Assembly: GCA_013289855.1 (NCBI GenBank)
Contig: JABCZD010000018.1
Span: 1-64,000, forward strand
From: Acidobacteriota bacterium
Lineage (GTDB): Bacteria; Acidobacteriota; Terriglobia; Acidiferrales; UBA7541
Length of the DNA stretch: 64,000 nt
Direction: 5' to 3'
Position 1 is the stretch's first letter. Each line of letters opens with the position of its first letter. The notes under the pieces are model-generated. The model was given only the letters and a program-made list of their open reading frames with translations, was not told the DNA's origin and searched no databases. A program made the translations under genes and the position numbers. Of this stretch, positions 1 to 64,000 are shown piece by piece.

Positions 1-34
1 CGGTTTCGTTGCGGAGAACGTAAACGAAGAACAT
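1..34 (-). CDS. GIY-YIG nuclease family protein, 5' fragment cut by window edge
   Basis: On the minus strand an ATG at 34 opens a frame reading MFFVYVLRNET before it leaves the window. It is identical to the first codons of the complete GIY-YIG gene at 182-433 and lies in the same repeat context, so the window begins inside a tandem copy. Whether this copy is intact cannot be seen. Confidence 0.6.
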   Translation of the reverse strand, partial: MFFVYVLRNET

Positions 35-46
35 ACGAGGGCAACA

Positions 47-124
47 CGGTTCGCGGGGGGATTCGAACTCCCGACCTTCTGGTTTCCGCCGCAGGCGGAC
101 TCTATCCAGCTGAGCTACGGGCGC
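47..124 (-). pseudogene. Degenerate tRNA-Arg (first copy)
   Basis: Read on the minus strand from 124 there is a perfect tRNA 5' half (GCGCCCG acceptor strand, TA, GCTC D-arm) and a good T-arm with TTCGAAT loop at 61-67. The anticodon arm is broken: the remaining AACCAGA fits the 3' side of a tRNA-Arg(UCU) stem, but the 5' side and anticodon are replaced by a TCCGCC-TGC-GGCGGA palindrome. The 3' acceptor strand does not pair with GCGCCCG. It should not yield a working tRNA. The parent isoacceptor is an inference. Confidence 0.65.
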
Positions 125-181
125 ACAGTCTTTAAATTGTAGCACAGCACATTATTTTTTCATCCGCTCGCTCGCCAGTGA

Positions 182-433
182 TCAGCCAGCGGACTCTTGC
201 CCGAGTATCCGCTTAAGTTCCTCTCGCCCTTGGCCCGATTTCAGGAATTTTTCGCGCCGCATCGCTTCGGCTCGCGTAGCGTGTTCCTCTTGATAGATCA
301 CAACCCAACTACCGCGATTCTTCGTAGATCGGGTAACTCCGCTGTTATGTTGTCCCAAACGCTGCACAAGATCAGACGTAAAACCAGTATAGTGGCGGCC
401 GGTTTCGTTGCGGAGAACGTAAACGAAGAACAT
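182..433 (-). CDS. Small GIY-YIG domain protein (UvrC/Slx1-type nuclease fold)
   Basis: An 83-residue single-domain GIY-YIG protein. The VYVLR...YTGF segment is the GIY-YIG strand pair (here VYV/YTG), followed by SDLVQRLGQHN and a C-terminal ATRAEAMRREKFLKSGQGRE helix typical of the stand-alone YhbQ/URI family. The ATG at 433 is preferred: the longer frame from 544 only translates the tRNA remnant (APVAQLDR). It sits directly behind a broken tRNA-Arg and is part of a tandem array. Stand-alone family members are presumed DNA endonucleases, but their role is generally unknown. Confidence 0.8.
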   Translation of the reverse strand: MFFVYVLRNETGRHYTGFTSDLVQRLGQHNSGVTRSTKNRGSWVVIYQEEHATRAEAMRREKFLKSGQGREELKRILGQESAG

Positions 434-565
434 ACGAGGGCAACACGGTTCGCGGGGGGATTCGAACTCCCGACCTTCTGGTTTCCGCCGCAGGCGGACT
501 CTATCCAGCTGAGCTACGGGCGCACACTCTTTAAGTTGTAGCACAGCACATTATTTTTTCATCCG
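400..565. repeat. Direct repeat, right copy (pairs with 1-166)
   Basis: Near-identical to 1-166. It contains the second broken tRNA-Arg and the start of the intact GIY-YIG gene. Downstream similarity to the first copy fades after 565 but is still visible around 570-590, where a shrunken third GIY-YIG copy begins. Confidence 0.9.
446..523 (-). pseudogene. Degenerate tRNA-Arg (second copy)
   Basis: Same sequence and same lesions as the copy at 47-124: intact D and T arms, anticodon arm replaced by a short palindrome, unmatched 3' acceptor strand. Because both copies share the lesions, the damage came before the duplication. A TACAAT-like -10 element lies just upstream on the minus strand. Confidence 0.65.
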
Positions 566-579
566 TCGCCCGCCAGCGG

Positions 580-630
580 TCAGCCTGCGAACGTAAAGCC
601 GGTATACGGCCTCTTTCGCTACGGAGAACA
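580..630 (-). pseudogene. Internally deleted GIY-YIG gene remnant (third copy)
   Basis: The minus strand of this stretch aligns with the start of the GIY-YIG gene (GTTCTCCG..CGAAA..GGCCG..ATAC.GG.TTTACGT) and then jumps to a tail resembling that gene's last codons and TGA stop. Most of the domain is missing. This suggests a third tandem unit collapsed by internal deletion. Confidence 0.5.
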
Positions 631-631
631 G

Positions 632-668
632 GCTATCCGGACGGATAGCACCCTATCTGTTCAGATAG
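632..668. repeat. Two adjacent perfect palindromes
   Basis: GCTATCCG-GA-CGGATAGC (632-649) is followed after three bases by CTATCTG-TT-CAGATAG (653-668). Both have two-base loops. They mark the end of the GIY-YIG array and could be terminators or operators. No T-tract follows, so a terminator role is unproven. Confidence 0.5.
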
Positions 669-872
669 CATTTATTCTCGCGATCGCGCCACAAAATATT
701 TCCGCCGCAATTACGTTGGCGTCTATCTCTGTGTGAAATAGGTGCTTCCGCCGAAAAACTGCACATCTTAAATCTTCCTTCATTTGGCCGCGCAAATGCT
801 CCCTCCACTGCGTGCATTGCAGAGCAGAGATTTACAGCATGCAAGCAAGATAAGTTGGAGAGGAGAAATAAA

Positions 873-1316
873 ATGAAATTTCAAGTACATCGTTTGTTCG
901 TCATAGCGGCCATCGGATTGTTCAGCGTTGCCGCCTCCGCCCTCCCAGCGGTTGCCCAGGACGCAGTAAGGGGCCACTTTACGCTCCCTCACCAGGTACG
1001 CTGGCAGAACACGAATCTCCCGGCCGGTGATTACACTTTCACGCTGCCATCCCTCGCGCCCTTTAGCGCGATGACAGTTACCGGACCAAATGGCTCGGTG
1101 TTCGAGCTCGCCCGCGTATATTCCGACCGCCGGTCCGACGGTCCCAGCGTCTTGATCCTTGAACAGCGCGATGGAATCTCCTACGTTAGCCAGATGAACC
1201 TGTCCGAGGTCAGTGTGCAAATAAACTACACGGTGCCCAAGCAATCGCGCAGAGATGAGCCCCTTGCCCAAGCACCCACCACTGAGAAAATTCTCGTCGC
1301 CATGGTCGTAAACTAG
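873..1316 (+). CDS. Secreted hypothetical protein (147 aa)
   Basis: The ATG at 873 follows a strong ribosome-binding site (GGAGAGGAG at 858-866), so the upstream in-frame TTG at 855 is rejected. Residues 1-29 form a clear signal peptide ending AVAQ. The mature part has an LPAGDYTFTLP segment, a pattern I associate with short beta-rich secreted proteins of Acidobacteria. No catalytic motif is visible. It is a single gene with no operon partner. Confidence 0.75.
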   Translation: MKFQVHRLFVIAAIGLFSVAASALPAVAQDAVRGHFTLPHQVRWQNTNLPAGDYTFTLPSLAPFSAMTVTGPNGSVFELARVYSDRRSDGPSVLILEQRDGISYVSQMNLSEVSVQINYTVPKQSRRDEPLAQAPTTEKILVAMVVN

Positions 1317-1490
1317 CACCTCGAACAACCGTGCTCAAACAACAGTGTCTCTTCCGTGGGCAAGCCCAGCAAAATCGGGCTTGCCCTAACTGTTTTCGGC
1401 GTCGAATGCCCGCTCTCAGTTCATTGGTGGCAAGGGCGTCTAAGGCGTGTCGATCGTCAAATTATTTAGTACAGCTGTACCATTCTTACA

Positions 1491-1520
1491 TTGACGAACC
1501 AAGGTACCTTACTGTATACT
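1491..1520 (+). promoter_or_regulatory. Strong sigma-70-type promoter without an ORF
   Basis: TTGACG (1491-1496) and TATACT (1515-1520) are separated by 18 bp. A perfect GTACAGCTGTAC palindrome lies just upstream at 1469-1480 and could be an operator. No convincing gene starts downstream on the plus strand before the convergent MFS gene. Confidence 0.45.
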
Positions 1521-1526
1521 TTCACA

Positions 1527-1745
1527 TGTAGGTTATAGTACTTGGTCTCGACATTTCCCAGGAAGGCGCCGGCTCTGGGATAACCACTTACTAAACAATT
1601 TTCCGGCCTAAGCTATTTAGAATGAACACTTGCAGAAGGTTGTGAAAACAAAGGCACTTTAAGTCCCTTTCTTTTCACATCCTTTCGCGAATCCCTCAGG
1701 GGTAGAGCCCCTGTAGCGGCCGCCTTCCGAGGCGGACGCCTTTGA
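1527..1745 (+). ncRNA. Candidate structured small RNA downstream of an orphan promoter
   Basis: The gene-free stretch after the promoter has three stem-loops: CCCAG/CTGGG at 1557-1579; a 7+5 bp stem with one C-C mismatch (GTGAAAA-c-AAAGG with CCTTT-c-TTTTCAC) at 1642-1678; and CCGCCT-TCCG-AGGCGG near 1719-1734, within a genome-repeat sequence and followed by a weak T-rich end. No ribosome-binding site or convincing ORF is present. It matches no RNA family I can name. Confidence 0.3.
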
Positions 1746-1855
1746 CTTTTCTGAGGTCGTCTTGGTCGCCCCTGACTTTTCTTCCGTCGCGGGCCGCCGT
1801 TTCAACTGCCTCACCTCGCCAACGAGGCCCCGCGGAACCGAGGATCACCATGCAC

Positions 1856-3100
1856 TCACGCCGCCTCGCCCTTCACAAACACCTTCCCATGCTCCTCCGC
1901 CCCAAACCACAGCAGCACCGCCAGCGCGCAAATGGTGACAATCTCAAACGCGGCGATGGCCCACCGGTACCCCACGCGATCCCGCAACGCGTACTCCATC
2001 GAATTGGTCGGCGAAGCAAGCAGTATCCCCAGTTGGTACGCCAGACCAGGCATCAACCCGCGCGCCGAATCCGCCGCCAGTTCGTTCAGGTGTACGGGAA
2101 TAACTCCCCACGCCCCCTGCACCCCGATCTGCATCACAAACGCGCCCGCCGCCAACAGCATCAGTTTGCCGCTGAACGCCCAGATCGGAATCACCGCCAG
2201 CGACACCGCCAGCGCCGCCATCATGCTCTTGCGCCGACCCGCTCGCTGCGAAAGCAGTCCAAAGATAATCGCGCCAATCACCGCGCCAACGTTATAAAAA
2301 ATCGCGATGTTCGCGCGCATCGCCGCGGCCACGCCGTGTACTTCCTGCAAAAAATCGGGATAAAGGTCCTGCGTGCCGTGCGAGAGGAACATCATGAACG
2401 TCATCAGCACCACTAGATACGCGAAGCGCCGCCAATTCTTACCCACCACCCGCAGCACCTCTCCGGTGCTCGCCGCCTTATGTTCTTTCCACGCCTGCGA
2501 CTCCGGCACTTTGGTGCGGATGTACAGCGCCAGCAGCGCGGGAACCGCGCCGATCCAGAACATCGCGCGCCAGCCCCAATGCGGCAGCAGAAATCGCGCC
2601 GCCATCGCCGCCAGCAAATATCCGATGGAGTATCCGCTTTGCAGAATGCCGCTCAGCACGCCGCGCCATTTTCGCGGCGCTGCTTCCATCGCCAGCGACG
2701 CGCCCACGCCCCACTCACCACCCATGCCGATGCCAAACAGCGCGCGCAAAATCAAGAACACCGTAAAGTTAGGAGCAAAGCCGCAAAGTAATTCGATCAG
2801 CGAAAAATAAATCACGTTGCACATCAGCGGAATGCGCCGCCCGTAGCGATCCGCAAGCAAGCCGAACAGCACCGCGCCGACGGGACGCATCGCCAGCGTG
2901 GCGAAGGTGGTCAGCACAATGTCTTTTTTGTTGACACCAAATTGATGCGCCAACGTATCGAAGAGGAAAACTGCAATGAAGAAATCAAAAGCATCCAGGG
3001 TCCAGCCAAAAAATCCCGCGAGAACAGCATGATGCGTTCCCGGAACATGCGCCCGCACCACTTCCCTCGTGCTCCGATCGCTGATGCTGGATTCGTTCAT
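1856..3100 (-). CDS. MFS transporter, sialate/lactate:H+ symporter-like (SHS family)
   Basis: A 414-residue, 12-helix major facilitator. After a short N-terminal tail comes GWTLDAFDFF, the helix-1 signature of organic-acid:H+ symporters (NanT/JEN1-like). The loop 2-3 motif LADRYGRR and the helix-5 GMGGEWGVG and GILQSGYSIGY segments support the same group. It is the last gene of a three-gene minus-strand operon, 105 bp after a sodium:solute symporter and behind a D-acylamino-acid deacylase-like enzyme. The substrate is therefore probably an organic acid or an N-acyl-amino acid product, which is inference. Confidence 0.85.
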   Translation of the reverse strand: MNESSISDRSTREVVRAHVPGTHHAVLAGFFGWTLDAFDFFIAVFLFDTLAHQFGVNKKDIVLTTFATLAMRPVGAVLFGLLADRYGRRIPLMCNVIYFSLIELLCGFAPNFTVFLILRALFGIGMGGEWGVGASLAMEAAPRKWRGVLSGILQSGYSIGYLLAAMAARFLLPHWGWRAMFWIGAVPALLALYIRTKVPESQAWKEHKAASTGEVLRVVGKNWRRFAYLVVLMTFMMFLSHGTQDLYPDFLQEVHGVAAAMRANIAIFYNVGAVIGAIIFGLLSQRAGRRKSMMAALAVSLAVIPIWAFSGKLMLLAAGAFVMQIGVQGAWGVIPVHLNELAADSARGLMPGLAYQLGILLASPTNSMEYALRDRVGYRWAIAAFEIVTICALAVLLWFGAEEHGKVFVKGEAA

Positions 3101-3205
3101 GCCGGTTGGTCGATGTCGCGCTCGCGGATGTTGGGTTCGCTCATGCCCTGTTGGCCAACGGCCAGTTGCCTCGCGCTAGCCCACTCATGCGGGTTCTGCT
3201 CAACG

Positions 3206-5029
3206 TCAGCCTTCCTGCCACTTCGCAGCGTCTGGCATCAACCGCCAAATGGTAATGCCACAAGCCACGGCCACTACGCCCAGCGCCGCGCCCGCCGGAT
3301 AACGCCCGAAGCAAATCTCGCCAATCGAAAACAGCGTCGAGTACACCAGCACGCAACCGACAATCCAACTGAGCAGATTGCGTCCCAAATCGCGCGTCAC
3401 CGGTTCATCGCCGCACATCTGCGCCACCGGACGCCAGCCAGTGATCTGCGGACGCACTTTGCGATAAAACTTCGCGAGTATTTCTCCCGGCTCGGCGTCC
3501 GTCAAGAACGTAACGGCCAGCCACACCAGCGTGGTAAATCCCGTGGTGCACAGCGTGGTTTTGGCGAACACCACCGGATCGGATCCGGAAAATGGCTGCG
3601 GCCGGCCAGTCAGCGTCATCCACAGCGACGCGGAGTGCAACGTCAGCGTAGCCACCAGCGCAGCAATCATTGCGGAAATTTCGCTCCACGCATTGACGCG
3701 CCACCAATACCAGCGCAGCAAATACACGCCGCCGGTTCCTGCGCCCAGTTCCAAAACAATTTTCCAGCCTTCGCTCACGGATTGCAGGTTCCACGCTACA
3801 AACGCCGCGGCGAACACCAGCAACACCGTAGAGAGGCGCGAAGCATTTACGTAATGCGATTCGCTCGCTTTCTTGTTCAAAAAACGGCGATAGAAATCTT
3901 CCACCAGGTACGAACTGCCCCAATTCAATTGCGTCGCTACCGTGGACATGAACGCGGCCATGAATCCCGCCAGCAAAATGCCCAGCAGCGCGTGCGGCGT
4001 CTGCCGCGTGGCCACCAGCATGTAACCTTTTTCCGGTTGCGCCAGCCCCGGATACAAAACCACCGCCGCCAGCGCCGTCAAAATCCACGGCCACGGCCGC
4101 AGCGCATAATGCGCCAGATTAAACCACAGCACGGAAAGCAATCCGTTGCGTTCATCTTTCGCGCTGAAAATTCTCTGCGCGATGTACCCGCCGCCGCCGG
4201 GCTCCGCGCCGGGATACCAGAACGCCCACCACTGCACCGCCAGATGCACTACGAAGGTAATCACTGGCAGCGTCCACAAAGCTTCGCCGGTTATGCCGCG
4301 CGAAAAATCCGGCAGCAACGCGGTGATGTCGCTGGCGCCGGGACCGACCGCCGCACGCTTCGCGGCCAGCGTCGCGAGCATCTGTTGCATGCCGCCCGCG
4401 GCGTGCACCCCGTACCACGCCACGCCGATCACGATGGCCATCTTCAAGACAAACTGGAAAAGATCGGTCCACAGAACGCCCCACAATCCGCCAAGCGAAA
4501 CGTAAAAGCCGGTGAACGGCATCAAGAAGAACACGCAGATGGCCAGCGCCTTCGCGTCGCTCACCCCCATCGCGGTGCTGATGATGTTCACCATAGCCTT
4601 GGTGACCCATCCAAGAATCAGGCAGTTCATCAGCAGCCCGAGATACACCGCGCGAAAGCCGCGCAGAAATGCCGCCGGCTTGCCGGAGTAACGCATCTCC
4701 GCAAACTGCACGTCGGTAATCAGTCCGGAGCGCCGCCACAATCGTGCGAACAAAAACACCGTCATCATTCCCGACGGCAAGAAACTCCACCACAACCAGT
4801 TCCCGGCCACGCCTTGGGTGTAGACCAGGCCGCTCACCGCCAGCGGCGTATCCGCGGCGAACGTGGTGGCCACCATGGACGTTCCCGCCAGCCACCAGGA
4901 AACATTGCGCCCGGAAACGAAATAATCTTCCGTGCTTTTGCCGGAACGCCCGCGAAAATACAATCCCATCGCCAGCGTCACCAGCAGATATCCGACAATT
5001 GCGGCCCAGTCAGCAGCGGTTAAGTGCAA
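3206..5029 (-). CDS. Sodium:solute symporter (SSS family)
   Basis: 607 residues with about 13-14 hydrophobic segments. The N-terminus has the family pattern DYFVSGRNVSWWLAGTSMVATTFAADTPL, which forms the sodium and substrate region in SSS proteins, and GFMAAFMSTVATQLNWGSSYLVEDFY is the usual helix-8 motif. The start is a TTG at 5029 with GGGGAG nine bases upstream. It lies between an amidohydrolase and an MFS gene and probably imports the compound the amidohydrolase acts on. The substrate cannot be read from sequence. Confidence 0.88.
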   Translation of the reverse strand: MHLTAADWAAIVGYLLVTLAMGLYFRGRSGKSTEDYFVSGRNVSWWLAGTSMVATTFAADTPLAVSGLVYTQGVAGNWLWWSFLPSGMMTVFLFARLWRRSGLITDVQFAEMRYSGKPAAFLRGFRAVYLGLLMNCLILGWVTKAMVNIISTAMGVSDAKALAICVFFLMPFTGFYVSLGGLWGVLWTDLFQFVLKMAIVIGVAWYGVHAAGGMQQMLATLAAKRAAVGPGASDITALLPDFSRGITGEALWTLPVITFVVHLAVQWWAFWYPGAEPGGGGYIAQRIFSAKDERNGLLSVLWFNLAHYALRPWPWILTALAAVVLYPGLAQPEKGYMLVATRQTPHALLGILLAGFMAAFMSTVATQLNWGSSYLVEDFYRRFLNKKASESHYVNASRLSTVLLVFAAAFVAWNLQSVSEGWKIVLELGAGTGGVYLLRWYWWRVNAWSEISAMIAALVATLTLHSASLWMTLTGRPQPFSGSDPVVFAKTTLCTTGFTTLVWLAVTFLTDAEPGEILAKFYRKVRPQITGWRPVAQMCGDEPVTRDLGRNLLSWIVGCVLVYSTLFSIGEICFGRYPAGAALGVVAVACGITIWRLMPDAAKWQEG

Positions 5030-5143
5030 AGTGTTTCGCTCCCCAATTTCGCTGTTCGCGAATTGCAGTTTGCTACGGTTTCGTCAGTAATCGCTAACGA
5101 TGTGCAGACGCTATCACTAGTTGCAAATTATCGCGGCGCAATT

Positions 5144-6637
5144 TCATTGCGCGATCGGCGCGCGCGCCGCTTTACCGGGAAATACTCCGTCGACGAGCTT
5201 CCCATTCTTTACCACGGCCACGCCATTGACGAGGACAAATTCAATGCCTTCGGAATACTGCAGCGGCTCTTCAAACGTAGCCTTGTCGATAACGCGTTGC
5301 GGATCAAAGATGGTGATGTCCGCGTCGGCACCCACGCGGATTCGCCCTTTGTCGTGAAACACAGGAGCGCGCTGTTCCAGCCGTTGCGCCGGCATCAGCG
5401 TCATCTTGCGCAGCGCGGTCATCAGGTCCAGCGTTCTTTCTTCGCGCACGTAATGCCCCAACACCCGGGAAAACGTTGCTTGCCCGCGCGGATGAATCTT
5501 CGGCCCCGTGATCGGCATGCCATCGCTAGCCACCATGACGATCGGATTCGCAAGCGCCGTCCGCACCATTTCTTCCGGAATGCTGAAAACCACCACGTTG
5601 CCACCAACTTTGCGATATTTCTCAAACGTTTCCGCGGTCAGTCGTTCGCCGGTCTCGGTCCACTGCACGTCGTGGTAAGTAATACCCTGGCGCTCTTGCC
5701 ATCCCGGATCGAAAATCGCCGATTGCAGTGCGGTGCTGCCCGCGGTGTATGGATAGCACTCGGTGGTCACGTCGAGTCCGTTTTTCCGCGCGCCTTCCAC
5801 GGCGGCGATCAGTTGGGGCGTATCGCGCAATCCCATGCTGGTGATGTGCACCACGTGCAAGGGAGCGCCCGTGGCGGCCGCGGCGGCGATAACCTCTTCG
5901 ATTCCCGCCAAGCCATCCATGGGTTCCAGCACTCCGGCGTAGCGCAAATGCACGTGAACGGAAGCATGGTATTTTGCCGCCGCGCGAAACATTTCCAAAA
6001 TTTCTTCGTGCGACGCTGCCTCCGTGTAGTTGATGCCCATGCCCACGGCGAGCGCGCCCCGCTGCAAGCCGTACTCGATCTGCCGACGCATTTCCGCGAT
6101 TTGTTCCGGCGTGGCCGGCTTATGCGCCGCGTCCCCGGTCGGAAGAAACAGCCCTGGATCGCCGATCACCTTCATGCGTACCGGGATGTGCCCGATGCTC
6201 ACGCCATAATTGATCAGCGCTTTTCCTTCGCGATGGGCGTACCAGCCGTCCACGTCAGCGGTGCCCACTTCCAGTTCGAGCGTGGTGGTGACGCCATCGT
6301 GCGCCTGAAACTGATAGTTGCGCGGCTCTTGTCCGTGCTCGTGAAGATCGATGAATCCCGGAGCCACCACCAGACCTTGCGCATCAATGGTGGTTTTGCC
6401 ATGCAGAACGCCGGCGGAAATCGCACGAATTTTTCCGTCGCTGATGCCCACGTTTCGTTGCGCATCCAGCCCAGACTCCGGATCCATGACGCGGCCGTTG
6501 AGGATGACCAGGTCATACATCGCGTCCTGCGGCGCGGCATGCGAGTACATCGCCGCAAGCGAGACCGCCAAGAGGGAGACGGCCGCAACGATCACGCAAA
6601 CGACGTTTCGTCTCCGGATACTGCGCAAAGCGATCAT
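5144..6637 (-). CDS. Exported amidohydrolase, N-acyl-D-amino-acid deacylase (D-aminoacylase)-like
   Basis: 497 residues. A signal peptide or membrane anchor is followed by the composite beta domain (YDLVILNGRVMDPESG) and a TIM-barrel with GFIDLHEHG (metal-binding HxH), TECYPYTAGST and ASDGMP, the pattern of the D-aminoacylase branch of amidohydrolases. The C-terminus returns to the beta domain (GADADITIFDP). It is first in an operon with two transporters, which suggests use of acylated D-amino acids or similar periplasmic amides. The exact substrate is not certain. Confidence 0.8.
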   Translation of the reverse strand: MIALRSIRRRNVVCVIVAAVSLLAVSLAAMYSHAAPQDAMYDLVILNGRVMDPESGLDAQRNVGISDGKIRAISAGVLHGKTTIDAQGLVVAPGFIDLHEHGQEPRNYQFQAHDGVTTTLELEVGTADVDGWYAHREGKALINYGVSIGHIPVRMKVIGDPGLFLPTGDAAHKPATPEQIAEMRRQIEYGLQRGALAVGMGINYTEAASHEEILEMFRAAAKYHASVHVHLRYAGVLEPMDGLAGIEEVIAAAAATGAPLHVVHITSMGLRDTPQLIAAVEGARKNGLDVTTECYPYTAGSTALQSAIFDPGWQERQGITYHDVQWTETGERLTAETFEKYRKVGGNVVVFSIPEEMVRTALANPIVMVASDGMPITGPKIHPRGQATFSRVLGHYVREERTLDLMTALRKMTLMPAQRLEQRAPVFHDKGRIRVGADADITIFDPQRVIDKATFEEPLQYSEGIEFVLVNGVAVVKNGKLVDGVFPGKAARAPIAQ

Positions 6638-6757
6638 CCAGTGTCCTAGCGAAGCGATTTGCCGACGCTAAGTCTCAACACAAGATCAGCCGCTGTCAAA
6701 GGTTTTCTGAAACGATTTAATAGAGGCTATCGAGTGCGCATGCGGGTGAGCGCAGAG

Positions 6758-6822
6758 TTTCCTGGGAACGCCAATCTCCCGATTGGCGGGTTTCTGCCCG
6801 GGAGATTGGCGTTCCCAGGAAA
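6758..6822. repeat. 23-bp perfect inverted repeat
   Basis: The arms 6758-6780 and 6800-6822 are perfectly complementary around a 19-base spacer. The spacer partly repeats arm sequence (GATTGGCGGG). It lies between two minus-strand units and looks like one of the dispersed palindromic elements of this genome. It could also act as a terminator, although no T-tract follows. Confidence 0.75.
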
Positions 6823-6947
6823 ACAAAAACCCGGATCGCTGGGGTGAGCGACCCGGGTCGGGGCAACTGCTTGAGGGGGGCCTGGGGTAAACTTTAAAAA
6901 ATCGTGATAACGCCTAAGGAACTGCGAAAGCGCTTCCTGCAAACGGT

Positions 6948-7157
6948 TTAATGCACGTGCTGTGTGGCCAGCACACAGATCTGGCGCAAGTCTTCGTAGG
7001 TGAAAAATATCTCGTCGCAGCCGTCAGCCGTCTCGCGCAGACCCAAGCCGGATTCGGAGGAGAGGTCGAACAGTTCTTCTTCGGAGAGGCCCAACAGCAG
7101 AGCGGCCCGGCGATGCGTTACGTACTTGTATTCCTGTTTTTGTTGTTGCGTCTTCAT
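6948..7157 (-). CDS. Small hypothetical protein with HTH-like segment (69 aa)
   Basis: The ATG at 7157 has a strong GAGGGAGGG Shine-Dalgarno, so the longer reading from 7196 is rejected. The segment YVTHRRAALLLGLSEEELFDLSSESGLG resembles the first helices of MerR/excisionase-type DNA-binding folds, and the rest (EIFFTYEDLRQIC) would complete a small winged helix. This is a fold guess, not a family match. It is probably co-transcribed with the gene at 7216-7422, 58 bp upstream. Confidence 0.6.
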   Translation of the reverse strand: MKTQQQKQEYKYVTHRRAALLLGLSEEELFDLSSESGLGLRETADGCDEIFFTYEDLRQICVLATQHVH

Positions 7158-7215
7158 ATTCCCTCCCTCAGGGCCTTGCACAACGCCTGATCCCAACCGG
7201 TTAAGCCGGAACGGG

Positions 7216-7422
7216 TCAAGCTGGAACCAAGGCCATGCTGTCTTGCTCCACAGCCAGGATCATTACTTTATAGATGTCCACGTCCCAGCCTTCGCCGATG
7301 CGGACGCGAACCGTTTCGTCGCCATCTTTCAGCAGCTTGCCGCGCAGCGGCACCTTAATGTCACCGAGTGCGACTTGCAGCACCACCGCTCTCCCCACCC
7401 ACGGCTGAAATGCGTTCGTCAT
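7216..7422 (-). CDS. Small hypothetical protein, beta-rich (68 aa)
   Basis: The ATG at 7422 follows GAGGGAGAG. The 68 residues alternate hydrophobic and charged positions (VVLQVALGDIKVPLRGKLLKDGDETVRVRIGEGWDVDIYKVMILAV), as in small SH3- or Sm-like beta barrels. There is no signal peptide. It pairs with the HTH-like protein immediately downstream. No function is recognised. Confidence 0.6.
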   Translation of the reverse strand: MTNAFQPWVGRAVVLQVALGDIKVPLRGKLLKDGDETVRVRIGEGWDVDIYKVMILAVEQDSMALVPA

Positions 7423-7731
7423 GTCTCTCCCTCGAGCCCCACTGCCAACCGCGCGCCACTTGCCGCTGTGACGTCGCGATGACTACAACATCGTGCCGTG
7501 AGAGAGAATCGCGCAGCGTACTGTGCGCCACAATGGTACAGAGAGGGTATTCAGCTGGTACGAACAGACTAGTTTTGAATTGAGCAAAAATTCTTGTGAG
7601 CGCGCGCTAAAAATTTCGAATCGGCATCACGAACGGCATGACGGAGGGCATGACAAAGTGCGGCAAGTACCTCGGTACTGCTCAAGCAGGACGCGCGTCC
7701 CATTGGGGGAAAAACTTGCGACCCTCATCCT
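7423..7731. other. Divergent intergenic region
   Basis: It separates the small minus-strand pair from the patatin gene. It must hold promoters for both directions, but no clear consensus -35/-10 pair was found, and no RNA or ORF is convincing. Confidence 0.4.
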
Positions 7732-8685
7732 ATGTTCATGCCGCGAACCGCCCAGCCCTCAATGCCGATGGGACAGCTCGACACCCCCTCGACTGTCCCA
7801 TCGGCCAGGCCAGGAATTGGCCTGGCGCTTGGCGGCGGATTCGCGCGCGGGTTCGCGCACCTAGGAATTCTGCAAGTCCTCGAAGAAAATAAGATCCCGA
7901 TTTCGCACATCGCGGGGACCAGTGTGGGCAGCATTCTGGGCGCGGCGTATGCCAGCGGAGCGCCGCTAGGGCGGCTGATGGATACGTGCGGCAAGCTGCG
8001 TTTACGGGACATTGCGCGCTGGCGCGTCTCGCGGCTGGGGCTGGCCAGCAACTATTGTCTGGGCGACTTGATCGAACGCGTTTTTGAATCACGGCATTTT
8101 GAGGATCTGCGCATTCCCATGAGTGTGGTGACCACCGACCTGGCATCGGGCGAGCCGGTGGTGTTTACCCACGGTCCGCTGGTGGAAGTCATTCGCGCCA
8201 GTTGCGCGTTCCCCGGTCTCTTTGAACCCGTGGAGATTGGCACGCGCTATCTGGCGGATGGCGGCCTGGTGGCCCCGGTTCCCACGCTGGCCGCACGTAC
8301 CATGGGCACAACGATTTATGGAAACAGCGATGCGAACATCGTGATCGGTGTTTCCGTGGGCCTGCATGACGGCTATCGCGGCGCGCCGACAAATATTTTT
8401 CAAGTGGTGAGCCGCGCGGTCAGTGCCGCGCAGAAACATCAGGCGGAAATCTGGGAACGCCAAGCCGATCTGGTGTTACGACCCGAGGTGCAGTCACTGG
8501 CGTGGGACGCTTTTGACCGCACCGGCGAAGCCATCGCGGCGGGCGCAGCCGCCACGCGCCGCGCACTGCCGCGCATCCGCAAATTGCTGGATAACGCGGC
8601 GGCAACGGCTGATGCGCTAGCAAACTCTCCGGTGGCCACTTCGCTCTACCGTCCGGACATGTGGACCGCCGAGGTGGCGCAATGA
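7732..8685 (+). CDS. Patatin-like phospholipase (RssA/NTE family)
   Basis: 317 residues in the longest form. Motifs in order: oxyanion loop LGGGFARG at about residues 33-40, nucleophile elbow GTSVG with Ser64, and a DGG motif near residue 175 that supplies the catalytic aspartate. This is the Ser-Asp dyad of bacterial patatins, which act as lipid acyl hydrolases. The start is uncertain: ATGs at 7732, 7738, 7762 and 7768 are all in frame. Strong hairpins (7764-7826) overlap the start region and could control translation. Confidence 0.85.
   Translation: MFMPRTAQPSMPMGQLDTPSTVPSARPGIGLALGGGFARGFAHLGILQVLEENKIPISHIAGTSVGSILGAAYASGAPLGRLMDTCGKLRLRDIARWRVSRLGLASNYCLGDLIERVFESRHFEDLRIPMSVVTTDLASGEPVVFTHGPLVEVIRASCAFPGLFEPVEIGTRYLADGGLVAPVPTLAARTMGTTIYGNSDANIVIGVSVGLHDGYRGAPTNIFQVVSRAVSAAQKHQAEIWERQADLVLRPEVQSLAWDAFDRTGEAIAAGAAATRRALPRIRKLLDNAAATADALANSPVATSLYRPDMWTAEVAQ
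7764..7826 (+). promoter_or_regulatory. Tandem hairpins at the patatin translation start
   Basis: A perfect 13-bp inverted repeat (7764-7776 with 7793-7805) can be lengthened by an inner TCGA/TCGA pair. It is followed at once by an 8-bp repeat (7804-7811 with 7819-7826). They cover the candidate ATG at 7768 and the first codons of the conserved patatin domain. They may be an inserted palindromic element or a translation-control structure. Confidence 0.45.
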
Positions 8686-8902
8686 TTCGCCTCTCCGCAC
8701 TGATTTCGTCGATCTGCATCCTGGTGCTGATCTGGCACGAATGCGGAGAGAATCCCGGCGTTTTCTGCTACCTTATTGGTAAGGGCGCTTGGCAATCTGC
8801 GCGCTCTCGCGGGTTGGCTGCGGTACCGGTCTCTTCCGAGACTTACTCTTCAGCGACTTTTTCGGCGACTGATTCTCATACGAGGCAAAGGACTACTTCC
8901 GA

Positions 8903-9580
8903 GTGCTCGACGCTTTACTCCACTTCCTCCGCGCACTCTATAATCCCGAGGGACTAAAAGAACTCATTCGCTGGGGCGGCGCCCCGCTGGTTTGCCTGAT
9001 TATCTTCATCGAAACTGGATTTTTCGTGGGATTTTTTCTGCCCGGTGATTCCCTGCTGGTGACCGCGGGAATCTTTGCCGCGGCTGGGGTCATTCCCTTG
9101 CGGTGGCTGCTGGTGCCCGGGATTATTTGCGCCATTGCGGGAGATCAGATTGGCTACTGGGTAGGCCGTGCCGCCGGGGTTACGCTGTACACGCGAAAAG
9201 ACTCGCTGCTGTTCCGCCGTTCGCACCTCGAAAAAGCGCACGCTTTTTACGAGAAACACGGCGGTAAGACCGTGATCCTGGCACGTTTCGTACCCATTAT
9301 TCGCACGTTCTGCCCGCCGGTAACCGGGGCGGCGGCGATGTCTTACCCTATGTTCGTGGTGTACGACATTTTCGGCGGTGTGCTGTGGGTTGGCAGCATG
9401 CTTCTGGGCGGTTATTTTCTTGGCCGGCACGTTCCGAATATCGAGCACCGCATTCACTACGTGATTGCCGCGGTGATATTGCTGTCCATCCTGCCGCCGA
9501 TCATTGGCATATTGCGGTCACGCCGCGGTTCCGGCGCCACGCCACCCGTTGCGGCGCCGACCACAATTTCGGGGGAGTAG
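8903..9580 (+). CDS. DedA family membrane protein
   Basis: 225 residues with about five membrane segments. The family signature is clear: ETGFFVGFFLPGDSLLVTAG near the N-terminus, then GDQIGYWVGRAAG, and FYEKHGGKTVILARFVPIIRTFCPPVTGAAAMSY with the conserved arginine and proline of DedA proteins. The GTG at 8903 gives a normal-length protein. DedA/DUF368 proteins include undecaprenyl-phosphate and other lipid flippases. It is followed three bases later by a HAD gene. Confidence 0.88.
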   Translation: MLDALLHFLRALYNPEGLKELIRWGGAPLVCLIIFIETGFFVGFFLPGDSLLVTAGIFAAAGVIPLRWLLVPGIICAIAGDQIGYWVGRAAGVTLYTRKDSLLFRRSHLEKAHAFYEKHGGKTVILARFVPIIRTFCPPVTGAAAMSYPMFVVYDIFGGVLWVGSMLLGGYFLGRHVPNIEHRIHYVIAAVILLSILPPIIGILRSRRGSGATPPVAAPTTISGE

Positions 9581-9583
9581 CCG

Positions 9584-10216
9584 GTGGCCGCCGCAAAAGT
9601 TCGCGCCATCATCTTCGATATTGGCCGCGTGCTGGTGCGCATTGACGTAGGCCGCGCCATGGCTGGTCTGGCGGAAAACGTAGCACTCACGCCGGAGGAG
9701 CTCTGGTCGGCGCTGGAAAAACATCCGAGTTGGCTGGATTGGCAAGAAGGGCGGCTTACGCCGCGCGATTTCTATCTAAGCGTGACGAAACGTTTTGGCG
9801 TCACACTTACCTTTGAACAATTCACGGAAATCTGGAATCGCGTGCTCGATCCGCAGCCGATTCTCAGCGAAGCATTTCTTGCGCCGCTGGCCAAGAAGTA
9901 TCGTCTGTGCCTGCTTTCCAATACCGACCCGATTCACGTGGCGCACATGGAGTCCAGCTACGACTTTTTTCGATTTTTTCCACATCGCATCTACTCCTGC
10001 GCGGTGGGCGTCAGCAAACCTAATCCGCTGATTTATCGCGCGGCCTTGCGAGCATGTAAAGTCGAAGCTAAGAACGCGATCTATATAGACGACATCGCGG
10101 CGTATGCGGAAGCGGCGCGTCGGCTGGGGCTGGCGGGAATCGTTTTTCATTCTGCTGAGCAGCTTGCCGAGGAGTTAACGGCCTTGGGAGCCGAGGCGGG
10201 CAACTTTAGGGCCTGA
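9584..10216 (+). CDS. HAD-superfamily hydrolase (YihX-like, subfamily IA)
   Basis: 210 residues starting at a GTG with GGGGGAG seven bases upstream. FDIGRVLVRID holds the nucleophilic aspartate (motif I); as in YihX-type enzymes the second Asp is replaced. LLSNTDP is motif II, VSKPNPLIY motif III and AIYIDDIAAY motif IV. The small alpha-helical cap lies between motifs I and II. It is probably translationally coupled to the DedA gene. The likely role is a sugar-phosphate or nucleotide phosphatase. Confidence 0.82.
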   Translation: MAAAKVRAIIFDIGRVLVRIDVGRAMAGLAENVALTPEELWSALEKHPSWLDWQEGRLTPRDFYLSVTKRFGVTLTFEQFTEIWNRVLDPQPILSEAFLAPLAKKYRLCLLSNTDPIHVAHMESSYDFFRFFPHRIYSCAVGVSKPNPLIYRAALRACKVEAKNAIYIDDIAAYAEAARRLGLAGIVFHSAEQLAEELTALGAEAGNFRA

Positions 10217-10242
10217 AACCTGGTGATAGCCAGGCATTTAGC

Positions 10243-10266
10243 GTCGGAACTGAAGCTCCGACCACA
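10243..10266. repeat. Short palindromic repeat, GTCGGA...TCCGAC family
   Basis: GTCGGAA-CTGAAGC-TCCGAC, followed by CACA, matches the element at 39703-39726 (GTCGGAGCTAAAGCTCCGAC) almost base for base, so the two belong to one dispersed family. Confidence 0.7.
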
Positions 10267-10349
10267 AGCTAGGAAGTCCTTCTGGGCCGCAGATTGTGCA
10301 ACGGCAAAATTTGATCTACAACGGAAACTCATATTGGCGTGTGGGAAAT

Positions 10350-10445
10350 ATGACCTGGACACAAACTTCCTCCAACGGCAGCATATACATCAGCGGATCC
10401 GGCACAAACACCTTAAATGTTTGTTACGGGTCGTGTCGTCCATGA
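10350..10445 (+). pseudogene. Possible C-terminal gene fragment
   Basis: The frame through 10350-10445 reads MTWTQTSSNGSIYISGSGTN and ends at a TGA, and stays open upstream through IYNGNSYWRVGN. The composition resembles the end of a secreted beta-sandwich protein. It has no start signal and lies between a palindromic repeat and the next gene, so it is probably debris of a lost gene. Low confidence. Confidence 0.25.
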
Positions 10446-10464
10446 TTCGATCGAGGAGGCTCAG

Positions 10465-10962
10465 ATGCGAGCGCGATGGTTTTTGCTGACTTTTGCACTG
10501 CTATATGGCATCGCACACGTCACGGCGCAAACTTCTCCGTACAAGTCCGGACGGCTCGATGACGACTATGCCGTTCCACTTGTAACTTCGGCTTTCGACC
10601 TTTTACATCGACGTAATGTCGCTTCGTTCGAACTAAAGGGATTGTGGCTCCTCAGCCAGTTGGGGGACCTCGCATCTATCGCGACTCTAAAGATTTACAA
10701 CAAGGATGAGTTAATTACACCTGACACTGCTTCAGTGTACCTCATCGTTGCGCGCACCGCATTTTCCAACAAGAGCCAAGTCTTGAATAAGCCTGATCTA
10801 GACCCGAAAGTAACTCTCTTCATATTGAGCTATCTTGAAGAAAAGGAGGCTGCCGAGCCTTCACTTGAGAAAAGGATCGCTTATGTGAAGCGATGTGTAA
10901 CGGATTTTTCGTGCTCCTCTCAGTCCGAGTACAATTTTGTCCAAGAATCGTCCCCCAAGTAG
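10465..10962 (+). CDS. Secreted hypothetical protein (165 aa)
   Basis: The ATG at 10465 is preceded by GAGGAGG, so the longer reading from 10417 is rejected. Residues 1-22 form a signal peptide (RARWFLLTFALLYGIAHVTA). The mature chain is largely helical (HEAT/TPR-like phasing is possible around LKGLWLLSQLGDLASIATL) and ends with a two-cysteine stretch (CVTDFSC). The codon composition looks less GC-rich than its neighbours, which could mean recent acquisition. No family is recognised. Confidence 0.65.
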   Translation: MRARWFLLTFALLYGIAHVTAQTSPYKSGRLDDDYAVPLVTSAFDLLHRRNVASFELKGLWLLSQLGDLASIATLKIYNKDELITPDTASVYLIVARTAFSNKSQVLNKPDLDPKVTLFILSYLEEKEAAEPSLEKRIAYVKRCVTDFSCSSQSEYNFVQESSPK

Positions 10963-11417
10963 GACAACTAGCCGACCTCAACTGATGTCCTTCATGTTTA
11001 TGCTCTTATTTTTGGTGCTGTCTCCTATTTCTGCGCGCGGGGCGGATCGACCTAGCCCACAAAGCTAACGTGAACGAGACTGACGCTTTGGCCGGTCAGC
11101 TCACGGATAACTTGACTAACAGGGGCGATTAACAGGGGTGATTGGAGGTTGGTCAGCGCGGGTGAAATTCAACACTTTGGGTGTTGGCGGGTAAACTTTG
11201 CGCGGACTAGTACCAGGCCCGAGTACCTACTGTCTGCCGTAAACATAAGAAAATAATATCTTTAGCGCCTACCTGTCCAAATGGCCATTTGGCGGGTGGA
11301 GTGCTGTTCCTGTAGGTCGGGTGCGCGACCGAACGGACTTCTGTCCCCTTGAAACGTCGCCTTGAGCTCTTGAGTCTAAATTTCGCCTGCGAATTACAAA
11401 GAGGAGAATCGTAAATT
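10963..11417. other. Intergenic region with a tiny signal-peptide-like ORF
   Basis: Apart from the 27-codon ORF at 10985-11068, nothing convincing is seen. A short near-repeat (ACAGGGGCGATTA / ACAGGGGTGATTG) occurs around 11117-11145. Confidence 0.4.
10985..11068 (+). other. 27-codon ORF resembling an isolated signal peptide
   Basis: ATG at 10985 to TAA at 11068 encodes MSFMFMLLFLVLSPISARGA plus seven residues: a short hydrophobic core, then an AxA-like end and nothing after it. It starts 22 bp after the previous secreted protein's stop. It may be the remnant of a truncated secreted gene or a leader peptide. There is no clear Shine-Dalgarno. Confidence 0.25.
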
Positions 11418-12281
11418 ATGTCTGACGAACGAATCATCGAAACGCATAGTTCACCAAGCTGGCAGTTGCCGGCCATCATCGTATTGGGTCTGGTAGCGGT
11501 GGGAGGGTTGGCCTTCGGCTACAACGCGTCATCGAAGCTGGACAGCACGCAACAATCCGTAGCCGCGCAATTGAAGACCGAGCAGACAGCGGTACAGCAA
11601 GACGTCTCCTCACTGAAGGATCGGCTGGCGCAAGATGAAAAGGCCAACAACGATCTGCAGGGCGACATCAAGGTAGTGACCGACAAGCTGAAGATTACGC
11701 AGGGTCAACTGCGCAAGGCGCGTGAAGAGAACGCCAAGCTGGACAAACTGAGCGACGACACCACGCAGAAGCTGACCGCGCTGGATACTTCGGTGCACAC
11801 CGAGCTGGCGACCAAGGCTACGGCGGATGATGTGAAGTCCGTGGACACCAAAGTGGTGGGCGTGCGCACGGACCTCGACTCCACGCGCGAAGACCTGAAG
11901 ATGGCGCGCAGCGAAATGGGTACGCTGATTGCGCGCAATCATGACGAGATCGATCAACTGCGCCGCCTGGGTGAACGCGACTACGTGGAATTCACCATCA
12001 CGGGAAAGAACAAACCGCAGAAGGTCGCCAACGTTACCGTCGAGCTGAAGGGCGTGAACGAGAAGAAGAATCAATACAGCGTGGCCATGACGGTTGAAGA
12101 CAAGCGCTTCGACAAAAAGAATCGCGCGCTGAATGAGCCAGTCTTCTTCTACACTTCTGGGACGAAAATTCCGGAAGAGATCGTGATTAACAAAGTATCG
12201 AAAGATACGATCAGTGGCTACGTGAGCGTGCCCAAGGCTAACTCGACCTCGGCGCAAAACACCTCCGCTTCCGGACGCTAA
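11418..12281 (+). CDS. Membrane-anchored coiled-coil protein (287 aa)
   Basis: The ATG at 11418 follows GAGGAG. A short cytoplasmic tail is followed by one membrane helix (about residues 17-38), then a long coiled coil to about residue 180 with regular heptads (LKDRLAQDEKANNDLQGDIKVV, LDSTREDLKMAR). The C-terminal domain (about 185-275) is beta-rich. The topology suggests a periplasmic rod with a terminal domain. No enzyme motif is seen. A strong terminator follows 38 bp after the stop. Confidence 0.75.
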   Translation: MSDERIIETHSSPSWQLPAIIVLGLVAVGGLAFGYNASSKLDSTQQSVAAQLKTEQTAVQQDVSSLKDRLAQDEKANNDLQGDIKVVTDKLKITQGQLRKAREENAKLDKLSDDTTQKLTALDTSVHTELATKATADDVKSVDTKVVGVRTDLDSTREDLKMARSEMGTLIARNHDEIDQLRRLGERDYVEFTITGKNKPQKVANVTVELKGVNEKKNQYSVAMTVEDKRFDKKNRALNEPVFFYTSGTKIPEEIVINKVSKDTISGYVSVPKANSTSAQNTSASGR

Positions 12282-12312
12282 AAGAAACGGTAAAGTGCAG
12301 AGTGGTTGCAGC

Positions 12313-12347
12313 AAAAAAGGGAGCGCCTTCGAGCGCTCCCTTTTTTT
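12313..12347. terminator. Bidirectional rho-independent terminator
   Basis: The hairpin GGGAGCGC-CTTCGA-GCGCTCCC (12319-12340) has seven T's on its right and six A's on its left, so it can stop transcription from both the coiled-coil gene and the converging EVE gene. Confidence 0.92.
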
Positions 12348-12372
12348 GTGCACAGGAGGCTGATCGTGTGGT

Positions 12373-12750
12373 CTACGACACCAACGAGTTGTATTGCGCT
12401 TCTGTGAGCGGGACTACGGAGAGGCGACCGATGCGGACCAGCGGGGAGTCCGCGAAAAGCTTTTGCGATTTGATTTGCGCTAGCGTTACGGGATTTGGCA
12501 ACGGCTTGCCAGCTCTGATATTTACGGCGGGATTTTTCGGATCCTTGGTGTCCACGGAGACCACCGTGGCCGTGCCTACGGCGGATTTTTTCTCGCCGGT
12601 TTCGTAAATAATTAGTTTTGTGCCGGGGGTCATTTCGCGGAGGTTCTTTACGGCGGTGGGGTTGCTGACGCCGTCCCAGAGGGTGGACTTATCGCGCTGG
12701 AGATCGGCGAAGGAGTATACGGTGGGTTCGGTTTTCAGAAGGTAGGGCAT
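12373..12750 (-). CDS. EVE domain protein (THYN1-like)
   Basis: 125 residues from the ATG at 12750. MPYLLKTEPTVYSFADL is the standard EVE N-terminus, and the upstream extension to 12843 has no such match. WDGVSNPTAVKNLREM and KLIIYETGEKKSAVGTATV are the other family blocks, with the conserved aromatic-cage residues in WDG and YET. EVE domains have the PUA-like fold and bind modified bases in DNA or RNA. It is a single gene converging on the coiled-coil gene. Confidence 0.88.
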   Translation of the reverse strand: MPYLLKTEPTVYSFADLQRDKSTLWDGVSNPTAVKNLREMTPGTKLIIYETGEKKSAVGTATVVSVDTKDPKNPAVNIRAGKPLPNPVTLAQIKSQKLFADSPLVRIGRLSVVPLTEAQYNSLVS

Positions 12751-12888
12751 GTTTGGTGGCCTCGGGGAGAATATGGCATAGGTGGCGAAGGAAAAGAAGA
12801 CGGAAAGCCGCCACATAGTAGGACCCGCAGAACGCAAGTACATTCGATAAAAGAGGCCGGACTAAAAGTCCGGCACCACATAACCCTT

Positions 12889-13554
12889 CTACAAAACTAG
12901 GGCTAGGACGAAGCCGTCATGGCCTTTGGCGTCTACGGTTTGGATGGCGGTGGCTTGCACGCGAGGTTCGTTGGCGAGGTCGGCGAAGAGTTGGCGGATG
13001 CCGCGGACGTCGGGACTGTCGCTGGCAGCGTTTAAGATGGCACCGTCGCGAACCACGTTGTCGACAATGATGATGGTTCCCGGGCGGGAAAGTTTCAGGG
13101 CCCAGGCGAAGTAGCTGGGATTATTTTGCTTGTCGGCGTCTATAAAGATCAGATCAAAGGAGGCGGGATGGCCCGCGGCTACTTGGGGGAGGGTGTCCAG
13201 CGCCTTACCGATGTGAATTTCGATTACGCTCGCGAGACCGGCTTGTTGGAAATTCTTGCGGGCCACTTCGGCGTGTTTGGGATCGAATTCGAGCGTGATC
13301 AGTCGACCGGAGGGAGGAAGGGCGCGGGCCAGCCAGATGGTGCTGTAGCCGCCCAGCGTGCCAATTTCGAGGATTCGTTTTGCACCGATGCTGCGCGCGG
13401 TCAGGTTCAGGAATTTGCCTAATGTGGGTGTTACGGCAATTGGCGGGAGGCCGGCGTCGAGGTGCGATTTAAGGACGGCGTCCAATACTGGATCGGACGG
13501 GACCAACGAGCTGGATAAGAAACTGTCGACGGCGGTGTAAAGCTCTTGGGACAT
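12889..13554 (-). CDS. SAM-dependent O-methyltransferase (catechol/caffeoyl-CoA type)
   Basis: 221 residues. LEIGTLGGYSTIWLARALP is motif I of class I SAM methyltransferases. VIEIHIGKALDTLP and FDLIFIDADKQNNPSYF carry the metal and substrate residues of the OMT_3 family, and IIIVDNVVRDG is the conserved strand after it. The family methylates catechol-type hydroxyls with Mg2+. No pathway partners lie nearby, so the natural acceptor is unknown. Confidence 0.88.
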   Translation of the reverse strand: MSQELYTAVDSFLSSSLVPSDPVLDAVLKSHLDAGLPPIAVTPTLGKFLNLTARSIGAKRILEIGTLGGYSTIWLARALPPSGRLITLEFDPKHAEVARKNFQQAGLASVIEIHIGKALDTLPQVAAGHPASFDLIFIDADKQNNPSYFAWALKLSRPGTIIIVDNVVRDGAILNAASDSPDVRGIRQLFADLANEPRVQATAIQTVDAKGHDGFVLALVL

Positions 13555-13621
13555 TTTGCGGGTTTCTCCCGGTGACGGATTTTGTTGACTGAGAATTTTT
13601 CGTCTTGGGCAGTATAGTGCC

Positions 13622-14632
13622 TCAGAAGGCGGCGGCCACAGAGGATGTTTGCGGCGTCAGGCGCAAGATGCGGCGGATTTGCCAAGCGATTTGGCAAAGC
13701 GTGATGAGTGCGCCGCCGAGGACGCTGTAGTGGACCACAGCGTTGATCGCGACTGCAAGGCCCGCGTATTGGGTGGCGTGGGTGGCCTCTGGATTGACCA
13801 GAAACAGATCGCCCGCACGGAAAAGCAAGAAGGTCAGCAGCAAGCCCAGCGATGATAACGAGACGCGGGCGATCAGTCGGCTGCGCGTCCAGCGCGGGAA
13901 GGCGAAATTCAGGCCCTGCTGCGCCACGCTAAGAAGCACGAACAAAAGAATTGGGAGGTAGAAAATCTGCCAAGCCGGCGCGTACACCAGCGGATCGGCG
14001 CTTGCGGCTTCGAGATAACGGACTGCTGGGCCGAGGAACAGGTAGGCGACGGCATAGGTTGCGCCAGGGACATGCAGCCAGCAGAGAACGAATACGAGGT
14101 TGACGAACATTTCGAAAAAAGTGTTGGCGCGAGAGATTTTCAGCGGATCGCGCACCGGCGGCAGGGCACGCGGATTCCAGCGATCTAGGATGTGGAATTT
14201 GTTCTGGGATTGTTCGATACCCGCGAAAATCGCGGTGACGATCGAGAATTGCAGCAGCGCCGGCCAGAACAGCGCCGTAAGTCCGACGCGCACGCCCAAA
14301 GCGGTCATGACGATGCTGGAGACGACTACCGTGATCGTGAGATTGAGCGTCAGGATCTTTGCGTAGAGTGGGAAAAGCGCCGGGCCGATGATAACGCGGC
14401 CGAAGGTGAAGGTGCGCTGGTCGTGGCGATAGCGGCTGGCGACCACCATGGGACTTCCCTGCTGCTGCAGGATGGCGATTTGTTCGTCTTCGGTAAGGGG
14501 GCGGCCTAGTGCGGCTTCGCGGTCGTCCATTTCGCCGAGGATGTTGGCGGACAGTTCCTTGAGAATGTCGTCGCGCTGGGCGGCGGGGAGACAGTGCTTT
14601 ACTTCCTGGAGATAGCGGTCGACGAGTTGCAT
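13622..14632 (-). CDS. HAAS-domain multipass membrane protein
   Basis: 336 residues. The first 70 form the helical HAAS-type signalling domain often paired with PadR regulators (MQLVDRYLQEVKHCLPAAQR, LTEDEQIAILQQQGSP), followed by about eight membrane segments. It starts three bases after the PadR stop codon, so the two are co-translated. In such pairs the regulator controls expression of the membrane protein; its cargo or role is not evident. Confidence 0.8.
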   Translation of the reverse strand: MQLVDRYLQEVKHCLPAAQRDDILKELSANILGEMDDREAALGRPLTEDEQIAILQQQGSPMVVASRYRHDQRTFTFGRVIIGPALFPLYAKILTLNLTITVVVSSIVMTALGVRVGLTALFWPALLQFSIVTAIFAGIEQSQNKFHILDRWNPRALPPVRDPLKISRANTFFEMFVNLVFVLCWLHVPGATYAVAYLFLGPAVRYLEAASADPLVYAPAWQIFYLPILLFVLLSVAQQGLNFAFPRWTRSRLIARVSLSSLGLLLTFLLFRAGDLFLVNPEATHATQYAGLAVAINAVVHYSVLGGALITLCQIAWQIRRILRLTPQTSSVAAAF

Positions 14633-14635
14633 TTC

Positions 14636-15070
14636 TTATGACTCCTTTGCAGCGAGGTCATGTTGCGGATCGGTTGGCGCGGGTGTGGCGTCGTGCGCGC
14701 TACGCTTAGCCGTATGCGGCTCGACCATGCGGTCGATCGAAGCGTTGATGCGGCGCCATTCTTCGAGTAGCTGATCGAGGACTTGCGCGCCGGCGGGAGA
14801 GAGGCGATAGAAGCGTTTGTTGCGCTTGTTCTCTTCGCGCCATTCGCTGAGCAGCAGACCTTGCGATTCCAGGCGGCGCAGCAGCGGGTACAGGGTACTT
14901 TCGTCGATGATCAGCCCATCGTCGGAGAGCGACTTTCTTAGGGTGTAGCCGTACTGCTCAGATTTCAATTGGGCGAGGACGGCGACGACGAGGCAGCCGC
15001 GCCGAAGCTCGAGGCGGAGGGCGTCGAACAGGTCGGTGAGCGAGGCGGGAGTGGTGGATGCAATTATCAT
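14636..15070 (-). CDS. PadR family transcriptional regulator
   Basis: 144 residues from the ATG at 15070. A winged helix with the PadR pattern: LRRGCLVVAVLAQLKSEQYGYTLRKSL, then LIIDESTLYPLLRRLESQGLLLSEW, then RFYRLSPAGAQVLDQLLEEW. The C-terminal helix is short, as in the PadR-s2 group. Upstream lie a TTGACA -35 box and two palindromes (15085-15114) that suit autoregulation. It is coupled to the HAAS membrane gene. Confidence 0.88.
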   Translation of the reverse strand: MIIASTTPASLTDLFDALRLELRRGCLVVAVLAQLKSEQYGYTLRKSLSDDGLIIDESTLYPLLRRLESQGLLLSEWREENKRNKRFYRLSPAGAQVLDQLLEEWRRINASIDRMVEPHTAKRSAHDATPAPTDPQHDLAAKES

Positions 15071-15084
15071 GTGTGCGGCGTATC

Positions 15085-15125
15085 GTATGTCATACACACT
15101 GTACTATATACAGTATCGTTGTCAA
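15085..15125 (-). promoter_or_regulatory. padR promoter with two palindromic operators
   Basis: On the minus strand TTGACA (15125-15120) is followed after 16 bp by TACAGT (15103-15098). The perfect palindrome ACTGTA-N5-TACAGT (15098-15114) overlaps the spacer and -10 box, and GTATG-T-CATAC (15085-15095) lies just downstream. Both are good candidates for binding by the PadR dimer. Confidence 0.6.
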
Positions 15126-15177
15126 GAACAAAATGAACGACCCGATGACCCTCCATAATTCACTGAAAATAGATAAC

Positions 15178-15573
15178 TTAAATATTAGGGAGAATCGACA
15201 GGTTGGCCAGGTTCAATAGCTGGCTGTCCGCCGTGACGAGCGTGAGATTGTAGACGCGGGCGGTAGCGACGATGAAGCGATCGCCAGGGTCCTTATGCGC
15301 CAACTGCGTAAAGCGAAGCTCGTGGGCTACTGCGAACGAGTATGGCGCTTCCTGGATCTGCAGGTCTTGGAACGAGCCGTTCACCCATTCTGCGAAATCC
15401 GCCGCGATATTGATTTTCTTTTTTTCTACGAGTAACACCAGCTCCCAAACACTGATGGGAGATAAAAACAGTTCGTTCCGCGGAGAGGCCAGCTGTTGAT
15501 GAATCTCGGAAGTGATCCTCCAAGGCTCGAGCTCGTTCCAGATCCAGATGTGCGTGTCGAGCAGGAGCTTCAT
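15178..15573 (-). CDS. PIN-domain toxin (VapC-like)
   Basis: 131 residues. The ATG at 15573 with GAGG upstream is preferred to the GTG at 15582. KLLLDTHIWIW carries the first PIN aspartate, LSPISVWELVLL the conserved glutamate, and DPGDRFIVATARVYNLTLVTAD the distal acidic residues. VapC toxins are Mg2+-dependent RNases. It lies 104 bp downstream of a Phd/YefM-type antitoxin gene on the same strand. The gap is wider than the usual overlap, but no other ORF fills it. Confidence 0.85.
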   Translation of the reverse strand: MKLLLDTHIWIWNELEPWRITSEIHQQLASPRNELFLSPISVWELVLLVEKKKINIAADFAEWVNGSFQDLQIQEAPYSFAVAHELRFTQLAHKDPGDRFIVATARVYNLTLVTADSQLLNLANLSILPNI

Positions 15574-15677
15574 AGCGGGCACCTCATCCTAGCGCGCCAT
15601 TTGTCGAAATCCCGGTTTCTGAGATCCTCGAGTCTTGAAATCCTCGTGGGAACCGGACCGTCATCGGGGTGGCGGGC

Positions 15678-15920
15678 TCAGGCTTCCAGTCCGGAGTCCC
15701 ATTCGGATTCATCGCTGATCGGGCCAACAATATCTCCCAGGATCTCCCCGGAACCGATGCGCGCGCCGAAGCGGCGTGGCACGCGCAGCGAAGCGGGAGG
15801 ATAGATTTCAGCGATGGCTTGGCCAAAGCGAGTGACTTGGATGGGCTGGCCGGTCTTGCGAACTTGCTCGAGCACGGCAAGGCAAGTGGCTTTGAATTTA
15901 GAGATAGCAATGTCTTCCAT
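15678..15920 (-). CDS. Phd/YefM-type antitoxin
   Basis: 80 residues from the ATG at 15920 (AGGTGG upstream). AISKFKATCLAVLEQVRKTGQPIQVTRFGQAIAEI is the Phd/YefM DNA-binding fold, including the strand-turn that follows the VRKTG motif. The C-terminal acidic tail (GPISDESEWDS) would wrap the toxin. It pairs with the downstream PIN toxin and probably autorepresses the operon. Confidence 0.82.
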   Translation of the reverse strand: MEDIAISKFKATCLAVLEQVRKTGQPIQVTRFGQAIAEIYPPASLRVPRRFGARIGSGEILGDIVGPISDESEWDSGLEA

Positions 15921-16019
15921 ATGAACCACCTGAATGGAATATAGACTATGGTCGGACCATTGTCAAGTTATAGTTATGTCTGTTGAGTCGCGAATGCATC
16001 TCTGCCTCCCTAGCTCGTA

Positions 16020-18194
16020 TCACTTGGTAGATTTGGTTGGCTTTAGTGGCTCGAGCGGAGGCGTGGCTGAGGCCGGGTCGCCCTTTACGTAGTGGCCGTA
16101 CCAGGCTAGGTAGCGGCGCAGGCGATCCTGAATGTGGCTAGGCGAGGTAAATTCGTGAAACTCGCCGGGATAGACGATCAGCTCCGTGGTGCGACCCAGA
16201 CTTTTTAGGGCTTGGTACATTTGTTCGCCGCCCAGGATGGGGACGTTGGAGTCGACTTCGCCACCCATGAACAACGTGGGCGTGGTGATGTTTTTTACCT
16301 TGTAGAAGGGGCTTAGTTTGTCCCATAAGGATTGATTTTCCCAAGGTCGGCCCAGCTCTGTTTCATAGTCGAGTTGGTATTGGTCGTGGCCATAGTTGCT
16401 GATATTTAGAGCTGCGCCCGCGCCGCTGATAGCGGCTTTGAAGCGCTGGGTTTGGGCGATGATGAAGTCTGTAGAAATGCCGCCGTAGGACCAGCCACCA
16501 ACACCCAGCTTGTCAGGGTCGGCAATGCCCTGTTCGATGGCGTAGTCGACGAAGGCCATGTCGTCTTGAAAATCCTTGTTGCCCCAATCGGCAAAGATGG
16601 CTTTGCAGAATTTCTCGCCGTAGCCGGAGGAACCGCGCGGGTTCGGCAGCAGCACGGCGTAGCCATTGGCCGCTAGTAGTTGTTCATCAAAATTAAACTC
16701 GGCATACCAGGCCCAGACCGGACCGCCGTGCGGACGTAAAATCGTCGGGACGCGTTTGCCGGGGACATAGTCTAGCGGTTTATACAAATAGCCAGAAACT
16801 TGCGTGCCGTCTTTGCTCTTGAAGCGCACGTACTCGATGGTGGCCAAACGGAGCTGCGCCATGATGGCGTCGTTAACGTGCGTTAGACGCGCCATGTCCG
16901 TAGAAGATTGTTCCGTAAGCGATTGCGCCGCCGATGATTGCGCGATCGAGCTGTGCGTCGCGGAGGCCGGCAGAAAATAAATCTCACTGGGACGATCCAG
17001 TTTAGAGATTTGCGCGGCGATTTCGCCGGACTTGGCTATGAAATAGTCGTAGACCATCAGCCGGCCACCGATGGTGCGACTGACCTCTCCGCCCGTGGTG
17101 GCGATGCGGCAGAGATTCTGCGTGCCGTCATCATCGGCGATGAAGTAGATCGAGCTGCCATCGGGAGAAAAATGCGGCTGCGTCACCATCCGATCGAAAG
17201 ACTGGGTGAGAACTTTCACTTCACCGCCGGTGGACGGAGCAACGGCCAGGTGCTTGGTGGCGTATTGGAAGAGCTTGGGGTCCAGCTGCGTCGTAAAGGC
17301 GATGAGTCTTCCGTCAGGGGACCAGGTTGCGGAATGATCCTCGCCAAAGCTTGAAGAAATCTTTGTCAGGTGTGCGCCCTTATCGGTGTTGTCGGCCGCC
17401 ACCACCCAAATATCCACGTTGTAATTAGCGTCGGCATCGGGAGTGCGATTGCTACTGAAGGCGATTTGTTTACCGTCTGGCGACCAGGCGGGTTCGGAGT
17501 CGTCAAAATCGCCGCCAGTAATTTGCGTCAAGGATTTCGCGGCCAAATCGAAGACGTAGAGGTGGGTGCGGTGGCGGTCCAGGTATCCGTGGATATCTTC
17601 CTTGAACTGTAACCGGTCGATGACCCAAGGCTTGTCGGCTTTTTTCTTTTTGTCCTTGTCGTCGGAATCCGCGTCGTCCTCATCCTTGTTTTTAGCTTCA
17701 TCGAGCTCTTCGGGTGTGGGGTCGCGCAGAACCAGTACCATGCGCCGGCCATCCGGGGACCAGAAGAAGTCGTCCACATCCTGCGCGGTGTCGGTAAGCT
17801 TTTCGGCTTCGCCACCCAGGCGATTGAGGAGCCACACGGCGGTCTTGCCATCACGCCGGGCGGAGAGGAACGCTATGAATTTGCCGTCGGGACTCCAGCG
17901 CGGGTGGGTGGACGACGCGTCTTCGGACGTGAGCGCAATAGGCTCGGTCGCAGCGGCGCCGGAATTCGCAATGGGCAGCATCCAGATGCGTTGCTTGTTG
18001 CTGTCGTCTTTGAGTTGACCGGTGCCTACGGTGTAAGCCAGCCATTTGCCGTCAGGACTGAGCTGGGGGTCGTGGACCTCGCGAATCTGGAAGATGTCGT
18101 CAATGGTGACGGGGCGCGACGGCTGTTGGGCGACGAGCGAGACGGGGAGCAGGGCCAGAACGCTGAGAAAGACGAAACGACAGGAATAATTCAT
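16020..18194 (-). CDS. S9 family prolyl-oligopeptidase-type peptidase, exported
   Basis: 724 residues. Signal peptide (LSVLALLPVSLVAQ), then WD40-like PD40 propeller repeats (LSPDGKWLAYT, RWSPDGKFIAFLS, AWSPDGKQIAFSS) to about residue 440, then the alpha/beta-hydrolase catalytic domain with the nucleophile in GGWSYGG (about residue 565), an aspartate near GGEVDSNVP and a histidine in GEFHEF. The architecture is that of dipeptidyl- or acylaminoacyl-peptidases. A charged insert (DEDDADSDDKDKKKK) lies in the propeller. It probably degrades peptides in the periplasm. Confidence 0.9.
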   Translation of the reverse strand: MNYSCRFVFLSVLALLPVSLVAQQPSRPVTIDDIFQIREVHDPQLSPDGKWLAYTVGTGQLKDDSNKQRIWMLPIANSGAAATEPIALTSEDASSTHPRWSPDGKFIAFLSARRDGKTAVWLLNRLGGEAEKLTDTAQDVDDFFWSPDGRRMVLVLRDPTPEELDEAKNKDEDDADSDDKDKKKKADKPWVIDRLQFKEDIHGYLDRHRTHLYVFDLAAKSLTQITGGDFDDSEPAWSPDGKQIAFSSNRTPDADANYNVDIWVVAADNTDKGAHLTKISSSFGEDHSATWSPDGRLIAFTTQLDPKLFQYATKHLAVAPSTGGEVKVLTQSFDRMVTQPHFSPDGSSIYFIADDDGTQNLCRIATTGGEVSRTIGGRLMVYDYFIAKSGEIAAQISKLDRPSEIYFLPASATHSSIAQSSAAQSLTEQSSTDMARLTHVNDAIMAQLRLATIEYVRFKSKDGTQVSGYLYKPLDYVPGKRVPTILRPHGGPVWAWYAEFNFDEQLLAANGYAVLLPNPRGSSGYGEKFCKAIFADWGNKDFQDDMAFVDYAIEQGIADPDKLGVGGWSYGGISTDFIIAQTQRFKAAISGAGAALNISNYGHDQYQLDYETELGRPWENQSLWDKLSPFYKVKNITTPTLFMGGEVDSNVPILGGEQMYQALKSLGRTTELIVYPGEFHEFTSPSHIQDRLRRYLAWYGHYVKGDPASATPPLEPLKPTKSTK

Positions 18195-18359
18195 TTATGA
18201 AGGCTCCGAAGACGGTCATATATATGTATATGTGGGAAAACAAAAGGCGGAGTGTAGCACGAGAGCGCTGCGAGAGCAGCGTCGCCATAGATCGAAGGCT
18301 CCCCTTCACCGCGTCGCGCGCGATACGCGCGGGTGTACAATCTGGCGGTCGTTTTCCTG

Positions 18360-18428
18360 GTAGCGCCGGTATCTTGCCGGCGTCTTTTTCCGTGGCGGGC
18401 AAGCCCGCCGGCAAGATGCCGGCGCTAC
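18360..18428. repeat. 23-bp inverted repeat, GTAGCGCCGG...CCGGCGCTAC family
   Basis: The arms 18360-18382 and 18406-18428 pair with one mismatch. An inner 7-bp stem (GGCGGGC/GCCCGCC, 18394-18409) lies between them. It sits in the divergent region between the S9 peptidase and the amidohydrolase and resembles a dispersed REP-like element. Confidence 0.75.
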
Positions 18429-18460
18429 TTTGGACTTTAAAAAAGAGAGGTTCCACCAAG

Positions 18461-19807
18461 GTGCTTTCACTCCGCGCTGCGAACGCAGTCCTAGCCCGCC
18501 GCTTCGGATTCATCGTATTGATGTTCTTGGCGATATCCGTTGCGCCCATCGCGATCGCCCAGAAGCCGGCGGAGTCCACGGCGCCGCACGCGATTGTGCT
18601 GCACGCAGCCCGCCTATTGGACGTGAAGAGCGGCCATATGGTCGAGCCGGGCGAGGTATTGGTGCTGGGCGACCGCATCGTGGAAGTCGGCACGCAGGTA
18701 AAGCATCCGGCGGGGGCGGAAGTCATCGATCTTGGCGACCGGACGCTCTTGCCGGGACTGATTGACGCGCATGTGCACCTGTTTCTGCACCCTGGCGCAG
18801 AGGATCTGCAGACCGTCGAAGAGTCCGTGCCGGAACGCACGATTTCCGCAACGCTCGCTGCGCGCGATGACCTGATGGCGGGGTTCACGGCGGAACGCGA
18901 CATGGGGACGGAGGGCGCGGGATCGGCGGACACCGCGGTGCGCAACGCCATCGATCGCGGAGCGATTCCCGGACCGCGGTTGCGCATCAGCGGCAACGCC
19001 GTGGATATTCTGGGCGGCCACGAAGACGCCCTGGGTTACAACCCGGAGCAGCACATTCAGTCCAATGCCACCTACGCGAATAACGCGGCTGAACTCGTCG
19101 CGGTCATCCGCCAGCAAGTGAAGGAAGGCGCCGATTTCATCAAGATCTACGAAACCGGCCCCGAGTCCGTGCAAAAGGGCAGGCTTTCCGCCAACTATCA
19201 ATACACGGAGGCCGAACTCAGCGCCGCAGTACAGGAAGCCGCGCGCACGGGGCGGCGCGTCGCCGTCCACGCCATGGCTGAGCCGGGGACGCTCTACGCC
19301 GCGCAGGCAGGCGTCGCCTCCATCGATCACGCCAACCAGCTCGGCGACGAGACTATGCGGCTGATGCGCGAAAAACAGATCTTTGCGGTGCCGACCTTCA
19401 CCATCTTTGAATATTTTGCCGAGCAAACCGCGAAATCTCTCGGCGACCCGGCCGCTCCCGCCCTAGTACGAATGCGCCAGATCATAGACCTGCACCAGCA
19501 GGAATTTCGCAAGCAGCTTGCCGAGGGAGTTCCCATGGCCGTCGGTTCCGACGTCGGCCCCTTCCCGCACGGCACGCAGGCCCGCGAACTCGTGCTGATG
19601 GTGAAAAACGGCATGTCTTCGTTGGCTGTGCTGCAGGCGGATTTGCTCAACGGAGCGAAGCTGCTGGGTTGGGACGGCCAGATTGGCGCGCTCGAGCCCG
19701 GCTATTTTGCGGACGTCATCGCCGTTCCGGGCAATCCGTTGCAGGACATCGGCGTGTTGGGAAATGTATCGTTCGTCATGAAAGGTGGAGTGGTCCACAA
19801 AAAGTAG
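18461..19807 (+). CDS. Exported metal-dependent amidohydrolase (imidazolonepropionase-like)
   Basis: 448 residues from the GTG at 18461, which has AGAGAGG ten bases upstream; the earlier in-frame codons translate a palindromic repeat and are rejected. A signal peptide (FIVLMFLAISVAPIAIA) is followed by LPGLIDAHVHLFLHP (metal HxH), HAMAEPG, IDHANQLGDE and VGSDVGPFPHG, the binuclear metal site of the prolidase/aryldialkylphosphatase branch. Related proteins hydrolyse Xaa-Pro or Xaa-Arg dipeptides. It is divergent from the S9 peptidase, which fits peptide catabolism. Confidence 0.82.
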   Translation: MLSLRAANAVLARRFGFIVLMFLAISVAPIAIAQKPAESTAPHAIVLHAARLLDVKSGHMVEPGEVLVLGDRIVEVGTQVKHPAGAEVIDLGDRTLLPGLIDAHVHLFLHPGAEDLQTVEESVPERTISATLAARDDLMAGFTAERDMGTEGAGSADTAVRNAIDRGAIPGPRLRISGNAVDILGGHEDALGYNPEQHIQSNATYANNAAELVAVIRQQVKEGADFIKIYETGPESVQKGRLSANYQYTEAELSAAVQEAARTGRRVAVHAMAEPGTLYAAQAGVASIDHANQLGDETMRLMREKQIFAVPTFTIFEYFAEQTAKSLGDPAAPALVRMRQIIDLHQQEFRKQLAEGVPMAVGSDVGPFPHGTQARELVLMVKNGMSSLAVLQADLLNGAKLLGWDGQIGALEPGYFADVIAVPGNPLQDIGVLGNVSFVMKGGVVHKK

Positions 19808-19982
19808 GTCGCGCTATGTTGTCACGGAAGATGCAGGTGTACGTTAGTACGGGTACGCGCGCGAAAAAAATATCGTACCGGTGCATTATTTTCTTGCGTG
19901 GCGGTACAGAACTTGTATTCTGAAAATGCGAATTCGTTTTCACAGAAAAACGAACGTCGCTTAAGGAGGACGATCGTAAAAA

Positions 19983-21413
19983 TTGAGCACGTTATCCCTT
20001 CCAGCCCAGCTACCTTCCCGCACAATTTCCAGCACAAAAACCAGAGTCGCTAAGCTGACCCTGTGGCCGCTTGTGGCGGCGACGTTTTTCATGGTGTCCG
20101 GCGGCACGTATGGCACGGAGGAAGTGATCTCTGGCGCGGGATATGGGCACGGGATTCTTGTGCTGCTCTTTTTGCCGGTGCTGTGGTGTCTGCCGACGGC
20201 GTTCATGATTGGCGAGCTTTCCAGCGCGCTGCCTTCCGAGGGCGGCTACTACGCGTGGGTGCGTCGCGGCCTGGGCAATTTTTGGGGCTTTCAAGAGGCG
20301 TGGCTCTCGCTGGCGGCCAGTATTTTCGACATGGCGATTTATCCCACCTTGTTTGTGTTCTATCTAAAACAGTTTGCGCCGTGGTTTGGCGTTGGCAATC
20401 ACGGCGTGATGGCCGGGTTGTTTGTGGTGGTCACCTGCGCGGCCCTGAATATGGCTGGTGTGCGCGTGGTGGGGATTACTTCGCTGTGGCTGTTCTTTTT
20501 GCTGTCGGCGCCGTTTGCGCTGGTGGTGGTTTTGGCGCCGTTCAAGCTAGGAGCGTTGGCGGACGCGCACACGGTGGCAACAACCTCCGGAGGCGCGGAG
20601 CTAGGGCTCGTCGGGGCGGTGTTGGTCGCTATGTGGAATTACATGGGCTGGGACAATGCCTCGACCATTGCGCAAGAAGTCGAACGGCCGCAACGCACCT
20701 ATCCGAAGGCCATGATCGCCGCCGTGGTGCTGGTCTCGCTGACATATGTCCTGCCGTTCTTGGCGGTTTATTTTACCGGCGCGCCGGCGAGTTCGTTCAG
20801 CGGCGACGGTTCCTGGGCGCAAGTGGCAGGTCGGCTCGGTGGAACGATTTTTGGCTTTGAGTGGCTGCGCTTCCTGATCGTGGTGGGCGGGATGATGAGC
20901 GCGTTCGGCATGTTCAACGCGCTGGTGATGAGCTATTCGCGGCTGCCGCTGGCGATGGCTAATGACGGGATGCTGCCGAAGTTCTTTGCCAAGGTGAGCG
21001 TCAAGACCAAAGCGCCGTGGGTGGCGATTCTGGTGTGCGCGTCGGGCTGGGCGCTTTGTCTGGGACTCGGATTCAAGCGGCTGGTTACCTTGGACATCAT
21101 GCTTTACGGCGCCAGCTTGATGTTGGAATTTGTGACGCTGGTGGCGTTGCGCATTCGCGAGCCGGAGTTGAAGCGCGAGTTTCGCGTACCCGGCGGGATG
21201 GCCGGCGCGGTGATGCTGGGAATTTTCCCGCTAGCGTTGCTGAGCCTGGCGATGGTGGAAAGCGAAAGTGAAAGCGTCCTGGGCATGAATGGGCTGGTGT
21301 TTGGCGCGCTGATCATCGCCGGGGGATTTGCGCTGTATGCCGGAACGCGAAAATTGCGCGCGCGGGCCATGGCCGCCGGCGGATTGCAGACCTCGCCTGG
21401 CGCCGCGGACTAA
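19983..21413 (+). CDS. APC-family amino acid permease
   Basis: 476 residues with 12 membrane segments. The start is a TTG at 19983 with AAGGAGGA upstream. FFMVSGGTYGTEEVISGAG is the broken helix 1 that binds the amino-acid backbone, and MGWDNASTIAQEVERPQRTYPKAM is the characteristic helix-6 and loop motif of the AdiC/YhdG group. The nearby S9 peptidase and amidohydrolase could supply amino acids to it. The substrate is not identifiable. Confidence 0.88.
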   Translation: MSTLSLPAQLPSRTISSTKTRVAKLTLWPLVAATFFMVSGGTYGTEEVISGAGYGHGILVLLFLPVLWCLPTAFMIGELSSALPSEGGYYAWVRRGLGNFWGFQEAWLSLAASIFDMAIYPTLFVFYLKQFAPWFGVGNHGVMAGLFVVVTCAALNMAGVRVVGITSLWLFFLLSAPFALVVVLAPFKLGALADAHTVATTSGGAELGLVGAVLVAMWNYMGWDNASTIAQEVERPQRTYPKAMIAAVVLVSLTYVLPFLAVYFTGAPASSFSGDGSWAQVAGRLGGTIFGFEWLRFLIVVGGMMSAFGMFNALVMSYSRLPLAMANDGMLPKFFAKVSVKTKAPWVAILVCASGWALCLGLGFKRLVTLDIMLYGASLMLEFVTLVALRIREPELKREFRVPGGMAGAVMLGIFPLALLSLAMVESESESVLGMNGLVFGALIIAGGFALYAGTRKLRARAMAAGGLQTSPGAAD

Positions 21414-21421
21414 CTCACCCT

Positions 21422-22312
21422 TCAGGAAGTAGGCAACCCGCTCTTAGAGCGAATCGCCGCCATTAGCCTAGCCGTAGTCGAGACATCTATCCCGTAACGC
21501 TCCCCGCCCCGCTCAATGGGGCCGCCAATGGCGTCCAGTTCTGGCTCGCGCCCGGCCAGCACATCTTTCTGCATGGAGCTGCGCATCCCCGGTGGCGCGC
21601 CGCCGAAAAACGCCTGAATTTGAGCCGCCGAGACTTCCGCGCCGCTGGCGGTCGCCACCTCGCAGGCCTCGGCAATGGCGGATGTCAGTTGCTGTTTCCA
21701 AGCGGCGTCCGCCAGTATCTCGCCGATGTTCTTTCCCGACGCTGACGTCACCAGCGCGAACGGCCCAAGGAAGCACAGCTTGCCCCACAGCAGCGTCTGC
21801 TCGTTGCTTATGAACTGACAGGCAAAGCCCAGCGGACCCAACCGCGCAACAATTGCTCCCAACAGTGGCTCTCCACTGGCCGCTAGGTTGAGCCGCACCA
21901 CCGGAGCGCGCTGAATGAATCGCCCAGGTGCAATACTCTCCGCTTCGATGGCAATGGTTGCCGGTATCACCCGCTCACCCGCAAATCGCAACCGCAGCAC
22001 CGCAACGTGGTCCACGCCGTTCAGCAACGGCACCACGCAGCCGGGCAACGCTTGCACCGCTTCCAGCGCGGCCGAAAGTTGGTAGGTCTTGGTGGCGATC
22101 CACAACACGTCCACCGGCTCCGTGAGCGTTGCGACCGCTTTCGCCGGAGCGGTGAGCTCGCCAGACGGACGCTCCAGCCTCAAGTTTGTGGGATACTTCG
22201 CCAGCCTTTCCGGCCGCACGAGAACGGTAACGCTTTCGCCAAGCGATGACAGCACCGTGCCGATCAACCCTCCTATCGCTCCGGCGCCCAAGATTGCATG
22301 TTTCATCTGCAT
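21422..22312 (-). CDS. panE: 2-dehydropantoate 2-reductase family protein (ketopantoate reductase)
   Basis: 296 residues. The Rossmann motif GAGAIGGLIG lies at the N-terminus, then LWIATKTYQL, with the conserved Lys of KTYQ and Asn of LLNGV. The C-terminal ApbA domain has SSMQKDVLAGREPELDAIGGPIERGGE, the usual substrate and NADPH block. It reduces 2-dehydropantoate to pantoate for pantothenate synthesis, although some paralogues act on other 2-oxoacids. It converges on the APC permease gene. Confidence 0.8.
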   Translation of the reverse strand: MQMKHAILGAGAIGGLIGTVLSSLGESVTVLVRPERLAKYPTNLRLERPSGELTAPAKAVATLTEPVDVLWIATKTYQLSAALEAVQALPGCVVPLLNGVDHVAVLRLRFAGERVIPATIAIEAESIAPGRFIQRAPVVRLNLAASGEPLLGAIVARLGPLGFACQFISNEQTLLWGKLCFLGPFALVTSASGKNIGEILADAAWKQQLTSAIAEACEVATASGAEVSAAQIQAFFGGAPPGMRSSMQKDVLAGREPELDAIGGPIERGGERYGIDVSTTARLMAAIRSKSGLPTS

Positions 22313-22384
22313 ACTCCCACAAAACTATACGACAGATTGCGCCCGGCCGCGCTGGCGCGGTGCGCGGTGCGGTAGAATCGTCGC

Positions 22385-23149
22385 GTGAGTTTGCCTGCTG
22401 AATTCGATCGATTAAGAACGGTTTTGGTGAATCCGCGCAACCCCTTGAATATTGGCGCGGCGGCGCGAGCTATGAGCAATTTTGGATTCTTGCGCATGCG
22501 CGTGGTGAATCCGTATGAGGCCGGGTATCGCGAAGCGCGCTCGGCCGTGGGCGCTTCCTCGGTGCTGACCAGCGCAGAGGAATTTGCTTCGGTTGGTGAG
22601 GCGGTCGCGGATTGCACCTTGGTGATCGGTACGACCGCGGTGGGCGAACGAGAGTTGCATCACCGGGTTAAAGCCCTGCCGGAGGCCGCCAAGATCATCC
22701 GCAAGCGTCTGGAATCAAGCAACGTGGCGCTGCTATTTGGTTCGGAACGCGTGGGGCTCTCGAATGAGGAGCTGAGTCATTGCCATTGGCTGCTGCGCAT
22801 TCCCACGCGCGTCGAGCATCGCTCGATGAATCTGGGGCAGGCCGTGGCTGTTTGCATGTATGAGTTAGCGCGGGACTCGAAGCGCGCGGCGCCGCAAGGG
22901 CGCGTGACGAAGAAGACGCTCCCGGCGGCACAGCTTAAACCAGCAACGGCCGGGGACATCGAGCGCATCAGCAAAACATTGCTCGAATCCTTGCACGCCT
23001 GCGGATACTTGACGCCGCGCTCGGGTAAGACCCCGGAAGAAAAAGTGCGGCGTTTGCTGCGGCGTCACAAGCTGACCGCGAATGACGCGGACCTGTGGCT
23101 AAGCATGCTGGGGCAAATTCTGTATAGGTTGAAAAGCAAAAGCTCTTAG
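22385..23149 (+). CDS. SpoU-class RNA 2'-O-methyltransferase (TrmJ-like)
   Basis: 254 residues from a GTG. LVNPRNPLNIGAAARAMSNFGF is SPOUT motif 1, ALLFGSERVGLSNEEL motif 2 and MNLGQAVAVCMYEL motif 3, with the knot-forming glycine and asparagine residues in place. The C-terminal helical extension fits TrmJ, which methylates nucleotide 32 of tRNA. It overlaps the converging FkbM gene by four bases. Confidence 0.85.
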   Translation: MSLPAEFDRLRTVLVNPRNPLNIGAAARAMSNFGFLRMRVVNPYEAGYREARSAVGASSVLTSAEEFASVGEAVADCTLVIGTTAVGERELHHRVKALPEAAKIIRKRLESSNVALLFGSERVGLSNEELSHCHWLLRIPTRVEHRSMNLGQAVAVCMYELARDSKRAAPQGRVTKKTLPAAQLKPATAGDIERISKTLLESLHACGYLTPRSGKTPEEKVRRLLRRHKLTANDADLWLSMLGQILYRLKSKSS

Positions 23150-24006
23150 GAGTTATGGGAAGAACTAGAGGCGTGGCGCGCAACCAGCCTCGTGATTGGT
23201 TTACTGAAGATGGCGGGGCGGTCGAGTAAATCTCCGGTGTAGGAAAATGGAGCGTAGCCCAGGCGCTGCAGTTCGTCGAGGGCGGCGTTTGGATCGCCGC
23301 CGTCAGCCGCCACCATCTGGTTGTGTAATTCCAGGAAAAGAATCGGCTTATGGCGCGTGAAGATTTCGCGGCCACCGCGCAGCGCCGCCGCCTCGTGGCC
23401 TTCTACGTCGATCTTGATGTGCGTGGGGACCGCGAACTCGGAAGCCATTTCATCAATCGTGACGGCGCGAATTTTGGTGAGTTCGCTGGCCGAGCGCCCA
23501 GCGGCCAGCTTGAAATACCCTTCGGAAAAAACTCCCGAGCTGAGCATCTGTAGCTCACCGCTGGTATCGCTGACCGCGGCTTGCAGCGTACGAATCTTGT
23601 CGCCGGCATGGTTCAAGGTAATTTGGCGCGCGATCATGCGGATGGCCATGGCCGAGGGGTCGACAGCTACCGCTTTACCACCGAAATGCGCGGCGGCCAA
23701 ACTGAACAGACCGTAGTGGGCGCCGATGTCGAAGAGGAACATTTTGCCATTGCAATAAGAGAGAAAATTCTGGAATTCGGCGCTCTCTTCGGGTTCGGCA
23801 ATTTGCGCTTTGCAAGCCACTTTGTAAGCGTGCGGATGCATAGCAAGCGAAACATCCGGCGAAATTTTCAGCGTAGTGGTGACGCCCAGAGAGAAGCGCG
23901 CAGTATCCCACATCCATTCCGCGGACTTGGAAGGCGAGCGCAGCCAGTTGCGCAGTGGCCGTGGAACCGCGCGGCGGATGAGCGTCTTCACAAAACCCTC
24001 GGGCAT
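23146..24006 (-). CDS. FkbM family methyltransferase
   Basis: 286 residues. MFLFDIGAHYGLFSLAAAHFGG is SAM motif I, VAVDPSAMAIRMIARQITLN follows, and VPTHIKIDVEGHEAAALRGGREI is the FkbM signature (KIDVEG). FkbM enzymes methylate hydroxyls of sugars, lipids or polyketides. No sugar cluster lies beside it, so the acceptor is unknown. Confidence 0.85.
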   Translation of the reverse strand: MPEGFVKTLIRRAVPRPLRNWLRSPSKSAEWMWDTARFSLGVTTTLKISPDVSLAMHPHAYKVACKAQIAEPEESAEFQNFLSYCNGKMFLFDIGAHYGLFSLAAAHFGGKAVAVDPSAMAIRMIARQITLNHAGDKIRTLQAAVSDTSGELQMLSSGVFSEGYFKLAAGRSASELTKIRAVTIDEMASEFAVPTHIKIDVEGHEAAALRGGREIFTRHKPILFLELHNQMVAADGGDPNAALDELQRLGYAPFSYTGDLLDRPAIFSKPITRLVARHASSSSHNS

Positions 24007-24126
24007 GAACTCAATTCCTCAGCGTGACGCGCGAGCGAAATGTGTTGCGCGCAGGCGACAAACCACAACGTATCGTATCAAACGGTGGAGAAATACAATG
24101 GGCTCGAAAACGAGTGGGCGCGTGCG

Positions 24127-24600
24127 CTATTTCTTGAAGAGGTTCTCAAACGCTTGCCGGGCGTCCAGCGGGCGCGATGGGGCTATTGGCGCGGCGGGAA
24201 TGTTGTTGGGCTGCGTGTAGGTGGTCGGAGCGGTGTCTTTTTCCACCGTGGTTCGGAAGGCATAAAACGTGCAATTGTTTTTTACATCTTTGGGAGTGAT
24301 GCGCTCAGGGACGGGCTGCGTGCACTCGAAGCGCACGCCGGTATCGAAGAAGCGGCATTGTTTGCAGCAGTGCAATTCAAACTGGCACTTGGGGCAAGTC
24401 CCTTCGGCGTCGAAGCCGGGCGTCAGCACTGCGCCGCAATTCGAGCAGCGCGCGCGCGTTACCGTGCCGACCATACGCGGGGTGCGGGGACCGAACTGAT
24501 CGGCGCCGCGCGGACCACCGGCAGGCGGTTTTCGCGGCTTTTCTTTTTTTTCTTTGTTCTCCGCGTCACGATAGCCGCGGTGATTGTACTTGCGATCCAC
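24127..24600 (-). CDS. Zinc-ribbon hypothetical protein
   Basis: 157 residues from a GTG at 24600 (GGAAAGAGG just upstream); an ATG-like start at 24708 would add 36 residues. Lys/Glu/Pro-rich N-terminus (NKEKKEKPRKPPAGG), then two zinc pairs in CSNCGAVLTPG..GTCPKCQFELHCCKQC and further cysteines at RFECTQP and NNCTFY, enough for two metal sites. It is probably a nucleic-acid or protein-binding zinc protein. I recognise the general type from Acidobacteria but no defined function. Confidence 0.65.
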   Translation of the reverse strand: MDRKYNHRGYRDAENKEKKEKPRKPPAGGPRGADQFGPRTPRMVGTVTRARCSNCGAVLTPGFDAEGTCPKCQFELHCCKQCRFFDTGVRFECTQPVPERITPKDVKNNCTFYAFRTTVEKDTAPTTYTQPNNIPAAPIAPSRPLDARQAFENLFKK

Positions 24601-24960
24601 ACATGCCTCTTTCCGTCCGATACGACGGACTGCCACAGCTTGTTGCCAGACTTCAGGTGTTAGACGGTCACGCCATGCGAAATGATTGAACGAGGCGACT
24701 TGGGACAAGCACGCCGCGCTGCACTGGACGGCTGACGCAACTGTTTACGGAACCGGTCAAACTACTGCTCACCCAACTTTTCGAGGTTGAACGGACGCCA
24801 CCATTCAAGGAATCCCGGGCATCCATCACACTGCGCACCACGCGAAAATTTCAATTCACCGTAGGTAGTACGGATTGCTACACTCGGCCGGACCGCGCAA
24901 CCAATCCCTGAGGTTTTGTTGCAGAGCTGCGTCTGTCCGGGAGCAGGAGATAGGACATCT

Positions 24961-25266
24961 ATGTTTGTAGTCCTCTGGGAGTTCGATGTCAAGAGCGAGT
25001 GCGAGGAACGGTTCATTGCGGCGTGCTCGCCTTCCGGGGCCTGGGCAAGGCTTTTTTCCACCGACGCGAAATATCGCGAAACTCGCCTGCTGCGCAACAT
25101 CGCCGAGCCGCTACGCTTTGTGACCATGGATGTATGGGAAAGCCGCGACGATTATGAACATTTTTTGCGTTCCTCTGCTGATGCATATCACGCGCTGGAC
25201 GCCGAGTACGAGGGGTTGACCACTCGCGAGCGCCACTTGAGTTCGTTTGAAGCGGATTTGAACTAG
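24961..25266 (+). CDS. ABM-like (dimeric alpha-beta barrel) small protein
   Basis: 101 residues. The beta-alpha-beta pattern FVVLWEFDVKSECEERFIAACSPSGAWARLFSTDAKYRETRLLRN followed by RFVTMDVWESRDDYEHFL is that of antibiotic-biosynthesis-monooxygenase or stress-barrel proteins. The ATG at 24961 has GGAG upstream. Such proteins act as monooxygenases or as small-molecule binding dimers; no cofactor residues allow a choice. Confidence 0.7.
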   Translation: MFVVLWEFDVKSECEERFIAACSPSGAWARLFSTDAKYRETRLLRNIAEPLRFVTMDVWESRDDYEHFLRSSADAYHALDAEYEGLTTRERHLSSFEADLN

Positions 25267-25284
25267 TTTGATGCGTTGTTTCGC

Positions 25285-25401
25285 AGTGGCGAATCTTTAG
25301 ATTCGCATCTGGGTTTTGTTGTTCTGGTTTTATCCTCCGTATGTCTACATTCCCTTTGTGCTGACGCCAAAAAAAAGATGCGAATCTAAAGATTCGCCAC
25401 T
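25285..25401. repeat. 25-bp perfect inverted repeat of self-palindromic arms
   Basis: The arms 25285-25309 and 25377-25401 are exactly complementary, and each arm contains the near-palindrome GCGAATCT-TT-AGATTCGC. The element lies between converging genes and its right arm reaches the hpnE stop codon. It resembles a mobile palindromic element and may also serve as a terminator. Confidence 0.8.
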
Positions 25402-26827
25402 ACATAAAACCGTCGGGTGGTAGATCGGGCTGTAAGAATCGTTGCGGTTCGCCGGCGCCGCTTAGCGCGGCTTCGGCGGCCAGGTAGCCGCTGCGCACTG
25501 CGCCTTCCATAGTGGCCGGCCAGCCGGTGGCGGTCCAGTCGCCGGCGAGAAACATTTTCGTGACGGGAGATTTCTGTGGCGGACGCCAGCGGTCCACGCC
25601 GGGCTCCGGCGAAAACGTCGCAGCAGTTTCCTTGATAACCGTGGCTTTCACCAATTGTGCTTCGCGGGATTTCGGAAGTACTTGCCGCACCTCCTTCAAC
25701 ACCAAGTCAATGATTTCCTGGCGCGATTTTGGAATTAAATCGTACGACGCGCTGATCACCATTTGCAGGTACTGCTCGTTGGACTTGGGCGCATTGCTGG
25801 CAACGGGCGGATTTTTTTGATCCAGGGCGTCGGCGTACAGCATCGTTTTGTTAAAGATCCATTGCGTGTTGGTGTCCAGCAGGGTGACGAAGGGTTCATC
25901 CATTACCTGGCGATCGAACCAGAAGTGCACTCCGGTGATGGGTGCGTCTTTGATTTTACCGAGATTGCTGAAGGCGGCAACGCTTTCGCGGACGGCATCC
26001 GGCAGAAGTTCGCTGAACGTGGCGTGCGGAAGCGCGAAAACGTAGGCGTCAGCGGATTCCATTTTCGCGTCATCGAAACGAACGCCGGTGACTTCGCCAT
26101 TTTCGATGGCGATGCCGCGCACGGGTGCGCGCAGCGTTACTTCCCCACCCTTCTGCTCGATCGCAGATTTGCAGCCGTCGTAAAGATCGGCGAGCGGAAC
26201 CGTGGGAACGCCTATGCGGTAACCAGTGCGATTGGAGAGGAATGCTTTCCAGAAAACATCCACGCCGAACCGCGCGTCGGTGCGATCCAGTTCTTCGTCC
26301 AAGGCGCTGACCAGCACGACGCGCCAGAAACGTTCGATGGCGCCTTTGGTTTGTCTGCGGCGGAGCAGCCAATTAAGCATGGAAATGGGCGGCTGGTCGT
26401 CAAGGTCGCTGGGATGGCCTTTGGCGCGCAGAATGTCCAGCATGGCGCGGGCGATGGAGAGCTTATCCATGAGAGTCAGCGGCGCAAACATGGCGAACGA
26501 GCCGGCCATGTGAAACGGCGCGGGAAGGATGCCGGCGTGCATTTCGCCGCGGCGGCCCTGCGGATCGACAAACACGAGACGGTCGAAATATTTTATTTTG
26601 TTGCTTGAGCCGACGCGGCGATAAAAATCTTCGAGGTTAGTGCAGCAACCCAGCGTGACGTGCTGGCAATTGTCCACATGCTCGCCGCTCGGCAAAACGT
26701 AAGAAGTCGCGCGGCCGCCAAGAAATGGGCGCTGCTCGAAGAGACGAACGCGCCAGCCGGTCTCAGCCAGCGCGACGCCGGCTGCCAGACCCGCTAGTCC
26801 GCCGCCGATCACGATCACGTTTTTCAA
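25400..26827 (-). CDS. hpnE: Squalene-forming FAD-dependent desaturase/oxidoreductase HpnE
   Basis: 475 residues. The N-terminal FAD-binding motif GGGLAGLAAG (8-17) is followed by LFEQRPFLGGRATSY, typical of phytoene-desaturase-like amine oxidases, and the C-terminal FLAGDWTATGWPATMEGAVRSG closes the FAD site. In the HpnCDE route HpnE reduces hydroxysqualene to squalene. It overlaps the end of the fused hpnC-hpnD gene by 65 bases and is last in the hopanoid operon. Confidence 0.9.
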   Translation of the reverse strand: MKNVIVIGGGLAGLAAGVALAETGWRVRLFEQRPFLGGRATSYVLPSGEHVDNCQHVTLGCCTNLEDFYRRVGSSNKIKYFDRLVFVDPQGRRGEMHAGILPAPFHMAGSFAMFAPLTLMDKLSIARAMLDILRAKGHPSDLDDQPPISMLNWLLRRRQTKGAIERFWRVVLVSALDEELDRTDARFGVDVFWKAFLSNRTGYRIGVPTVPLADLYDGCKSAIEQKGGEVTLRAPVRGIAIENGEVTGVRFDDAKMESADAYVFALPHATFSELLPDAVRESVAAFSNLGKIKDAPITGVHFWFDRQVMDEPFVTLLDTNTQWIFNKTMLYADALDQKNPPVASNAPKSNEQYLQMVISASYDLIPKSRQEIIDLVLKEVRQVLPKSREAQLVKATVIKETAATFSPEPGVDRWRPPQKSPVTKMFLAGDWTATGWPATMEGAVRSGYLAAEAALSGAGEPQRFLQPDLPPDGFM

Positions 26828-28742
26828 GGATGTTCTCTTCCGTCAGGCGCCCGAAACGGGCTTTGGCGATGTACAACATTTTTTCTGGTTTAGTAAGGCG
26901 CACGCGTTCGCCAAACACCGCGAAGTCCACGGCTTCGAGGCGCGCCAGCAACGCGCTGTAAGTATGCACCAGCAGCCACAGCGTGCCGCGGCTATCCTGG
27001 TCGATCAAATCAAGCAGCGCCGCGCCCGCTTCGTAATTTTCCCAGGCGCGCTCCGCTTCAAAACGCAACAGTTCGCGCACTCCTAACGTGGCTTCACTCC
27101 GGCCGAAATCGGACGGCGCCACATTGTATCGGGCCAGGTCCTCCTCGGGAAGATATACGCGGCCCACGGCGTAATCTTCGTGGACATCGCGGATGATATT
27201 GGTCAACTGAAACGCCAAACCCAATTTTTCCGCGAGATCGATGGCGCGCGAATCTTTGAAACCGAAGACGTGCGTGCAGGTGAGACCCACCGTGCCCGCC
27301 ACGCGATAGCAATATTCTTTCAGGCGTTCAAAGGTTGGATACGCGTGAATCGTGAGATCCATCTCCGCGCCGGAAATCAAATCGTGCAAATACCGCGTGG
27401 GAATTTTGTAACGCTCCAGCGTGTCCGCCAGCGCCGGCAAAATCGCCAGCGAGGCATTGGGCGGCGCGTCCGCCAGCGTCATCGCCGCGGTACCGTCAAA
27501 ACATTGATCCACGCCGGTAACCGCTTCGTCCAGTTCCGCGCGCCACCGTGCCAAACCACGCTGCTTGGCCGGCAAGTCCGCGCCTTCGTCGGCAACATCG
27601 TCAACCAAACGATTGAAGGCGTACAGCGCGCAGAGGGCGTTGCGCTTAGGCTTCGGTAGCAGGTAGAAGGCGTAATAAAAATTACTGTTGGAGGCGCGGG
27701 CTATCGCTTGGCAAGCTTCGTAGGATTTAGGCACTTCTAAACTTGGCATCAGGCTCAGCGGTTGAGGTCTAGGCATCTGTGGCGCAGCGTGCCGCGCCCC
27801 TACAGGTTTGCTCCGTGCGGCGGTTGCGTCTGCGTCCTTGCGATTCGTCAACTTTGCGATTAGCGCTTGGCCCAGCAGTCGAACCTGTTTGCCTTTCGTA
27901 ACCACTGGCCGGTGATGCAGCGTATCGTAGCCGCCCGCTTCGATAGCGTCCAGAATCGCCAAGCCGCCGCGGCGGAACATATCAAGATCGACGCTGAGTC
28001 GGCCATCGACCAATTTCGGCAACGCCGCCCCTGCCGCGAAAAGTTCCCTGGTGCGGCAAATCAAATCCTGCATCAAGTGGACATAGCCTTCGTGATAACG
28101 CCGCGTGACAATGTCGTGTTCACTGACGCCGTGCAAGGCCGCAACATCCAGCGGAATATAGATCCGCCCCTTTTCCAGATCGCGGCTGACGTCTTGCCAG
28201 AAATTCGCCAGTTGCAGCGCGGTGCAAGTGGCGTCGGAAAGTTTCTGGCGTTGCTCATCGCGGTAGCCGCAGAGATACAACACCAGGCGGCCCACGGGAT
28301 TGGCTGAATAAACGCAATAGTCAATCATCGCGTCCCAAGTCTGATAGCGCTTTACGACTTGATCCTGGCGAAAAGCCTTCAGTAAATCCACGCATGGCTG
28401 CTCAGGAATTTTCCTGGCTTCCACGGTTTGCCGCAGCGCCACGAACACCGGATGCACGGGCCGGCCATCGTAACAAAGCCGCAGTTCGTGCCCCCACCAC
28501 TCCAGCAGTTGAAGCGCGCGTGACGTATCCGGAATCTCGTCGCCGAGATCGTCGGCCCAGCGGCAATAGGCGTACACATTGTAGAAATGTTGATGCAGCG
28601 ATTTAGGCAGCAGCCAGGAGACCACCGCGAAATTTTCGTAGTGATGCGTGGCCAGCCAGCGCGTGTAGGCCTCCGCGTCCGCGGCGGTGCAGCCGTTGGG
28701 CGGAAGTTTTTCCGCGATTTCCAGTTCGCCGGGACGAAGCAT
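26763..28742 (-). CDS. hpnCD: Fused HpnC-HpnD squalene biosynthesis protein
   Basis: 659 residues from the ATG at 28742 (TTG at 28793 is the alternative). Two trans-isoprenyl diphosphate synthase-like domains are joined. Domain 1 (about 1-300) has DDLGDE at 64-69 and NFWQDVSRD at 180-188 and matches HpnC. Domain 2 (from about 337) has DDVADE at 381-386 and NIIRDVHED at 515-523 and matches HpnD. These normally separate enzymes turn farnesyl diphosphate into presqualene diphosphate (HpnD) and then hydroxysqualene (HpnC). The linker contains VGARHAAPQ (314-322), which is a translated palindromic repeat. Gene order fits the HpnCDE pathway. Confidence 0.88.
   Translation of the reverse strand: MLRPGELEIAEKLPPNGCTAADAEAYTRWLATHHYENFAVVSWLLPKSLHQHFYNVYAYCRWADDLGDEIPDTSRALQLLEWWGHELRLCYDGRPVHPVFVALRQTVEARKIPEQPCVDLLKAFRQDQVVKRYQTWDAMIDYCVYSANPVGRLVLYLCGYRDEQRQKLSDATCTALQLANFWQDVSRDLEKGRIYIPLDVAALHGVSEHDIVTRRYHEGYVHLMQDLICRTRELFAAGAALPKLVDGRLSVDLDMFRRGGLAILDAIEAGGYDTLHHRPVVTKGKQVRLLGQALIAKLTNRKDADATAARSKPVGARHAAPQMPRPQPLSLMPSLEVPKSYEACQAIARASNSNFYYAFYLLPKPKRNALCALYAFNRLVDDVADEGADLPAKQRGLARWRAELDEAVTGVDQCFDGTAAMTLADAPPNASLAILPALADTLERYKIPTRYLHDLISGAEMDLTIHAYPTFERLKEYCYRVAGTVGLTCTHVFGFKDSRAIDLAEKLGLAFQLTNIIRDVHEDYAVGRVYLPEEDLARYNVAPSDFGRSEATLGVRELLRFEAERAWENYEAGAALLDLIDQDSRGTLWLLVHTYSALLARLEAVDFAVFGERVRLTKPEKMLYIAKARFGRLTEENILEKRDRDRRRTSGSGSRRRAG
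27781..27803. repeat. Palindromic repeat inside the hpnC-hpnD coding sequence
   Basis: On the minus strand this stretch reads GTAGGGGCGCGGCACGC then TGCGCC. It matches the intergenic elements at 59748-59771 and 61439-61461. In this frame it encodes the linker peptide VGARHAAP between the two synthase domains. Confidence 0.8.
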
Positions 28743-28844
28743 TGAAGGAGCGATTCCTCGACTGCGTTCAGTAGATTTTTGCGGGACGGGCAATCTTGTC
28801 GCCCCGGTGCAAAAAGCGCCTCAGAAGGCGGCTGCTACGGCGCG

Positions 28845-29969
28845 TTACGGGCGCACCGCTACTTTTATCTCTCCGCTGCGCGCTTTCATGCGCTGGAAGG
28901 CTTGCGGCAGGTCGGTCAGCGCAATCTCCTCGGTGACAAAATCATGCGCGGAAATGTCTCCGCGGCGAATGGCCTCCAGCGCTTCGCGGAAAAAGCGCGG
29001 TGTGTGGTGGAACGGTGAAATCAGCTTGATCTCCGCATAGTGAATAGCGGCTGGCTCGATCTCTACTTTGCTGCCGCTCGGCAAACCACTAAAGAAATTT
29101 ACCACCCCGCCGCGCCGCACCATTTCGAGAGCTTGCCGCCAGGTGGCGGGATTGCCCGCGGCTTCCACCACGGCATCCGCGCCGCGCGATTCGTCGGTAA
29201 GCGCGCGGACGGCGTAAATAGCGTCTTTGCCTTCCGTCACATTGATGGTCGCGAAGGCCCCGAGATGCCGCGCCACGTCCAACGGCGCGGAGCGCCGCGC
29301 CAGCGCGATCACCTTTACCCCGCGTCGCGATAGCATGCGAATAAATTTCAACCCGATGGGGCCGCAGCCAATCACCGCCACGGTATCTCCGGCGCGAACC
29401 TCCATTTCATGAATGCCGCGCAGCACGCAGGCCAGCGGCTCGGCCAGCGCCGCGCTGGCGTCGTCCACGGAGTGCGGAACTTCCAGCATATTTTCCGTGA
29501 CGATGCGCGACGGAATGCGCATGTACTCGGCGTACGCACCGTTGTTAAACAGCAAATCTTCGCACAAATTTTCCTGGCCGCGCCGGCAATGGAAGCAGCG
29601 CAAACACGGCGCGGAGTTGGCCGCCACCACGCGCATGCCAATGCGCCAACGCGCATCCACGCGCTTTCCCACCACCGCGACTTCGCCGACTACTTCGTGG
29701 CCGAACACCGCCGGCGGCTGAATCATCTTGGCGTGGTAGCCGCGCTTCCAGACCTTCAAGTCCGTGCCGTCCGTAAGCGCCAGCCGCACGCGCAGCAGCA
29801 CTTCGTCGGGCTTAACGCCGGGCACATCCATCTGCTCGATGCGCAGATCTTCGCTGCCGTACAGCACTGCGGCGGTCATCTTGGAAGGCACGACGATCCG
29901 CGCGGTGAGCACCTCGGCAGCTTCTTCACCGACTTCGGGCCGTTTGGGAATTGAGGTTCTGCTGCTCAT
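28845..29969 (-). CDS. Zinc-type medium-chain dehydrogenase in the hopanoid operon (polyol/sugar DH-like)
   Basis: 374 residues. GHEVVGEV holds the catalytic-zinc His and Glu, CLRCFHCRRGQENLC is the four-cysteine structural zinc site, and VIGCGPIGLKFIRM is the nucleotide-binding motif. The usual catalytic cysteine (CGICGTD) is replaced by aspartate (ALTDGTDLK), and a glutamate in ALAEPLACVLRG can be a ligand, as in Haloferax glucose dehydrogenase and the sorbitol-dehydrogenase branch. Its position behind hpnG and a second dehydrogenase suggests a role in hopanoid side-chain processing. Confidence 0.85.
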   Translation of the reverse strand: MSSRTSIPKRPEVGEEAAEVLTARIVVPSKMTAAVLYGSEDLRIEQMDVPGVKPDEVLLRVRLALTDGTDLKVWKRGYHAKMIQPPAVFGHEVVGEVAVVGKRVDARWRIGMRVVAANSAPCLRCFHCRRGQENLCEDLLFNNGAYAEYMRIPSRIVTENMLEVPHSVDDASAALAEPLACVLRGIHEMEVRAGDTVAVIGCGPIGLKFIRMLSRRGVKVIALARRSAPLDVARHLGAFATINVTEGKDAIYAVRALTDESRGADAVVEAAGNPATWRQALEMVRRGGVVNFFSGLPSGSKVEIEPAAIHYAEIKLISPFHHTPRFFREALEAIRRGDISAHDFVTEEIALTDLPQAFQRMKARSGEIKVAVRP

Positions 29970-30032
29970 ACGACGTATTCAACCCTCAGTTGCTAAAACA
30001 GTTGCCAATAAAGTTGCTCGGTGCCGCCGTTG

Positions 30033-31145
30033 CTAGCCGTGCGTAATTAAGATTTTCAATGATTCTTCCGTGGGCCGGGCCGCCAGTTCCAGGGCCTCCT
30101 GAATCTTACCCAGCGGAAAGCGGTGCGAGACGATTTCCATCACCGGGAGTTTCTTGTGCAGCACCAGGTCCGCAGCCTCTTCTTGAATGTCCGCGGCGGC
30201 ACTGTAGCTGCCCAAAATTTCTTTTTCGTCGATCCCTACGGCCGAGGCAGGAAATTCGATTTTGGTTACGGGATCATTCGCGGCGAACAGCAGCACGCGC
30301 CCACCGGGCCGAGCCGCCGCCAGCGCATCAATGACCACCGCAGGATGGGCTACTGCTACCAGAACCGCATCCGCCCCTCTGCCCCCAGAACGGGCTTTCA
30401 CCATTTCTACCAGCTTATCATTGGTTGGGTCAAAAGACTCCAGCGCCCCCAAAGTAAGACTCTTTTCGCGCCGGACGGCCATCGGGTCGCTGGTATACAG
30501 GTTGGCACCGGTCAGTTTGGCTACCATCAATAGTTGCAGCCCGATGGGCCCGCAGCCGGCGATCAACACCGTTTCACCCGAGGTAATACGGGCTTTCTGC
30601 ACCGCTTTGACGATGGTGTTGATGGGCTCGATGAACGTGGCTTCCTCGAAGCTGACGTCATCGGGAAGAGCCACGATGCCGCGCTCGGCCACCCACGGCA
30701 TGGCTTTTACGTATTCGGCGAAGCCGCCGCCATTGGGGGTGAACCCTCCCGTAAGGCCGGTGGTCTTGTATTGCGCGCATTGCGAGAACAGCCGGCGCTC
30801 GCAGTAGAAGCACGTCCCGCAGGGAACGTGATGAAAGCTCATCACGCGATCGCCGACGCGCCATTTGGTTACGCCTGGGCCGACCGCTACGACCGTGCCT
30901 GCTAACTCGTGTCCCAGAATTTGCGGCGGCGGGACGTACGCGTGAAAAATCTTTTTAATATCGGTGCCGCAAATTCCACACGCGGCGACTTTGATCAAAA
31001 CCTCGTTTAGGCCAACTTCTGGTACGGGCACTTCTTCTACCCGAACGATACCCTTTTCGCGATACACGCCGGCGCGCATGGTTTTGGGTACGGCGGCGGG
31101 GATGGCGCCGGAATTGATGCTAGACGGCGCGCTCACTGCAGCCAT
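30033..31145 (-). CDS. Zinc-type medium-chain dehydrogenase in the hopanoid operon (canonical zinc site)
   Basis: 370 residues from the ATG at 31145, which overlaps the hpnG stop by 13 bases; the longer start at 31187 lies inside hpnG. CGICGTDIKK gives the catalytic Cys, GHELAGTV the His/Glu, CGTCFYCERRLFSQC the structural zinc, and IAGCGPIGLQLLM the cofactor motif. FIEPINTIVKAV is the Glu-Pro motif of the sorbitol/threonine dehydrogenase branch. The overlap implies translational coupling to hpnG. Confidence 0.87.
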   Translation of the reverse strand: MAAVSAPSSINSGAIPAAVPKTMRAGVYREKGIVRVEEVPVPEVGLNEVLIKVAACGICGTDIKKIFHAYVPPPQILGHELAGTVVAVGPGVTKWRVGDRVMSFHHVPCGTCFYCERRLFSQCAQYKTTGLTGGFTPNGGGFAEYVKAMPWVAERGIVALPDDVSFEEATFIEPINTIVKAVQKARITSGETVLIAGCGPIGLQLLMVAKLTGANLYTSDPMAVRREKSLTLGALESFDPTNDKLVEMVKARSGGRGADAVLVAVAHPAVVIDALAAARPGGRVLLFAANDPVTKIEFPASAVGIDEKEILGSYSAAADIQEEAADLVLHKKLPVMEIVSHRFPLGKIQEALELAARPTEESLKILITHG

Positions 31146-31948
31146 CCTTGTTTGCGGCCCGCCGCGTTCGCTGTAGAGACCGCCCACTCGCGGGCCACCG
31201 CAGTGCGCCGCGCATCTTCGGCCAACGCCGGGAGAAAACGGTCCAGGAAATCCGCCAACGATACTGCGGCGGCGCGGCTGTGACGGCCGAAGCGGATCAG
31301 CAGCGGCAGGCGATACGGATGCAACGCCAATTCCTTGAGCAGCCCGCCGACTTTCACGTGACCGCGTTCATCCGCGATTTTTTGGAAATCCAGCGGCAGA
31401 TCTTCTTCGGCGATATCGCTGATGCAGCGCACCGCCACCGCCGGCATTTGACGGTGTTGCGCGGCGGCGAGAATGTGCGTGGATTCCATTTCCACGACGT
31501 TCGCTATGGACGCCAAAGACTCTTTCTCCAACGATGTCACGATGACGGTTTCCGTGGTGAGGAACGTATCGACAGCCCTCGCCGCGCAGGAAACCGCCAC
31601 GCTTACGAAGTCCGGTTCGCTGGGAATTTTCAGCGCATGGTCACGGGTCTTTACCGCGCGGGCAACTACGGTAGTGCCGAGTTGCAAACCGGCGTCGAGC
31701 GCCCCCGCCAAGCCGGTGGAGATCCACGCGTCGTGTTCTCCCGGAGGGACAATGCGCATGGCGCGAGTAGCGCTGGCCGCGCCCATGCCAGTGAGCAGTA
31801 CGGTCACTTCGTGATTGGCGATGTTGGCGCGGTACATGTCGAAGTCCCGTTTGCGCCCCGAATTATCGTAGTCATACGGCACGAACGGATGGCGCGACTT
31901 CCACGGATTGAACTCGGCGTCGATGGCGAACGTGAGCAGGAAGCGCAT
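31133..31948 (-). CDS. hpnG: Hopanoid-associated nucleoside phosphorylase HpnG
   Basis: 271 residues from the ATG at 31948; the upstream in-frame stretch translates a GCCGCC palindromic repeat. It has a purine-nucleoside phosphorylase fold: FAIDAEFNPWKSR, VTVLLTGMGAASATRAMRIV, STGLAGALDAGL, VVEMESTHILAAAQ and VRCISDIAEE, with the conserved Glu and Asp of the active site. HpnG removes adenine from adenosylhopane to give (phospho)ribosylhopane. It is followed directly by two dehydrogenase genes. Confidence 0.87.
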   Translation of the reverse strand: MRFLLTFAIDAEFNPWKSRHPFVPYDYDNSGRKRDFDMYRANIANHEVTVLLTGMGAASATRAMRIVPPGEHDAWISTGLAGALDAGLQLGTTVVARAVKTRDHALKIPSEPDFVSVAVSCAARAVDTFLTTETVIVTSLEKESLASIANVVEMESTHILAAAQHRQMPAVAVRCISDIAEEDLPLDFQKIADERGHVKVGGLLKELALHPYRLPLLIRFGRHSRAAAVSLADFLDRFLPALAEDARRTAVAREWAVSTANAAGRKQGWLQ

Positions 31949-31954
31949 GTTGTT

Positions 31955-32062
31955 CTGTAGCGGCCGCCTTCTGTTTACCCCGAGCTTCGCGGGGAGGCGG
32001 TCGCCTTTCGTCGGCCACACCTGGCCGTCTCTGTTAGCTTAGATGCCGCCCTCAAGGGCGGC
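31955..32062. repeat. GCCGCC/GGCGGC palindromic repeat cluster between hpnA and hpnG
   Basis: CTGTAGCGGCCGCCTTC at 31955 recurs at about 1712, with GCGGGGAGGCGGTCGCC as partial complement. A second short palindrome, GCCGCCCTCAAGGGCGGC, follows at about 32045-32062. These are dispersed intergenic elements inside the operon. Confidence 0.6.
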
Positions 32063-32100
32063 GCCACAAAATCGTCTGCAAAGTCGTCGCGCGCGAAACG

Positions 32101-33210
32101 CTATGCCGCAGCAGCGTGCACAATTTTTTTCGCCCGGCGCGGCGAAACGTAACCATTATCCTCGTACCAGCGTACCGCGCGTTCCAGCGCGGCGGCTACC
32201 GCGGTGGGCCGAAAACCCAGCTCGCATGGCGCGCGCGAAGCGTCCACAAACATCAAGTGCTGAGCGATTTTCACGCCCTCAACAGGAATTTGCGGTTCGC
32301 GTCCGAGCAGCCGCGAAAAAGCGGTCTCCGCATAGGCTACGCTTAACGCCACGCCATGCGGAATCTTTAATTTCGGCGCGGGCAGACCGGTGATTCTGGC
32401 CAGCGTATCCAGCAACTCCTTCAGAGTTAAATTTTCCGCACCCAGCAAATAACGCTCGCCAACTTTTCCGCGTTCGGCGACGAGCAGATGTCCTGCGGCG
32501 CAATCTTCCACACCCACGAAATTCAGTCCGGTCTCAACATATCCGGGCATTTTGCCGTTTAAAAAATCCACGATGATCTTTCCCGTGGGCGTCGGTTTCC
32601 AATCCCACGGACCAACAGGCGTGGTGGGCATCGCTACGATGGCCGGCAAACCGCTTTTTGCCGCCGCTAAAACTTCGGCTTCGGCTTGCCACTTGGAGCG
32701 CTTGTAGTGACCCACCATTTCATCGAGCCTGGCGTCTGTGAATTCGTTGGGAAGATCGTTGTGCGTTTTAGTTCGCGCAGGCGACGACGAATCTTCGTCC
32801 GCTCTTGCGTTGGATGTGGCTTGGCGATCGACGGCGATCGTCGCCACGGTGCTGGTGTAGATCAGCAGTTCTACGCCTGCTTGTTTCGCGGCCGCCAACA
32901 AATTCTTCGTGCCGCCTACATTGGAGTCGTAAATGTCTTGCGATTTCTTCGCCCACAGGCGGTAGTCCGCGGCCACATGGTACACATGGCGAATTCCGCT
33001 CATGGCGCGGTGTAGCGATGCGGCGTCCCGCAGATCTCCGGTGACGTACTCGAGCGGCAGATCAGCGATGGCGCGATTGCTGCTGGAAGGGCGCAGCAGC
33101 ACGCGGACGGGTTTGCCGCGCGCTACGAGTTGCCGCGCCACGTGGCTGCCGAGAAATCCGGCCGCGCCTGTAACCAGTGTGGTTGCGGGGGTGCTTCCAG
33201 AGGCGGTCAC
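32101..33210 (-). CDS. hpnA: Hopanoid-associated sugar epimerase HpnA
   Basis: 369 residues of the extended short-chain dehydrogenase family. TLVTGAAGFLGSHVARQL is the NAD(P) motif, DLRDAASLHRAMSGIRHVYHVAADY follows, and YTSTVATIAV with YKRSK supplies the catalytic Ser/Thr, Tyr and Lys. MPTTPVGPWDWKPTPTGKII is the typical HpnA block. Its reaction is not settled. It overlaps the stop of the upstream radical-SAM-like gene by four bases. Confidence 0.87.
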   Translation of the reverse strand: MTASGSTPATTLVTGAAGFLGSHVARQLVARGKPVRVLLRPSSSNRAIADLPLEYVTGDLRDAASLHRAMSGIRHVYHVAADYRLWAKKSQDIYDSNVGGTKNLLAAAKQAGVELLIYTSTVATIAVDRQATSNARADEDSSSPARTKTHNDLPNEFTDARLDEMVGHYKRSKWQAEAEVLAAAKSGLPAIVAMPTTPVGPWDWKPTPTGKIIVDFLNGKMPGYVETGLNFVGVEDCAAGHLLVAERGKVGERYLLGAENLTLKELLDTLARITGLPAPKLKIPHGVALSVAYAETAFSRLLGREPQIPVEGVKIAQHLMFVDASRAPCELGFRPTAVAAALERAVRWYEDNGYVSPRRAKKIVHAAAA

Positions 33211-34076
33211 TGGACCGCGACCCCTTCGGAAGAGACCGTCGTGTCGTGCGCACCGCGCACCTTGGGATCAATCGGCATTTGCGTCGCGGATTGCTGCGCT
33301 CCTGCAACCGTAGCCGCGCCGCTTTGCGGTTCGTCAATCGAGAGCTGTACCAGGCGCGAAAACGATGCCCACCCGGAGTTCCCAATTAGACCGCGCGCGG
33401 CAATGGCCGTCTCGCGTTGCTCTTTGGAGGCATCGCTCTCCGCGGTGATGATCATGCCGTCTAAATTCATGCCGCAGAGCTGCTGCAACAGCAGGTTGAT
33501 TTCGTGGAGTTGAGTGTCTGGTTCGACGACCACGTGCGTGCAAATCAAAAAACCGGAAAGGTGCGCAGCGCGCAGGCCTTCCATGGCCAATGCAAAAGCT
33601 CCCTCGCGCTTCATGCGACGGTCGTGCGTGTGCGGTGTACCGTATAGGCGAACGGTGACATACAAGCGCGCATCGGGGCGAAATTCGTGAATGCGCCGTC
33701 GCAACAGCGTTCCGTCGGTTTCCAGGAACACGGTGCGGCCGGCGTCGCGCAGTTGCCGAGTGAATTTCCCGACCGCTGGACAGGTTAACGTATCGGACGA
33801 TGAGGTACCGGACGATGCGGAATCCGCGACGCCGGTGAGCCAAAGAATCGGACAAGTCGGCGTCTTTGGGGATTTGTTTGCGGCGGAGGAACTCCCGCCG
33901 TTCGCGGAGCTTTTCTTCGCTGCGGGCGCGGCTTTTCCTACGGTGGCTTTTGCTGTTTCTTCCACCGTCAATGGGACCTGGATGCGCAGCAGGGGTAATT
34001 TCTTTTTCGTGCCGGGAAGGGCTTGCGCTAACCGAAATCTTGCGAGCGTGCCCGCGAGGCGGTAAGGCGTGCGCAT
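33207..34076 (-). CDS. Radical-SAM-like (HpnH-like) protein lacking the iron-sulfur loop
   Basis: 289 residues. LPLLRIQVPLT (27-37) lines up with the strand before the CxxxCxxC loop of HpnH, but the loop is replaced by an Ala/Lys/Ser-rich linker (about 38-74). The rest keeps the barrel order: ILWLTG (77-82), TVFLETDGTLL (115-125), LYVTVRLYGT (138-147), HDRRMKREGAFALAMEGL (151-168), then GFLICTHVVV and GMIITAESD. Only four scattered cysteines remain, none in a cluster motif. It lies between shc (7-base gap) and hpnA (4-base overlap), where an hpnH-type gene could be expected. The fold assignment is by eye. Confidence 0.6.
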   Translation of the reverse strand: MRTPYRLAGTLARFRLAQALPGTKKKLPLLRIQVPLTVEETAKATVGKAAPAAKKSSANGGSSSAANKSPKTPTCPILWLTGVADSASSGTSSSDTLTCPAVGKFTRQLRDAGRTVFLETDGTLLRRRIHEFRPDARLYVTVRLYGTPHTHDRRMKREGAFALAMEGLRAAHLSGFLICTHVVVEPDTQLHEINLLLQQLCGMNLDGMIITAESDASKEQRETAIAARGLIGNSGWASFSRLVQLSIDEPQSGAATVAGAQQSATQMPIDPKVRGAHDTTVSSEGVAVQ

Positions 34077-34083
34077 TGCGGTC

Positions 34084-36099
34084 TTAAAACCCGCTGCGCA
34101 GCCGGAACTCGCTGGGCTGGAATTTGATCGCGCAATATTCGCCGGAGTTCAGCGCTTGATTGTAATAACGCGCCAGGGCGTAAACGGGGAAGGAATTGCG
34201 GTATAGGTGATATTTCAGATAAAAGACGCCGGGAAAACCCGTGCCGGTAAAATCGTCTTCGCTCCAGGAGCCGTCGGAGTTTTGCTGCGTGGTTAGATAA
34301 CTGACCGCTTTGGTGATCGCGGGATCGGAGGTTTCCGCGCCGGCCAGCAAGCCAATCAAGCCCCACGCCGTTTGCGATGGCGTACTGGGACCCTGGCCTT
34401 TGGTGTTGAGTTCGTCGTAGCTGCGCAAAGATTCGCCGAAGCTGCCGTCGGGCTTTTGCACCTGGCGCAGCCATCCTACGGCACGCTGGCAGAATCCCTG
34501 CGCGGTCATGCCCACGGTTTCCAGCGCGCGCAAAACGCCGCTGGTGCCGTATACGAAATTGACTCCCCAACGCCCGAACCACGCGCCGTCGCGGTCTTGA
34601 TCCTTCAGCAAAAATTTTACCGCGCGTTGAATCGCGGGATGTTCCGCAGGCCAGCCAAAGCGTCCGAGGCACTCAACCACGCGCGCGGTAACGTCAGCGG
34701 TGGAAGGATCGATCATGGCGTTGTGATCGGCGAAAGGAATGTTGCACAAAAACTTGTGGTCGTTGTCGCGATCGAAAGCTGCCCAGCCGCCATCGCTGTT
34801 CTGCATGCTCAGCAGCCATTGCAAGCCGCGGCGGATGGCGCCTTCCATGCGCGCGGAGTCGGGAAATTTCACCCGTTGCAACGCCATCAGCACGAACGCG
34901 GTGTCGTCCACGTCGGGATAGTAATCGTTGCGGAACTCGAAAGCCCAGCCGCCGGGTTCGGCATCTTTGTTTTTGATTTGCCAGTCGCCGGGGCCGAGAA
35001 CTTGCTTTGAAAGCATCCACTCGGCGGACTTCACCAGCGACGGATGGTCCGGCGGGACGCCCGCCTCTTCGAGGGCCACCATGGCGATGCAGGTATCCCA
35101 CACTGGCGAGACGCACGGCTGCAGCCGAATAGTTTCCTCTTCTTCGATTTCGAAATTCGCGAACTCTTTTATTTCTCGCCAGGTGACCGGATCTTCCGGA
35201 CCGTGACCGAGGGCGATCAGCGCGAAAATCGAATTCATCATCGCGGGATAAATCGCGGCGAGCCCTTCGGTGCGCTCCATGTGCTCCATCATCCATTGCT
35301 TGGATTCGCGCAGCGCGCGCGCACGCAGCGGCTTCCAGGGAAATTTCTCGTACAGCTTCAGTCCGCGATCGACGGCCAGGAAGAAATTCTTCCAGGATAT
35401 GAGTTGGTCGCTCCAATCGAAAGCCGCCGTTTTGTGATTCGGGTCTTTGAAAAGTTCGTCGACGCGCGCATGCGCGGGCAGGCGGAAGTCCGGCCGCACC
35501 GCGGAAAGAATGCCCATGGGAATTACAATGCCGCGGGTCCAGGAAGACATTTCGTAGATATTTATGTAGAACCAGTTGGGCAGCAGCATCAGCTCCGGCG
35601 GAATGGACGGCACGAGTTCCCAGCCAACCGCGCCAACCAGCGCCAGATAAAATCGCACATACGAATTGGTAAGTTCGAGACCGCCGAGGCGATGAATGAT
35701 TTCTCGCGCGCGCGTTAGATGCGAAGAATCGGGAGAATCGCCGGCCAGCTTTAGCGCGAAATAAGCTTTACACGTGGCGTTCAGCTCGGACGGTCCACCG
35801 GGATAGATGCTCCAGCCGCCATCGGGGAGTTGCCGCGCGCGAACGTAGTTGGCGAGCTTGGCGATGCGTTCCGGCGCGGCCTTTCCCAAAACAAAAAGAT
35901 AGTAGATGTAATCGGATTCGAGGGTGGTGTCGGCTTCAAGTTCGCCCTGCCAGAAGCCGCGTGCGTCTTGCAAAGATACCAGGTGGGAAGCGCCGCGCTC
36001 GATGGCTAGCTCGAGGCGCGAGGCAAAATTCTGCTCTTTCCAAGGCACCGGTGCCGGAGCGACGGGCAGTTCTTCACCTAACCTTGCAAATGACGCCAT
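34084..36099 (-). CDS. shc: Squalene-hopene cyclase
   Basis: 671 residues. The catalytic acid motif DVDDTA is at 396-401. QW repeats include GFWQGEL, DGGWSIYPGG, GPGDWQIKN, DGGWAAFD, DGAWFGRWG, DGSFGE and DGSWSEDDFTGTGFP. Aromatic-rich blocks (LLPNWFYINIYEMSSWTRG) line the cavity. It cyclises squalene to hopene at the inner membrane and heads the hopanoid operon, whose upstream 316 bp should contain the promoter. Confidence 0.95.
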   Translation of the reverse strand: MASFARLGEELPVAPAPVPWKEQNFASRLELAIERGASHLVSLQDARGFWQGELEADTTLESDYIYYLFVLGKAAPERIAKLANYVRARQLPDGGWSIYPGGPSELNATCKAYFALKLAGDSPDSSHLTRAREIIHRLGGLELTNSYVRFYLALVGAVGWELVPSIPPELMLLPNWFYINIYEMSSWTRGIVIPMGILSAVRPDFRLPAHARVDELFKDPNHKTAAFDWSDQLISWKNFFLAVDRGLKLYEKFPWKPLRARALRESKQWMMEHMERTEGLAAIYPAMMNSIFALIALGHGPEDPVTWREIKEFANFEIEEEETIRLQPCVSPVWDTCIAMVALEEAGVPPDHPSLVKSAEWMLSKQVLGPGDWQIKNKDAEPGGWAFEFRNDYYPDVDDTAFVLMALQRVKFPDSARMEGAIRRGLQWLLSMQNSDGGWAAFDRDNDHKFLCNIPFADHNAMIDPSTADVTARVVECLGRFGWPAEHPAIQRAVKFLLKDQDRDGAWFGRWGVNFVYGTSGVLRALETVGMTAQGFCQRAVGWLRQVQKPDGSFGESLRSYDELNTKGQGPSTPSQTAWGLIGLLAGAETSDPAITKAVSYLTTQQNSDGSWSEDDFTGTGFPGVFYLKYHLYRNSFPVYALARYYNQALNSGEYCAIKFQPSEFRLRSGF

Positions 36100-36415
36100 C
36101 TAGGCTCCCCCCGGAGCGGGTCAAACGGACGGAACATCGCACGCCAAAACGGGCCGAACGACCGTGATTAGGGGTCGTCAAATCCCACGGAGTATTCGCT
36201 GCTGGGCCGCAGCGCACATGCTAACTACTGTGTTCCTCTGCACTTCCGAACAAGAAGCACGGTAGCCAGAGGGGTAACACCAGTACTACTCAATTATCGC
36301 CGCGTTGCGACGGTCGGTCAACGGTTAAGATGCTTTAAAGTGCGTGCGAGTATCGTGCTTTGTTGCGGCCTGGCGTCCTGCGACTGATGGGCCGTCGGAC
36401 CCCGCCGGAACCGGA
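36100..36415. other. Region upstream of the hopanoid operon
   Basis: 316 bp between the P-loop protein gene and shc, both on the minus strand. It has no ORF or RNA that I can support. The hopanoid promoter is expected here, but no clear consensus was identified by eye. Confidence 0.4.
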
Positions 36416-37120
36416 TCAGATGGCAACGGTTGGAGGTCCTTCAAGGGCACGCTTAACTAGGACGGCCAGCGGATCCGGGAGCGGGTCCCCTTCGCGCTGA
36501 TTCACCGAGGGCTTTTCGCGGAGGAGTTTTGCCGGGAGTTTCATCCACAGCGGTTCGGCGGAGGAGGAAATAGTGTTGCCGCGAAGCACCAGGGCGTCGG
36601 CGCGGTCGAGCGCGGCGCGCGCGGATTCCTTGAAGTCTTCTTTGGCGGGATCGAGCACCGCAAAAAATAGCGAGGGCTTCACGAACTGCATCAGCGAATT
36701 GCTTTCGACAATCAGTGCTCTCGGCTTGTGTGCGTTTTCGCTAGCGCTGGGGCTTTCGGCCGCTGATTCGGATGCTTCGCCGATGGCTTGGCGAAGAATT
36801 GGCAAGCCTTCCGCCAGGAAACCCTGTTTGGTGCGCAGCCAGAAGGAGCGTTGCGCGCCGGCGGCCAGGAAGCGCGAACTGTCGGTTCCAGTGGTGGCGG
36901 AGTGCTCCCAGCTGATGGCGCAGATGTGTTCGTCGGGGGCGCAATCGCAGTCGTGACCCTTTTGCGCGCATACGCCGTGCCCATATTGCGTGATCTTTCC
37001 CGCGATCCAGCGCACTTCGGGAAACGCGGCGATTACATCGCAGACGAGTTGCGTCTTGCCGATGGTGCGCGTGTGCCCGCCGACGATGATTACGCGCCAA
37101 GGATGATTGGTTCTGGTCAT
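36416..37120 (-). CDS. P-loop NTPase with cysteine cluster (MobB-like), unknown function
   Basis: 234 residues. GGHTRTIGKTQL is a Walker A motif at the N-terminus, as in MobB/dethiobiotin-synthetase-type GTPases. It is followed by an unusual GHGVCAQKGHDCDCAPDEHIC stretch with four cysteines and two histidines that could bind a metal or an iron-sulfur cluster. LIVESNSLMQFVKPSLFFAVLDP resembles the nucleotide-sensing strand of the fold. It lies between lpxD (20 bp) and the hopanoid operon on the same strand. No molybdenum genes are nearby. Confidence 0.65.
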   Translation of the reverse strand: MTRTNHPWRVIIVGGHTRTIGKTQLVCDVIAAFPEVRWIAGKITQYGHGVCAQKGHDCDCAPDEHICAISWEHSATTGTDSSRFLAAGAQRSFWLRTKQGFLAEGLPILRQAIGEASESAAESPSASENAHKPRALIVESNSLMQFVKPSLFFAVLDPAKEDFKESARAALDRADALVLRGNTISSSAEPLWMKLPAKLLREKPSVNQREGDPLPDPLAVLVKRALEGPPTVAI

Positions 37121-37139
37121 AACCGGCTGCGCTTCAGCC

Positions 37140-38150
37140 CTACGTTTGCTCTTCTAGCTTTTTGATGCGTGCGGCGAGCTGCGGGAGCTTTGCTTGCCAG
37201 GCGAAAGACTCCTTAAATTTATCGAGGTCGCGGGCGGGCGTACCCCAGACGGTTTGGCCGCTGCGGATGGTCTTGCCATTCAGGATGCCGGATTGGCCGC
37301 CAGCGATGGCGCCGTCTTCAATGGTGCAATGCTCGCCGAGTCCGGCTTGGCCGCCGAGAATTACGTGGTGACCCAGGGTGCAGGAGCCGGAGATGCCGGT
37401 TTGCGCGGCGATCACCGTATGCGCGCCGATCTGCACGTTGTGGCCAATGTGCACGAGATTGTCCAGCTTGACGCCTTCGGCGATGCGGGTATCGGCCAGC
37501 GAGCCGCGGTCGATGGTGGTGTTGGCGCCGATTTCCACGTCGTCGGCGATTTCCGCGATTCCGAGTTGCGGAAACTTGGTGTAGCGATTTTCGCCGAACG
37601 CATAGCCGAAGCCGTCCGCGCCGATCACCGCGCCAGAGTGAATTTCCACGCGATTGCCGATGCGCATGCCGTTGTAGAGCGTGACGTGCGGGTGGATGCG
37701 GCAATGGTCACCAATCCAGCAGCCCGCGCCGATAACCGTGTGCGCTCCGATCTGTGTGTGTTCGCCGATGTGCGCGTCTTCACCGATTACCGCGTAGGGA
37801 CCGATGCTGGCGGTGGGCGAGATTTTGGCGAGCGGCGCGATTACGGCGCTGGCATGCACGCCAGTGGCGATGGGGGCGCGCTCGAGTAGGTATTGCGCAG
37901 CGCGCGCGAACGACAGCTTTGGGTTTGTTGTGCGCAGAACCGTTTTTCCGGCGAGTGGAATTCCTTGCGGCGCAATGACGCATCGCGCCGCGGAAGCTAG
38001 CACGCGCGCCGCGTGCTTGGCGGAGTCGAGATAGATGACGTCGTGCGCGCCGGCGCGCTCGGGAGCGGCCACCGAATTTATTTCCGCGCTGCTGTCGCCT
38101 TCGAGTTCTGCGGCGATGACGGCTGCCAGTTCTTGGGCTGTGCGATTCAC
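37140..38150 (-). CDS. lpxD: UDP-3-O-(3-hydroxyacyl)glucosamine N-acyltransferase
   Basis: 336 residues. The N-terminal uridine-binding domain (about 1-100) is followed by about ten left-handed beta-helix hexapeptide turns ([26 protein letters not shown]) and a C-terminal helix. The catalytic His is in [10 protein letters not shown]. LpxD adds the second acyl chain in lipid A synthesis, which shows a Gram-negative LPS-type outer membrane. Confidence 0.93.
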
Positions 38151-38180
38151 GGTGCACCGCTTTCTTGGTTTGGCACTTGC

Positions 38181-38259
38181 GTAGCACAGTCACTATTGCC
38201 TGTGTGCTACGTTTGCGCAACGGCCGCAAAAGGCGCACAGGCAATAATGCCTGTGCTAC
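38181..38259. repeat. Imperfect inverted repeat, GCACAGGCA...TGCCTGTGC family
   Basis: The arms 38181-38204 and 38236-38259 pair with two mismatches. The right half alone forms GCACAGGCA-N4-TGCCTGTGC and is followed by TACCAA, exactly as in the element at 47749-47776. Confidence 0.75.
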
Positions 38260-38266
38260 CAAGACT

Positions 38267-39178
38267 CTACGACAAAAATGGGTAGCGCTTCTGGTCACCC
38301 CAAGGGACGGACTTCCAGCGCGCGTGCATCCAGACCCATTGCTCGGGATGCTGGCGGATGATTTCCTCAATAATTTTGGCGAAGCGCGCGGTGTTTTCCT
38401 GGACGTCGCTTTCCGCGTTGCCAGTGCGTACTAACTCGACCGGCGGCTCGAAGCGCAAGCGGTACTTGCGAATGCCGGGATCCCAGAAGACGTAGCCGGG
38501 GACGACCGCGGCGTCGGTATGCAGGGCTACGCGCGCGATGCCGGTGGAGGTGCACGCGGGCGTGCCGAAGAAATCCACGAAAACGCCTTCCTGCAGCATG
38601 GTGTTTTGGTCGGCGAGAATTCCTACCGTGCCTTGATCTTTCAAGATTTTGAGCATGACGCGCGCGGATTCATTCTTGAAAATGGGCTGATTGCCGGAGA
38701 GGCAGCGGTAACGGTTAACGAAAGCGTCGATCCGCGGGTTGTCGATGGGTCGCGCCATATAGTGCAGTGGGAAACCGTACAGGGCGTGGGCGAAGGAAGA
38801 AAGTTCCCACGCGCCGATGTGACCGGTGAGATAGAGGACGCCTTTGCCGCGCTGTTTGCCGGCCAGGAAGTTTTCGTGGCCGTCGAGGATGACGAACTGC
38901 TCGATATTCTCCTTGGTGTATTTGGGAAGGCGCGCGAATTCGGCGGCCATCCAGCCGAGGTTGCTTACCATTTTGCGGGTTACTTCGCGGCGCTTGGTGT
39001 CGTCCCATTCTGGGAAGGCGAGGCGCAGGTTAAAGTCGGCAATCTTGCGGGGCTTGGGCAGCACCGCGAAACAGAGGCGAGCGACGGTGGAGGCTACCGC
39101 GCGTGCCAGGGGGCGCGGCAAGGCGCCGAGAAACTTTACGATGGTTACGGCTGCGACGTATTGGAGCCAACCCGTCAT
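38267..39178 (-). CDS. Lipid A biosynthesis acyltransferase (LpxL/HtrB-like)
   Basis: 303 residues. A membrane-proximal N-terminus precedes TGHIGAWELSSF, which contains the HX4E catalytic motif of late acyltransferases; NRYRCLSGNQPIF and ILADQNTMLQEGVFVDFFGTPACTSTG are further family blocks. WVWMHARWK closes the domain. It transfers a secondary acyl chain to lipid A. It is on the same strand as lpxD but 116 bp upstream, with a palindromic repeat between them. Confidence 0.88.
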   Translation of the reverse strand: MTGWLQYVAAVTIVKFLGALPRPLARAVASTVARLCFAVLPKPRKIADFNLRLAFPEWDDTKRREVTRKMVSNLGWMAAEFARLPKYTKENIEQFVILDGHENFLAGKQRGKGVLYLTGHIGAWELSSFAHALYGFPLHYMARPIDNPRIDAFVNRYRCLSGNQPIFKNESARVMLKILKDQGTVGILADQNTMLQEGVFVDFFGTPACTSTGIARVALHTDAAVVPGYVFWDPGIRKYRLRFEPPVELVRTGNAESDVQENTARFAKIIEEIIRQHPEQWVWMHARWKSVPWGDQKRYPFLS

Positions 39179-39566
39179 TTAGGAAGTATTCCACGGTCGC
39201 AGGCGATATTGGGAGCGAACGGTGGCGGCCTTTGCCCATTTGTTTGGAGGGGGGCCACATCGCTTTTTTTGTAAGTGCTCATTCTAGGGGAGATGAAGTC
39301 TTTTGTTTTGATACTGTTCGCAAGTGTTCATTCTAGAGAACTTGGCGAAGGGTTATGTTCGTTGATTTGCGTCTCGACCGGGTCCCTTTACCGGTGTTGG
39401 CGGTCGCGCGAGATCGCAGAAATGTGTCCGCAGCAGTGAGAGATTGGGATGTTGGGAAGAATTGTTACGGGCGCTAGGCGCACTTCTCTACCTGCAAAGA
39501 GTACCGCAATGGGTAAGTGGTTGTCAAGGTATATTTTCGGAGACCTGCTAAAGGCAACAGGATCAA

Positions 39567-39603
39567 CGCAGAGGCACAGAGGACACAGAGGAACGCAGAG
39601 AAG
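39567..39603. repeat. Tandem CAGAGG(C/A)ACA element
   Basis: CAGAGGCACAGAGGACACAG followed by AGGAACGCAGAGAAG is a short degenerate direct repeat with a 9-10 base period. I associate this type with intergenic regions of Acidobacteria. No second copy was noticed in the window. Confidence 0.6.
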
Positions 39604-39702
39604 AAAAAAGACGAGCACCGGTGCACGAAGTGGAGAGACTGCGGAAAAAGGCAAAGGCAGTTCCCTCAGGCGCTGAAGCGCATTGGTAGCAAAGCACTCA
39701 AT

Positions 39703-39726
39703 GTCGGAGCTAAAGCTCCGACCCAC
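39703..39726. repeat. Short palindromic repeat, GTCGGA...TCCGAC family (second copy)
   Basis: GTCGGAGCTAAAGCTCCGAC followed by CCACA matches 10243-10266 apart from a few loop bases. Confidence 0.7.
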
Positions 39727-39804
39727 AAAACACAGTGTTTTTCCGCAGCCTGTAGAGTACGGACGCTACAAGTGCGTGGCGGGCAATGTTAGACTCGGCC
39801 TCCT

Positions 39805-41643
39805 GTGAGCGATACGCCGACTGGTCCATTCGAAGGTGGTTCCGACCGCATTGCTGCAAGGCTCCGGGAAGTTCCCTCGCCGGCGAATACCCTTGTGACG
39901 AAGATCGGCTGGGGCGTTTTGATTGTTGTGACGCTTTACGTGTGTTATTTCAGCCGGTTGGGGAGCTTGGGATTTGTGGGGCCGGACGAGCCGCGGTATG
40001 CGTGGATTGCGCGGGCGATGGCGGAGAGTGGGGATTGGGTTACGCCGCGGCTTTATGGCGCGCCGTGGTTTGAGAAGCCGGTGCTGTACTACTGGGGTGC
40101 GGGGCTGAGTTTTAAGATTTTTGGGGTTTCTGAGGCGGCGGCGCGGTTGCCTAGCGCGGTGTCGGCGCTGCTGGCGACGCTGGCGCTGGCGTGGCTGGCG
40201 TGGCGGGTCTATGGGATGGCTACGGCGAGGTGGCTGTTGCTGCTGCTGCCTACTTGCGTTGGCATGATTGGGTTTTCGCATGCGGCGGCGACGGATATGC
40301 CGTTCAGCGGGATGCTGACCGTGGCGATGGTTTGTGCTGCAGTGGTGCTGGGACTGACGCGGAACGATAAGACGCCCATACTTCCGCGAACTCCTTGGCT
40401 GGCGCTGGTTCTGTTTGGATTTTTTCTGGGGTTGGCGGTGCTGGCGAAAGGTCCGGCGGCGATTATTCTTTCTGGGGGCGGCGTTTTCTTTTGGGCGATT
40501 TTCACCAAACGGTGGCGGGATGCGTTTCGGCTTCTGCATCCGGTGGCGATTGTCGCTTTCTGCGCTACGGCGCTGCCCTGGTACATTTTGTGCGCGCGGC
40601 GGAATCCGGATTTCTTTCGCGTTTTTATTATCGAGCATAATTTTAAGCGGTTTCTTACGCCGGAATTTCAGCATGTTCAGCCGTTTTGGTATTACGCGCC
40701 GGTGTTGTTGGTGGCGTTTTTGCCGTGGACAGGGATGCTTTTGTGGGCGGTGGTGGTGGGGTGGAGGTCGGTGGTTCGCAGGAGGGATGTTGATGTGGAA
40801 GGGCGCGTAGAAACGGCCACGATGGAGGCGGTGGAGGATCCGGGTACAGATGGTGGGGCGGAAAAAGCCGCAGGGCTCAACGGCAAGCGCCCTGCGCTAC
40901 AGGAGTGGATCAACGTTGGCGGCGGGTTGGGGTGGTTTTTGGTTTGCTGGGCGGGATTTTGCGTGATTTTCTTTTCGGCGTCGCATTCGAAATTGCCGGG
41001 GTATGTGCTTCCGGCGATCCCGGCAATGGGGCTGTTGGTGGCACGGGCGTTTGTTGAGATGCGAGATCGCTATCGCGTGTCCTTTCGCGTCGTGCATTTT
41101 GTTGTGGCGGCGAGTTTTTTCATGATTTTTGCAGTGATGGAAATGCTGGCCGGCCACCCCCATTTTGGATCCCGAAGATTTGCAGGTGCGGTGGCAATAC
41201 TGGGTTTGGTATTTGCGTTGGTGAACGCGATCGCCGGCGCGCTCGCGCCCTCAACGCGCTTCCGACGTTACGATTTGGCGGCGTTGGCGGTGGTACCCGT
41301 TTTGGGTGCGATGTTGTTAGCAAACCATTTTATTGCGTCCTTTTTTTTCTGGGATCCGTCTGGGCGGACCATGGCGCATGAATTACAGCAGCGCGGGATT
41401 CCGGCTGGCGCGATTAGTGTTTCGGGCATGAAACGCGGAATGCAGTATGGGTTGAGCTTTTATTTGCACCAGGAGATTAAGGAGTGGGATGCGAAGTCGG
41501 AAACGGGGGGGTATTTGTTGACGGCGTCGAAGGATTGTGGCCGAGTGGTGGGGACGGAATTTTTTTGTGAGGCGCAATCGTTTGATGCGGATGGGACGGG
41601 GAGATTTTTGTATTTGGTGATTCCGATTGCGGATGGGAAGTGA
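39805..41643 (+). CDS. GT39 (ArnT/PMT-like) glycosyltransferase, integral membrane
   Basis: 612 residues from a GTG. LGFVGPDEPRYAWIARAMAESGDW is the ArnT/PMT lumenal motif with the catalytic Asp-Glu pair; WFEKPVLYYW, then about 11-12 membrane segments and SHSKLPGYVLPAIPAMGLL, complete the family pattern. Such enzymes use a polyprenyl-phosphate sugar to glycosylate lipid A or other envelope targets. An insert (about residues 330-370, AAGLNGKRPALQEW) encodes a palindromic repeat inside the chain. Confidence 0.88.
   Translation: MSDTPTGPFEGGSDRIAARLREVPSPANTLVTKIGWGVLIVVTLYVCYFSRLGSLGFVGPDEPRYAWIARAMAESGDWVTPRLYGAPWFEKPVLYYWGAGLSFKIFGVSEAAARLPSAVSALLATLALAWLAWRVYGMATARWLLLLLPTCVGMIGFSHAAATDMPFSGMLTVAMVCAAVVLGLTRNDKTPILPRTPWLALVLFGFFLGLAVLAKGPAAIILSGGGVFFWAIFTKRWRDAFRLLHPVAIVAFCATALPWYILCARRNPDFFRVFIIEHNFKRFLTPEFQHVQPFWYYAPVLLVAFLPWTGMLLWAVVVGWRSVVRRRDVDVEGRVETATMEAVEDPGTDGGAEKAAGLNGKRPALQEWINVGGGLGWFLVCWAGFCVIFFSASHSKLPGYVLPAIPAMGLLVARAFVEMRDRYRVSFRVVHFVVAASFFMIFAVMEMLAGHPHFGSRRFAGAVAILGLVFALVNAIAGALAPSTRFRRYDLAALAVVPVLGAMLLANHFIASFFFWDPSGRTMAHELQQRGIPAGAISVSGMKRGMQYGLSFYLHQEIKEWDAKSETGGYLLTASKDCGRVVGTEFFCEAQSFDADGTGRFLYLVIPIADGK
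40869..40896. repeat. Palindromic element inside the GT39 gene
   Basis: CGCAGGGC (40869-40876) and GCCCTGCG (40889-40896) form an 8-bp stem. The element lies in a hydrophilic insert between membrane segments of the glycosyltransferase and stays in frame. Confidence 0.55.
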
Positions 41644-41907
41644 TGTGTGGCGCGGGGTAGGTGCGCGATCGTTGGGCGCGATTATTAGGCAGGCCCCGTG
41701 ATGGGCCTGTGTCGCGCCTCCGGCGCTCGCGGAGTTTCTCGCCACCGTACCCAGCCCTGCGGGCTGGGCTAAACTGTGCCGCACCTGCGGTGCTGGTTTC
41801 GCGGTGAAGAAAAAACCGAAGATAGCGACGAAGCAAAGACAACGGCGACTGCCTCGGAAGGCGGCCGCTCAAAAGCAAATTCAAAGACGAGTTCAAAGGC
41901 GAATTCG

Positions 41908-42858
41908 TTATTTTGCGGGTTTGCCGGTGGCGGGGAGGCGGAGGAGGAAGAAGGTGACTACGCGGTTTTCGTAGACGCGTTTGTCGTCGTCGTTCATGCC
42001 GACGAAATTGCCGTGGGGGATGATGGCTTGTTCGCGGGGCTCGGGAGCCTTCAGGAACATTTGGCGGGTAATTTCGGCTAGTTCGGGATCGTCGATGGCT
42101 TGGATGAAGAGGATAGGCACGCCTTGCATGGCGCCTAGCTTGCGGGAGAGCGGAAGTTCGCTGCGGTAGGAATAGTTCATGTAGTCGAAACTGGTTTCGG
42201 CAGAGCTGACCATCAGCGGGAAGCCACCGAGGCCGCTACGTTCCACGCCGATTTTTACCATTTGCTCGGGCTTGTCGTAGACGGAGTCCAGGACCAGCGC
42301 TTTTACGCGGGTGTCGTGTTCGGCTTCGCGAAGCGCGGCGTAGGCGCCGAGGTTGTAGCCCCAGACGCCAAAACTTGTGGGATCGACATCCTTGCGGGCG
42401 GCGAGGGTGTCGATGGCGGCGCGCAGTTCGTCGGCTTCTTTGTAGCCAAACGTGGTAGTGCCGGAGCTGGCGCCGTGGCCGGCGAAGTCAAACAGGAAAA
42501 CATTGTATTGGTGGTCCTGAAGGGCCGAAACCAGGGTGAGCAGTTCGCCGCGGCTGGATTCGTAGCCGTGGCAAAGAATGATGGTGGGCGCGCCGCGCAA
42601 TCCGGGGAAGAAATAGCCTTCGCGGGTGCCGCGACCGGGGACGCTGAACTCCACGGCGTCCGGACGGCCAGGGAAACTTTCCAGATTGATTTCGCTGCTG
42701 GTGCGCTGGGGCTTGATGATGCGATAGACGAGAAAGGCGGCGATGGCGGAAGTGGCGAGTACGGCGAAGAAGGCCAACGCCAAGATGGCCATGGCCAATT
42801 TGGTGTACCAGCGCGTGGGATAGCGCAGTTCAAACAAGATGGAAAATGGTCGAGCCAT
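41908..42858 (-). CDS. Membrane-anchored alpha/beta-hydrolase with a substituted nucleophile
   Basis: 316 residues. One N-terminal membrane helix (AMAILALAFFAVLATSAIAAFLVY) precedes an alpha/beta-hydrolase core with LCHGYESSRGE and LFDFAGHGASSG. The nucleophile elbow reads GVWGYNLGAY, so Asn replaces the Ser of GxSxG (codon AAC). The usual C-terminal catalytic His is also not evident (IPHGNFVGMNDDD). It is therefore either a pseudoenzyme or uses other chemistry. No close operon partner. Confidence 0.8.
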   Translation of the reverse strand: MARPFSILFELRYPTRWYTKLAMAILALAFFAVLATSAIAAFLVYRIIKPQRTSSEINLESFPGRPDAVEFSVPGRGTREGYFFPGLRGAPTIILCHGYESSRGELLTLVSALQDHQYNVFLFDFAGHGASSGTTTFGYKEADELRAAIDTLAARKDVDPTSFGVWGYNLGAYAALREAEHDTRVKALVLDSVYDKPEQMVKIGVERSGLGGFPLMVSSAETSFDYMNYSYRSELPLSRKLGAMQGVPILFIQAIDDPELAEITRQMFLKAPEPREQAIIPHGNFVGMNDDDKRVYENRVVTFFLLRLPATGKPAK

Positions 42859-43197
42859 CGGGCGTCCGGGTGCGGCTGGTCTCCTTGATGCTGCAACGGG
42901 TGCTGCGATACGGCGTTGCTGACTAAGACGGCGGCATTACGCCGCGAATGCTGGCCTCACGAGAGAGGCCGGTGTCGCAACAACCTTGCCGTAAAATTCT
43001 CAATAACCGGATGTTAGCACGGGGGTCTGGCGGCGATTCGGGAAGCCGTGAGGCTTGTGTCGCATGAATATCGTGCCTGTTGGGAAAAAAGGGCAGGTGG
43101 CCGTTTTATCGGTGGGAATCGGCTATCATGGAACTTCTTGTATGGTACCGACGTGGTATATGGAACTGGCGCGGCTACCGTCGCGTCCCATCCTTCG
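42859..43197. other. Divergent intergenic region
   Basis: It separates the hydrolase (minus) and the GNAT gene (plus). No RNA or convincing ORF is seen. An in-frame extension of the GNAT ORF back to 43048 is unlikely to be translated. Confidence 0.4.
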
Positions 43198-44130
43198 ATG
43201 AATATCGTAGACCTCCGACAGACCACCGCCCGCCAACTCGATTCGCTGCTGGAAGAAGAGGCTCGCCATTGGCGGGATGAGTTGCATTGGGATTACCGCG
43301 GGGCGCTGGAACTGATCAAGCGATTTCTGGAAGCGCATGCGCTCTCGGGGTGCGTGGCATTTGAAAACGGGACCGCTGCCGGGTATTGCTTTTACGTTTT
43401 GGAAGAGCAGAAGGGCTTAATCGGCGGGCTGTACGTTTCGGCGAAATTTCCGCAAGAGACCATTGGGCGGCGGTTACTGGACGAGATGCTGTTTGGCATG
43501 CGCGCGATTCCGCATCTGGTGCGGATTGAGGCGCAGCTGATGCCGTTCAGCGGGCCGGTGGACGAGCCCCTGCGGGATCAGGGATTTCACCTGTACACGC
43601 GGCAGTTCATGCTGCTGGATTTGGCGAAAAACAAATCGTTGACCGCGAGTGTGCCCGGCGCGATGCGCTTGTCGCGCTGGAACGATCGCTATTTCGAGCC
43701 GTGCGCGAAGCTGATTTATCTTTCGTACGCGAATCACGTGGATGGTGAGATTAACGACCAGTATCGCTCGCGGGCTGGCGCGTTGCGATTTCTGAAGAAT
43801 ATTATCTTGCTGCCGGGATGCGGCAATTTTGTGCCGGGAGCGTCATTTGTGCTGCATCAGCCGGGTAGCGATGATTTGATTGCGACCGTGTTGACCAGCG
43901 AAGTTTGCCCGGGCGTGGGGCATACCACGCAGATTTGTGTGCTGCCTGGGTATCAGGGGCATGGGTTGGGGCGGATGCTGATGCTAGCCTCGGCGGAGGC
44001 GTTGCGGGCGCAAAGATTTAAGGAGTTGACGCTGACGGTCACGGCGCAGAATCGCACGGCGGTGGAGTTGTACGAGAAATTGGGATTTACGACGATACGG
44101 TCGTTTACGGCGGGGGTTTGGCCGCGGTAA
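43198..44130 (+). CDS. GNAT family N-acetyltransferase, two-lobed
   Basis: 310 residues from the ATG at 43198. The C-terminal half has the acetyl-CoA loop QICVLPGYQGHGLGRMLMLASAEAL followed by LTVTAQNRTAVELYEKLGF, the standard GNAT signature. The N-terminal half (GYCFYVLEEQKGLIGGLYV, TIGRRLLDEML) looks like a second, degenerate GNAT lobe, as in tandem-GNAT proteins. The substrate is unknown. Confidence 0.82.
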   Translation: MNIVDLRQTTARQLDSLLEEEARHWRDELHWDYRGALELIKRFLEAHALSGCVAFENGTAAGYCFYVLEEQKGLIGGLYVSAKFPQETIGRRLLDEMLFGMRAIPHLVRIEAQLMPFSGPVDEPLRDQGFHLYTRQFMLLDLAKNKSLTASVPGAMRLSRWNDRYFEPCAKLIYLSYANHVDGEINDQYRSRAGALRFLKNIILLPGCGNFVPGASFVLHQPGSDDLIATVLTSEVCPGVGHTTQICVLPGYQGHGLGRMLMLASAEALRAQRFKELTLTVTAQNRTAVELYEKLGFTTIRSFTAGVWPR

Positions 44131-44176
44131 TTCACGGCGATTATTTACGGTAGGTGGAATCGCGCCGGACGATTGG

Positions 44177-45814
44177 TTATTTTTTGCGGGCGGGCTCGAA
44201 TTCGTCGCCGGGTTGCCATTGGACTTCGGCGGGTTGCGTGGCGGCTTTGATGCCGAGGGCGTAGCCAAACTGGGTCATTTTGGCCAGGCCTTTGAAATTC
44301 CAGTCGGCGCGGTATTCGTCGCTGGGCTGGTGGTAATGATTTTCCACGTAGTCCTTGGCTTGCGCGGCGCCCCAGGCGGCATCGTGCCCGGCAAAGAGTT
44401 GTCCTTCATCGATCGAAAAGGATGGGATACCCACGCGGGCGAGGCTGAAATGGTCGGAGCGATAGTAGTGGCCGGCTCCGGGCTGGGCATCAGGGCGGAT
44501 GGCGAGACCGAATTCCTTGGCGGTGGCTTCTACTACTGGATAGAAGGTGGTGCGCTCGGCGCCGCTGACTTCCACTTCCTGCGGCTCGCCGATGGGTGCG
44601 AGCGCATCGAAATTTAAATCCAGCGTGATTTTGCTTGCTGGGATGAACGGGTGCTTGCCGAAATATTCGGAGCCGAGCAGGCCCTGCTCTTCGGCGGTAA
44701 CGGCAGCGAAAATCATGGAACGCGGCGGCGCATCTTTGGCGCTGGCCGACATCCGGGCAAGCTCCAGCAAAATGCCGCAGCCGGTGGCGTTGTCGACCGC
44801 GCCGTTGTAGATCTGGTCGCCCTTGCGGCTGGTGTCGATGCCGAGATGATCGTAGTGCGCGGTGAAGAGAACAGCTTCGTTCTTCAGCGTGGCATCGCTT
44901 CCCGGGCGCGTGGCGACCACGTTGCGCGAAACAAATGGGCGCAGGCGGCTGACGACGTGGGCTTTGAGCTTGACGTCTAGAGGAATGGGCTTGAAGTCGC
45001 GGGATTGCGATTGCTGGAATAGTTGGTCGAGATCGAGCCCGGCCATGTGAACTAGTTTTTTCGCTGTATCGGTGCTGATCCACGAAGCGGCTTGCAGTTT
45101 CGGCGTGCCGTCCAGCTGCAAATAGGATTTTTCGTTCCCCCAGGAGTTACGGACCACTTCCCAAGGATAGCTGGCGAGGTCGGTGCGGTGAATGATCAAC
45201 GTGGCGACCGCGCCGCGGCGCGCGGTTTCTTCCAGCTTATAGGTCCAGCGGCCGTAATAGGTGAGCGCGGGGCCCTTGAAGAAATTTGGATCGTCGGAGA
45301 CCGGCTCGTTTACGAAGAGCAGCGCTACTTTTCCTTTTAGATCCTGGCCCTTGTAGTCGTCCCATTTGTATTCGGGCGCGGTGATACCGTAGCCGATGAA
45401 GACGATGGGTGCGTCGATGTCGGAGATTTCTTTTTGCGCTTCGTTGTTGGTGACGAAGTCGTCGAGGAGGGTGAGATTGAGAGGAGCGCCTGTGGCGGGG
45501 ACCAGTTGAAAGGTGGTGTCCGGAAGAGTTTTTATGGCGACCATGGAAACACTTTGGAAAAAGGTGCCGTTGTCGCCGGCCGGTTGCAGGCCGTAGGAGG
45601 CGAATTGCTTGCCGATATAATCGGCTGCTAGCTCGCCGCCGGGCTGGCCCATGCCGCGGCCTTCGAGAGCATCACTGGAAAGATATTTGACGGTGGCGCG
45701 GATATTTTCGGCGTTGGCGGTGGGCACGTTTTGTTGCGCGGCGGAGATTGCGACCAACATGTTGACTCCCAGAGTGACGACTGCCAGTACGCAGGCGAGT
45801 GCGGTAATTCTCAA
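44177..45814 (-). CDS. M28 family zinc aminopeptidase with PA domain, exported
   Basis: 545 residues from a TTG at 45814 with GGGGGG upstream. A signal peptide is followed by a PA-type insert (about 120-260) and the M28 metallopeptidase core: TAHYDHLG (His), GAVDNATG (Asp), TAEEQGLLGSEY (Glu-Glu), LNFDAL and NHYHQPSDEY (His). All five zinc ligands and the catalytic Glu are in place. It cleaves N-terminal amino acids in the periplasm. Confidence 0.92.
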   Translation of the reverse strand: MRITALACVLAVVTLGVNMLVAISAAQQNVPTANAENIRATVKYLSSDALEGRGMGQPGGELAADYIGKQFASYGLQPAGDNGTFFQSVSMVAIKTLPDTTFQLVPATGAPLNLTLLDDFVTNNEAQKEISDIDAPIVFIGYGITAPEYKWDDYKGQDLKGKVALLFVNEPVSDDPNFFKGPALTYYGRWTYKLEETARRGAVATLIIHRTDLASYPWEVVRNSWGNEKSYLQLDGTPKLQAASWISTDTAKKLVHMAGLDLDQLFQQSQSRDFKPIPLDVKLKAHVVSRLRPFVSRNVVATRPGSDATLKNEAVLFTAHYDHLGIDTSRKGDQIYNGAVDNATGCGILLELARMSASAKDAPPRSMIFAAVTAEEQGLLGSEYFGKHPFIPASKITLDLNFDALAPIGEPQEVEVSGAERTTFYPVVEATAKEFGLAIRPDAQPGAGHYYRSDHFSLARVGIPSFSIDEGQLFAGHDAAWGAAQAKDYVENHYHQPSDEYRADWNFKGLAKMTQFGYALGIKAATQPAEVQWQPGDEFEPARKK

Positions 45815-45832
45815 TTTCCCCCCAAGGCAAGA

Positions 45833-46297
45833 CTATTTTTTGCCGCGATCTTTTAGAAGATTTTTCAGCTCGCTCATGAATTCTTGCACATCTTTAAAAT
45901 CCATGTAGACGGAAGCGAAGCGGACGTAGGCGACTTTATCCAGCTTCTTCAGGCCGCGCATGATCATTTCGCCGATTTCCGTGGTGGTGAGTTCACGCTC
46001 GGTAGCTTCGTGGACCACGCCTTCGATTTCGTCGACAATGGCTTCGAGCTTGGGCGTGGCGACCGGACGCTTTTCGCAGGCTTTGAGCAAACCTTGCAGG
46101 ATTTTCTGGCGCTCGAACCGTTCGCGGCGGCCATCTTTCTTGATGACCATGTAGGGAATTTCGTCGATGCGCTCGTAGGTGGTGAAGCGGCGGGCGCACT
46201 TGAGGCATTCGCGGCGGCGGCGAATGGTGTCCCCGGTGCGGCCTTCGCGGGAATCAATTACCTTGTCATCGATGTGGGCGCAAAACGGGCACTTCAC
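45833..46297 (-). CDS. nrdR: Transcriptional repressor NrdR
   Basis: 154 residues. The zinc ribbon has Cys3/Cys6 and Cys31/Cys34 (MKCPFC...CLKC), followed by RRFTTYER and the ATP-cone domain (VIKKDGRRERFERQKILQGLLKAC). NrdR represses ribonucleotide reductase genes in response to ATP/dATP. It overlaps the stop of the upstream membrane gene by four bases (ATGA). Confidence 0.95.
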   Translation of the reverse strand: MKCPFCAHIDDKVIDSREGRTGDTIRRRRECLKCARRFTTYERIDEIPYMVIKKDGRRERFERQKILQGLLKACEKRPVATPKLEAIVDEIEGVVHEATERELTTTEIGEMIMRGLKKLDKVAYVRFASVYMDFKDVQEFMSELKNLLKDRGKK

Positions 46298-47469
46298 TCG
46301 CGGTCATCTCCTCGCAGTCGTCTACCGTGCACAGTTGCGGGCAATTGGTGCGGCAATTCCTTTTCGAGTTCTTCGAGCGTGGCCTGCGTGGAACCCAGAG
46401 GCAGAACGCCGGCTGCTTCCTGTTTTTCCTCTTTGCCCATCTCGCGCAGTTGGCCGAGCGAAAATCCTTCGTGAAGCAGCAGCGGCACACCAACGAGCGA
46501 GCATCCGGCAAACGTTATCATCCAAATGACCAGCGCCGCCACCGTGGCGGACTCGCCGTCCACGTTGAAGATGGTGGTGAGCACGAGTATGGAAGCTAGT
46601 TGCGCGCCACCGCCTACCGCGGGCAACTGTACCGCAGAGCCGACCAAGGAGAAAGCCAAGACCAGCATGGCGTCGCCGAAGTTCAGGGCGTGCAACGTAC
46701 CGGTGAAGCTGTGGACGATCAGGAAATAGACGACCACGATTAGAAACCAATGCAGCGCGGAATACACCACCGCGAGGAACAGATCGCTCCAGGATTTTAT
46801 GGTTTGCACCCCGCGCGCAAACCCCAGCAAAATGCGGGCTGCAGTGGCACGCCAGCCAGGGACGCCGATCCAGCCGGCGAGACGTGACTCAAGCAAGCTC
46901 GCGCCGTGCAGCCGTAAATAAACCAGTAAGGCAACGGCGCCGAGCACCCCGGCAAAAAACAGCATCCCGGTGGTTCGCGCGGCGGCTTCGAATTTGCCTG
47001 CGGCGGCACCGGTATGGGAATGGGACTTGAACAGAATTAGCGCAATCGACGCGAGTACCGCGGTGCTGGCAACGTCGAAGAGGCGTTCGAGGACGTAGAT
47101 TCCGAAGACGTCGGCGACGGGAAGTTTTTCTTTACGCGCTATGAGTAGCGGACGGACGGGCTCGCCGGCGCGGCCGAGCAGGAATACTGCGGCAAAGCCG
47201 GCGATGGTCATTTTCACAATGGCGGCTAAGCCCGCGGATCCGAGATTGTGCTGGAACACTTGCCAGCGCAAAGCGCGGATGCCATAGCACAGATAAATCA
47301 GGACGAGCGCAAGGACGAGATCAAAGATATTTGCACCGCGGATGGCTGCGAGAAGTTTTGCGCCGCTGAAACTGCCGATGTGGGAAAGGCCGTGGGCTTG
47401 TTGGACGAGAAACACCACGACGAGCGCGGCGAGCAAAGCGAGCAGTATATTCCTCGACCTGGATGACAT
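46294..47469 (-). CDS. Lysylphosphatidylglycerol synthase TM-region (AglD/UPF0104-like) membrane protein
   Basis: 391 residues with about eight membrane segments. YGIRALRWQVF, IAGFAAVFLLGRAGEPVRPLLIARKE, YVLERLFDV and SAVQLPAVGGGAQLA are the family motifs of the flippase-like domain (MprF N-terminal half/DUF). The protein ends in a charged cytoplasmic tail. It probably handles lipids at the inner membrane. It is translationally coupled to nrdR, an unexpected pairing. Confidence 0.85.
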   Translation of the reverse strand: MSSRSRNILLALLAALVVVFLVQQAHGLSHIGSFSGAKLLAAIRGANIFDLVLALVLIYLCYGIRALRWQVFQHNLGSAGLAAIVKMTIAGFAAVFLLGRAGEPVRPLLIARKEKLPVADVFGIYVLERLFDVASTAVLASIALILFKSHSHTGAAAGKFEAAARTTGMLFFAGVLGAVALLVYLRLHGASLLESRLAGWIGVPGWRATAARILLGFARGVQTIKSWSDLFLAVVYSALHWFLIVVVYFLIVHSFTGTLHALNFGDAMLVLAFSLVGSAVQLPAVGGGAQLASILVLTTIFNVDGESATVAALVIWMITFAGCSLVGVPLLLHEGFSLGQLREMGKEEKQEAAGVLPLGSTQATLEELEKELPHQLPATVHGRRLRGDDRE

Positions 47470-47569
47470 GTTTAACGAGCGTACTGGCCGCAGCCAGCAG
47501 CGTCAAGGCGCGGGGATGCGATGGCCGGTTCTTGTCGCATCAGTGCGAGGCGTGTTAACCGGAAATACG

Positions 47570-47716
47570 CTACCAATGTTCGCGCCCCAAGGATGGGCCA
47601 AAGTCGATTTCCGGATGACGATTTTCGCGAGTGATCCGACGAACCAAAGTTGCGAGGTCCGGCTTCTTTGCCGATTTGTTGCGGCGCTTGCGCTTCTTGG
47701 GGCGAGCTTTTTTCAT
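47570..47716 (-). CDS. Short Lys/Arg-rich protein with a MazE-like C-terminal tail (48 aa)
   Basis: The ATG at 47716 is preferred because the upstream part of the longer frame translates a palindromic repeat. The N-terminus is very basic (KKARPKKRKRRNKSAKK) and the C-terminus LVRRITRENRHPEIDFGPSLGREHW matches the toxin-binding tail of MazE antitoxins (ITPENxHxEVDWGxPxGxEVW). No AbrB DNA-binding domain and no MazF gene are present. It may be a remnant or a stand-alone anti-toxin peptide. Confidence 0.5.
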   Translation of the reverse strand: MKKARPKKRKRRNKSAKKPDLATLVRRITRENRHPEIDFGPSLGREHW

Positions 47717-47748
47717 AGTCGAATTCCCCGTTGCCGGCGGCGAAAAGT

Positions 47749-47776
47749 GCACAGGCAAGAGTGCCTGTGCTACCAA
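47749..47776. repeat. GCACAGGCA...TGCCTGTGC palindromic repeat (second copy)
   Basis: GCACAGGCA-AGAG-TGCCTGTGC is followed by TACCAA. Arms and flank are identical to the right half of the element at 38181-38259. Confidence 0.75.
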
Positions 47777-47998
47777 AACCAAGTTGCGGCCAGGCGCGTT
47801 GGCTTGTGAACTGCGTCCGGTGTGGTTAAGATGCAGGCACAATGACAGGCACGGCAGTCCAGGGTTTCAGGGAACATTTCGACTGCACTTTACGTTCCAT
47901 ACATTGCAGGCCGAGGTTGCTGCCGGCGTTGCTCAGCGAAAACTGGGCGATGGCCGCTAACCCCTTGCACCGTAGCAGGATCCGAGGCTGATGAGACG

Positions 47999-48568
47999 TT
48001 GGAGCAGGATGCCCAACTGGTCCAGCAATGCCTCCAGGGCGACGGGTCGGCCTGGGAGGAACTTGTGCGCCGTCATACGCGGCGTATCTTCAATATTTGC
48101 TACCGGTTCACCGGCAATCGCACCGAAGCCGAGGACCTGTCGCAAGAGGTTTTCCTCCGGGTGTACCGCACGTTGGCCAGCTATCGTTCGGCTCACGGCG
48201 GCTTTGCAACATGGATGACTAGCGTGACGCGCAATCTGTTGATCGACCATTACCGTAGAACCAGAAGGGACCGCCTCACCGATTCGCTCGATGACGCGAT
48301 GCCGGTGGTGGAAAATAAGCAGTCGTCCGCGCGGCGTCCCGACGAACTGGCCTTGCTCGGTGAACTAAGCAGCCAGATTCAAGCCGGGTTGACCAAGCTT
48401 TCTCCGGAACTGCGCGAGGCGGTAATTTTGCGGGACTTGCAGCAGCTGGAATATGGCGAGATACAACAAGTTTTATCTGTACCGGAAGGAACGGTAAAAT
48501 CAAGAATCAACCGCGGGCGCATCGAGTTGGCCCGCATCCTCCAACAGATGGGAGTACGCCCATCATGA
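47999..48568 (+). CDS. ECF-type RNA polymerase sigma factor
   Basis: 189 residues. Region 2 (LVRRHTRRIFNICYRFTGNRTEAEDLSQEVFLRVYRTLASYR) and region 4 (LSPELREAVILRDLQQLEYGEIQQVLSVPEGTVKSRINRGRIEL) are both clear and region 3 is absent, as in ECF sigma factors. The TTG at 47999 gives the expected length. Its stop overlaps the start of a zinc-binding anti-sigma gene (ATGA), so the pair is co-translated. It probably directs its own operon. Confidence 0.92.
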   Translation: MEQDAQLVQQCLQGDGSAWEELVRRHTRRIFNICYRFTGNRTEAEDLSQEVFLRVYRTLASYRSAHGGFATWMTSVTRNLLIDHYRRTRRDRLTDSLDDAMPVVENKQSSARRPDELALLGELSSQIQAGLTKLSPELREAVILRDLQQLEYGEIQQVLSVPEGTVKSRINRGRIELARILQQMGVRPS

Positions 48569-49311
48569 GCGGAGAGCAGACCATGAACTGGACATGCGAA
48601 CAAACCGAAGTGCGGCTCGGCGACTATCTGGACGGGCTGCTGCAGCCGAGCGAACGCGCGGCGCTTGATGCGCACCTGGCGCAACATTGCGAACGCTGTG
48701 CTCCGCTGGTCGACAGTGTGGCGCAACTAGTCGGCAATCTGCACAGCATGGAAGAATTGGAAACGCCGCCACGGCTGGTCTACGCCATCCTAGACAAGAC
48801 GCTGGGCCCACGCGACACCGTGGTGGCTGCGCCGGGTTTCTTCGGATGGTTGCGCGGCATAGGCATGCCGCGTTTCGCGTATGGCGCGTTGTCGCTCTCC
48901 GCTACCTTTTTGATGATTGCCAGCGCGTCGGGATTTTCCTGGCGGCATCCCAAGCTGGCGGATCTGCAACCGGCTACGATTGCGCGCAACGCCGATCGGC
49001 AAGCACATCTGGCTTTCGCGCGCAGTGCGAAATTCGTCAGCGACCTGCGTGTGGTGTACGAAATTCAAACGCGCTTGCGGCAAGATAACAATGAATTGCC
49101 GACCTCCAATGAGGAGACCGTTCCGGCGACCGCGCCCAATCCGGCGCCGGGGCGAACCGATGGAAGCAAGCCGGGCAGCCCAAATCAGCAAAACCGCGCC
49201 ACCACCATCGATCGCAATATTCAACTCTTAGCCACGACCATCGCTTCGCGAGCGTATCTCGGCGGGGCTCCTCTTTTTGCCGGCTGGGGTAGTGGGAGGA
49301 AAAATCCATGA
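48565..49311 (+). CDS. Membrane-bound anti-sigma factor (zf-HC2-like)
   Basis: 248 residues. The N-terminal CEQTEVRLGDYLDGLLQPSERAALDAHLAQHCERC is the zinc-binding anti-sigma fold; the His-Cys-Cys spacing (HLAQHCERC) is one residue longer than the usual Hx3CxxC. One membrane helix (about 105-125) separates it from a periplasmic part. It should hold the sigma factor inactive until envelope stress. Confidence 0.87.
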   Translation: MSGEQTMNWTCEQTEVRLGDYLDGLLQPSERAALDAHLAQHCERCAPLVDSVAQLVGNLHSMEELETPPRLVYAILDKTLGPRDTVVAAPGFFGWLRGIGMPRFAYGALSLSATFLMIASASGFSWRHPKLADLQPATIARNADRQAHLAFARSAKFVSDLRVVYEIQTRLRQDNNELPTSNEETVPATAPNPAPGRTDGSKPGSPNQQNRATTIDRNIQLLATTIASRAYLGGAPLFAGWGSGRKNP

Positions 49312-50015
49312 AGTGTGCCGTCCATCCCGATGTGGATGCGGTAGCGTATTGCCGTAATTGCGGTAAGCCGCTGTGCTCTGCGTGCTCGCGGCCAGTGCGC
49401 GACGTGATTTATTGTGAGGATTGCCTGGCGGCCACGCTGGGCTTGCCGGGCTCGCCTCCGCCGGCCGGCGCCGTGCCCGGGATATCGCCAGAAGTTCCGG
49501 CGTTTTCTTCAGGCACGGCGCAGCCGTACCCGCCATTGCCGCCCGGCGCTCCCGGAATTCCGGCGGCTGCGGCAGTACCGCGCGCCACGAATCCGGGAGT
49601 AGCGTTCGCGCTGGGATTTTTCCCGGGACTCGGCGCGGTGTACAACGGCGAATACAACAAAGCGCTGATCCATATCGTAGTCTTCGCGGCCATAATCGTG
49701 GGACTCAGCAGCGACATCGGGGATAGCGGAGCGGTCACGCTTTCGTTCCTGCTGGCAGGCTTTGTTTTTTACATGGCGTTTGACGCCATGCGCGTCGCCA
49801 AAGAGCGCAACGCGGGTAAGGCCACCATCGATCCCCTCGAATCTTGGAGCAAAGAACGTCCCATCGGCCCCATTATTCTGATTGGACTTGGCGCCTTGTT
49901 TCTGCTGAACAATTTTTCCTGGTTCGCATTTTATAGAGTGAAGCAATTTTGGCCACTAATTCTGATCGGCGTGGGCGTGTTGATGTTCCGCAACCGCCTA
50001 GGAAAAGATTTCTAG
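49308..50015 (+). CDS. B-box zinc-finger protein with LiaI/LiaF-like membrane domain
   Basis: 235 residues, overlapping the anti-sigma stop by four bases. The N-terminus CAVHPDVDAVAYCRNCGKPLC..CEDC is a B-box-type zinc site. A Pro-rich linker follows, then four membrane helices ending in PIILIGLGALFLLNNF and FWPLILIGVGVLMF, the DUF5668 (LiaI/LiaF-TM) repeat. It may be a regulatory or scaffold protein in the envelope-stress operon. Confidence 0.8.
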   Translation: MKCAVHPDVDAVAYCRNCGKPLCSACSRPVRDVIYCEDCLAATLGLPGSPPPAGAVPGISPEVPAFSSGTAQPYPPLPPGAPGIPAAAAVPRATNPGVAFALGFFPGLGAVYNGEYNKALIHIVVFAAIIVGLSSDIGDSGAVTLSFLLAGFVFYMAFDAMRVAKERNAGKATIDPLESWSKERPIGPIILIGLGALFLLNNFSWFAFYRVKQFWPLILIGVGVLMFRNRLGKDF

Positions 50016-50032
50016 GAGTCTGAGAAAATACT

Positions 50033-50320
50033 ATGCCTGACGATAGCAATAGCCGCTGCAAATGTCCGCGCTGCACTATCCGCAGCTTGCGCGGACCCGC
50101 GGTGATCATCACCCTCGGTGTTCTTTTCCTGCTCTCCGAAATGCGCGGTGATTATCTGTCATTTCACCACACCTGGCCGGTCATCCTGGTGGTGCTGGGG
50201 ATCGTCAGTCTCGCGTCTTCACTCGCGCCGATGGATGGGCATATTGAAACGCGCGTAGATCCCGTGCCGCCTGTCCCGCCCGTTGGGCCGCAAGGTCCGT
50301 ACGCCGGTCAGGGCAGGTAA
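50033..50320 (+). CDS. Small DUF5668 (LiaF-TM-like) membrane protein (95 aa)
   Basis: Two hydrophobic segments with the pattern GPAVIITLGVLFLLSEM..HTWPVILVVLGIVSLASS, the same LiaF-TM repeat as its neighbours, preceded by a short CKCPRC cysteine motif. It lies 17 bp after the previous gene and 5 bp before the next. Confidence 0.8.
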   Translation: MPDDSNSRCKCPRCTIRSLRGPAVIITLGVLFLLSEMRGDYLSFHHTWPVILVVLGIVSLASSLAPMDGHIETRVDPVPPVPPVGPQGPYAGQGR

Positions 50321-50325
50321 TTCTC

Positions 50326-51792
50326 ATGTCCTACAGCCCTCGCAACAGCAGTGGCCTGTTCAGCGGATTGGTGCTGCTGATCTTTGGCGTGCTGCTACTG
50401 CTGCACAATTATCGTGGATTCGAGCTAGGTCGCCTGTTCACGCATTGGTGGCCGTTGCTGATCATCGCGCTGGGATTGATCAAGCTGTACGAGCGCACCG
50501 CGGGCGCCCGATATGTGGAACCAGGAGCGGCACGTGTCACCGGCGGCGAAGTTTTCTTGATCGTGGTGGTTCTGGCGATCACGGGAACTGTGATCGGCCT
50601 TGAAGAAGCGCAAAAACATATTCCCGGAATCGACGGCCCCTGGATGGGCAATTCGTATCCCTTCGATTTGGACGTTGCGCCGAAGGCCGTGCCCGTGGAT
50701 TCGCGCATCACCGTCCGCGGCAATCGCGGAGACATTAGCGTGCGCTCCGACGACACCGCGGAAATCAGCGTATCGGGCAAAGCCAACGTGCACAGCTGGA
50801 ATGAAAAAGACGCGGAGAAGCTGGCCAAGCCCGTGTCCGTGGCCATCGTGCAAAACGGCGATGGTTACGAAATACGTCCCACAGGAACCCACGGGGACGA
50901 TTCGCGCATCGGCGTGGACATGGACGTCACCGTGCCGCAGAAGTCCGTGGTAACGATTCGCAATGATAAGGGCGACGTGACGGCATCGGACATGAACGAA
51001 CCCCTGGCCGTGAATAACGGAAATGGCGACGTAGATATTCGCGACAGTGGCAGCGACGTGACCGTCGATATCAAGCACGGAGACGTCAAGATTTCCGACA
51101 CCAAAGGAAATGTGAAACTGGAAGGTCACGGCGGCGAAGTGGATGTTGTGAACGCTACCGGAGGCTTGACGCTCAACGGAGAATTTTTTGGACCCATCCG
51201 CGCGGAAAAAATCGCCAAGGGCGTGCGTTTCATTTCGCAGCGGACGGATTTAACGTTGACGCAGCTTACCGGCCACATGGAGTTCAGCTCCGGAAATCTG
51301 GAAATCGCCGACGCTCCCGGGAATTTGACGCTGCGCACCAACAAATACGATATCGACATCGAGAACGCCGGCGGCAAAGTGGACGTACAGAATCGCGACG
51401 CCAGCGTGGATGTGCGCTTTTCTTCGCTGCCGAAAGACGACGTGCAAATTATTAATTCGAATTCGTCGATTTCGCTGAGCTTACCTGGCTCTGCCAATTT
51501 TGAAATTGTGGCGGATTGCCACTCTTGCGATATTTCTTCCGATTTCGAGGGTGCGGGGCTGAAGCAAACTTCGCAGTCTGGAGATTCGCATCTGGAGGGC
51601 AAGGTCGGCTCCGGCCGCGGCCCGAAAATTGTGCTGAAGACCAGCTACGGCTCGATCTCGCTGCACAAGACCAGTTCCATGGAACCTGCGCCGGCTCCCG
51701 CGCCGCGCGCCGTGCCAACTCCGCCCGCGCCTCGCGCGCCAAAAACACCAGCGCCGTCAGCGCCGAAACCTTCCACGGACTCGGAAACCTAG
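50326..51792 (+). CDS. LiaF-TM / DUF4097 adhesin-like protein
   Basis: 488 residues. The N-terminal membrane part (LVLLIFGVLLLLHNY, HWWPLLIIALGLIKLYER) is a DUF5668 repeat. After another helix comes a long right-handed beta repeat domain (about 120-455) with GDISVRSDD, GDVTASDMN, GDVDIRDSG, GDVKISDTK, GEVDVVNATG: DUF4097, the putative adhesin or sensor domain. The C-terminal tail is Pro/Ala-rich. It ends the sigma-factor operon and may sense or shield the envelope. Confidence 0.85.
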   Translation: MSYSPRNSSGLFSGLVLLIFGVLLLLHNYRGFELGRLFTHWWPLLIIALGLIKLYERTAGARYVEPGAARVTGGEVFLIVVVLAITGTVIGLEEAQKHIPGIDGPWMGNSYPFDLDVAPKAVPVDSRITVRGNRGDISVRSDDTAEISVSGKANVHSWNEKDAEKLAKPVSVAIVQNGDGYEIRPTGTHGDDSRIGVDMDVTVPQKSVVTIRNDKGDVTASDMNEPLAVNNGNGDVDIRDSGSDVTVDIKHGDVKISDTKGNVKLEGHGGEVDVVNATGGLTLNGEFFGPIRAEKIAKGVRFISQRTDLTLTQLTGHMEFSSGNLEIADAPGNLTLRTNKYDIDIENAGGKVDVQNRDASVDVRFSSLPKDDVQIINSNSSISLSLPGSANFEIVADCHSCDISSDFEGAGLKQTSQSGDSHLEGKVGSGRGPKIVLKTSYGSISLHKTSSMEPAPAPAPRAVPTPPAPRAPKTPAPSAPKPSTDSET

Positions 51793-52118
51793 ATTCGCTC
51801 GTCCATTTCAAGGATGGTTTCTGGGCTTGGTTTTTCTACTGCGCCATCGCTTGATTGCTTCCTGGCAAGGAAAATATAGCGCGCAAAATCCAGAATTCCC
51901 GAAAAACGGTACTCCCGATCTACATAGTGCTGGATCACGTAAAAAGCAAAATAATAAAATCGGCAGAAGCTCCATACCGCCACTGCGAGCAACAAACCAG
52001 CCCTGACCGACGGATTCTCCACAAGCAACAGCGCGGCGCACGCCAGTCCCGACAATAGAAAAAGGGCACCCTTTATCTTGATCCAAGTAATGCTCGTAAG
52101 ATCTTTATGAACCGGCAT
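51789..52118 (-). CDS. Small membrane protein (109 aa)
   Basis: Three hydrophobic segments (IKGALFLLSGLACAALLLV, AGLLLAVAVWSFCRFYYFAFYVI, FSGILDFARYIFLA) and an acidic C-terminus. Its stop overlaps the converging DUF4097 stop by four bases. It starts 34 bp downstream of the aroA stop on the same strand and may be co-transcribed with aroA. Function unknown. Confidence 0.7.
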   Translation of the reverse strand: MPVHKDLTSITWIKIKGALFLLSGLACAALLLVENPSVRAGLLLAVAVWSFCRFYYFAFYVIQHYVDREYRFSGILDFARYIFLARKQSSDGAVEKPSPETILEMDERI

Positions 52119-52151
52119 GGTGGGCGTTCAGTCCAGGACTTGAACTTCGCT

Positions 52152-53462
52152 TTAACCCTGGACGAGGCGGTCGAGCTCTTCGTAAAAAGTTGGGAAAGAG
52201 ACGCCGGCGCAATCGGCGTCGCGGATGACGGTCTTCCCTTCCGCGGCCAGGCCCGCGATGGCAAAGGCCATGGCGATGCGGTGGTCGCCGTGCGGCTCGA
52301 TCTCCGCGCCGTGCAGCTTGCCGGCTTTGCGGCCTTCGACGCGCAAACCGTCGGGGCGTTCTTCCACCGTCGCGCCCATGCGGCGCAAATTTTCCGCCAG
52401 CGCGGCGATGCGGTCGCTCTCTTTTACACGCAGCTCGGCGGCATCGCGAAATTCGATTCCCTGTTCCGTGAAGGGGCCGAGCGCGGCGAGCATCGGCAGC
52501 TCATCGATCAACAGCGGAATGGTGTCGCCGCTGATGATTCCGCCCTTCAGCACAGCGCCTTTAACCGCCAGGTCGCCAACCACTTCGCCGTGCGCGGTGC
52601 GCAATGACGGCGTTTTTATATCCGCGCCCATGGACAGAAAGAAATCCAGAATGGCGGTGCGCGTGGGATTCAATCCCACGTTGTGAATGAGCAGGCTTGA
52701 TTCCGCAAAGAGCGAGGCCGCGGCAATAAAAAATACCGCCGAGGAAAGATCGCCGGGGACCTCAAGCGTGCGGCCGGTTATCGTGCCGTGGCCGTTGGCG
52801 ATGCCCAGACCGCGAACCGTGGTGGTCAATCCGTGGTGTTCGATCTCCGCGCCAAATTCTTCCAGCGCAAGCTCCGTGTGATCGCGCGTGCGCGCCGGTT
52901 CAATTACCTTCGTGACCCCTTCGGCAAAGAGCCCCGCCAGCAGCACAGCGGATTTTACTTGTGCGCTGGCCATGGGCATTTCGTAGCTGATGGCGCGAAG
53001 TCTTGCGCCGTGAATTTCTAGCGGGGCGAATTGCTCCTGGCGCGCCACAATTTCTGCGCCCATCTGGCGCAGCGGCGCGACCACACGTTTCATCGGGCGC
53101 TTCTGCAGCGAATCGTCGCCGCTGATCGTGGTGGAAAAATTCTGTCCCGCCAAAATACCGGACAGCAAACGAATCGTGGTGCCGGAATTTCCCGCGTCCA
53201 GCGCTTTGCGCGGCGCTTGCAGGCCGCGGGGTCCGTGACCAGTGACGCGCACGACATCCTTTTCTATTTTGATTTCCGCGCCCAGCGCGCGCATGCAGGC
53301 CAGCGTGCTGTGGCAGTCCGCGGCGGCGGAGAAGTGGCGAAGCTCGCTGGTGCCTTCGGCGATGCCGGCCAGCATGCCGTAACGATGGGAAATGGATTTG
53401 TCGCCGGGAAGTTCGATGCCGCCGTTGATCGATTTGGCCGGAAGAATGGTTTGCTTTTTCAC
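52152..53462 (-). CDS. aroA: 3-phosphoshikimate 1-carboxyvinyltransferase (EPSP synthase)
   Basis: 436 residues. PGDKSISHR (PEP and shikimate-3-phosphate binding), LDAGNSGTTIRLLSG, QKRPMKRV, ELRVKESDR and GDHRIAMAFA are the standard motifs in order. It catalyses the sixth step of the shikimate pathway. No other aro genes are adjacent. Confidence 0.95.
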   Translation of the reverse strand: MKKQTILPAKSINGGIELPGDKSISHRYGMLAGIAEGTSELRHFSAAADCHSTLACMRALGAEIKIEKDVVRVTGHGPRGLQAPRKALDAGNSGTTIRLLSGILAGQNFSTTISGDDSLQKRPMKRVVAPLRQMGAEIVARQEQFAPLEIHGARLRAISYEMPMASAQVKSAVLLAGLFAEGVTKVIEPARTRDHTELALEEFGAEIEHHGLTTTVRGLGIANGHGTITGRTLEVPGDLSSAVFFIAAASLFAESSLLIHNVGLNPTRTAILDFFLSMGADIKTPSLRTAHGEVVGDLAVKGAVLKGGIISGDTIPLLIDELPMLAALGPFTEQGIEFRDAAELRVKESDRIAALAENLRRMGATVEERPDGLRVEGRKAGKLHGAEIEPHGDHRIAMAFAIAGLAAEGKTVIRDADCAGVSFPTFYEELDRLVQG

Positions 53463-53518
53463 GCAGCGATTTTAGCACGGCACATTCGCGGAGTTCTTCC
53501 AGCGGTCGCTCATAGCGG

Positions 53519-53547
53519 CAGAGGGCGCTCCTTGTAAGGCGCCTCTG
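53519..53547. repeat. CAGAGGGCGC...GCGCCTCTG palindrome upstream of aroA
   Basis: The arms 53519-53528 and 53539-53547 pair with one unmatched G. A related GCCTCAGAAGGCGGC sequence occurs near 13620 and 28825. Confidence 0.55.
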
Positions 53548-53645
53548 GGCTGGCCGAACGGACAGTTTTCGCGAGGGCAATCCTGTACATCGCAGCGAAA
53601 CTCCGCGCGGCCCGCGTGCGTATTATTAAGTGAGGAGAACGGGTT

Positions 53646-54485
53646 ATGTCAGCGCGCAGTACGGCCGTGCAGTTGGCCATCAAAGCCAGCATTGTGTTTG
53701 GCGCATTATTTGTGGTGAGCGTGCTTCTGGCGGCGATGCCTGGCCATCATCCGCCCACTGTCGGCTCGACGGAGAATTCCGGCGCGAGCACGAGTTCCGC
53801 GACGCCACAGCAAGAAGCGGATCACGCCAGCATGCCGGGAATGAAAATGCCCGGTGACGAAAAATCCTCCGAAGGCCAAGCCGTCGAAGATATGAGCGGC
53901 GGGCATCACGACGCGCACAGTTCGCACATGTACATGACGGCCATGCGACCGCAAATGCCCGGGGACGAGCAGCGCGCCCGGGAAATCGTCACGCAGTTGC
54001 GCGCCAGTCTCGAGAAATACAAGGACTATCACGTAGCGCTGGACGAGGGCTTCAAAATTTTTCATCCGGAATTCCCGCAGCCGGAATATCACTTCACCAA
54101 TTACAAGAACGGATTCCTGGAAGCTTTCACTTTCGATCCGGCGCGGCCTACTTCCCTGCTCTACAAAAAGACCGCTACCGGATATGAGCTGGTGGGCGCG
54201 ATGTACACCATGCCCAAGCGCGCCACCGAGGATCAATTGAACGCGCGCGTGCCGCTGAGCATCGCCATGTGGCACCTGCACACCAATCTGTGCATGGCGC
54301 CAAGAAGTGAAGCTGGGACGGTGGATTACACCAAGTTCGGCCTGCGCGGCTCCATCGCCACGCAGGAAGCTTGCGATGCGGCCGGTGGACATTTTCTTCC
54401 CGTGGTTTTCGGCTGGATGGTGCACGTGTATCCGTACGAGGATTCGCTGGATAAAATTTTCGCCATGCACATGCACATGGATTAA
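53646..54485 (+). CDS. Exported Met/His-rich protein, probable metal binder
   Basis: 279 residues. A signal peptide or anchor (ASIVFGALFVVSVLLAA) is followed by a Met/His-rich stretch (HASMPGMKMPGDEK, MSGGHHDAHSSHMYMTAM) like those of copper-handling proteins. A conserved-looking domain from about residue 105 has HPEFPQPEYHFTNYKNG, AMWHLHTNLCMAP and GWMVHVYPYED, and the protein ends MHMHMD. Copper or other soft-metal binding is an inference from composition. Family not recognised. Confidence 0.7.
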   Translation: MSARSTAVQLAIKASIVFGALFVVSVLLAAMPGHHPPTVGSTENSGASTSSATPQQEADHASMPGMKMPGDEKSSEGQAVEDMSGGHHDAHSSHMYMTAMRPQMPGDEQRAREIVTQLRASLEKYKDYHVALDEGFKIFHPEFPQPEYHFTNYKNGFLEAFTFDPARPTSLLYKKTATGYELVGAMYTMPKRATEDQLNARVPLSIAMWHLHTNLCMAPRSEAGTVDYTKFGLRGSIATQEACDAAGGHFLPVVFGWMVHVYPYEDSLDKIFAMHMHMD

Positions 54486-54496
54486 CGTTGCGGTGC

Positions 54497-55177
54497 TTAT
54501 TCAAACTGTTTCCGAAACTCCGCGAACTGTTGCTTTAGCGCACTAACTTCTTCGCGCAGCGCGATCACTTCAGCTTCCAACTGCTTAACCTGTTCTTTCG
54601 CGGGTTCCGCGTGCGCGGCGTCGCGTCCAGAACTGCTGCCCTCCATCGCTTCGCCACCAACCGTTTGAACGCCGCCGCTTTGCACATCACCCGATAGCAG
54701 ATGCGCGTAACGCGCTTCTTTCATCCCCGGCTGGCGCGCCAGCAGTTTCACCAGTGGCGGTTCGCGGCGCATCAGCCGCTGCAGCGTGGTCTGCACCTCA
54801 CTTAAATCTTCGAAGGGATGCATGCGCTCGGCGCGGCTGCGCAGCTCGCCCGGAGTTTGCGGTCCGCGCAGTAGCAGTTCGCAGAGGATCGCTGTCTCTT
54901 TTCGATCAAAATTAAACACTTCACCCAAACGATGCTCGAACTTGGCCACGCGACTGTCGCTAGCCGCCGAGCGAGCCAGTAATTCGTCGCTCAGGCCGCG
55001 CAGGGCCTGGCGAACCGCATCTTCATCAAGATGCATCAGCGGGTCGCGGTTGGATTTTTGATTGCACGCGTTCATCAGCGCGTTCAGCGATAACGGGTAG
55101 TATTCAGGCGTAGTGATCTCTTTTTCGACGAGCGCGCCGAGCACGCGGGCTTCAACATCGGTTAGGGTGACGTTCAC
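54497..55177 (-). CDS. YceH family protein (UPF0502/DUF480)
   Basis: 226 residues from the GTG at 55177. LTDVEARVLGALVEKEITTPEYYPLSLNALMNACNQKSNR is the family N-terminus, followed by a second winged-helix (AILCELLLRGPQTPGELRSRAERMHPF) and a C-terminal coiled coil (EQVKQLEAEVIALREEVSALKQQFAEF). The protein has two winged-helix domains. Biological role poorly known. Confidence 0.88.
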   Translation of the reverse strand: MNVTLTDVEARVLGALVEKEITTPEYYPLSLNALMNACNQKSNRDPLMHLDEDAVRQALRGLSDELLARSAASDSRVAKFEHRLGEVFNFDRKETAILCELLLRGPQTPGELRSRAERMHPFEDLSEVQTTLQRLMRREPPLVKLLARQPGMKEARYAHLLSGDVQSGGVQTVGGEAMEGSSSGRDAAHAEPAKEQVKQLEAEVIALREEVSALKQQFAEFRKQFE

Positions 55178-55216
55178 GCAACAAATATACAGGATGGCGC
55201 GATGCCATCCCAACGC

Positions 55217-55257
55217 TCCGGCGTTGTAGGGGCGCCCCGACCGGGTCGGGGCGCCCG
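55217..55257. repeat. GGGGCGCCCCGACC palindrome
   Basis: GGGCGCCCCGACC and GGTCGGGGCGCCC are complementary around a single base, just upstream of the YceH start. It is another member of the short GC-rich palindromes between genes here. Confidence 0.6.
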
Positions 55258-55365
55258 AGCTTGCCCAAACTCTCAATACTAGAACTGCTGGGTCATTGGC
55301 ACTACTCCGCCGATGACTCTGGTTTGATTGCTTCGCGGTACGCTGCCGCGTAAGATTACAGGTTC

Positions 55366-57279
55366 ATGCCTCCGGTCCGGCCTATCTTGTGCGGCACGCT
55401 TCACTTGCCCAGACTCCTCCCCGCAATAATCATGACGCTGCTATTTGCCAGCGCACCCTTGCTGATTCAGGCGCAAGTCACGAATCCAGTTGACGACGGC
55501 CGCGCCGCGGTCTCAGCCGAATCCACGGAAACGATAGCGGTTGGCGACGTTCGCCCCGGCATGCAGGGCTATGCCTACACGATTTTTGCCGGCGACCAGA
55601 TCGAGAGGTTTGATCTCGTGGTGATCGGGGTGCTCGACAATTTTATGGGACCCCGGGAATCGATCATTCTGGTGCAGCTCAAGGGCGAAAAGGTTGAGCA
55701 CACTGGAGTCGTCGCGGGCATGAGCGGAAGCCCGGTGTACCTCGAAGGCAAACTGGCCGGAGCGCTCTCGCTGAAGCTCGGAGTGTTCACAAAAGAGCCG
55801 ATCGCTGGCGTAACGCCGATTCACGAAGTGCTGGATCCTCTGGCGCCAGCCGGCGGAACGAAAGCGGCGGCGCAGAATTTCTCGCGGCAGTCGCAAATCA
55901 CAAACGCGCAAGCAACAGACACGCAAGCGACGAACGCACAGGTAACGAGCGCGCAAGCAACAAATTCCCAAGCCGCGGGCAATGGTTTTCCCGCCGGTTC
56001 AGCGCTGGAGCCGATTGAAACCCCGCTGGTATTTTCGGGTTTCCCCGCAGGTTCCTTGCAGCCATTTGCCGCGCAAATTCAGAGCTTCGGATTTGTGGCC
56101 GCGCAAGGCGGCACCACCGCGCCGCGCAGCGATGACGCACATCTGGTGGCGGGAGACATGGCAGGAATGGTGCTGGTGCAGGGCGATGCCTCGATCAACT
56201 CGGCGTGCACGGTCACAGCGGTGCGCGGCGACAATGTTTTCCTCTGCGGCCACCCCTTCCTGAGCCTCGGCAATGTGCAACTGCCCATGGCCCGCACGCG
56301 CGTGGTGACCACGCTTTCTTCTTCGCTGGCCTCCACGAAAATTGTAAATCTGGCCGGCAACATTGGCACCATCACCGGCGATCACATCACCGCAGTAACG
56401 GGAAAATTGGGCGCTCCGCCGGCAATGATTCCGCTGGATCTCACCGTCAGTGCTCCCGCGGGACAAAAGAAATTTCACTTTGAGGTAGTAAATCACCCCA
56501 AGCTCACCCCGCTGCTAGTGGCTTTAACGATCTTTAACGGCCTCTCGCAAAACAGCGTCTATGGCGAAGGAACCACGCTGCATCTTTCCGGAGAAGTGCG
56601 GCTGAAGGGCCACGCGCCGGTAGAGATCGAAAACACTTTTGCTCCCGGCGACTCGCTGAGTCCGGACGGCTTGTCCATCGCGCTCAATATGCAGTCGGTG
56701 TTTGCGCGGCTGTTCACCAATACTTTTGAAAGCACCGTCGTCGACAATATTTCGCTGAAGGTCGAAAGCGTGCCGGGGCGGCAATCCTTCAGCATCGATA
56801 GCGCGTGGCTGGAAAAAGGCGAGGCCGCACCGGGCGAAACTCTGAAGGTCCGCGTGCTATTGCAGCCTTATCGCGGCGCGGCGCACGTGGTGGAGACCAG
56901 CGTGCATATTCCCGAGCAGATAGCGCGCGGCACGGCACTGCGCGTGTTAGTCACCGATGCGGACACTTTGAACCGCGCGTCCCGCGGATTTTCCCTGGCC
57001 AGCGCTGGCGGAGCGGGTGGCCTGGACCAGCTGATCGCGTTGCTGAATCGCGAACGCCGCAACGATCGCGTTTACGTGGGCCTTTTCTCTCCGTCGCCTA
57101 CGATGCTCTGGGATGACAAAGAATTGCCCAACGTGCCGCTCTCCGAACTCAACGTGGTGGACGGCCGCCCCGCGCCGGGCAGCGTGCAGATATTGCGCGA
57201 ATCGCTGGCCAGTGAATCCTCCATTCCGCTCGATGGACCCGTGGCCGGCGTTATCTCTTTGAATCTGCAAATCCGGTGA
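55366..57279 (+). CDS. SpoIVB/S55 peptidase-like exported protein
   Basis: 637 residues. Signal peptide, then VGDVRPGMQGYAYTIFAGDQIERFDLVVIGVL and VVAGMSGSPVYLEGKLAGALS, which carries the candidate serine in GMSGSPV. AGDMAGMVLVQGD, LCGHPFL and IGTITGDHITAVTGKLG resemble the remaining S55 blocks. A low-complexity stretch (NAQATDTQATNAQVTSAQ) sits in the middle. S55 proteases are best known from sporulation signalling; here the role must be different. An 8-bp gap separates it from the next gene. Confidence 0.78.
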   Translation: MPPVRPILCGTLHLPRLLPAIIMTLLFASAPLLIQAQVTNPVDDGRAAVSAESTETIAVGDVRPGMQGYAYTIFAGDQIERFDLVVIGVLDNFMGPRESIILVQLKGEKVEHTGVVAGMSGSPVYLEGKLAGALSLKLGVFTKEPIAGVTPIHEVLDPLAPAGGTKAAAQNFSRQSQITNAQATDTQATNAQVTSAQATNSQAAGNGFPAGSALEPIETPLVFSGFPAGSLQPFAAQIQSFGFVAAQGGTTAPRSDDAHLVAGDMAGMVLVQGDASINSACTVTAVRGDNVFLCGHPFLSLGNVQLPMARTRVVTTLSSSLASTKIVNLAGNIGTITGDHITAVTGKLGAPPAMIPLDLTVSAPAGQKKFHFEVVNHPKLTPLLVALTIFNGLSQNSVYGEGTTLHLSGEVRLKGHAPVEIENTFAPGDSLSPDGLSIALNMQSVFARLFTNTFESTVVDNISLKVESVPGRQSFSIDSAWLEKGEAAPGETLKVRVLLQPYRGAAHVVETSVHIPEQIARGTALRVLVTDADTLNRASRGFSLASAGGAGGLDQLIALLNRERRNDRVYVGLFSPSPTMLWDDKELPNVPLSELNVVDGRPAPGSVQILRESLASESSIPLDGPVAGVISLNLQIR

Positions 57280-57286
57280 ATGCTAA

Positions 57287-59698
57287 ATGATCAGAGTCTT
57301 ACAGATGATTCGTGCCGACAGGCAACAACTGACCAACGGCGTTTCCTTCGCCGCAAGCACGATCTTTCGCGGCGTTCTGCTGGCGAGTCTGTTTTTCATG
57401 CTCTGTTGCGTGGCTTCTGCGGAACACACGCGCCGTTGGCGGCAAACTTCTTACGACGAGTTTGTGAAAGGTACCGCGCATGGCGTGGCCGTGCGCAGCG
57501 ACGGCCGGCTGGAACTGGCGCCGAAATTTACCCTGCTTGCCGATGCGGATGCCTCCTATTTGTGGTCGCTGCGACTGGGGCCAAATGGCAGTCTTTACGC
57601 CGCCGGCGGTTCTCCGGCAAAAGTTTTTCGCTTTGATGGCGCCGGCAAACCCACTTCCGTGTTTGCGTCTCCCGATTTGGCGGCGCAAACCATCGCATTC
57701 GACGCCAAAGGCACCCTGTTCGTAGGAACTTCTCCCGACGGCAAGGTTTATAAAGTTTCAAGCAGCGGCGAAAAAACAATATTCTTCGACCCCAAGAGCA
57801 AATATATCTGGGACCTGGCCTTCGGCAGCGATGGCACGCTGTATGTCGCCACCGGTGACAAAGGACAAATCTTCGCGGTCGCCCCTGACGGAAAAGGCAC
57901 GCTCTTTTACGCCAGCGACGAAGCGCACATTCGCGTACTCGCCTTCGACGCGCAAAACCGTCTGCTTGCCGGAACAGAACCGAGCGGCCGCGTGTTGCGC
58001 ATCATGGCGCGCGACGGCAAATCCAGCGAAAAAACTCCCAGCGATAAGGCTGGCGAATCCGGCGCCAGGGGCAGCGCCGAAGGTTTTGTGCTGTACGAAA
58101 GCGCCAAACGCGAAGTGACCGCGCTGACCGTCGGCAGCGACGGAACGATATTCGCGGCCGCCATCGGAGAAAAGCAGCGCGCCTCCGGCCAAGCGCCCAC
58201 AACCGTCATCACCACTCCACAGGGAACCACCACGTTCACCAACAGCGGAGTGATCTCCGGGGGCTCCGCGCAGGCGATATTTACACCGTTCCCTGCGGCA
58301 ATCTCGAGCAGCATCTATCGCATTAGCCCGGACGGCGCACCGGAAGAGCTCTGGAGTTCGCGCGAAGATGTGGTCTACGCGCTGGGCATGGCGCAAGACG
58401 GGCGTGTGCTGGCGGGCACGGGCAACAGTGGAGCGTTGCTGGCCATCGACCGGCGGGGCGCTTACGCACAACTGGCCAAAGCGGGCTCCGCGCAAATCAC
58501 GGGAATCGTGCGCAACGCCGAAGGAAAAATCTTTCTGTGTACCGCGAATCCTGGAAAAGTTTTTTCCGTCGGTCCGGAGTACGAGCCGCAAGGCAGTTAC
58601 GAATCTCGATCTTTCGACGCGCAGATTTTTTCGCAATGGGGACGCGTAGAGTGGTGGAGTGCTCCAGTAGAGAACCGCGCGGCGGGCAACCCCAAGGGCG
58701 ACAAACATGCGAGCAGCGATCCGCGCCTCGAATTCTTTGTGCGTTCGGGCAACACCGAAGAACCTGGCGCGGAGTGGTCGCGCTGGTTCGGGCCGTACGC
58801 GCAATCAGGTTCCGCAGTGGAAGCGCCGCCGGCGCGCTACGTGCAATGGAAAGCGGTGATCCACGACGGCCGCCCGGGCGACGGAATTTATTGGGTAAGC
58901 GTGGCGTATTTACCTAGAAACATCGCGCCAGTAATCGACGGCATCGCCCTGCAGGATCCCGGCGTGCGCGCGCAAACCACATTCGTAACCGCCGCCGGCC
59001 AGCAGCAGATCGTCACCTTGAAAATGCCTCCCGCGGACAACACCAACGGCGTGGTCATCACGCAAAGCACCGCGTCGCCGCGCTTCGAGCAGCCCCCACA
59101 AGGATTTGTGCAAAAAGGCTACGAGTCCGTGCTGTGGAACGCACACGACGCCAACGACGATGATCTCCGCTATACCATCTATTTCCGCGGCGAAAACGAA
59201 CACGAATGGAAATTATTGAAAGACAAGCTGGACCAGAAATTTTATTCCTGGGACACCACCACGTTGCCCGACGGCGGCTACTATCTAAAGATCGTGGCGA
59301 GTGACGCTCCATCGAATCCGCCAGCCTCAGCGCTGACCGCGGAACGCGAAAGCGAGCGCTTTGAAGTGGACAATACTCCGCCGGTGATTGAAATGTTGCA
59401 GGCCGTTCCGGGTTCGTCCAAGACGGCGGGAGCCGCGCCGTCGGGCTCCGTGACCGTGACATTTTCTGCGCGCGACTCCGCCACCAGCATTGAACGCGCG
59501 CAATATAGCGTCGACGGCGGCGACTGGATTTTGTGCTCGCCGGTGACACACATCAGCGACGCGCCCGAAGAGCACTACGACTTCTCGATTGCGGGCTTGG
59601 CTCCCGGCGAACACACCATAGCCGTGCGTGCCTACGATCGCTTCGAAAATGTTGGCAGCGCCAAGGCCATCGTGGCAGTCCCCGGCACCAAAAACTGA
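57287..59698 (+). CDS. Exported beta-propeller protein (803 aa)
   Basis: Signal peptide (FRGVLLASLFFMLCCVASA), then about seven NHL/SMP-30-type repeats (LWSLRLGPNGSLYAAGGSP, IAFDAKGTLFVGTSPDGKVY, IWDLAFGSDGTLYVATGDKGQIF) to about residue 430, followed by fibronectin/Ig-like beta-sandwich segments (GGYYLKIVASDAPSNP, FEVDNTPPVIEML) to the end. It is a likely periplasmic or surface protein co-transcribed with the S55-like gene. No catalytic residues are seen. Confidence 0.8.
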   Translation: MIRVLQMIRADRQQLTNGVSFAASTIFRGVLLASLFFMLCCVASAEHTRRWRQTSYDEFVKGTAHGVAVRSDGRLELAPKFTLLADADASYLWSLRLGPNGSLYAAGGSPAKVFRFDGAGKPTSVFASPDLAAQTIAFDAKGTLFVGTSPDGKVYKVSSSGEKTIFFDPKSKYIWDLAFGSDGTLYVATGDKGQIFAVAPDGKGTLFYASDEAHIRVLAFDAQNRLLAGTEPSGRVLRIMARDGKSSEKTPSDKAGESGARGSAEGFVLYESAKREVTALTVGSDGTIFAAAIGEKQRASGQAPTTVITTPQGTTTFTNSGVISGGSAQAIFTPFPAAISSSIYRISPDGAPEELWSSREDVVYALGMAQDGRVLAGTGNSGALLAIDRRGAYAQLAKAGSAQITGIVRNAEGKIFLCTANPGKVFSVGPEYEPQGSYESRSFDAQIFSQWGRVEWWSAPVENRAAGNPKGDKHASSDPRLEFFVRSGNTEEPGAEWSRWFGPYAQSGSAVEAPPARYVQWKAVIHDGRPGDGIYWVSVAYLPRNIAPVIDGIALQDPGVRAQTTFVTAAGQQQIVTLKMPPADNTNGVVITQSTASPRFEQPPQGFVQKGYESVLWNAHDANDDDLRYTIYFRGENEHEWKLLKDKLDQKFYSWDTTTLPDGGYYLKIVASDAPSNPPASALTAERESERFEVDNTPPVIEMLQAVPGSSKTAGAAPSGSVTVTFSARDSATSIERAQYSVDGGDWILCSPVTHISDAPEEHYDFSIAGLAPGEHTIAVRAYDRFENVGSAKAIVAVPGTKN

Positions 59699-59747
59699 AA
59701 TCGCACCGCGAACCATCGCGTCAACAGCCGAGCGTGCACCCATCCTC

Positions 59748-59771
59748 GTAGGGGCACGGCACGCCGTGCCC
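59748..59771. repeat. GTAGGGGCACGGC palindromic repeat
   Basis: GGGCACGGC-AC-GCCGTGCCC preceded by GTAG. It is the intergenic form of the element that encodes the hpnC-hpnD linker (27781-27803). Confidence 0.75.
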
Positions 59772-59819
59772 GCTTTCGGAGCATTAACCACATCAGCTAA
59801 CTTGCAGGAAATGTAACGT

Positions 59820-60188
59820 TCAGTTGGCGTGACGGTCGACCTGCATCGCAACAGTCCCCAAGGGCTGCCGCGCGCGAAACTCTTCAATCTCCGCGCCAAA
59901 TCCAATGCGTCCGTCGCTGTAAGGCTGGCTGGATACGTGCACCACTCGAGCGCTGCATCGCGTCTCTTCCACCACGCCGCCGGTAACTTCTACGGGCATG
60001 CGCAGCGTCGCCTCAATCGGCATGCCGATCTGCAGCGCCGCGGACGACGCGAAGAAAAATCCCCCGCGCGAAACGTTTAACGCTTCCGTGAAATGTTCGG
60101 TCTTGTCCGATGACAAGCCGGTGGCGCGGAAACGCAACGGTGTGCGGAGATTGTAGCGGGTGAGCTGGCGTCTTTCTGATCCATTCAT
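59820..60188 (-). CDS. PilZ domain protein
   Basis: 122 residues. RRQLTRYNLRTPLRFR gives the RxxxR-type c-di-GMP-binding arginines and NVSRGGFFFAS the second motif (D/NxSxxG), within a single PilZ barrel. It is a stand-alone c-di-GMP effector with no adjacent cyclase. Confidence 0.87.
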   Translation of the reverse strand: MNGSERRQLTRYNLRTPLRFRATGLSSDKTEHFTEALNVSRGGFFFASSAALQIGMPIEATLRMPVEVTGGVVEETRCSARVVHVSSQPYSDGRIGFGAEIEEFRARQPLGTVAMQVDRHAN

Positions 60189-60416
60189 GTTGTCCTCCTA
60201 CGCGCGAGAGGAAGGGTCTTACGCGGGTCGCGAGATTGGGAGAGGTGTCCGACAAGAGTAGGGAAGCCAGGCGCGGGCGTCAAGTGCGAACCCGCTGGAT
60301 TAGGCACTTTTTATGCGCCAGAAACCGCCGTTTTATCGGCTGGTTTCTCCTCTTGTTCGCGGGCGAAGATATGTTCGCTGTGGGATAATGCGGTTTTCCA
60401 AGGAGCAGAAAGCCTG

Positions 60417-61442
60417 ATGCCCGCCGCCGATTCCAGCATGCAGCGCGATCTGAGCAAAACGGTAGCAACCGCGCCGGATTGGCCGACGATCCTGGCGGCC
60501 CACGCGCGCATCGCGCCGCACATCCATCGCACGCCCGTACTCACCAGCTCGTCGCTCAATGACATGACCGGAGCCCACTTGTTTTTCAAGTGCGACAATT
60601 TCCAGAAAACGGGCTCGTTCAAAATTCGCGGCGCCAGCAACGCAATTTTTTCGATGAGCGAGCAAGAGATCGCGCGTGGCGTCGTGACACCGTCCAGCGG
60701 CAATCACGGGGCGGCGGTCGCCTGCGCCGCGCGCTGGCGCAGTGTGCCAGCCTACATCGTGATGCCGCGCAATGCGCCAAAAGTAAAATTCCAGGCCGTG
60801 GAAGCCTACGGTGGAAAGATCACTTATTGCGAACCGACCATTTCAGCGCGCTCCGAAGCCGCGGCGCGCGTGCAAGCCGAAACCGGCGCCGTGCTGGTGC
60901 ATCCCTATGACGACGACCGCATCATCGCCGGCCAGGCCACCGCGGCAAAAGAACTGCTCGAAGATTTTGCCGACCTCAATGCGGTGTTCGCACCGGTCAG
61001 CGGCGGAGGCTTGCTGAGCGGCACATGTTTGGGCGCGCAAGGCATACGCACAGACGTGCGCGTCTACGGCTGCGAACCCGAACGCGCCGACGACGCTTAT
61101 CGCTCGTTAACCACAGGGATTTTGCAAGCACAAGAATCCAGCGACACCATTGCCGACGGCTTGCGCGCCTCGCTCTCCCCGCGCACCTTTGCCATCCTGC
61201 GCGAACGCGTCTCCGGAATTTTGCTGGCCAGCGAAGAAGAAATCATTGCCGCCACGCGCCTGGTGTGGGAGCGCATGAAAATCATCATCGAGCCATCGTG
61301 CGCGGTCGCAGTAGCGCCGCTGCTCAGAAAAGGCACGGTCCAAGCTCTGGGCTTGCCACCGCGCAACGATGGTGCCTTACCAAAGCTAGGGGTAATTTTC
61401 TCGGGCGGAAACCTCGATCTTTCTTCCCTTCCGTTTAAGTAA
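60417..61442 (+). CDS. PLP-dependent threonine/serine dehydratase or racemase
   Basis: 341 residues of fold-type II. KTGSFKIRGASNA contains the PLP lysine, SSGNHGAAVA binds the substrate carboxylate, VSGGGLLSG binds the phosphate, and FSGGNLDL is the C-terminal motif. There is no regulatory ACT domain, so it resembles catabolic threonine dehydratase or serine racemase more than IlvA. The ATG at 60417 overlaps no other gene. Confidence 0.88.
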   Translation: MPAADSSMQRDLSKTVATAPDWPTILAAHARIAPHIHRTPVLTSSSLNDMTGAHLFFKCDNFQKTGSFKIRGASNAIFSMSEQEIARGVVTPSSGNHGAAVACAARWRSVPAYIVMPRNAPKVKFQAVEAYGGKITYCEPTISARSEAAARVQAETGAVLVHPYDDDRIIAGQATAAKELLEDFADLNAVFAPVSGGGLLSGTCLGAQGIRTDVRVYGCEPERADDAYRSLTTGILQAQESSDTIADGLRASLSPRTFAILRERVSGILLASEEEIIAATRLVWERMKIIIEPSCAVAVAPLLRKGTVQALGLPPRNDGALPKLGVIFSGGNLDLSSLPFK

Positions 61443-61461
61443 GGGCACGGCACGCCGCGCC
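61439..61461. repeat. GTAAGGGCACGGC palindromic repeat
   Basis: GGGCACGGC-AC-GCCGCGCCC is a further copy of the 59748 element. It begins at the dehydratase stop codon. Confidence 0.7.
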
Positions 61462-61517
61462 CGTTCTTGGCGCGATTTCAAGCGCCATCACACCGCGCGC
61501 GACATTCGCAAGCCACC

Positions 61518-62531
61518 TCACATCTCCATCACCACACGAAACTGCGCGTTCCCGCTCATCATCCGCTCGTAAGCCTCGGCTACCTTGGCAAACGGATACT
61601 TCTCGATCATCGGACGCACCCCCGTCAGCACCGCAACGCGCATAGTGTCTTCCGAATCCGTGGGAATCCCCGAATACCAGCCGCGAACGCTGGCGTTCGC
61701 GAAAATCAATTGCGCGGGCGCAGCCTCGACCGGATCCGGCGGCGCCCCCACAATCACCATCTTGCCGTTCTTCCCAAGTCCTCCAACCAGATCCGTCATA
61801 GACTTCGAGCTGGTTGCGGTACACAAAATTGTTTTTGCGCCACCCAGTTTCTGCAGCTCCGCGGCGGCGTCCACGGCTCTGCTATCGATGTACACCGAGG
61901 CGCCTAGCTTCTTTGCCAAATCGCCATTTTCTGGACCGCGGCCAATAGCCACCGTCCAGTACCCAAATTTGACGGCCCACTGCACTCCCAAATGCCCTAA
62001 TCCGCCGATTCCCTGCACCGCCACCAAATCGCCCGGCAGCGCACCACTGTGCCGCAGCGCATTAAACGTGGTAATGCCCGCGCACATCAGCGGACCAGCA
62101 TTCACGAAATCCAGTCCGTCGGGTATTGCCGCCACCGCTTCTTGCGGCGCGACCATATACTCGCCGTACCCGCCATCAAAGCTAATCCCCGAAATCTTGG
62201 CATTCGCGCACATCGCAAAATCCCCGCGCCGGCACTGCAAACACGTGCCATCCTGTCCGCCATGCCACCCGACGCCCACGCGCTGCCCCTTCTTCCAAAC
62301 CGTCACGCCCGCCCCGACACCATCGACCACCCCCGCCACCTCATGCCCCGGCACGCGTGGATAAGAAATCCCAGGAAAAAGCGCTTCCTTCGTAATCACG
62401 TCGCTATGACAGATCCCGCACGCATGCACCTTTATGCGGACTCCGCCCGGGCCCGGCTCTGGAATATCGCGTTCCACAATTTCAAAATCGCCGTGCGCCT
62501 TGCCTACCTGTGCCACCTTCATTTTTGCCAT
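61518..62531 (-). CDS. Zinc-dependent alcohol dehydrogenase
   Basis: 337 residues. CGICHSDVITKE (catalytic Cys), GHEVAGVVDGVG (His/Glu) and GIGGLGHLGVQWA (cofactor loop) place it in the AdhA/AdhP branch. The structural zinc site reads QDGTCLQCRRGDFAMC: the first cysteine is replaced, probably by Asp, leaving three Cys. It should oxidise primary alcohols or reduce aldehydes with NAD(P)H. Confidence 0.9.
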   Translation of the reverse strand: MAKMKVAQVGKAHGDFEIVERDIPEPGPGGVRIKVHACGICHSDVITKEALFPGISYPRVPGHEVAGVVDGVGAGVTVWKKGQRVGVGWHGGQDGTCLQCRRGDFAMCANAKISGISFDGGYGEYMVAPQEAVAAIPDGLDFVNAGPLMCAGITTFNALRHSGALPGDLVAVQGIGGLGHLGVQWAVKFGYWTVAIGRGPENGDLAKKLGASVYIDSRAVDAAAELQKLGGAKTILCTATSSKSMTDLVGGLGKNGKMVIVGAPPDPVEAAPAQLIFANASVRGWYSGIPTDSEDTMRVAVLTGVRPMIEKYPFAKVAEAYERMMSGNAQFRVVMEM

Positions 62532-63174
62532 AAAGTATTTCTCCGTGAGGCCCCCATAAGGCCAGGGTGTGGAATGTTGGAACTGTCGCCTGGTACAGCC
62601 AGTCGAGGAAGTCCGCAGTTTTGATGCTCAGCATCGAGCTTGGTTCCTAACTAAAATGCGTGGCTCGAGCATCCAAAAAGGGCTAGATAACGCGCCGGAC
62701 CCCGCTACGGCATGTCCATAGGCCGCATGGCACCGCAAAAGAATCCGCGAAAAATGACCAATCTCTGGGAACTAAAGTAGTGCCTGGCAAGGAATTAGTT
62801 TTCGGGGCATTCCGCGGCCACGCTTTTGTTGCCTTCAGCACACCGATTGGCGCATTTCATTCAGTGCAACTAACGGCCCAGCCGCGGGTTACGTTATGCA
62901 TCTCGCGGTAGGCCCAGGGCATCCGAATCACCATTGGCTAGCGGCTGCTCTGAACCTCGTCCCTAACTTGTGCTTACGATTTCGTGACAGAATTGTTACA
63001 GAGCTACTTCAACAGGGCGTGCTAGAGTTAGCATCAATCAATTTTCCTGGACCTGTCCGCGAGCATGTTCCAGCTAACAGTTTTTTAACTCCCGAGTGCT
63101 TCACTCGGTGTTACGTACGGCCGCAAACGGGGTCTAAATTGTTCGGAAAATTCCAATCCCAGAACGGATCACAC
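62532..63174. other. Long upstream region of the pro-kumamolisin gene
   Basis: About 640 bp with no supportable ORF. A leader hairpin CCGAGTG-CTT-CACTCGG lies at 63092-63108, 66 bp before the ATG. A weak TTGTTA/TAGAGT promoter-like pair can be drawn around 62990-63030. Confidence 0.45.
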
Positions 63175-64000
63175 ATGAAAACTCCTCCCTTTCAAGTCCG
63201 CAGCCTGCTCTTGCTTACTTCGGCCCTGCTGACCCTGAGCAGTCCCAGCGCGCAAGCGCAAACTCCCAATGCAGCTACACAAGGTTCCGCGGCACAAGGC
63301 GTCCAGCCTCGCGTCACCCAGGCCGTGGACGAAAAACAGTTGGTGCGCCTGCCAGGCAACGTGCATCCCCTGGCGAACTCGAAGAACGACCAGGGTGCGA
63401 TCGATGACGCGCAGCCCGCCACGCGCGCGCTGATTCTGTTGCAGCGCAGTTCGGAGCAGGAGGTCGCGCTGCGCCAGTTGCTCGACGATCAGCAAAACAA
63501 AGCCTCCGCAAATTATCACGCGTGGCTGACGCCACAACAATTTGCCGCGCAATTCGGCCCCACCGACTCTGACGTTCGAGCGGTAACGCAGTGGCTCACC
63601 TCGCACGGCTTCCAAAATATCAAGGTCGGCGCCGGCAAGACCGCTATCGAATTCTCCGGCAACGTCGGACAAATGCGCGAAACCTTCCACACCGACATTC
63701 ACAAGTTTTTGATTGGCGGTGAAATGCGCAACGCCAACGTGAGCGACCCGCAAATTCCCGCGGCACTGTCGCCGGTGATTGCAGGCGTGGCGGGGCTGAG
63801 CAATTTTCGTCCGCGCGCGCACGTACGTCGTGTGGGAACTTTCCGGCGGACCCGGGCGACAGGTGAGCTGAAGCCGCTGTTTTCGTTTAACCCGACGGGC
63901 GGATGCTTCACGGGCACAACCTGTTTCGGAATCGGGCCTGGAGACTTCGCGAAAATTTATAATGTGCCATCGACGGTCAATAGTCATCCCGCGGGACAAG
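63175..64000 (+). CDS. Pro-kumamolisin (S53 sedolisin) precursor, 5' part cut by window edge
   Basis: The ATG at 63175 opens a frame that stays open to the window end (275 codons). A signal peptide (SLLLLTSALLTLSSPSAQA) is followed by the pro-kumamolisin activation domain: LLDDQQNKASANYHAWLTPQQF, FGPTDSDVRAVTQWLTSHGF and FSGNVGQMRETFHTDIHKF. The S53 catalytic domain is just starting (PGDFAKIYNV). Acidobacteria typically carry many such acid-acting secreted peptidases. Confidence 0.88.
   Translation, partial: MKTPPFQVRSLLLLTSALLTLSSPSAQAQTPNAATQGSAAQGVQPRVTQAVDEKQLVRLPGNVHPLANSKNDQGAIDDAQPATRALILLQRSSEQEVALRQLLDDQQNKASANYHAWLTPQQFAAQFGPTDSDVRAVTQWLTSHGFQNIKVGAGKTAIEFSGNVGQMRETFHTDIHKFLIGGEMRNANVSDPQIPAALSPVIAGVAGLSNFRPRAHVRRVGTFRRTRATGELKPLFSFNPTGGCFTGTTCFGIGPGDFAKIYNVPSTVNSHPAGQ

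Follow-up and report, generated by a model that had tools for sequence, protein, structure and literature searches.

A cysteine-less, HpnH-derived putative pseudoenzyme between shc and hpnA in an acidobacterial hopanoid operon

The gene between shc and hpnA in the hopanoid operon of the analysed 64,000-nucleotide stretch of an Acidobacteriota contig (the window), here called X, most plausibly encodes a pseudoenzyme that arose from the shc-linked type A form of HpnH, was left as a second form, type B, took over, and would now have a non-catalytic role beside the squalene-hopene cyclase (SHC); we put the probability of this reading at roughly 70%. Hopanoids are bacterial sterol-like lipids, and HpnH is the adenosylhopane synthase. 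The origin of X from type A HpnH is well supported, and X is probably a hopanoid-binding or partner protein. Counted in favour were the presence of type B in the genome, a graded series of states of the shc-hpnA slot, the grouping of all cysteine-degraded copies in one clade, the mutual exclusion of intact type A and type B, constraint on the core of X, newly fixed residues and the barrel in the AlphaFold2 model.

The reading frame and strand of X, the 7-base gap to shc and the 4-base overlap with hpnA were exactly as given in an initial annotation of the window made from its letters alone (Table 1). The gene order lpxL-lpxD-orf-shc-X-hpnA-hpnG-ADH-ADH-hpnCD is conserved across the genus in the genomes with enough flanking sequence, and, when every state of X is counted, the shc-hpnA slot is occupied in another 31 genomes of the genus. 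Passages of a hopanoid survey (PMC5462960) describe the clustering of hpnH with shc in subdivision 1 Acidobacteria, Koribacter excepted, and mention that hpnCD is fused in SD2 Acidobacteria. The ribosome-binding site of hpnA, GAAGAAGG, lies within the 3′ end of X, a few bases ahead of the overlapping ATGA. The conserved C-terminal peptide EEGVxIA was considered as a protein motif of X and rejected, since this ending is accounted for by the hpnA ribosome-binding site.

Table 1. Location of X, its parts and the neighbouring operon genes in the window.
Feature	Position	Strand	Evidence or remark
X, cysteine-less HpnH-derived putative pseudoenzyme, 289 aa	33207..34076	(-)	ORF; partial TIGR03470 match; slot orthologues
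Linker, residues ~37-75, replacing the first helix and the CxxxCxxC loop	33852..33968	(-)	Alignment with intact type A and cysteine-degraded full-length forms; low pLDDT
Trp79	33840..33842	(-)	Trp in 24/24 short forms aligned, Ser in 70/70 intact type A
Glu119, aligned with Cys106 of HpnH	33720..33722	(-)	Alignment
Retained partial β/α barrel, residues 76-248	33333..33851	(-)	pLDDT mostly >90; fold matches; core dN/dS
Shine-Dalgarno-like GAAGGGG for hpnA	33221..33227	(-)	Within the final codons of X, which encode its conserved 'EEGV'
shc, squalene-hopene cyclase	34084..36099	(-)	TIGR01507, 737 bits
hpnA	32101..33210	(-)	TIGR03466, 423 bits
hpnG-like phosphorylase	31133..32020	(-)	TIGR03468, 121 bits, below the cut-off of 187
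Fused hpnC-hpnD	26763..28793	(-)	TIGR03464 and TIGR03465 within one ORF

The only good family match of X was to HpnH (TIGR03470), with residues 95-213 aligning to model positions 82-200 at an E-value of 5e-17; the score of 61.9 bits lies below the cut-off of 225, and the match does not run over the full length. Radical_SAM (PF04055) gave 19 bits, below its gathering cut-off of 29.5. With HpnH, X shares its descent from the shc-linked type A, the six barrel strands and the place in the operon, but it differs in three respects. The CxxxCxxC site for the [4Fe-4S] cluster is absent from X of the window and from all 25 short forms; the loop had been described as replaced by an Ala/Ser/Lys linker, and an Ala/Ser/Lys-rich linker was indeed found in its place. 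The cysteine of the LCTN motif, which is residue 106 exactly in both intact HpnH types and which is the residue reducing the radical intermediate according to a passage in PMC12583986, is replaced by Glu in most short forms and by His, Asp or Gly in others. Finally, the C-terminal DUF3463 domain (PF11946), found in type A, type B and cysteine-degraded full-length HpnH, gave no match in X of the window or in the orthologue from genome G018, and about 100 amino acids are missing from the short form after strand 6, up to the Trp-containing helix of the C-terminal domain. With the cluster site, the radical-reducing residue and the C-terminal domain all gone, HpnH chemistry would be excluded on established principles, and the short form should not make adenosylhopane by this route. 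S77, C106 and N168, among other positions constant in intact HpnH, are changed in X, so that the hopene site may not survive.

The AlphaFold2 model of X, built on a 34-row alignment, has a pLDDT of 81 and a pTM of 0.77 and shows a six-strand partial radical-SAM barrel (strands 29-34, 77-82, 115-120, 138-144, 177-184 and 207-212, with helices between them). Confidence is low at residues 43-63 and in most of the tail past residue 258, and the linker is disordered, with pLDDT values of about 41-51 over residues 41-70. All nine Foldseek matches to the PDB at E ≤ 0.001 are radical-SAM proteins, comprising BlsE, SkfB, NifB (five chains), DesII and TYW1; entry 7bi7 is presumably NifB, going by its title. 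The TM-scores to these entries are about 0.4, in the range expected for an incomplete barrel of which some parts are disordered. The initial annotation had read X as a radical-SAM barrel without its iron-sulfur loop and had named the lack of a barrel in a predicted structure as the result that would speak against it; the strands of the model and its top fold matches both show the barrel, and the CxxxCxxC motif is missing.

A survey of the shc-hpnA slot in 36 genomes of the genus revealed a graded series. Intact type A HpnH with the motif CNLTCTGC occupies the slot in three genomes (G033-035). In four others there is a full-length copy of 347-350 amino acids with an intact C-terminal domain and a degraded cluster motif, of which the first and second cysteines remain in G036 and G040 and only the second in G010 and G028. 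The short cysteine-less form was found in 25 genomes, the window included, and the slot is empty, with shc adjoining hpnA, in three (G022, G039, G041). In the remaining genome, G009, the contigs end at the slot; a candidate decayed copy of X there, a fragment with stops, was taken as spurious, as no operon gene lies on its contig. The three genomes without X retain shc, hpnA and type B HpnH, so that X is not essential for the operon. Sequencing error as the cause of the cysteine loss, which the initial annotation had named as a possible refutation, was rejected, because a short cysteine-less orthologue occupies the slot in 24 further genomes of the genus and thus 25 genomes agree. The losses of DUF3463 and Cys106, the placing of the true HpnH on another contig and the graded intermediates all go beyond that first reading.

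Scanning the genome contigs for relatives of X with the single sequence returned none, and an alignment-based scan returned 23; public records hold 22 acidobacterial loci matching the form of X, many of them titled 'gp2'. When 399 genomes of the class were searched with an alignment, only the genus of the window yielded the short form; short forms scored 243-347 bits and everything else at most 175. The cysteine-less form is thus confined to one genus and does not extend across Acidobacteria, and all 60 type A homologues from other genera and families keep CNLTCTGC.

A true HpnH elsewhere in the genome, as had been surmised, was located on contig C5 (353293-354240), far from the operon. This type B copy scores 553 bits and carries the motif CNLACAGC together with DUF3463 and Radical_SAM domains; twenty further type B copies all have CNLACAGC, and in the type B tree the copies of the genus group with some g11 copies. 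When the HpnH model was run over 95 genomes of the order, with counts made by hand, type B was present in 43 genomes (498-557 bits) and intact type A in 39, including a frameshifted one, and no genome of the order held both, with one doubtful exception (G037). In the exception, a divergent HpnH carrying CNLTCTGC lies next to a second squalene-hopene cyclase of 44% identity (L072, 1495-3253); the pair is on a 3.2-kb contig of a genome with 4% contamination and is possibly itself contamination. The frameshifted type A gene (L084, in genome G066 of another genus) is split by an apparent frameshift that may be an assembly error, and no type B was detected in that genome.

On the HpnH tree, a single clade inside type A (SH-aLRT 98) unites the short copies with the full-length cysteine-degraded ones, and the cysteine state changes once. 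In a tree of the concatenated operon proteins, genomes with intact type A branch first, followed by those in which the gene is absent and then by the full-length cysteine-degraded and the short groups; the short group is weakly supported (16) as a single clade there. According to both trees, the cysteine loss fits a single episode limited to the type B-bearing part of the genus.

Taken as a history, an ancestor within the genus would have come to carry a second, canonical HpnH, type B, at another place in its genome, whether by transfer or from an ancestral copy, and this HpnH would have taken over adenosylhopane synthesis; the order of type B gain and type A decay is suggested by their co-occurrence. 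In the type B-bearing part of the genus, the shc-linked copy is gone in one lineage and is otherwise cysteine-degraded at full length or short. As the most likely mechanism, the barrel of X would act without catalysis next to SHC. It may bind diploptene or another hopanoid and hand it over to type B HpnH, or it may dock on SHC or HpnH. The initial annotation had suggested that X may bind lipid or regulate a true HpnH. That a retired radical-SAM enzyme has become a dedicated hopanoid-binding or SHC/HpnH-docking protein, with intermediate stages alive in sister species, is a tentative proposal to which we give somewhat less than even odds.

Pairwise dN/dS values (NG86; dS is near saturation in many pairs) were 0.15-0.36 for the short form; in the same genomes, shc, hpnA and ADH2 gave about 0.02-0.15. 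The rate at which X evolves exceeds that of the neighbouring operon genes several-fold, so that the constraint is modest, and it is clearly weaker than that on working enzymes. By region, dN/dS was 0.09-0.29 in the core (residues 76-248), 0.18-0.59 in the N-terminal linker and about 0.4-1.4 in the C-terminal tail, which is close to neutral; the bootstrap upper limits for the core were mostly below 0.45. At seven sites, short forms and intact type A each have a constant residue that differs between the two; these include Trp79 and His181, the latter found in 21 of 24 short forms vs. Asn in 70/70 intact type A. In a neutral simulation of X along a single lineage at 0.25 substitutions per site, a copy acquired four stops on average, and the probability of none was 0.02; the real frames are open in all 25 genomes. 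The initial annotation had judged X to be kept by selection, and the core dN/dS and open frames bear this out. The pattern looks like that of a protein with a changed role and not of a decaying gene.

The main rival to a non-catalytic role is a relic kept by chance. X would then be functionless and retained because clean deletions in frame seldom arise and its last codons hold the Shine-Dalgarno sequence of hpnA, which would couple hpnA translation to shc. The identity of the EEGVxIA ending with this sequence and the fast evolution of X agree with such a relic, as does the absence of X from the three genomes with an empty slot and from other type B genomes such as G049 and G071. The explanation is nevertheless unlikely in our view, as it accommodates neither the low core dN/dS and its bootstrap limits beside a near-neutral tail, nor the new invariant residues, nor the lack of any frame-breaking change in 25 species where the simulation expects four stops; moreover, shc and hpnA are adjacent in operons without X, so that the operon can work without it. 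Improbable to a greater degree is a new enzyme, in which the barrel would have taken on an activity, independent of SAM, towards a hopanoid or its sugar side chain. Trp79, His181 and, in most members, Glu at the Cys106 position would be constant polar or aromatic candidates for such an activity, and X still sits in the hopanoid operon, but no cofactor or metal site is recognisable in X, the Glu119 position varies in some members, and X has been lost outright in some relatives.

Several observations also count against the pseudoenzyme with a non-catalytic role, namely the fast evolution of X, the changed positions that are constant in HpnH, the near-saturated dS and the short X in G029, where no type B was found in a genome that is 86% complete. 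Its complete loss in three related genomes further shows X to be dispensable.

Among known systems, the haloarchaeal family TIGR04347 resembles X as a radical-SAM-derived family called pseudo-SAM, going by its NCBIfam name (pseudo-SAM/SPASM) only, but it has another lineage and domain set, and at 18.9 bits vs. a cut-off of 525 X is not a member. HemW and Campylobacter CgdH2 are radical-SAM-fold heme carriers (PMC10320005); a radical-SAM fold carrying the product of a neighbouring pathway step would parallel the proposed working of X, although the cluster motif is kept in these proteins and absent in X, whose carrier role is putative. Full-text literature searches, covering papers outside subscription, gave no report of a cysteine-less radical-SAM or HpnH pseudoenzyme like X, and the passages seen of the Acidobacteria survey (PMC5462960) contain no mention of a cysteine-less HpnH.

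If X has become a dedicated hopanoid-binding or docking protein, a bacterial lipid pathway would have its own pseudoenzyme partner. The states of the slot show how a radical-SAM active site is lost, as a readable series from three cysteines to two, one and none, followed by loss of the C-terminal domain, in an operon otherwise unchanged and confined to cases in which a replacement enzyme is present. The passage of diploptene from SHC to HpnH is predicted to be genetically testable. For surveys using hpnH as a biomarker gene, caution is advised: all four cysteine-degraded full-length copies (L070 6795-7838, L042, L059, L067) score 253-262 bits and pass the NCBIfam cut-off (e.g., 254.8 vs. 225 bits), and they would therefore be annotated as active.

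Three further features of the operon were recorded. Between lpxD and shc lies a gene for a 234-amino-acid protein (36416-37120, minus strand), which is kept in the genus at 55-71% identity, has a P-loop-like GGHTRTIGKTQ at its start and a Cys/His-rich stretch, and gave no match in Pfam, NCBIfam, PHROG or the PDB. The hpnG gene, in the window and at loci L040, L041 and L055, is far more divergent than its neighbours and switches type among close relatives, with dN values of about 0.73-0.76 vs. about 0.02-0.07 for shc (G007/G026 against G008/G024), which suggests that hpnG was replaced while the rest of the operon stayed fixed. The hopanoid operon of the genus also includes a tandem pair of zinc-type alcohol dehydrogenases (28845-31187, minus strand), which are highly conserved (74-90%).
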